A program made the translations under genes and the position numbers. The notes below the pieces were generated by a model that saw nothing but the letters and a program-made list of their open reading frames with translations, was not told the origin of the DNA and ran no database searches. Shown one piece after another: positions 1 to 25,333 of a DNA stretch of 25,333 nt (the first letter of the stretch is position 1; each line of letters starts with the position of its first letter). The DNA lies in IMG/VR virus record IMGVR_UViG_3300030098_004752, positions 1-25,333 of that record; one strand, given 5' to 3'. The stretch comes from a virus.

Positions 1-968
1 TCGTAAGTTTGTTGTTCTTCGTCTAATTTTTTTACTTCTTTTTCTAATACTTTATCTTTCTTTTCGTTTATAACATCTTCAGCTTTCTTTTCTTTAAATT
101 CCGCAATTGGAGGAAGATCTGAAATAGTTGGTCTTTCTGTTATTTCAGGAGTAACTACTTTCGGTGGAGTTCTAGACGATTCTAACGATATCGGCTCAGG
201 TATTGCTGTTGGTAACGTGTCATCTTTAGTTGTTTTAACTTTGGGGGTATCTACTCTGAGTTGAGTTAAACTATCAGTCGTCATTGGTTGAGTATTATCT
301 AAAGTAGTGGTATCAACCATACCTGTTACCCTATGTTTGTTTAACCTGTTTATCCAACCTCTATTAAACTCATAGTTTGTTCCTTGTTGACTAGATCCTA
401 TATAGCTTTGTTCTCTTCTAGTGGCATAAGCGTCTAAAAGTCTATCGCCACCAATATCATCACTTTCAATAGCAGAGTTTACATGAAATATAGCATCATC
501 TAAATCTTCGAATTTATCAATTGTATAACCAGCGTTGTTTAAAGCTGTTAACATGGTTTCGTTGCCCTCTCCCTTATTACCAAAAGTAAAATTTTGATTA
601 ATCATAGCATCATATATAGACGCGGCGATTCTTTTATCTTTTATCTGACCTAGTTTATGTTTATCCCAAAGATGTGTTTTAAAATAACCAGTAACAATGT
701 CTTTACCTTGTTTTTCATCTACGTTAAATTCGTTTTCAAACTCCTCATTTAAAGCAGTCCAACCTTCCAAATCATCAGGTATAGTTTTATTATTCCATTG
801 AGCCCAAGCACTTAAGGTTAAACCATAAAAAGTTTTTGAATAAGCAATACTTCCGTCACCAAGTTTAGTTTGGTTACCGATATCACCTTTCATTTCGTTT
901 ATACCCGCTTCAGCGTCTCTAGCTAAATCATTGGCATATGAAAAACTATTTGCTTTGTCTTTGGTCAT
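1..968 (-). CDS. Partial protein with GH108-like peptidoglycan hydrolase domain (C-terminus beyond left edge)
   Basis: This gene starts with ATG at 968 and stays open through 322 codons to the window edge. Residues 1-210 have the layout of the GH108 / peptidoglycan-binding_3 N-acetylmuramidase family: candidate acidic residues (E20, E25) before TFYGLTLSAWAQW (compare 'YGIT'), IAASIYDAMINQ (compare 'FD.AVN.G'), and a final LLDAYATRREQSY then RGWINRL (compare 'R...Y...F..GWL.R'). The classic E-G-G motif is not intact (NEMKGD instead), so activity is unproven. Residues ~215-295 form a Thr/Pro-rich linker, then a Lys/Glu coiled coil begins. Following the two likely cargo genes, it suggests a large ejected protein that opens the cell wall, in the manner of T7 gp16 but with a different enzyme fold. 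Confidence 0.6.
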   Translation of the reverse strand, partial: MTKDKANSFSYANDLARDAEAGINEMKGDIGNQTKLGDGSIAYSKTFYGLTLSAWAQWNNKTIPDDLEGWTALNEEFENEFNVDEKQGKDIVTGYFKTHLWDKHKLGQIKDKRIAASIYDAMINQNFTFGNKGEGNETMLTALNNAGYTIDKFEDLDDAIFHVNSAIESDDIGGDRLLDAYATRREQSYIGSSQQGTNYEFNRGWINRLNKHRVTGMVDTTTLDNTQPMTTDSLTQLRVDTPKVKTTKDDTLPTAIPEPISLESSRTPPKVVTPEITERPTISDLPPIAEFKEKKAEDVINEKKDKVLEKEVKKLDEEQQTY

Positions 969-988
969 TTATTGTTATTTTATTAAAT

Positions 989-2824
989 TTACTGCGTAAT
1001 TATATTTCCCTTCGCGTCTGTTGGTGCCCAATTTGTAGGGGAAAAAGTGATTTCTGAATATGTGTGATATTCATTTTGTCTGTCTCTTAGCTTTGCCCAA
1101 TCAGCACCACTAACGTCATTGCTTAATTGGTCTATTTCAAATTGATCAGGTGGATCTAACTGTGCTAAATGTCTTTTTAATTTTTCTAATTCGCTAACTT
1201 TGTTTTCCCCAGTGAAATCAAATTCTTTTCTTGCTAGATTTTCACCATCAATAGTTACAACTCCATCGTCAAAATCAAAATCAACTTGACCATTCTCTAT
1301 GTAGTCTGCAAAAACATCTTTAAATGCTTTAGCTATAGAACCATCATTATCTAATCTTGTTGTTAAGTCTTGTCCTCCCACGTCTAAATTAATTAAATTT
1401 TTTGGAAATGCGATATCGGTAAGAGTATTATTATATGCTGCTTTTTTTCTAGTTAACGCAACTTCTTGCGATCTCCAAACATCTTGCTCTCCTTGACCAT
1501 CGTTAAAATATCTTCCCTTTTGCTCAAAATGAAGTTTTCTTTTCGCGTTAAAAGCATCTTCATTAACTTTACCCATAAATGCTGAATATTTTTTAATTAT
1601 CCATTCTTTATTTTGATCAGGATTTACACTACCATCAGTATCATATCCTCTTAAAAAGTTTTCTAATAATTGTTTTTGTTCAGGAGAATGTTCACCATTT
1701 TCTAGCATAGCGTTCCATTCCGCGCTTCCATATTCAATACTTTTACCTGCTCCTAAATTAAAAACCAAAGGACTACCATCTAATGCCTTATACATGTCTG
1801 GATGTTTATCTGTATTTACTCCATTTATAAATATATTTGAAAAAGGATTATCAACTCCATCATCACTAAAATCTCCAAAAACTTGGTGTTGTAGTTGAAC
1901 ACCACTAGTATCACCTTCTCTTACCATTTTCTCCCAATCACTAGCATATGAATCAGCGCTTTTAGGATTTAATAAATCAGCATCAGTTTTTTTAGTTGTT
2001 ATATTTTGATTATATAAAGCTAAAGCTTTTGTCTTGTTTTCAAAATTTTCTCCTTTAGTTGGTAAATTTTTACTATTATATATTTGAAATTTTTCAGTAT
2101 TGTAATAACCATCTATTTTATCTGGTAAGCTTTTCCATTTATTATGTTCGTTTACAGCACTTTGGTATCTAGTTATTAATTTTTTATCATTTTCGGTAAG
2201 AACATAGTTTTTATCATTAGCTTGTTTATCTAATATACCTTGAACTGTATTACCGGTTTCATCGTCTTTAAAGGTTGTTGGATCTGGAGTTGTTTTTTTA
2301 GGAATAGCCACGTTCACTTGTGTATATCCATTATTTTTATTAGGATCTCTTCTGGTTTCAACAAGATAATTACCAGCCGATATCATGTTATTGTAATATA
2401 TATGATCTGCGTTTGCTCCAGGTCCAAAATCCCCAGCGTCACGATTTGTTTGGGTGATACCAGTAATATCCTCTATTTGTTGTATAATACCATTATAATC
2501 ATCAACGTAAAATTGTTTTTGTTGTTTTGAAGTGACATCTTTTCCTCTATTAGATACGTAATTTTTTTTATAACCAGGTGTTATTTCAGCTATTAAATTT
2601 GTAAATTGTTGAGATGGATTACCTGTTACAACTTCAAATTGGTCATCTATTTCTTTTTCTAAACCAGCATTAATACTTTGTTGTAATTTCGCTTGCTCAT
2701 TAAAAGCATTCATCGCGGTACCTATCGCAGCACCCCACATTAAATTATCATCAGTGAATTGAGCTGCTTCAGCACCTGCTGTTGCTTTAATTAAACCTAT
2801 ATCTGCTTTTCCGAATTGTGCCAT
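989..2824 (-). CDS. Probable internal virion/cargo protein (611 aa)
   Basis: No family recognised. The N-terminus (MAQFGKADIGLIKATAGAEA) has a helical Ala/Gly/Gln-rich segment to about residue 60. The rest is hydrophilic, Asn/Asp/Lys/Glu-rich and mixed helical/beta. No signal peptide, enzyme motif or long coiled coil is evident. It lies between the gp14-like protein and the partial muralytic-domain protein. In T7-like phages the middle protein of such a trio (gp15) is a helical tube component, so the same role is a reasonable guess from position only. The stop is 20 bases before the next start and the start is ATG with an A/T-only leader. Confidence 0.65.
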   Translation of the reverse strand: MAQFGKADIGLIKATAGAEAAQFTDDNLMWGAAIGTAMNAFNEQAKLQQSINAGLEKEIDDQFEVVTGNPSQQFTNLIAEITPGYKKNYVSNRGKDVTSKQQKQFYVDDYNGIIQQIEDITGITQTNRDAGDFGPGANADHIYYNNMISAGNYLVETRRDPNKNNGYTQVNVAIPKKTTPDPTTFKDDETGNTVQGILDKQANDKNYVLTENDKKLITRYQSAVNEHNKWKSLPDKIDGYYNTEKFQIYNSKNLPTKGENFENKTKALALYNQNITTKKTDADLLNPKSADSYASDWEKMVREGDTSGVQLQHQVFGDFSDDGVDNPFSNIFINGVNTDKHPDMYKALDGSPLVFNLGAGKSIEYGSAEWNAMLENGEHSPEQKQLLENFLRGYDTDGSVNPDQNKEWIIKKYSAFMGKVNEDAFNAKRKLHFEQKGRYFNDGQGEQDVWRSQEVALTRKKAAYNNTLTDIAFPKNLINLDVGGQDLTTRLDNDGSIAKAFKDVFADYIENGQVDFDFDDGVVTIDGENLARKEFDFTGENKVSELEKLKRHLAQLDPPDQFEIDQLSNDVSGADWAKLRDRQNEYHTYSEITFSPTNWAPTDAKGNIITQ

Positions 2825-2835
2825 ATTTTAAATTT

Positions 2836-3597
2836 TTATCCTATTCCTAGGAATTTCATCATTGCTTTTTTACTTTCTTCGTCAGTTGATGCTACACCTC
2901 CAGCAACTGTACCAAGTCCTTGTGCCATCATTTGTTTTCCCTGCATAACAGCTTGTTGAGCACCTGTTACTGCTTGCGCATCCATACCTAATAAAGTAGA
3001 TTGTTTACTTTGTTCCATTTGCATTGACGCTAATTGACTTTGGTAAGCTCCTTTAGCTTCTAATTGTTGTAATTTAGATCCTTCAGCTGCTTGTAATTGA
3101 TCTATTTTAGCCGCTTGTTGCGCTGCTAGTAATTGGTTTTTAGCTTCTTGTTGTCCTATTGATGCCGATGCTCTTTGTGCTTGTGTCATCGCTTGACCCG
3201 CCATAGCTTGCGCTAATCCAGCTATACCACTACCTCCAGCCGCTCCAGCTAAATTTTGCATCATACTCGCTTGTTGTTGTTGAAACATTTGTTTTTCAAA
3301 TTGAGCTTGCTGTTGATTAACTGTTAAATCTTCAAAAGTATTTTCCATGTTCTCGTATTGATTCTCTAAGTTTTCAAATGGATTTTCAATACTAGTATCT
3401 AAACCTCTATATATAGATTTTTGTCTATTGTATGCTGCTCTAGCGTTTGACAATGCTTTTTTTCTTTTACCACCCCAGTCATAACCCATTGCCATCTGTC
3501 CAAGACCCATCCCAATAGTAAGAAGAGGAAGCGCAGCATAATATATGCCAGAACCATCAACGCCAAATAAAAATTCTTTAATTAAATCTATTGTCAT
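2836..3597 (-). CDS. Probable internal/ejection protein, gp14-like (253 aa)
   Basis: The N-terminus has a hydrophobic stretch (about residues 18-39, YYAALPLLTIGMGLGQMAMG) that could insert in a membrane. It is followed by a basic patch (GGKRKKALSNARAAYNRQK) and an Asn/Glu-rich segment. From about residue 95 the chain is Gln/Ala/Met-rich, with glycine spacers (GAAGGSGIAGLAQAMAGQAM) and long low-complexity helices. This composition matches the small internal virion proteins of T7-like and crAss-like phages, which are ejected first and form a pore in the outer membrane. It heads a run of three likely cargo genes. Assignment is from composition, order and membrane segment, not a catalytic motif. 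Confidence 0.65.
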   Translation of the reverse strand: MTIDLIKEFLFGVDGSGIYYAALPLLTIGMGLGQMAMGYDWGGKRKKALSNARAAYNRQKSIYRGLDTSIENPFENLENQYENMENTFEDLTVNQQQAQFEKQMFQQQQASMMQNLAGAAGGSGIAGLAQAMAGQAMTQAQRASASIGQQEAKNQLLAAQQAAKIDQLQAAEGSKLQQLEAKGAYQSQLASMQMEQSKQSTLLGMDAQAVTGAQQAVMQGKQMMAQGLGTVAGGVASTDEESKKAMMKFLGIG

Positions 3598-3646
3598 AAT
3601 TGTATTTTATCTATTTATTATTACAGTTTTCACTGTTTTTTTACTT

Positions 3647-5671
3647 TTAAGTAATGGAAATTAAATTCTCCATGTTTACTTTTAATATTTTGTTTGCTGT
3701 ACCTGCTTTTAGTATTTCAATATTACCAGTAACAGTTGCTTTTTGTCCAGATTTAGCAATATTTAATGTTATACCACTTTCTAGAGTTTGCGCTATATCT
3801 AGAACTATAGTTCCAGCTCCACTTACAGCACCAGCGCCACTAGCCACCTTTGGATTAGCTTTAACGGGATCAATACCTATACCACTAACAATACTAACAT
3901 TATCTAATATACCATTTCGAGAGGCAACTGGCACGCTAGTACTATTAGTCACCGCGGCTGTTGTTGTTGTTGTTATTGGTGCTAATCTAACTTTAAGATC
4001 TGTAAATCTAAATTCATATCCAGATATTTTATGTAATTGATCAACACCCCTACCCACAACTCTTATGGCTCCACCGGCTAACGGTAATTTAACTTGTTTA
4101 TTAAGCACGATATTTCCAGTTTGAGTTGTTACTATTCCTTTGGTTATCGTTGGTTTTGCCCCTTTAGTATTTTTAAAATCTGCTTTATTTTTTATAATTT
4201 CTTGTTCTTTTTCTGTGTTTTCAAATACTGTTACCGAGTCTACATAATTAGATATTTGAGTACCACTCTCAATGTTAACATTATTAGTAACATCCATACC
4301 GACTCCAACAACGTTAATATTATCAACTGGCCATTGATAGTTTTTTTGTGAACTAAAACTCAAAGTGGTTCCATCAACAAAACCAATATTTTGATCCATC
4401 TGAAACTCATTTGCGTTATCGTCATCTGGGTTTAAAGCACTTACAGTTGTTAAAAGTCTATTACATTTTGGACTAAACGTTATTGTTATACCGTCCGCAC
4501 AACTAAGAATAGTATCTACTTGTAATTCTTTTGGGTTATCTGTATCTGGATCTAAATGTGTGACTGTTACTATACTTTTGTTTAAAACCATGTCAAGAGT
4601 TTCGTCTCCAGTACTTCCTCCTGATGGTACTATTAACTGGTCTCCAACAGAGCATCTTGAAGCTACGTTACCATCAAAAACAATTCTATTGGTATTTGTA
4701 GTTGCGCCATCAACAGTGTTAGTAGCAGTTGGCGCTGTTATTTTATCTCCAACTAACATTTTTGATGCTACTAAAGAATCCATAACAACTTTATTACTAG
4801 TACCAGCGGTAAAATCACCGTTAACAGTATCTGTATCACTAACTGTAGGATATTGATCTTCACCTGGTAGTAATTCTGGAGCGCTACCAACGGTTAACGC
4901 TGCGCCAATAGAAAAATCACGCTCAATTGGTTGTCTAACTATTTGGTAGGTTTTTGCCACATCGTTAACCTCACAAGATATTTTAAACGGAATAACTCCA
5001 CTATTTTTACCTCTAGAAATTGTTATTGTATCATCAACTCTAGAAGATGTCTTTATTAAATCCGTTACAGAATTAGGTGAATCAGGTCTTATAGTTAATG
5101 TTAAATCTGTATATTGATATATAACTTTTCTCATCATTAAAGAATCCGAACCTATTGATGAGTTTATATCAACACTACCATCTTCAAATCTAACCTCCTT
5201 ATAATCAACGTGTTTAGTGCCTGGTTTTGCGTATAAATAAAAATCATATTGATCATCATCAGTTACTGTTGGAAATATTATAATACCAGAATATTTATTT
5301 GATTTAATAGATTCTTCTAATCTAGATACTGTGGATTGAAAAGATTTTGTTGAAAAATTATAATAATAATTATCTTCGTTTTTTATTTCTAATATAAATT
5401 CAGAACCCTTACTACCAATTATATCAAATGATCTACCTTCTTGAGAGGCAGGTAAATCGGATAAATCTAAGTTAAAACTTCTTATAATTTTTTTAGATGC
5501 GTAAAGCCTAGCATGTTCAGCGTCAGACATTAATGTCCCATCTGGCATATAATGAAATCCAGGTGGAGCTGTTTGCCCTTGAGCATTAGTTCTACTTTGT
5601 CTAACAGAGCCCGATGGGCTTGATGAGCTAGAAGAGCTTGATGAACCATTATATCCGTATCCGTTTGCCAT
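3647..5671 (-). CDS. Beta-rich structural protein with internal repeats (674 aa), possible fibre/appendage
   Basis: The product begins with a flexible Ser run (nine Ser at residues 10-18) and a short Gly/Pro/Ser linker. A conserved-looking N-terminal region (about 38-205) includes PPGFHYMPDGTLMSDAEHAR and YYYNFSTKSFQ, which I have seen in structural genes of uncultured marine phages. Residues ~285-445 contain repeated beta units: NKVVMDSLVASKMLVGDKI versus NRIVFDGNVASRCSVGDQL, and LDPDTDNPKELQVD versus LNPDDDNANEFQMD. The C-terminal ~110 residues hold another module of the same general pattern. Repeats and absence of enzyme motifs favour a trimeric fibre or a decorating protein. It sits after the 126-aa structural gene and before the ejection-type genes. 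Confidence 0.7.
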   Translation of the reverse strand: MANGYGYNGSSSSSSSSSPSGSVRQSRTNAQGQTAPPGFHYMPDGTLMSDAEHARLYASKKIIRSFNLDLSDLPASQEGRSFDIIGSKGSEFILEIKNEDNYYYNFSTKSFQSTVSRLEESIKSNKYSGIIIFPTVTDDDQYDFYLYAKPGTKHVDYKEVRFEDGSVDINSSIGSDSLMMRKVIYQYTDLTLTIRPDSPNSVTDLIKTSSRVDDTITISRGKNSGVIPFKISCEVNDVAKTYQIVRQPIERDFSIGAALTVGSAPELLPGEDQYPTVSDTDTVNGDFTAGTSNKVVMDSLVASKMLVGDKITAPTATNTVDGATTNTNRIVFDGNVASRCSVGDQLIVPSGGSTGDETLDMVLNKSIVTVTHLDPDTDNPKELQVDTILSCADGITITFSPKCNRLLTTVSALNPDDDNANEFQMDQNIGFVDGTTLSFSSQKNYQWPVDNINVVGVGMDVTNNVNIESGTQISNYVDSVTVFENTEKEQEIIKNKADFKNTKGAKPTITKGIVTTQTGNIVLNKQVKLPLAGGAIRVVGRGVDQLHKISGYEFRFTDLKVRLAPITTTTTAAVTNSTSVPVASRNGILDNVSIVSGIGIDPVKANPKVASGAGAVSGAGTIVLDIAQTLESGITLNIAKSGQKATVTGNIEILKAGTANKILKVNMENLISIT

Positions 5672-5682
5672 AATTTATTTAT

Positions 5683-6063
5683 TTATTTACTACTTTCTGA
5701 AATCTCTGAACCAATAGAAAATAATTCAATTTTCTCTTGAGAATAATTTACAAAATTTACTTCAGCATAGTACCCTTTTAAACTAGATGAATTAACTAAT
5801 TTGTTTTTTTCAAACATAATAAAACTATTGGGACCAGGTACTTCACTTTGACGTATAATACTATCGTCATATATAACACGTATACTACCTTCAGATATTG
5901 CTACAACAATACCAAGTTTTTTAATTGGATCTGTATCTTGCCACGTACTAGTATAAGAAGTATTTGAACCATCCCAAACTTGGTGAGTTGATACATAATA
6001 TATTGTATCTCCAACTTGAAGACTAGTATTAATAGATTGAAGAGGAATTGTTATAGATCTCAT
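5683..6063 (-). CDS. Small virion structural protein of a marine phage type (126 aa)
   Basis: A beta-rich, soluble protein. The N-terminus has VGDTIYYVSTHQVWDG, a middle strand KLGIVVAISEGSIRVIYDD, and the conserved-looking end SLKGYYAEVNFVNYSQEKIE followed by LFSIGSEISESSK. I recall the same C-terminal pattern (L.GYYA.V.F.N.S..K.ELFS.GSE...SSK) in small structural proteins of marine T4-like and other aquatic phages, so it seems shared across tail types. The position between the giant nozzle gene and the 674-residue protein suggests a tail or head-surface role. It has no signal peptide or catalytic motif. The start is ATG with an A/T-only leader, and the stop is 11 bases before the next start. 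Function unknown. Confidence 0.75.
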   Translation of the reverse strand: MRSITIPLQSINTSLQVGDTIYYVSTHQVWDGSNTSYTSTWQDTDPIKKLGIVVAISEGSIRVIYDDSIIRQSEVPGPNSFIMFEKNKLVNSSSLKGYYAEVNFVNYSQEKIELFSIGSEISESSK

Positions 6064-6084
6064 ATTTTAAAAATCAATTGTTAT

Positions 6085-9000
6085 TTAAAAATTACCATTA
6101 CCACTACCATCTCCAGCGCAATCACTATCAACATTGTAAACAGCGTTAGCATCATAATTTGAATCAGTTGAATCAGTACATCCATACATAGAATTTAAAT
6201 CACTTAAATCATTTGATGGCGCTGGTATTGCCATTTGGTTATTTTGCCAGAAAGTATATATCGCTGGAATAAGCGGATCAGGATCGTTATAAGCAGAAGT
6301 TCCTTTTAAGTTTATTGTTCCAGATATAGATCCAGAAGTAGAAAGTTGAGCTAATAAATATCTATCATTATTATCAAAATTAGTATCGTTACTTTCTAGA
6401 CTTCTTACCGCCATCCCTATACCAGGATAAGTAATACCATTATATGTGTTACTATCATTAAGTAAAATCTCAGAGCTTGTAACAGTTAGATTACTTGATA
6501 GTGTTGGCGCATCATCACCTTCACCTTGATAGAAATCACCTAACGCAATCCAAGTGTTGTACACTGATGCAGGGAATCCAGCGGCTGCAACCAAGTCGGC
6601 GTTAATCATTTCCCATTGCACTGTTGGACTGCTAAAGAAAGTAGGGTCATTAAACCACTGTGCGTCAGTTTCTATTCTATAAGGTGTATTTAAATCTCCA
6701 AACATAGCTAATACTCTATCCATACTACTAGTTTGTGTACTAGATTTTGCGTATAACCTATATGTTCTAATAGCATCATCAGCGCCACTAGCATCAGCGA
6801 GGTTTGGAATAATCTCCTCAATTGATATATTGTATATCCAAGCAGCCTCATCTGTTCCAGCAGGTAAACTCGAATCACTAGAAGAGTAAATTTGTATTCT
6901 ATTATAACCACATGAACCAATACCAACACCACCATTAGCCACAGAGGTTGTATCTAAAATAATTTGAGCTGGTAATGTAATTTCTTCCGCGGTTGCACCT
7001 TCCCAAGTGTAACTTGATCCAGGATTGCCGTTACACGCTCCGTTTGCATTCGATCCCGTTCCATCACTATCACCAAAACCATATCTAACTCTTAATTTTC
7101 TACCATAAGTACCGTGAATAGTTAATTTATATTTTTTATCTTCATCATAAAAAGATGGATCAAAATTACCATGGGTTTGATGTATCCAAGTCCCACCTTG
7201 TCCACAATTGTGACACATTTTTAATCCAATTTCACCATTTGGATCAATATCTTGCCAATCAGTAGTTGGATCAGGCCCATTACCTCTCGTCCAAAATGGG
7301 AATCCTTGTTCATTTGGATTCCATGTGTCGTTAGCATCTAGCGTAATTAAAGGTTCTGAAAAATCATGATTTGATACTATATTATCACCAGTATTATCTA
7401 TCTCTTCTAATTCTAAACTTATATTTGAGTTTGGAGGCTCTGATAAAGCTGGTGTACTAGCAGGATTGTAATTAAGACCTAGTTCAGAAGCAGGAACACC
7501 TCTATGCAACCAATGATTCGTGGTCAAACTATGAGTATCAGTTCCAAAACCATCAATAACACCATTAACATCAACCCAAGGTATGTTAACATTATAATTA
7601 GCTGCTATATCAGTAAAAGACTGGGTATGAAAGATTTTAGCTAAATAATAGTCTTGCATATCATATGCGCCACCACAATTAAAATCTGCCGGAAGATCTG
7701 TACATCCATATATAAAATCATTTGTTGGAGGATATTGACAACTACCATCATCAACAGTGGCGCTTGGATCGTAGTTCATCGCTGTATTATCCGTGCAACC
7801 AGGAACCGTGTAAGTACAAGAACCATCATCTGTATTACAATTGTTTTGGCAGAAGTTGTTGGCCGCTTGATCCGTACAGCCATATATAAATGGAACACAA
7901 GAATTATCATTAAAGTTACAAGTTGTACAAGTGTTAGTCATGTTTGCATCTGTACAACCACCAATAGCTTCTGGTATTTCAGTAGGCCAACCATACGCCC
8001 ACTCGGAACTAACTTGATCACAACCCATGCTTACTCTAACTCGATAGTGTGTTTGATCATTTAAACCTAATATAGTGTGAGTAGTTATAGTTGGATCAGC
8101 AATAACTGTAGCAACCCAACTTCCTACAGCTAAATCACCCACTACATCCCACTCTGCATATTCTAATATTGTTTTTGTATAATCAAGTACTGTTCCAGGT
8201 TGATTTGATATAGTTGGAATATTCCAACCAACTTGTATATTACCTGCTCCTGTTGTAGAATTAACATATCCAATAGAAGTATGTATACTAACTGGATTAC
8301 ACCACTCGCAACCACCATCGTTTGGATCACTAGCGTTATAGTTAGTAGCTCCAACTGCATTACATCCATCATATGTACAACACTCGTTATTACCAGCGCC
8401 GTCGTTGTCCTCGTTACAAGGTGTGTTTACAGCGGGTATAGTACCCCCATCAATCGCCCAATAATTACTTGCATCATTATCCATACATCCATAAGTATAA
8501 GGCACGCAACTCCCATCGTCCACATCGGCACTAGCATCATAATTATATTGATCAGATTGCGTACACCCTAATATAGTTGGTACACAAGATCCATCGTCTG
8601 TATTTGCTTGTGGATTGTAATTATAATATAAATAATATAACGTGTTTGTGTTAGGAATAGTATCCTGTGAACTATCCGTACATCCATATACAAAAGGTTC
8701 GCAAGGATTATTAGGATCATTAGTATTGGCATTTGGATCATAATTAAAGGCTGTTGGATCTGTACACCCGTAATAAACACAAGTACCATCGTCTGTGTTA
8801 CAACCATTTTGACAATAATTAGCAGCGTTTGGATCTGTACAACCTTCTATTATTGCAATACAGGTTCCATCATCATAAGCTGCTATATTATTATAATTAA
8901 GCGCATTAGGATCCGTACAACCGTATACGCTATTAAACGTTACTGCACCAGTTACCCTTCCTAAACCTTGAAAAGAACTATCTGCATTATCAAAACCAGA

Positions 9001-12000
9001 TGAAACAGTACCATCAGCAAGAGAAGTAACAGCTCCTGTTTTACCTTTTATATAATTAAACCATTTACCTTCTTTTTCTATAAATTCTCCTACCGCGCCT
9101 TCTTCTTTGTTTGTTTTAATAGTTCTAACATACCAACCTTCTTTATCTTCTAAATTATAATGATCGTTATTAACAAGTGTTGTGTTTCGCAGGTTTGTTC
9201 CAGGAACATAAGTGTTGTATGTTAGTAGTTTACTTACTCTAGATTGTGATCCTTCATAATTTAAAGTATGGAAAGTTTTAATACTGCTAGGAGCATCATT
9301 TAGTATAGCTGTAAAGCTAGATGGTTGAAAACGACCATAAAAATTGTTTCTAGGGGAGTGCTTTGTGTGTACCCAAGGTATTCCTTTGTTAAATGTAAAA
9401 TAATTACCATTACAATTATCGCCAGCTTCAGGAATATAACTTTTAAAAGTTGACCATCCTTTTACGTCCTCCCTATAGGTTGTCGTTGCCGATAAACCGC
9501 CTCCGCCTACAGATGTTTCCGAGAATAAATAAGGAGTAATATTGTACTCATCTCTTGTCTTATCATAGCTTCCAACATAATTACCCTTAATAGGGGAAGT
9601 TCCACCATGACCAAGATCATTTTGAAACGCACGCTCCCAATATTTTTTCATGCCGTAATCAGATATTGGTGTTAATCCATCTTTTGACAATCTCAAAACT
9701 TTTCTTCTACTACTATCTGTAAAATAACATCTATAAGCTTGAGAAGCAAATGACGCTGGATCTTTAGATATACCATATTCACCAGCATATGGCACTGCTT
9801 GTCCTAAAACATTGTTTGTAGATACTAAATTAACATTTCCATCAGCGTTGTATAAAGCATCTTTATTGGCTAAAATCTTTAAGACTCTATCTTCACACAA
9901 CGCTATAAGATCGCCATCAGCTGAAGATCTTGAATGTAATTTCTGTATACTACCATAAGTAGGATTTAAATCTTTAGTTATTTTTTCAGCTTGTATGAAT
10001 TGATTTAGATTATTTGTACCACTAGTTGAATTATATATACCAGAATATATTAATCCTGATTTTCTATTTTCTTCTTGATATTCTTCAGCTAAAGTTGTTG
10101 AAACCTTAACTCCATTAAATATATATGGTAAGTTGAAATTATCTCTAATTCTATTAGATTCTACACCGTTTCCAAAAGAATAACAATTAAACCAATTTAA
10201 TTTATAATTGCTATTATATAGATTTCGATTAATAGTTATTAAATTATTATTATTATCAATAGCATCAATTTTTATATCAAATTCTATTCCATTAGCTTTT
10301 GTTACAGTTAACATATCTCCAACCTCAATATCATTATCTATTACATCTACTTCTATAATGTTATTTTGTTGAAAATTATTATTTAAAATACTACTAGTCC
10401 AACTCGTTGTACCGTGTGTTACTATAGATCCTAATGGTAAAACCGTTTGTATAGTTTCCGCGTTTAAAAACAAAGCATTATTTCCACTTATTTCATAATA
10501 AAGATCTAAACCTTCGCTTTCTTTAGGTTCTGTTTCCCATACAAATGGATTTTCAGGTAACACTCCTCCATCATCATATTCTTCTACAGCTTCTAACATT
10601 GATAATCTATAACCAACAGCACCTATACCAGCTTGAGTACTATCCCAACGATCTTGCATAGTATCAGTATTTTCTTCTGTCCAATTACTTGCTGAGTTCA
10701 TTCCAACTTGTCTAAAATACATTCTTTGCCCTTCAGCAAAAGCTGTACCTCCTGGAAAATCAGTTGATGGTACAAAAATCTTTTCGTAACCTGTTAAGCG
10801 TATTTTCCATCCAAAATCTTCTTGGGTTATATTTTTAATAATTATATTTGTTGGTTCTTTAGGAGTACCATCTATATTATACTGGTGTAATTGCATTCCT
10901 TTTTTCAACTTATATCTACCTCCCCATTGTTCACACGCGCCCTCTATATTATCAACAATTACATAAATATCTTTCATGTTTGTAAAATCACTACTAATAG
11001 CACGTATAGTATAACCAAAATCCAAATCATCAGTAGCAGTAGTAGTTCCAAGAAAAGGTTCATCTAATAAAACCTCACCATTATCATAGTTAATAGATAT
11101 AATTGTAGCTCCAATATTTTTATTATTAGTTTTTATATTAGCAGGTGTACCAGCATCATACACTGTCATTCCTATTTTTACAAAATCTAAATTGTTCGAA
11201 TCATTAACAGTTATTGTGTTACTACTTTGTGTTACGCTACATTCTATAGTTGTAATTTCTTTTCCTATTTTTAACCCATTTTGTATTGGTGTACCCACAG
11301 GAACCGATGGATCCCACTCCATTTTTGGTTGAACTCTAAGACCCCAAGACTTATGATAACTAGAAGGGCATGCTACAAATTTTTTGTGTCTTCTGTATTT
11401 ACTTCCTATTATTTCTCCAGGATCGTCACTGTTTGGCCATCTTAAACCATGAAATCTATTAACATCTTCAATAATTGTATAAACAGTTTCAGAAGGATCA
11501 TCTTCCCATCTAAAATTAAAACTTGAATTCATTCTACTTACAAAATCAGTTGTTAAACCATCATTGTATTCAGGATTATCTTCTCCAATTCCAAAAAAAG
11601 TTTCTATTTTATTATCTTTAAGTGACCATTGAGGATAAAGAGTTGATTGTGATACAAATTGATTATCTAATCCCCAGTCATCATCTTTGTTTTTCATTCC
11701 AAAACCACCAAACGCTATATTTAATTGACTTTGATTACTCCATTGCTGTACCCCATTCCCAACAGATTGAGAATGTGTCATAATATTATTTAAATCACCA
11801 ACACTACCTTGAGTAGATAAATGCGGATAATAATAAGTGTTATTGGCAGGCCATATACTCCATTCTCTAATTGACTTGTCTATAAACCAAACTCCATCTG
11901 GATATGAAATTGCATTTGGAATTTGGTCAGAAGGATCAGAATCACCCTTGTCACCAGTATATGTATCGATAAGTCCAACTTGACCAAAATAACTTCTTCT

Positions 12001-15000
12001 AGCCCATAATGGTCTTAGTTTATCATTACTATCTGGATAGTCACTATCTAAACTGTAGTTATATGTAATTTTATTAGTTCCATCTTCCTCTATTATAGCA
12101 CTAGAAGAAACTTCTTTTAAAAGACTATTATTAGGATTATCATCACCTAAAAGATAAACCATTTTTGAAGATGTCTCTATATAATCTATAGAAGAATTTT
12201 CATTAGTTATATTTGCTTTTATTTTACCATCATTAGATATTTTAACAAAAAACCTTCCTTCAAATTTTGGTGAATTTTCTACTTTAGCTTTTACAAATCT
12301 TATCTTTATACCATTACTTATTTTATTAGGACTACTAGCATTATCGTAAATAAAATCTATATCACTTTTTAATGGTTTTTCAAGCGTTATATAATATTGG
12401 GTTGGTAAAGTATTATCATCTCTATCAGATGTTATTTGTGCTATTTTATATTCACCAGATTTGTTTGTATTAGATACAAATCTAATAAATAAATCATCTT
12501 GAATTTCATCTAAATGAGATAAACTAGATTTACCAAACTGACCCCCATTATAATCAAGTATAAAATTATTAGAATTAACTCTAGGCGCATCTTGAAGATC
12601 AAAACCACTAACACCAAACACTTGTGCTGTTTCAGCGGGTGTATTTCCTGTAGCTTGAGTAATAATTTTACTAGCATCATGAGTAACACTTCCAATACGT
12701 ATTCTTTTTGTTTTAACAAACGTAGGGGCATCGCTTTCTATAGCTAGTATTTTATATTTATCTAAATTTTCTAAAGCGTCATTTCCATCTCCTTTCTTTA
12801 AAAATAAAGTAGTATCAATATCAAGTTTATTACGATCAGAAGAAGGAAATGCTAACCAAATATTACCATCCTCAGCATCATACCAACGATCCATTGCTAA
12901 GTTATAATATTCACTAGATGTTTCTTTAATAAAGAATTTAAAAAACTCAACATTGTCTGGGGCTTGACCTTGTAAACTAGCTATTAATCTATTGGAATTT
13001 ATAGATTGTTCTTTATTTACTTTAAAACCGCCAGATTCACTAGTTAAAACAGGTGTTTCTCTTCCGTATTTATCCGTAAAAACAACTCCAAGTTTGTAAT
13101 CTCTTAATGATTTAATTGATTTTTTTGGATTTCCAGGATTTAAATCCTCCCAACTTGTTAAATAACTATGAAATTTAGGTTTATATTTTATATCAGCGGT
13201 ATTTAAATTAATATTTTGTGTATAATTTCCATATACTATTCTATTACCAGTAACTTCTTGTGCTAATGCTTTTCTAGGAACGTTATCCCAAGATCTTAAA
13301 AGTTGATTAGGAGCGATTGTTGCTTTTATTGTCTCCGATGTTATTTTATATTTATTTGCTTGCCAAGCATTTTTACCGTTATATATATAATTATCATCAA
13401 GTTGGTTTAAAGTATCTACAAGATATATATTATTCGACTTTTCTTCTTTATATAATATATCTATCGAAACAACATCTTTCGGTAAATCTTGAGTGATAAA
13501 ATTTTGTAATTCTATTTCTGTAACTGTATTTACCATTCCTAAGTTGTAACCATCTTTAGGCTCAAACATAAAGTTTCCAGGTAAAAAAGCAATTTCCGAC
13601 CAAGGAGCAAATGTAGAATACTCACCGTCTTTATATTTATATCTATAAGAAAATCTAGGGAATTTTAATTCGAATATAGGATTATCTGATGACTCTAAAT
13701 CAACAGCATAATTTAAAGTAAAATCATTAACACTATCTCCGTACGGAGGTTGTGGGGGAACTCCAAGTACGTTTAATATTTCGATTTCTACATGAGCAGT
13801 ACCAGCAGCAGAATCAGGCCACATATTACCATAAGGAGCGGTAGGATCTTGATCATTTGCAACAGAAGAAAAACTATTGTATTGCCAGTTTGTTATTCTA
13901 CCTCTTAATCTATAGTTTAACAAAGGGATTGAAGGAGGGGTTCCATCTTCGTTAAATTCTTTTAATAATAGCACATCTCCCTCTTTCCATGCTAAATCAA
14001 AGTCATCATTATTATTTATATCAACCTCTATTTCAAATCTTATAGTTTCTCCAACAGAAACATTAGAAAAATCATATACGTTTAAAGGTCTTATTATAGA
14101 AGATTGATTTACGTTGTTATTGTTAACTGGATCTACAGATGTAGTTGTTATCCCAGCATATGTTAAATTTGGATCTCTACCACTAGATAAATTTAGATTA
14201 ACCGCGCTTTTAGGAGCTTTTTTTATCACTGTAATATATTCCTCTGTAGCAATTGGACCTGTATAGTTATTTGATCCTGGATCATACCCTTGTGAACTAT
14301 TTACAATTCTAGTAGATATATTACCACTAGGATCAGTTCCATTTATACTACGTGGTATGCTTATTTTTTTAGGTTCAGAAAAATTATCTGTCCAAAACAA
14401 CATATCATCAATAATATTTATACCAGTAATTAATCGACTAGAAGTATCGTTATGTATTGTGTTTGAAAATCCTAATGTTCTAGGACCATCAAATTGCAAT
14501 GCTTGGTACGCGCAATTACAGTTTACATTAGTTGTAATATCTAAAGGTTCGTCGAAATAAATAACATTAAGAGGATTATTTGTAAAAGAAAACGATGGAC
14601 TAGCAACTTGATTTGCTGTCCAATGTGGTGTAAGTATATTTCCAGAGCAATCATCTATTGTAATCATTGCGGTTGGATTCATTTGCATATAATTGATACA
14701 ACCACCATTAGGAAACCACCAATTTGGATCTATTTGATCACCAGTTGACCAACTACCCATAGAACTTATATACGCTGGATTTATAAGTAAATTTTCATTT
14801 GGATTTATATTTGTAACAGTATTAGTTACTTTAACTATAATATCAATATATTGACCATCATAAGTACCCGTAAGACCAGAACCAGTACAGTTAGTGAAAC
14901 AAGCTTCATGGGCTGGATCAGTACTTTCCAATATAGGATTAGTAAGAGTTATTAAATCATTACTTAACTCAAGTCTAATCATATCAACACTAAGTTGAGA

Positions 15001-15918
15001 TTGTTGATAAGTAGCTGTGACTTGTGTAGCGCTTATTATAGTTGTGTCAACAGGAACAACTGGAGCTTGACCAGAATAAGGTAGTATTTCTATTTCAGCA
15101 CCTGTAAAAGAACTAAGACTATTTTGTAGCGCTGAAGAACGAACAAAAACTACATTTGGCTCCATAGTAGATTGTTGACCTTCCCAATTCTGACCACTAC
15201 CTCTAGAATCAAGAGGAAGAAATATACCTTGTGGATAATAATACTGACTAGTAACATTACCACCTTGAAAATCATAATCCCAAAGAACTTGACCATCATC
15301 AATATTTGTAATATTAACTTTATTAGATTTGTTAACACCAGCTGCTATACCTTGAACCGTCCAACCAATATCTATTGCTTCCAAAACCTCTGGCGAAACA
15401 GCTAGTTGGGAAATACTAGCGTTTATATTATTTGATATTGTAAAAGCATATTTATCAACAAAAACAAACTCACACTCACTGTTAATAGCAATATATCTAT
15501 CGTTACCCTCAATCTTTTTTCTTAAAATTACATCTTTTATGGTATACATTTGAGACCAATCACTTGGCAAGATAGTGACACCATTTGCATCATCAAAATT
15601 TGAATTTGTACTACCAGCAAACCAATATAAATAATTGTTTTTTTCATCTGCTATAGTAGCTACAGTACGCATATCATAAACATTATTCATATTAAGATCA
15701 GGACAAGCAAGAGTATTACCTGTTATATTAGTTATACTACCAATATCTCCATAACCCTGGGTTCCACCCATATGTATGCTACTTATTCCACCCCCTTTCT
15801 CAGTAGTAGCAGACACTTGTATATTCATCGCATCTCTATATTCTCCCTTTGGAACAAGTCTTTCATCAAGATCCTTGTTCATCTTACCACCGGTAAAATT
15901 ATGCTTAATTTCTGGCAT
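6085..15918 (-). CDS. Giant nozzle/muzzle ('stabilisation') tail protein with adhesin-like C-terminus (3277 aa)
   Basis: One uninterrupted 9.8-kb frame. The N-terminus FTGGKMNKDLDERLVPKGEY followed by RDAMNIQVS is the signature of the P22 gp10-like 'stabilisation' (nozzle/muzzle) proteins reported in crAss-like phages. This family closes the tail tube and holds DNA in until infection. A second conserved stretch at about residues 1990-2100 (EDRVLKILANKDALYNADGN, VPYAGEYGISKDP, RLSKDGLTPISDYGM) marks the end of the core. From residue 2333 the chain changes to GCTDP-type repeats, an FN3-like domain, a jelly-roll-like region and a further module, ending in a Gly/Asp-rich tail. That extension is about 945 residues and is probably surface-exposed for host binding. 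The core also has a Cys-bearing insertion around residues 340-480. No signal peptide is seen. It begins three bases after the connector gene. The core call is firm; receptor binding is inference. Confidence 0.8.
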   Translation of the reverse strand: MPEIKHNFTGGKMNKDLDERLVPKGEYRDAMNIQVSATTEKGGGISSIHMGGTQGYGDIGSITNITGNTLACPDLNMNNVYDMRTVATIADEKNNYLYWFAGSTNSNFDDANGVTILPSDWSQMYTIKDVILRKKIEGNDRYIAINSECEFVFVDKYAFTISNNINASISQLAVSPEVLEAIDIGWTVQGIAAGVNKSNKVNITNIDDGQVLWDYDFQGGNVTSQYYYPQGIFLPLDSRGSGQNWEGQQSTMEPNVVFVRSSALQNSLSSFTGAEIEILPYSGQAPVVPVDTTIISATQVTATYQQSQLSVDMIRLELSNDLITLTNPILESTDPAHEACFTNCTGSGLTGTYDGQYIDIIVKVTNTVTNINPNENLLINPAYISSMGSWSTGDQIDPNWWFPNGGCINYMQMNPTAMITIDDCSGNILTPHWTANQVASPSFSFTNNPLNVIYFDEPLDITTNVNCNCAYQALQFDGPRTLGFSNTIHNDTSSRLITGINIIDDMLFWTDNFSEPKKISIPRSINGTDPSGNISTRIVNSSQGYDPGSNNYTGPIATEEYITVIKKAPKSAVNLNLSSGRDPNLTYAGITTTSVDPVNNNNVNQSSIIRPLNVYDFSNVSVGETIRFEIEVDINNNDDFDLAWKEGDVLLLKEFNEDGTPPSIPLLNYRLRGRITNWQYNSFSSVANDQDPTAPYGNMWPDSAAGTAHVEIEILNVLGVPPQPPYGDSVNDFTLNYAVDLESSDNPIFELKFPRFSYRYKYKDGEYSTFAPWSEIAFLPGNFMFEPKDGYNLGMVNTVTEIELQNFITQDLPKDVVSIDILYKEEKSNNIYLVDTLNQLDDNYIYNGKNAWQANKYKITSETIKATIAPNQLLRSWDNVPRKALAQEVTGNRIVYGNYTQNINLNTADIKYKPKFHSYLTSWEDLNPGNPKKSIKSLRDYKLGVVFTDKYGRETPVLTSESGGFKVNKEQSINSNRLIASLQGQAPDNVEFFKFFIKETSSEYYNLAMDRWYDAEDGNIWLAFPSSDRNKLDIDTTLFLKKGDGNDALENLDKYKILAIESDAPTFVKTKRIRIGSVTHDASKIITQATGNTPAETAQVFGVSGFDLQDAPRVNSNNFILDYNGGQFGKSSLSHLDEIQDDLFIRFVSNTNKSGEYKIAQITSDRDDNTLPTQYYITLEKPLKSDIDFIYDNASSPNKISNGIKIRFVKAKVENSPKFEGRFFVKISNDGKIKANITNENSSIDYIETSSKMVYLLGDDNPNNSLLKEVSSSAIIEEDGTNKITYNYSLDSDYPDSNDKLRPLWARRSYFGQVGLIDTYTGDKGDSDPSDQIPNAISYPDGVWFIDKSIREWSIWPANNTYYYPHLSTQGSVGDLNNIMTHSQSVGNGVQQWSNQSQLNIAFGGFGMKNKDDDWGLDNQFVSQSTLYPQWSLKDNKIETFFGIGEDNPEYNDGLTTDFVSRMNSSFNFRWEDDPSETVYTIIEDVNRFHGLRWPNSDDPGEIIGSKYRRHKKFVACPSSYHKSWGLRVQPKMEWDPSVPVGTPIQNGLKIGKEITTIECSVTQSSNTITVNDSNNLDFVKIGMTVYDAGTPANIKTNNKNIGATIISINYDNGEVLLDEPFLGTTTATDDLDFGYTIRAISSDFTNMKDIYVIVDNIEGACEQWGGRYKLKKGMQLHQYNIDGTPKEPTNIIIKNITQEDFGWKIRLTGYEKIFVPSTDFPGGTAFAEGQRMYFRQVGMNSASNWTEENTDTMQDRWDSTQAGIGAVGYRLSMLEAVEEYDDGGVLPENPFVWETEPKESEGLDLYYEISGNNALFLNAETIQTVLPLGSIVTHGTTSWTSSILNNNFQQNNIIEVDVIDNDIEVGDMLTVTKANGIEFDIKIDAIDNNNNLITINRNLYNSNYKLNWFNCYSFGNGVESNRIRDNFNLPYIFNGVKVSTTLAEEYQEENRKSGLIYSGIYNSTSGTNNLNQFIQAEKITKDLNPTYGSIQKLHSRSSADGDLIALCEDRVLKILANKDALYNADGNVNLVSTNNVLGQAVPYAGEYGISKDPASFASQAYRCYFTDSSRRKVLRLSKDGLTPISDYGMKKYWERAFQNDLGHGGTSPIKGNYVGSYDKTRDEYNITPYLFSETSVGGGGLSATTTYREDVKGWSTFKSYIPEAGDNCNGNYFTFNKGIPWVHTKHSPRNNFYGRFQPSSFTAILNDAPSSIKTFHTLNYEGSQSRVSKLLTYNTYVPGTNLRNTTLVNNDHYNLEDKEGWYVRTIKTNKEEGAVGEFIEKEGKWFNYIKGKTGAVTSLADGTVSSGFDNADSSFQGLGRVTGAVTFNSVYGCTDPNALNYNNIAAYDDGTCIAIIEGCTDPNAANYCQNGCNTDDGTCVYYGCTDPTAFNYDPNANTNDPNNPCEPFVYGCTDSSQDTIPNTNTLYYLYYNYNPQANTDDGSCVPTILGCTQSDQYNYDASADVDDGSCVPYTYGCMDNDASNYWAIDGGTIPAVNTPCNEDNDGAGNNECCTYDGCNAVGATNYNASDPNDGGCEWCNPVSIHTSIGYVNSTTGAGNIQVGWNIPTISNQPGTVLDYTKTILEYAEWDVVGDLAVGSWVATVIADPTITTHTILGLNDQTHYRVRVSMGCDQVSSEWAYGWPTEIPEAIGGCTDANMTNTCTTCNFNDNSCVPFIYGCTDQAANNFCQNNCNTDDGSCTYTVPGCTDNTAMNYDPSATVDDGSCQYPPTNDFIYGCTDLPADFNCGGAYDMQDYYLAKIFHTQSFTDIAANYNVNIPWVDVNGVIDGFGTDTHSLTTNHWLHRGVPASELGLNYNPASTPALSEPPNSNISLELEEIDNTGDNIVSNHDFSEPLITLDANDTWNPNEQGFPFWTRGNGPDPTTDWQDIDPNGEIGLKMCHNCGQGGTWIHQTHGNFDPSFYDEDKKYKLTIHGTYGRKLRVRYGFGDSDGTGSNANGACNGNPGSSYTWEGATAEEITLPAQIILDTTSVANGGVGIGSCGYNRIQIYSSSDSSLPAGTDEAAWIYNISIEEIIPNLADASGADDAIRTYRLYAKSSTQTSSMDRVLAMFGDLNTPYRIETDAQWFNDPTFFSSPTVQWEMINADLVAAAGFPASVYNTWIALGDFYQGEGDDAPTLSSNLTVTSSEILLNDSNTYNGITYPGIGMAVRSLESNDTNFDNNDRYLLAQLSTSGSISGTINLKGTSAYNDPDPLIPAIYTFWQNNQMAIPAPSNDLSDLNSMYGCTDSTDSNYDANAVYNVDSDCAGDGSGNGNF
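6088..6183 (-). repeat. Terminal degenerate GCTD repeat and Gly-rich tail
   Basis: Residues 3246-3277, the last 32 of the giant protein. One unit starts GCTDSTDSNYDANAVYNVD and closes with a lone SDC instead of DDGSC, followed by AGDGSGNGNF and the TAA stop. It is separated from the other repeat blocks by about 500 residues, so the array brackets the intervening domains. Confidence 0.8.
6304..6780 (-). other. Module resembling large secreted proteins of marine Bacteroidota
   Basis: About residues 3047-3205. It contains RTYRLYAKS, QWFNDPTFFSSP, YNTWIALGDF and DRYLLAQLSTSGSISGTINL. From memory, a module with the order 'TYRLY ... (S)FYQ/F ... DSWVTIG ... R.LFAQLTTDG.ISG' occurs next to GCTDP repeats in giant secreted proteins of marine flavobacteria. 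Its co-occurrence here with the same repeats makes chance similarity less likely. Function is unknown. Confidence 0.5.
6814..7386 (-). other. Jelly-roll/carbohydrate-binding-like region of the giant tail protein
   Basis: About residues 2845-3035. It starts with IVSNHDFSEPL and then has Trp-rich strands (FPFWTRGNG, GGTWIHQTHGNF), a YKLTIHGTYGRKLRVRYGFG pair and a final NISIEEI strand. This 'N-x-D-F ... W ... Y-x-L-x-I/F' layout is like carbohydrate-binding beta-sandwich domains found at the ends of fibre proteins and in polysaccharide-degrading enzymes. No enzyme motif is visible. The family cannot be named from sequence by eye. Confidence 0.45.
7675..7959 (-). repeat. Second block of GCTDP/DDGSC repeats (4 units)
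   Basis: Residues 2654-2748. Units start GCTDANMTNT, GCTDQAANNF, GCTDNTAMNY and GCTDLPADFN. The first ends DNSC, the second and third DDGSC, and the last is truncated at NCGG. The second unit (FCQNNCNTDDGSC) closely matches one in the first block (YCQNGCNTDDGTC), suggesting that units have been copied within the gene. Confidence 0.88.
7984..8286 (-). other. Fibronectin type III-like domain within the giant tail protein
   Basis: About residues 2545-2645, between two GCTDP repeat blocks. Visible FN3 hallmarks are an early strand ending NIQVGWNIP (the conserved Trp strand), a central TKTILEYAEWD strand, and the C-terminal pair HTILGLNDQTHYRVRVS, equivalent to the usual 'L.P.T.Y.VRV' Tyr corner. 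The domain ends in an SSEWAYGWPTEI linker. FN3 domains are common spacers or adhesion modules in phage tails and bacterial surface proteins. Confidence 0.7.
8299..8922 (-). repeat. First block of GCTDP/DDGSC cysteine-aspartate repeats (about 7 units)
   Basis: Residues 2333-2540 of the giant tail protein. Units start GCTDPNALNY, GCTDPNAANY, GCTDPTAFNY, GCTDSSQD, GCTQSDQYNY, GCMDNDASNY and GCNAVGATNY. Most end in DDGTC, DDGSC or a degenerate form (the third ends PNNPC, the last PNDGGC). Spacing is about 20-40 residues. The two cysteines per unit and the Asp-rich DDG loop suggest a disulfide-stapled, possibly calcium-binding fold, like the repeats of secreted proteins in marine flavobacteria. 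Degeneracy increases toward the C-terminal end of the block. Confidence 0.88.
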
Positions 15919-15921
15919 ATA

Positions 15922-17283
15922 TTAGTGTTTTATCCACTTAGATTTACCTCTAAGTATTTGAGTTAATTCTTCTAATTTTAAATTTGATAATCTTAATTTT
16001 GCTTGTCTTATAGCTGCTCTTTTTTCTTTCTTAAATCTAGCAACTTGATATTCTGGAATATTAATTTTACTTGATAATACAGCGTGCATTATATATTTAT
16101 ACATAGCTTCTTCCGCAAACTTGTGAACTTGTGTCTCCCCGTTTGTACCAAGACTATCACTTATGTAATCTAATATCACAGTTTTTCCAGAAAGATTAGA
16201 ACTAAAATGTATTTTTCCAGCTTTAGAATCTATATAATAAGATCCATTAGTTTGTGAGTGTTGTGGATCAATTCCATATCGTTCACCATCTAGTGGCCAG
16301 TGTACATCATCTTCGTAGTTATAATTATTGTTTTCTGACGGCGTAGTTGATTTGTATTTTTTCCAAGCTTCTGAATCAAAATCATAAGAAATAAAATTTA
16401 TTTGAACAGAAGTTCCGTCGACGTTAAAATTATTGGTAATTGTTATTGTATCACCTTGAACATCTATAACTTTAGGACTATCTGACCAAGGATCTGAAAT
16501 ATGAGAAAGATTATCATCGATAACAAACATGCCAACTTCTACTTTAGCGGCTTCTGCAGTAGAACTTGCTGTTATAATAGCAGTACCACTTGTATAACTA
16601 CCTGTTATTCTAGCTGTTTTTTTTGTTTTAGGTATTAGTCTATTACTATTTAGTTTAAATTCTATCTCTCTATCTCCAGAAGCGTTACCCCAATTAGAAC
16701 CCATTGTAATAGTAGTAATACCACTAGTTGTAATAATATTAGAAATATTACTAGTTATACCATCTTTAACAACAACGTTCATTCCAGTTATAATGTTATC
16801 GTAATCACCGTCTAATACAACAGTTTTTGATCCATTTGTAAAAGTACCAACTGCTTTTAATCGCCAGAAATCATCTCCTGAGTTTTGAAGTGGAGTACTA
16901 CTTGTACGTACGTCTTGCGATTTATGTGATGATGGATTTGAAGTTTTTGAGGTTGGATACATTAAATGTTTTATACCAGAAGAATCAATCCAACTAATTT
17001 TAGTATAATTTATATAGTCTTGTGGTAATGGTATTTGAAGTGTTGCTGGAACATTAAGTTCTTGTGCTTTATAAGACTTAAATGTATCAAAAGATAATTC
17101 TTGCATTGCTCTTTGCGCGTGAAAAATAACATCAGTTCTTTTTACTTTTGGTATTAATTTATCTTCACCAACATAAATAAACATAAATTGATCTATTATA
17201 TCATTTAAAGAAACGAATTGATAATTCCCATAATTGCTTTCGTCACCATAGTAACCAACAGGTGATATTGTTATTAACCCCAT
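15922..17283 (-). CDS. Second connector/tail-ring protein with inserted beta modules (453 aa)
   Basis: The N-terminal ~110 residues contain a motif familiar from crAss-like and other marine phages (FVSLNDIIDQFMFIYVGEDK, FHAQRAMQELSFDTFKSYK), consistent with an adaptor or tail-tube type ring protein. Two tandem beta modules follow, at about residues 147-200 and 222-300. Each has the pattern 'strand, (V/I)xxGMxVxxD, strand, ITIT, DGTxxxxF', and the same pattern recurs in other virion proteins of this window. The C-terminal ~80 residues are basic and helical (HKFAEEAMYKYIMHAVLSSK, then a Lys/Arg-rich helix). That layout of helical ends with decorated middle suits a ring protein whose helices pack on the portal or nozzle. 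The stop is three bases before the giant tail gene, indicating tight coupling. Confidence 0.7.
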   Translation of the reverse strand: MGLITISPVGYYGDESNYGNYQFVSLNDIIDQFMFIYVGEDKLIPKVKRTDVIFHAQRAMQELSFDTFKSYKAQELNVPATLQIPLPQDYINYTKISWIDSSGIKHLMYPTSKTSNPSSHKSQDVRTSSTPLQNSGDDFWRLKAVGTFTNGSKTVVLDGDYDNIITGMNVVVKDGITSNISNIITTSGITTITMGSNWGNASGDREIEFKLNSNRLIPKTKKTARITGSYTSGTAIITASSTAEAAKVEVGMFVIDDNLSHISDPWSDSPKVIDVQGDTITITNNFNVDGTSVQINFISYDFDSEAWKKYKSTTPSENNNYNYEDDVHWPLDGERYGIDPQHSQTNGSYYIDSKAGKIHFSSNLSGKTVILDYISDSLGTNGETQVHKFAEEAMYKYIMHAVLSSKINIPEYQVARFKKEKRAAIRQAKLRLSNLKLEELTQILRGKSKWIKH

Positions 17284-17287
17284 TTAT

Positions 17288-17974
17288 TTATTGTTTTTCT
17301 TGTTGAATTTGCGCTACTTCCATTCCTTGTGCTGCTTGAGCTAAATCTGCTCTTTGCATAGAAATACCAGCAAATTTTAATATTTTATAAACTAATTCAG
17401 TTTCTTCTGATGGATGTAACTCGAAGTCTCTATTTGATGGATTTGTTGGATCATGCATCGCCTTTCCTTTCACTACTACGTAACCCCAACCCGGTTTTTT
17501 AGGCGTTCTTACGTATGTATAATCAACTTCATTAACCGAATCTGGATATGTTGTGATTTTATTACCTTGTCTAACATATACATAATTTTTTGTCGAACCA
17601 TTTGGCTGTATCAATTTAGCTCTTTTCATGTATAAATATTCTTGTAATTGAACTTCTTCTACTATGTGACCATCATACATGATTGTACCTAATCTATATA
17701 CTTCTGGTGATAGATTTCCTGGTACAACAAAACTACCTTTTTTAGCTTCAAATAAAGATATTTTTTCTTGTAGATTACTTATTTTATCTGCGTACTCATC
17801 AGAATTGCTACGAGCAAGAAAAAGCATTTTATCTAAATCGTAAAAATATTGTTCAAATATTTCTTTTTGCGCTTGATCAGCATATAAATTAAACTCTTGT
17901 GGAGTTATATATCCTCTTTGTTCTTTATTAGCGAACATTAAAACTTTTTGATATACTGTATCTATAAGTATCAT
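17288..17974 (-). CDS. Head-tail connector/ring-type protein (228 aa)
   Basis: This protein is probably one of the rings linking portal to tail nozzle. The N-terminus (IDTVYQKVLMFANKEQRGYITPQEFN, given here as the pattern VYQKVL...EQRGYITPQEF) is a recurring signature in crAss-like and marine podovirus connector genes as I recall them. Residues 1-75 are helical, as in adaptor proteins that dock on portals. About 80-165 is beta-rich (KNYVYVRQGNKITTYPD, DYTYVRTPKKPGWGYVVVKG). The end is a helical Ala/Gln-rich tail. Its neighbours are the second connector protein, four bases downstream, and the CGC protein upstream. Assignment rests on order plus remembered motif; which ring it forms cannot be told from sequence alone. 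Confidence 0.7.
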   Translation of the reverse strand: MILIDTVYQKVLMFANKEQRGYITPQEFNLYADQAQKEIFEQYFYDLDKMLFLARSNSDEYADKISNLQEKISLFEAKKGSFVVPGNLSPEVYRLGTIMYDGHIVEEVQLQEYLYMKRAKLIQPNGSTKNYVYVRQGNKITTYPDSVNEVDYTYVRTPKKPGWGYVVVKGKAMHDPTNPSNRDFELHPSEETELVYKILKFAGISMQRADLAQAAQGMEVAQIQQEKQ

Positions 17975-17983
17975 AATTTCTTT

Positions 17984-18148
17984 TTAATTATTATAAGGAA
18001 ATAATCTGTTTAAAGTGTTTTTTCTTTTATCACAACCACAATCTTTTCCAGTTATTTTATTTATTTTATTTACAACTTTCTTTATTCCAGTTGCTTTTGT
18101 AAGTTTTTCTATTGAGTCACCTAATCCTTTTGATTTTTTATTTTCCAT
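17984..18148 (-). CDS. Very small conserved-looking protein with CGC motif (54 aa)
   Basis: A small basic protein lying nine bases before the connector gene. I chose the ATG at 18148 (MENKKSKGLGDSIEKL...) over a longer 62-residue reading. The longer form needs a TTG start at 18172 that falls inside the RNA hairpin, and it adds only eight residues. The body is GLGDSIEKLTKATGIKK, a Lys-rich amphipathic helix, then DCGCDKRKNTLNRLFPY. From memory, similar tiny proteins with the GLGD...CGC.RK..LN.LFPY pattern recur near structural genes of aquatic Bacteroidota phages. The closely spaced cysteines could bind metal or form a redox pair, but two Cys alone do not make a zinc finger. Function is unknown. 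Confidence 0.75.
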   Translation of the reverse strand: MENKKSKGLGDSIEKLTKATGIKKVVNKINKITGKDCGCDKRKNTLNRLFPYNN

Positions 18149-18160
18149 ATAATATGATTT

Positions 18161-18199
18161 TGTAGTTTGCAATCGCCCCGTAGAGCGACTGCATCTACA
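18161..18199 (-). promoter_or_regulatory. Structured RNA hairpin between 272-aa and small CGC-protein genes
   Basis: The minus-strand RNA can form an 8-pair stem (gcagtcgc, 18192-18185, with gcgattgc, 18176-18169) around an eight-base loop. Beyond a small internal loop there is a second 5-pair stem (tgtag / ctaca at 18199-18195 and 18165-18161). One pair is G-U in minus-strand RNA but A-C in plus-strand RNA, so the fold suits transcription in the gene direction. It begins seven bases after the 272-aa stop and ends 13 bases before the ATG at 18148. No U-tract follows, so a classical terminator is unlikely. A processing site, 3'-end stabiliser or translation control element are all possible. 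Confidence 0.6.
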
Positions 18200-18205
18200 G
18201 TTAGA

Positions 18206-19024
18206 TTAATTTAATCTTTTTTCAATATTTTGATAAATTTCCATTCCTTCATCAGTTTTAAACCAAGCGGCTAAAGCTGAATATGGATGTTCATCAAAAG
18301 GAACATTCATTAGTTTTCTATCATTAGAACCCCATGAAAAAGTTCTTTGATCAGAAGATAATTTTAATATCCCCATTTCCGTTGCTCTAATACCAAAGTT
18401 TCTAAGAACAACATTTTCATCATTAACCAATTCTAAGAATAATTCAGGATTTTTCTTAGCGTATAATAGTAAATCTCTTTTAAGTTCTTTAGAACTCATC
18501 TCTGATACTTTAGAACCAACCTCAACACGCATAACAGCTTCAGCTATATCAATATCTAGATTTTTAGCTGCATTTAAAGCTTCTATTTCTAATTCTATTG
18601 TGTTTATTTCGCTAGCTGCTTTTACTTCTGGTTTTAACTCAGAATAAACAATATCACGTTTAGGATGATACAATGAAAGTAATTTTTGCAATATAGTTTC
18701 TTCTCTAGGAACAAACAGTATTCCATTTCTAAAAATAATGTGTGACAATCTTTGGTCACCTTTCATTTCATCTACAAAACAAGTTTGTTGATTTTTACAA
18801 TATTTTAATTCTCTCTCATATCCTTTTTCTTCATCAAACCAATATATATTAGCTGATTCTATCATTTTAGATAATGGTCTATGTTGACCTGTTAAAGTAT
18901 ACATTCTATCTTTTACTTCCCAAGTTGGTTTTTTTGGTTCAACTTTTTTAGGTTTTGGTGTTTCAACAACTGGTGTTTCAACAACAGGTACCTCTACTTT
19001 TTTTGTTTTTTGTTTTTTTGCCAT
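18206..19024 (-). CDS. Unassigned conserved-looking late protein (272 aa)
   Basis: I do not recognise a characterised family. The product begins with a Lys/Pro/Val/Glu low-complexity segment (about residues 1-33) with a duplicated VPVVETP unit, likely a flexible or DNA-interacting arm. A compact middle follows (about 36-120; MYTLTGQHRPLSKMI, CFVDEMKGDQRLSHIIFRNG). The C-terminal half is mostly helical (about 125-215), with a final segment containing RTFSWGSNDRKLMNV. No membrane segment or signal peptide is seen. It is the first gene after the capsid terminator and lies before the connector genes, so a head-completion, head-decoration or DNA-associated virion role is plausible but not shown. 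The start is ATG with an A/T-only leader. Confidence 0.8.
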   Translation of the reverse strand: MAKKQKTKKVEVPVVETPVVETPKPKKVEPKKPTWEVKDRMYTLTGQHRPLSKMIESANIYWFDEEKGYERELKYCKNQQTCFVDEMKGDQRLSHIIFRNGILFVPREETILQKLLSLYHPKRDIVYSELKPEVKAASEINTIELEIEALNAAKNLDIDIAEAVMRVEVGSKVSEMSSKELKRDLLLYAKKNPELFLELVNDENVVLRNFGIRATEMGILKLSSDQRTFSWGSNDRKLMNVPFDEHPYSALAAWFKTDEGMEIYQNIEKRLN

Positions 19025-19042
19025 AATATAATATATAATAAA

Positions 19043-19083
19043 ATTAATAAAAATAAAAGGCCGAGGCCGAAGCCCCGGTCTTT
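19043..19083 (-). terminator. Strong intrinsic terminator after the capsid gene
   Basis: Read on the minus strand, 19083 to 19056 folds into a 12-pair hairpin (aaagaccggggc / gcctcggccttt) closed by the very stable UUCG tetraloop with a C-G closing pair. It has one G-U wobble and one A-C mismatch. A T-rich tract (19043-19059: TTTTATTTTTATT) follows. It lies in the 73-base gap between the capsid stop (19098) and the next start (19024). The GC-rich stem stands out in otherwise nearly pure A/T intergenic DNA. The U-tract is on the minus-strand side, matching the direction of the genes. It probably limits read-through from capsid into the connector and tail genes. Confidence 0.88.
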
Positions 19084-19097
19084 AATATAATAAGTGC

Positions 19098-20561
19098 TTA
19101 GTTCATTAACATGAAGTTGTTAGCACCTTGAGTAATTAAACATCTTTCAGATAAATAATTAACTCGCATTGCATCTAATTCAGATGTAGCAGCGCCAACA
19201 GAACCAGTAATCCAAGTTTTCATTTTTCGATTATCAGTTTGTGAAGCTCTATATCTAACATGTAAGAAAGGACGTTTAAGATTCTTTCCTAATTGTTGGT
19301 CATAAACTGAAGATACACCAGCAGGAACTATAATCCCTCTAATTGCATCAGCAGTAGCTCTAGAGTTAATTGCTCCCCTAGTACCAGCATCATTTAAATA
19401 TTTCCAATCAGATTTATAGAAATCATAAGAACCTCTTCTAAATCCAGAGAATCCTAAATTTAACGCCATGTCTTCAGAGTTATCGAATACACCGTAAGAT
19501 GTACCACCAGCTCCATAAGAATTCATTGAAGCTAACATGTCATCAATAGCAAGAGACGTAGTTCTATTTACAAACATCATGTTTTCTTCAATAGCTCCTT
19601 GAGCATCAAACTCAGCTAATATAGCGTCAAATTCAGCTAAATCAGTTGCAGCGTTTACACCAGTTACACCAGAAGTTGAATTACCTCTTTGTTTAACAGC
19701 GTCAAACAAACCTTGAGTACCAAAGTTGCTACCAGTTGTAGCTTGCGGAGATATAAGGAAATTAACCCCTGTATCAAGTGTAGAATTATCTGCACCCATG
19801 ACACCTTCTAAACATTGCATTTCTAAGTTATCAGCAAATCTCATTCTAGTTTCACCTTCAGCTTTTAAATACCATAAGTATCCAGAAGCACCATCTTCAC
19901 CACTAATTTCAACCCATCCAATTGCAGAAGCGTCAGAACCAGAAACATGATACATATCTCTAATAATAACTGGTTTATTAGTAAATGATTGGTGAGAAGG
20001 CTCGTTAGCTGAAGTGTAAGGAGCGTCAGATCCTTTAGCCCATTCAGAACCTATTTTAAGTACAGTAACACTTCCATTACTCATACTAATTGGAGATTGA
20101 TCTGCGTGAGCAGCAGTATAAGGAAGAATTGTAATTGCATCAGAAGCATCATCAGCAGTAACTCTACCAACATAAGTTACTGTAGCAGAAGCAACAATAC
20201 AAACGTCACCAAGACGTAAACCATGTTCGTTTTCATTGTATGTTGCGTTTGTTCCAGCGTGACCTGTTAATGTACACACCGATGTACTTGCTACTATTGT
20301 ACCTGTATATGCTAAGTGTAATCTACCTTGTTCAGACCATACAACTTGATCAGATGTCATAGCCTCTTCAGCCCCAACTTTTGAAAGAAATCCTGAAACT
20401 GTTCTGTTTCCAAACACCTCAGCCTCTTTTTCCATTAGGTCTGGTAAATATTGTTGCGCCCAGCCGTTTCCAGCAGCTGTAAAGTCTATAAAGTTAGACG
20501 CCAGCGCGTTTTGAGTAGGACTTATAACCGTATTTAACGAATCGCCTGCAGTAATTGCCAT
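19098..20561 (-). CDS. Major capsid protein (HK97-fold type, inferred)
   Basis: The 487-residue product fits the size of major capsid proteins in crAss-like phages and follows portal and scaffold. The N-terminal arm runs to about residue 70. A beta-rich insertion (about 80-170, Thr/Ser/Ala/Val-rich, with GDVCIVASATVTYVGRV) probably projects from the shell. The rest is mixed alpha/beta and ends in SERCLITQGANNFMLMN, a C-terminal strand resembling those I recall from related capsid proteins. No delta-domain or protease cleavage site is evident. A strong intrinsic terminator starts 15 bases after the stop, suggesting that capsid transcripts end here at high frequency. Identity is from order, size and remembered motifs; the HK97 fold would need a structure prediction. 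Confidence 0.85.
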   Translation of the reverse strand: MAITAGDSLNTVISPTQNALASNFIDFTAAGNGWAQQYLPDLMEKEAEVFGNRTVSGFLSKVGAEEAMTSDQVVWSEQGRLHLAYTGTIVASTSVCTLTGHAGTNATYNENEHGLRLGDVCIVASATVTYVGRVTADDASDAITILPYTAAHADQSPISMSNGSVTVLKIGSEWAKGSDAPYTSANEPSHQSFTNKPVIIRDMYHVSGSDASAIGWVEISGEDGASGYLWYLKAEGETRMRFADNLEMQCLEGVMGADNSTLDTGVNFLISPQATTGSNFGTQGLFDAVKQRGNSTSGVTGVNAATDLAEFDAILAEFDAQGAIEENMMFVNRTTSLAIDDMLASMNSYGAGGTSYGVFDNSEDMALNLGFSGFRRGSYDFYKSDWKYLNDAGTRGAINSRATADAIRGIIVPAGVSSVYDQQLGKNLKRPFLHVRYRASQTDNRKMKTWITGSVGAATSELDAMRVNYLSERCLITQGANNFMLMN

Positions 20562-20581
20562 TTTGTAATAATTTTAAATTG

Positions 20582-21769
20582 TTATTTGTTTTTATTTATT
20601 TTAAACTTAAAATCAGAAGAATTATCACCTAACACTTTAAACTTCATGCCACCCGCTTCAATTTTTCCATGACTTTGTCTTGGATCCATGTTCACATTTT
20701 TGGCTTTAGCAACACTATCTTTCATAGCATCAGCTTTTCCTTGTTCGTAAAAGTGTTTCGCGACAGCGTCTGCATTCATTGCTGTATATAGAGATTTATG
20801 ATAACCCTTAGCATCTGATAATGTAGAATTTTTATCCAAAAACTTTTTGGTAAAATTATTTATATCACTCTGGGTGTTTTTAACCTCTTCAGCATTGTTT
20901 ACATTAAATCTATATTTTTTGTCACCGACATTATATTCAAAACCTTTGAACTTATCGTTAAAAACTTCATTAGTTTTTTGTGTAAAAATATCAGAGTTCT
21001 TTTTAACTGTTTTTTGAGTTGCTTCTGACTCCTTGTTATATCTATTAAAGAAATCTACAGCTTTCTGTTGCTCTTTAGTGAGCTTAGATCCAGCTTTAAT
21101 CTCTTCATAGTATTTGGACTTTTGCCTGTCCAAGTGGCTTTTAGCGTTGGCAACTTGCTCTTTTAACGCTAATTTTTTTCTTCGTATATCTCTTTCGTCA
21201 TCAGATTCTTCATCGTAAGAGAATTGGTCTTCCATAAGGAAGTTAATTTCTTCTGCATTTAAATGAGGTTTTGTTTGCTTATAATATTCTTGTAATAAAC
21301 TTTGATCGTCTAATTTTGAATAATCTTGATTAAGCTTTACATAGTCACTTAAATCACCACCAGTTTCTTCCATAAAATCCATTAGTTTTTGGATATTCTC
21401 TGGTAACGGTTTACCGGTTTCTAAGTTTTCTTTAATAGCTTCTTCTGCGACATCAGCTATTTCTTCAACTTCTTCTTTAACTTCTTCTTCAGTAATTTCT
21501 TCTAATACTGGAGTTTCTTGTGTTTCTGTTTCCGGTTGTACTTCTTCTTGTTCTTGTGTGGGCTCGGCATTTTCAGACTCTGCAACCACTCCGCTGTCGT
21601 CAGCGTTATCTTTTTGAGTTTCATTTTTTTCTTCTTTTGGTGTTGGTGGTTTACTTAAATCTACTTTTATAACACTATCGTCATCAGCAGATTCAAATTT
21701 ACTTTCATCAACTTGTTCAGTTGTTTCTTGGGTAGTTTTTTCAACTACTTGCTCATCTTTTTCTTCCAT
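20582..21769 (-). CDS. Probable capsid scaffolding protein, acidic and coiled-coil
   Basis: A 395-residue, highly charged protein between portal and major capsid genes, where scaffolding proteins usually lie. The first ~130 residues are a low-complexity Glu/Asp/Thr/Gln region with runs such as EEITEEEVKEEVEE. The middle (about 140-330) is predicted helical and Lys/Glu-rich. The C-terminus is short, basic and aromatic, ending FKFKINKNK, which could contact the capsid protein as basic scaffold tails do in other phages. There is no Ser-His-Asp or other protease pattern, so a fused maturation protease is not supported. I recall similar proteins (QDYSKLDDQSLLQEYYKQTK, FNDKFKGFEYNVGDKKYRFN) in uncultured marine phages. 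The role is inferred from position and composition. The ATG start follows a 27-base A/T-only leader nearly identical to that of the gene at 18206-19024. Confidence 0.7.
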   Translation of the reverse strand: MEEKDEQVVEKTTQETTEQVDESKFESADDDSVIKVDLSKPPTPKEEKNETQKDNADDSGVVAESENAEPTQEQEEVQPETETQETPVLEEITEEEVKEEVEEIADVAEEAIKENLETGKPLPENIQKLMDFMEETGGDLSDYVKLNQDYSKLDDQSLLQEYYKQTKPHLNAEEINFLMEDQFSYDEESDDERDIRRKKLALKEQVANAKSHLDRQKSKYYEEIKAGSKLTKEQQKAVDFFNRYNKESEATQKTVKKNSDIFTQKTNEVFNDKFKGFEYNVGDKKYRFNVNNAEEVKNTQSDINNFTKKFLDKNSTLSDAKGYHKSLYTAMNADAVAKHFYEQGKADAMKDSVAKAKNVNMDPRQSHGKIEAGGMKFKVLGDNSSDFKFKINKNK

Positions 21770-21796
21770 AATATAATATAATAATAATTAATAAAT

Positions 21797-24220
21797 TTAC
21801 TTTGGTTCAAATGCGTTTAAATTAAAGTCTCCACTTAGTATATCATTACCTGCAGACTCAAAGTTTTTAGGCATTCCACCGCTGTTTCTTTGATCAATTA
21901 ACTCTGATTGTTGAGTTGCTTGAATTTTTGTTCTTTGATCTTTACGATCTTCTTTCATTTTTTCTCTTTCCTTCATATTGTCAACTTCTAATCCCTTTAA
22001 CTTCATATTCATTTGGAACTCTAGTTGCATTAATTCTTTTTTATGCAAAACCTCTTGTCTTTGTTCTTCTATACGTAATTGAGATTTTGTTTGCTCTAAT
22101 TGCATTTCAACTTGTGATAATGCTTGGTTTTTTTGTATTTCAGCTTGTGCAGCTGCCTGCGCTGATTGTTGATTAGCTTGAGATTGTTGTTCTATATTTT
22201 GTTTTTGAATCTCTTCATCTCTTTCTTGTTTCTTTTTTCTACGTAGTTTTAATAATTGGTTTGCTAATTTTAAATTTTTAACATTTCTAATATCAATTGC
22301 GTCTTCTAAATCTATACTTTGTTGTTGAAGCGCCATTTGAATATTATTTTCAAGTAATTGTTTTTCTTCTTCATCTGGTTGTAATTCTATAAATATACCA
22401 AAATCATATAAATGTAAATCTTTTATTTCATCTAACGTAGCGACATTGTGAGCGCCAATAGCTTGAATAAAAGCATTTGATGTTGGTGAATATTCTAATA
22501 TATCAGATATTCTAAGTGATAAACACTCTGCAATTTCAGCTGTTAAATATAATCCAGATTGTAATATATGTCTTGTAGCGGTATTAGAATTTGCTGCTGC
22601 TAATTTTTGTATACCAACTAAAGCGTTTTTATCTGGCATACTGCCATCTCTAGCTTCATTAAGTCCAGTTACGTCTCTTATCATTTGTAAATAATAATTA
22701 TAATTACCTATAAGAGCTTGCATTTTATTACCACCAGAACCAGATGTTATTTCTTGAATAGGTACTTTACCTGGATTCATGTCACCATCTTGTGTAAGCG
22801 ATCTACCAATAACAGAACCTGTTTGGAAGAACATGTTTAAAGCTTCTTGTGGATTGTAATTAGTACCATTACCTAAATCAACTTCAGCTAAACCATCTGC
22901 ATCTAAATAAACACCATCTGGAACCATTCTTGATAATACTTGCTGTAACTTTAAATGTGTTAACTGTATCATATCAGCAAAACCAGTAATACGTTTTACT
23001 AAAGAATCTATTTTACCATTATACATTCTTGGCGCTACAATAGCATAATTCATTTTAACTTTTGTAAAATCACTTTTAGGACGCATCATGTTTTCTGCCA
23101 TTTCCCATTTAAGTAATTTACCAGTACCTAAAACCATAGCACCATCATACAAACATTCTATTGATCTTAATAATCTAGAATAACCACCCTCCATATTTTC
23201 TGGTGGATTAAAAGAATCGTCTTTAGGTATAATTTTATCTGCACCAGTTCCAGTTTCTTTTACTTTATATACTTCATTCATATATGTTTTATAATTAAAA
23301 TATAAAACTTGAATAGTATTATTATCTTCTTTATCTACAGAATATCTAGTATTATAATTATTTCTATTTGTAGATTTGTTTTTCATTATATCCTCAAGAT
23401 CAGTTTCTGTTAAATGAGGAAATTGTTTTGCTAATTCATTTACCGGTATAGATTTTACTTCACCAACATAGTATATATCTTCAAAATAAGGAGAATCCGT
23501 GTAAGAATAAACTAAATTTGCTGGATCTACATAATCAATAGTTACACCTTCAGATGTGTTAAAAGAAGTTTTAACTGCACCAATACCTAAAACAGTTAAA
23601 TCATAATAAAATCTTTTTTTTATTAATTCATAATTATTACCATCAAACAAAGTGTTTAAGGCTTGTTCCTCTGCAATTTCAACTGATTGTTTATAATTTA
23701 ATTGCATATGAAGATTTAATTCTTCTTTATTTTTTGGCAAATCCTTTTGGTCTATATCACTACTACTAGCATCTATACCATATACAGCGGCTTGATCCAT
23801 AAAACCTTGACCTTCCATATCCAACATTATATTTTCCATATAATCCGTTCTTTCTTTAACACCGTAAGGATCTTGGGAATAAGCGTTTATATTATATGTT
23901 CTTTCAGCAATACCATTAACTACAATATCTACAAATTTAGATATAATTGGAACTGGTTTCCAATCTAAATTTAAATAGGACAAATCACCATTTATAGATA
24001 ATTCATCCTTATATTTTTGTATAGATTGCTCGCCTCTAGCGTACAATCTTAATTTATGAAAGTTATTATAATTAGATCTATATCTATTAATACTTCGATC
24101 ATTATTAAACCATTCTGTTTCAATCGCTTTCGCTACTTTCAAACCATAATCATAGCTTAACTTCTCAGCGTCGCTTACAGTTTGACTCGGAAAATAACTT
24201 TTAATGCCAGACTCTGCCAT
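21797..24220 (-). CDS. Portal protein (crAss-like type)
   Basis: The portal forms the dodecameric ring at one head vertex, the conduit for DNA entry and exit and the docking site for terminase and connector. At 807 residues it matches the large portals of crAss-like phages. Diagnostic stretches near residues 50-105 are KLRLYARGEQSIQKYKDEL, YLNLDWKPVPI and KFVDIVVNGIAERTYN. The body is mixed alpha/beta. From about residue 660 the chain is a long Gln/Glu/Lys-rich helix or coiled coil, consistent with a barrel or crown region, followed by a short flexible tail. It sits directly after the terminase gene and before the scaffold gene, the expected order. The start is ATG with an A/T-only leader and no Shine-Dalgarno sequence. 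Confidence 0.9.
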   Translation of the reverse strand: MAESGIKSYFPSQTVSDAEKLSYDYGLKVAKAIETEWFNNDRSINRYRSNYNNFHKLRLYARGEQSIQKYKDELSINGDLSYLNLDWKPVPIISKFVDIVVNGIAERTYNINAYSQDPYGVKERTDYMENIMLDMEGQGFMDQAAVYGIDASSSDIDQKDLPKNKEELNLHMQLNYKQSVEIAEEQALNTLFDGNNYELIKKRFYYDLTVLGIGAVKTSFNTSEGVTIDYVDPANLVYSYTDSPYFEDIYYVGEVKSIPVNELAKQFPHLTETDLEDIMKNKSTNRNNYNTRYSVDKEDNNTIQVLYFNYKTYMNEVYKVKETGTGADKIIPKDDSFNPPENMEGGYSRLLRSIECLYDGAMVLGTGKLLKWEMAENMMRPKSDFTKVKMNYAIVAPRMYNGKIDSLVKRITGFADMIQLTHLKLQQVLSRMVPDGVYLDADGLAEVDLGNGTNYNPQEALNMFFQTGSVIGRSLTQDGDMNPGKVPIQEITSGSGGNKMQALIGNYNYYLQMIRDVTGLNEARDGSMPDKNALVGIQKLAAANSNTATRHILQSGLYLTAEIAECLSLRISDILEYSPTSNAFIQAIGAHNVATLDEIKDLHLYDFGIFIELQPDEEEKQLLENNIQMALQQQSIDLEDAIDIRNVKNLKLANQLLKLRRKKKQERDEEIQKQNIEQQSQANQQSAQAAAQAEIQKNQALSQVEMQLEQTKSQLRIEEQRQEVLHKKELMQLEFQMNMKLKGLEVDNMKEREKMKEDRKDQRTKIQATQQSELIDQRNSGGMPKNFESAGNDILSGDFNLNAFEPK

Positions 24221-24225
24221 ATTTA

Positions 24226-25333
24226 TTATTTGATTATTTGTGAATTAAATCCAGTATTACTATACTTGGAAATGTTTATATTTAATTTAGGTTTTTCAAC
24301 CTTAGCGTTCGGTGCATATAAATGTCTGTTGTTTGCCATAATAGCTAAACCAGAACTAATTGTTGCATCGTACTTTGTTCGTTTTGTGATATCAAATCTA
24401 CTCCAATCATTCAATAAATCATTAAAGTATAAATCACCAAATGTTCCATCTTGCTTCATACCAACATGATCTTGAATATACATTTCAATTGCTGCTGCAT
24501 GAGCTTGTTTTATATCTTCTGAGGAATTAGGTATTCCTCCAACTTCTTTTTCTGCTACAGATAATTTATTCCAAACTTTATCAGGTCTATTCATAGAAAA
24601 ACCTCTATAACCTCTTCTTCTCAGATAATACAAAAGACGAGGTTTATTATTCTCCGCAAGTATTGGCATTCCATAAAACACTAACGCCATTAAAACATCT
24701 TCAAAGAATATCTCTGCCGTAGGTGGTCTTGATAAATATTCTAAAAAGAAACTATTCGCGGGAGCGTCCTCCATACTAAACCTGGTTAAGCCGTGTAATG
24801 CTCCTTTAGAACCTACTCCATCTACGGTTCCTGATATATCATAAGAGTCACAACCAAATGCTCCCATGTGTTCATTACCAGGATATTTAATACCATTTTT
24901 AAGTACCACTCTATTCTGTAATTGCTGAGGTGGAACCCAGCTAACTTTAAATCTACCCTTTGGATCTGGATAGAATATTACTTGAGAATCTTTTATACCA
25001 TTCACCCATTGAAAATTACCAGTTGTAATTCCTAAGGTTCTAGACATTTCTTCGTTGTAATCTATTTGCTCGTATATTTTTATAAGATTAAAAATACTAT
25101 TTTTAGTCTCATCTCTAAAAGCATGTTCTGTAGTTCTAGGAAATTGACGGTAAAATTCATTCAAAGCATCTTGGTCATCTTTCAATCCATCTGCTTCGTT
25201 CTGCCAATTGTCTATTACACCTATATCTATTAATTCACCATCTGGGGCGAACACATCGACGTCAGGAGTAGTGAATACTGGAATTCCATGCTCGTCAATA
25301 AATCCTTCGTAGTTCCATTCCATTGGGATAAAC
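24226..25333 (-). CDS. terL: Terminase large subunit, C-terminal part (gene runs off the right edge)
   Basis: This is the nuclease half of the DNA-packaging motor, which cuts concatemeric DNA and, with its missing ATPase half, pumps it through the portal. The frame is open to the window edge (codons for F-I-P precede the first visible Met at 25323), so the true start and the Walker motifs lie outside. The visible part has the RNase H-like nuclease pattern: an acidic strand GCDSYDISG near 24832-24862, an acidic helix FFEDVLMALVFYG near 24690-24710, and a late Asp in KYDATISSGLA near 24350-24375. FYRQFPRTTEHAFRDE, upstream of these, and RGFSMNRPDK are stretches I remember from crAss-like terminases. 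The TAA stop is five bases before the portal start, so the two are co-transcribed. Family is confident; order-level placement is from memory. Confidence 0.9.
   Translation of the reverse strand, partial: FIPMEWNYEGFIDEHGIPVFTTPDVDVFAPDGELIDIGVIDNWQNEADGLKDDQDALNEFYRQFPRTTEHAFRDETKNSIFNLIKIYEQIDYNEEMSRTLGITTGNFQWVNGIKDSQVIFYPDPKGRFKVSWVPPQQLQNRVVLKNGIKYPGNEHMGAFGCDSYDISGTVDGVGSKGALHGLTRFSMEDAPANSFFLEYLSRPPTAEIFFEDVLMALVFYGMPILAENNKPRLLYYLRRRGYRGFSMNRPDKVWNKLSVAEKEVGGIPNSSEDIKQAHAAAIEMYIQDHVGMKQDGTFGDLYFNDLLNDWSRFDITKRTKYDATISSGLAIMANNRHLYAPNAKVEKPKLNINISKYSNTGFNSQIIK

Follow-up and report, generated by a model that had tools for sequence, protein, structure and literature searches.

Does one end of this viral contig encode the proteins that leave the virion ahead of the DNA, and if so, with what kind of enzyme would they breach the cell wall? 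The window, by which we mean the whole stretch of 25,333 nt that was analysed (positions 1 to 25,333 of IMG/VR record IMGVR_UViG_3300030098_004752), is a fragment of a Bacteroidota-type podovirus. A sequence-only reading had likened three genes at its left end to T7 gp14, gp15 and gp16, with a muramidase standing where T7 has a transglycosylase. The analysis below largely bears this reading out: the trio very probably forms the DNA-ejectosome, or ejection-protein cassette, of a Bacteroidota podovirus, with GH108 as one of several heads that can replace each other.

A conserved gene trio following the tail genes

All three open reading frames lie on the minus strand within positions 1–3597, where they had been placed (Table 1). 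The gene order in the window runs terminase, portal, MCP, structural genes and trio, so that the trio follows the tail genes in the late operon. Relatives of gene 1 occur in 10 contigs, with 45–68% identity in the best segment; 9 of these 10 also carry a homologue of gene 2, reached through the gene 1 loci rather than by direct search, and the tenth (L014) ends just behind gene 1. Homologues of the gene 3 head were found in 7 contigs. Because relatives of all three exist in contigs, the trio are conserved genes rather than chance ORFs. Direct searches of 50,697 phage records gave no matches for genes 1 and 2 and two insignificant matches for gene 3 (E 0.1 and 0.7), and a search of IMG/VR with gene 2 alone confirmed nothing. 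Allowing one mismatch, a Shine–Dalgarno-like pattern was found 28 times where 16.9 were expected, and never at the trio gene starts.

Table 1. Features of the trio, in window coordinates
Feature	Position	Strand	Description
Gene 1	2836..3597	−	253 aa, rich in Gln and Ala; resembles gp14 in place, size and composition
Gene 2	989..2824	−	611 aa; resembles gp15 in place and size
Gene 3, 5′ part	3..968	−	322 aa read; ATG start; no stop before window end
GH108-type muramidase head	318..956	−	Residues ~5–217 of gene 3 product
Glu20 codon, putative catalytic acid	909..911	−	E-A-G instead of E-G-G
Stretch behind head	3..251	−	Residues ~240–322; mostly low-confidence linker, exits window

The small protein had been described as Gln/Ala-rich with a membrane segment. 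The composition is as described (14.6% Gln and 15.0% Ala), and the segment stands in part: a hydrophobic stretch is present but weak, with a best 19-residue Kyte–Doolittle mean of 1.28 at residues 10–28. T7 gp14 has values near these, with 10.2% Gln and 17.3% Ala and a best score of 1.31 on the same measure, a crude hydropathy scan. Against its counterpart in Cellulophaga phage phi18:3, gene 1 reached 36% probability in hhalign. Its product is predicted to be an outer-membrane pore protein.

The AlphaFold2 model of the gene 2 product (mean pLDDT 73.9) consists of helices and strands. Compared with the PDB, it gave no significant fold match, all rows being under Z 5; the T7 core chain 9jyy_G appeared among unrelated rows at a Z of only 2.6. 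In BFVD, 8 of 230 matches had E ≤0.001. These eight, unnamed viral proteins of 520–678 aa with TM-scores of 0.16–0.23, may be homologues of gene 2. The closest relative of gene 2 is that of contig G004 (36.5% over residues 1–589), and hhalign gave 8% probability for the phi18:3 counterpart. We predict that gene 2 encodes a periplasmic tunnel protein.

The GH108-type head and its glutamate

The N-terminal domain of gene 3 had been read as GH108-like, an assignment that Pfam bears out (PF05838, 22.2 bits against a cut-off of 21.2) and with which fold and relatives agree. All seven contigs with a related head are over the cut-off, at 24.3–47.8 bits in G001, G002, G003 and G006 and at 26.8–36.8 bits in L036, L037 and L038. 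In structural alignment of the head model with VIA-align, 7dnp (Z 13.7), 2ikb (11.8), 2is5 (11.2) and 2nr7 (9.8), which we take to be GH108-type entries, were the best four of 129 chains, followed by a chitosanase (Z 9.4) and, lower down, T4 lysozyme (1l97, Z 5.8). Foldseek's own table for the head (E up to 10, 11 rows) held nothing significant and none of these four entries.

Other comparisons contributed less. The gene 3 sequence gave only chance matches to the PDB, and PG_binding_3, searched for behind the GH108 domain, scored 16.5 bits, below its cut-off of 24.6. A head profile that includes the phi18:3 lysin gp092 (A1) ranked 2ikb and 2is5 first in the PDB, at E 0.011 and 0.015. Its hhalign match to gp092 itself (E 6e-29) was discounted as circular, gp092 being a row of A1, and a profile made without gp092 (A8) found nothing there (probability 2%). 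What carries the GH108 assignment is thus the Pfam scores, together with the relatives and the fold.

An altered E-G-G motif, which we take to be the GH108 motif with its Glu as the catalytic residue, had also been noticed, and residues 20–22 do read E-A-G, with the Glu itself kept. Glu20 is invariant in 8 of 8 sequences, as are Asp29, Gly31, Thr46, Tyr48 and Gly49, while the two positions behind Glu20 vary (EAG, EGG, EGE and EGN); in the window and in G001, G002 and G006, Ala is the middle residue of the motif. When aligned with 2ikb and 2is5, Glu20 is matched to the Glu of their EGG, although the aligned segment taken alone is not significant. The alteration had been taken to leave activity uncertain. 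Some doubt stands, but less than was voiced, for all 8 sequences retain the Glu and only the Gly behind it has become Ala in the window; judged from these residues, the GH108-type muramidase head is likely active. Alternatively, the head could be a dead or purely peptidoglycan-binding relic, its changed motif marking lost activity. The recurrent Ala would suit such a relic, as would stretches of the head that are missing from the 181-aa GH108 lysin of phi18:3, but the invariant residues and the occupation of the same slot by other cell-wall enzyme families in siblings make this improbable.

The sequence-only reading had itself raised the case in which the full gene is a lysis endolysin beside a holin and spanin. 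If gene 3 encoded a free-standing GH108 enzyme for the final stage of infection, this would explain why PHROGs labels the head ‘endolysin’ (phrog_315, E 4.1e-5), although that label names an enzyme type. GH108 is common in endolysins, where 94.3% of cases precede a PG_3 domain according to the available part of PMC8310338, and phi18:3 gp092 is such a stand-alone protein, with GH108 and PG_binding_3. So too, in the accessible portion of its description, is UE-lysin (calculated 23 kDa; PMC12661215). Both share the catalytic family of the gene 3 head, but they are stand-alone lysis enzymes, whereas the head is the N terminus of a long protein: the gene 3 ORF continues for at least 105 aa past the domain, and in three relatives the head is fused to giants of 3366–3620 aa. 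Gene 3 lies directly behind both other trio genes, its PG_binding_3 score is below the cut-off, and holin or spanin families of PHROGs were found in none of the 14 window proteins. The fragments G001 and G002 hold no other lysin among three families searched, which would leave the lysis role to the head; but a separate lysin-sized M15 peptidase ORF is present in 4 of 11 related records, including the same-headed G006 and neither of those two fragments. Amidase_2 and Amidase_3 were found in none of the 11. We regard a lysis endolysin as extremely unlikely.

Giant third proteins and their heads

Full-length third genes with a GH108 head encode 3593 aa in G001, 3620 aa in G002 and 3366 aa in G006, and the third protein of the window phage is probably N4-sized rather than T7-sized. 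Behind the head, the model has pLDDT <50 at residues 242–292 and a predicted helix at residues 288–321. A search with residues 1–2995 of the G001 giant gave no match at E 0.01 in the 50,697 phage records.

The start of the third gene is readable in 8 of the 10 contigs with a gene 1 relative. Three of them have a GH108 head (G001, G002 and G006), three an SLT head (scored by Pfam only in G010, with G007 and G008 assigned by identity to it) and one a glucosaminidase (G009), and one has no recognised head (G004, a split gene). For G004, the tail lysozyme family PF18013 was considered as a fourth type of head and rejected (E 1.2, far below the cut-off, with no PDB support). For the SLT head of G010, PHROG 342 (‘internal virion protein with endolysin domain’) is a further match, at E 1.5e-5, with tail and unnamed families scoring better. 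The contention that the enzyme is a muramidase rather than a transglycosylase therefore applies to the window phage but not to the lineage, given the SLT heads of its relatives.

One pair shows the exchange in its DNA. G006 and G010 are 82.9% identical up to base 6 (codon 2) of gene 3. Their head-coding stretches do not match at E 1e-10; from base 781 and 667, respectively, the identity is 87.8% over the rest of the 2.4 kb compared. The heads are not homologous, but behind them the two giants share 92% identity over 3107 aa. Homologous giants with different heads (GH108, SLT transglycosylase and glucosaminidase) are new here, and among the titles and opening abstract lines listed from the literature, none describes an ejection protein with a GH108 head or with cell-wall heads that are exchanged. 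G006 and G010 form a natural domain-swap pair, which suggests that the task of the head is to cleave glycan strands, whatever the chemistry, and raises the question whether the type of head is matched to host peptidoglycan.

In G004, the third gene is split into ORFs of 621 and 3174 aa with overlapping stop and start. If the window phage were built likewise, its cassette would have four genes, the head lying on its own protein of ~600 aa followed by a separate giant of ~3200 aa. G004 is the closest relative in gene 2, and GH108 heads occur on separate proteins of 682–1194 aa in four other contigs; behind gene 1 and gene 2 homologues, however, the head is fused to the giant in 3 of 3 GH108-headed relatives. 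We consider the four-gene arrangement unlikely, and the proposed function would not change with it.

Known ejection systems and a proposed role

The likeness to T7 gp14–gp15–gp16 holds for order, size pattern and composition but not for sequence. T7 has the same small–mid–large order, with gp14 and gp15 of 196 and 747 aa against 253 and 611 aa here, and gp16, like gene 3, begins with a cell-wall enzyme, a transglycosylase as against GH108. Probabilities in hhalign, with a single sequence on the T7 side, were 0.3% for gene 1 and gp14, 0.6% for gene 2 and gp15 and 0.1% for the head profile and gp16. The third protein of T7 has 1318 aa, far from the giants of the window relatives, which also lie outside the 609–1337 aa listed in the available part of a 2022 review (PMC8954989).

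Phage isolates offer further counterparts. Trios in the corresponding place and order are found in elemoD (gp70–71–72; 205, 449 and 3757 aa), phi38:1 (gp99–100–101; 200, 549 and 1691 aa), the Manatee Spring phage (302, 644 and 3859 aa) and Panino (216, 500 and 1829 aa). In phi18:3, the records of gp120 (227 aa), gp121 (499 aa) and gp123 (1935 aa) each cite experimental MS/MS proteomics as the basis of annotation, the source of which is reportedly Holmfeldt 2013; gp122, a 103-aa ORF between gp121 and gp123, is without such a note, and the phi38:1 trio is recorded as similar to another phage's proteins. Both phi18:3 (Baltivirus, Pachyviridae) and phi38:1 (Callevirus, Pervagoviridae) share the late-operon place and size order of the window trio, but with little or no sequence similarity to it and with shorter third proteins. 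By blastp, window gene 3 and its contig relatives were not linked to phi18:3 gp123. Pfam found a cell-wall enzyme on the third protein of none of the five isolates, the search covering the whole protein in Panino, phi38:1 and phi18:3, the first 1107 residues in the Manatee Spring phage and the first 1304 in elemoD. Linked through gene order, the window trio would correspond to the three phi18:3 proteins, which are recorded as virion proteins detected by MS/MS.

In size, the trio also resembles that of N4 and the Schitoviridae, in which, as set out in the available part of PMC12633501, a giant of ~3500 aa (gp50) is ejected together with a mid-size protein (gp51, 644 aa) and a small one (gp52, 150 aa). 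The gene order there is opposite to that of the trio, and neither Pfam nor PHROGs finds a polymerase in the 3593-aa giant of G001. Despite the fitting sizes, we judge an N4-type virion RNA polymerase in the giant, and with it a Schitoviridae-like gp50–51–52 set, very improbable. The pattern K-x6-YG, which we took as a sign of a polymerase, occurs once each in the 621-aa protein of G004, a 4000-aa protein of G003 and phi18:3 gp123, perhaps by chance, and is missing from the seven closest giants. Phage polyvalent proteins are, like the giant, very long and multidomain, and some have lysozyme domains thought to aid entry, as far as the accessible part of PMC5512222 goes; Pfam found no metallopeptidase or LPD domain in the G001 giant, searched whole and as four pieces spanning residues 752–3593.

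For an ejection cassette, we propose the following course. All three proteins would be packed in the virion head. At the start of infection, the small gene 1 protein would exit first and form a pore in the outer membrane, and the 611-aa protein would build a tunnel across the periplasm. The giant would be threaded out: its muramidase would open a small gap in the peptidoglycan, and the long body would reach the inner membrane or cytoplasm and help the DNA to enter. Recombination would place interchangeable heads, GH108 being one, on the same giant body. If this is true, the T7/N4-type ejectosome extends to Bacteroidota podoviruses, and N4-sized proteins carrying their own wall cutter combine two known plans. 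For proteomics and cryo-EM, the lineage has relatives in culture (phi18:3, phi38:1, the elemo phages and Panino).

The giant body, in a region beyond the window, may bring an activity of its own. All 8 aligned sequences, among them a stand-alone 229-aa viral protein in L046, share the elements D-F-D-x-T, L-T-A-R, K and D-D, and we read these elements as HAD-like by what we take to be the HAD motif scheme. Pfam matches to this region are sub-threshold (DUF2608, 21.0 against 22.6 bits), as are the Pfam HAD families for the L046 protein and the NCBIfam matches. A PDB profile search matched no HAD structures; its sole matches, resA chains (E 0.0005, ~45 residues), were judged spurious. With family matches only below threshold and no HAD structure matched, the HAD-like motif set of the giant is therefore suggestive only. 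We also entertain, as a tentative possibility on which we would not rely, a more specific picture, in which the head is a cassette recombined between codon 3 and codon ~222–260 among three enzymes, and a conserved C-terminal HAD-type module of ~870 residues is delivered as an early-infection enzyme.

The three genes and their setting

The minus strand of this 25,333-base virus record is tiled by long open reading frames (ORFs). By PHROGs matches these run, along transcription, from a terminase large subunit (cut) through a portal and a 395-aa protein without a match to a 487-aa virion protein, with which the major capsid protein of Cellulophaga phage Calle_1 aligns. More structural or unknown proteins follow downstream, including a 3277-aa structural protein of tail type, around 800–1200 aa longer than complete homologues in related contigs (2064–2470 aa). 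PHROG 18548 (241 positions) is spread over this protein (PHROG positions 3–118, residues 2144–2265) and the neighbouring 126-aa protein (positions 195–238), as if a single gene had been split or fused. The portal matched 87 phage records, each below 60% identity, naming Flavobacterium (68), Cellulophaga (15), Tenacibaculum (2), Maribacter (1) and Caudoviricetes from Manatee Spring (1); Calle and Tenacibaculum phage Gundel are podoviral according to PMC8776804. A Sphingobacteriales MAG contig carries a homologous module and, like the other evidence, indicates Bacteroidota hosts.

The sequence-only reading had described a three-gene set resembling T7 gp14–gp15–gp16, and the set is present in that order (253, 611 and at least 322 aa in the window). 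A gene 2 homologue stands behind gene 1 in nine of the ten contigs found with gene 1, the tenth (L014) ending just behind gene 1; the start of the third gene is readable in eight, L006 and L014 ending earlier. A/T-rich sequence precedes the starts of genes 1 and 2, with no Shine–Dalgarno-like motif ahead of either in the stretches tabulated, and starts of this kind are expected in Bacteroidota. Gene 1 is like T7 gp14 in composition and in weak hydrophobicity; gp14-like proteins have two to five predicted membrane helices according to a passage of a review (PMC8954989).

Five isolates carry corresponding genes (table), a correspondence that rests on neighbouring genes and gene order; sequence similarity between the window and isolate trios is weak or absent. 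For Cellulophaga phage phi18:3, the record notes all three proteins as ‘annotation based on experimental MS/MS proteomics analysis’. Interpretation of the trio as an ejection set is supported, with corrections. The analysis shows sequence and predicted structure; that the products are located in the virion, are ejected and, for the third, act as an enzyme is inferred. The annotations of Manatee Spring phage, Panino, elemoD and phi18:3 (loci L015, L016, L017 and L030) place GroEL and/or GroES/cpn10-like genes upstream of terminase.

Locations of features and sizes of the corresponding genes in isolates (L numbers, related virus loci; other coordinates, window)
Feature	Location	Trio sizes (aa)	Remark
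Gene 1	2836–3597 (−)		
Gene 2	989–2824 (−)		
Gene 3	3–968 (−)		cut by window end
A/T-rich sequence before gene 1	3660–3598 (−)		
A/T-rich sequence before gene 2	2835–2825 (−)		
3277-aa protein	6085–15918		
126-aa protein	5683–6063		
Second arrangement in relative G003	L024:1102–18746		
HAD-like motif set	L028:10947–11726, L046:9977–10666, L047:17049–17828		
223-aa overlapping ORF	L019:5437–6108, L021:5670–6341, L020:7361–8032		putative start
elemoD		205/449/3757	
Manatee Spring phage		302/644/3859	
Panino		216/500/1829	
phi38:1		200/549/1691	annotated by similarity
phi18:3		227/499/1935	103-aa ORF precedes the last

The GH108-type head of gene 3

The N-terminal domain of gene 3 (the head, residues about 5–217) scores 22.2 bits against PF05838, for which the cut-off is 21.2; the relatives G001, G002, G003 and G006 reach 24.3–47.8 bits and loci L036–L038 26.8–36.8 bits. 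PHROGs labels the head endolysin (phrog_315, E 4.1e-5). An AlphaFold2 model of the head has a mean pLDDT of 75.6, with ten-residue means of at least 90 for residues 31 to 120. Foldseek's own table held nothing significant for this model and did not contain the four structures that, on re-examination of Foldseek candidates, gave the best structural alignments (Z 13.7 to 9.8): 7dnp (Brucella SagA), 2ikb and 2is5 (NMB1012) and 2nr7 (Porphyromonas), all of which we take to be GH108-type. A chitosanase (Z 9.4) and T4 lysozyme (1l97, Z 5.8) rank lower. From the profile scores and the predicted fold we conclude that the head is of GH108 type, as originally proposed.

An altered E-G-G motif had also been noted, with doubt about activity. 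The alteration stands, the window having EAG; the doubt is lessened, because Glu20 is invariant in all eight aligned heads (the window and the seven relatives scored with PF05838) while the next two positions vary (four heads have EAG and two EGG; EGE and EGN occur once apiece). Other invariant columns include Asp29, Gly31, Thr46, Tyr48 and Gly49. GH108 enzymes are muramidases acting through the motif Glu, at the position of Glu20, and the head is probably active. PhaLP enters GH108 as N-acetylmuramidase, according to a passage of PMC8310338.

As to lysis genes, an M15 peptidase frame of 159–161 aa occurs in 4 of 11 related records searched (G004, G006, G007 and G010), lying downstream of the third gene on the same strand in the last three; searches of the 11 for Amidase_2 and Amidase_3 gave no match, but the records may be fragmentary. 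For four isolates, annotation puts a lysin-type gene upstream of terminase: amidase gp083 in phi38:1, gp092 in phi18:3, an endolysin in Panino and an M15 peptidase in Manatee Spring phage.

Giant third proteins and their heads

In relatives, the GH108 head tips giant ORFs of 3593 (G001), 3620 (G002) and 3366 aa (G006). Homologous bodies carry a Pfam SLT head in G010 (3314 aa) and a glucosaminidase head in G009 (3548 aa). G007 (3309 aa) is 94% identical to G010; G008 has the SLT head in common with G010 by DNA identity, its contig ending inside the gene. The third gene of G004 is divided into 621 and 3174 aa, with no head recognised. A second arrangement, in G003 and L036–L038, places the GH108 head on a separate protein of 1194, 682, 762 or 917 aa, followed by a 580–684-aa protein and then another ORF; this last spans 4000 aa in G003, and in the other three the locus ends within it. 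No Pfam cell-wall enzyme was found in the third proteins of the five isolates (three scanned whole, the other two over their first 1107 and 1304 residues).

The GH108-headed G006, whose head is 60% identical to that of the window, and the SLT-headed G010 are 91.8% identical across 3107 aa behind the head. Their DNA matches at 82.9% identity along gene 2 and into gene 3 as far as its base 6, and shows no match across the head at E 1e-10. Within the 2.4 kb compared, the match resumes, at 87.8%, at base 781 in G006 and base 667 in G010 and then lasts to the end. G007 and G008 lose and regain the match to G006 at nearly the same places, and the mutual match of G007, G008 and G010 runs through the head. 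A chance assembly chimera could produce such a difference, but is unlikely because several records have the GH108 head and several the SLT head.

The giants of these relatives match that of N4 in size and carry a T7-style head, combining the two in one protein. Passages of the review give gp16-like proteins a span of 609–1337 aa and allow the cell-wall domain to shift from gp16 to gp15 (PMC8954989). By analogy with T7 and N4, as treated in parts of PMC8954989 and PMC12633501, the gene 1 product would form an outer-membrane pore and the gene 2 product a periplasmic tunnel; the gene 3 product would go next, opening peptidoglycan and reaching the inner membrane.

Body and C-terminal end of the giant

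Residues 1756–3570 of the G001 giant are 49–91% identical in five relatives, and a 2498-aa protein of locus L047 has around 870 C-terminal residues in common with the giant (54% identity). This C-terminal part bears a DFDxT ... LTAR ... K ... DD pattern resembling HAD phosphohydrolases, kept in all eight aligned sequences, among them a stand-alone 229-aa protein of another virus contig (L046). HAD family scores for the motif-bearing part are weak, and a profile search with it matched no HAD structure. If the HAD reading is real, a bold reading of the motifs would have an enzyme enter the cell together with the DNA.

The seven closest giants end in a strongly basic stretch, with a net charge of +9 or +10 over the last 30 residues, a charge that 0.08–0.35% of their internal 30-mers attain. 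We liken this end to that of T7 gp16, which requires its five basic last residues according to a passage of PMC8954989; the comparison is our own, and by the same charge count the last 30 residues of T7 gp16, Panino, phi38:1 and phi18:3 are not unusual. Three relatives have a conserved 223-aa ORF that lies in a different frame and shares 124 bases with the 3′ end of the giant gene.
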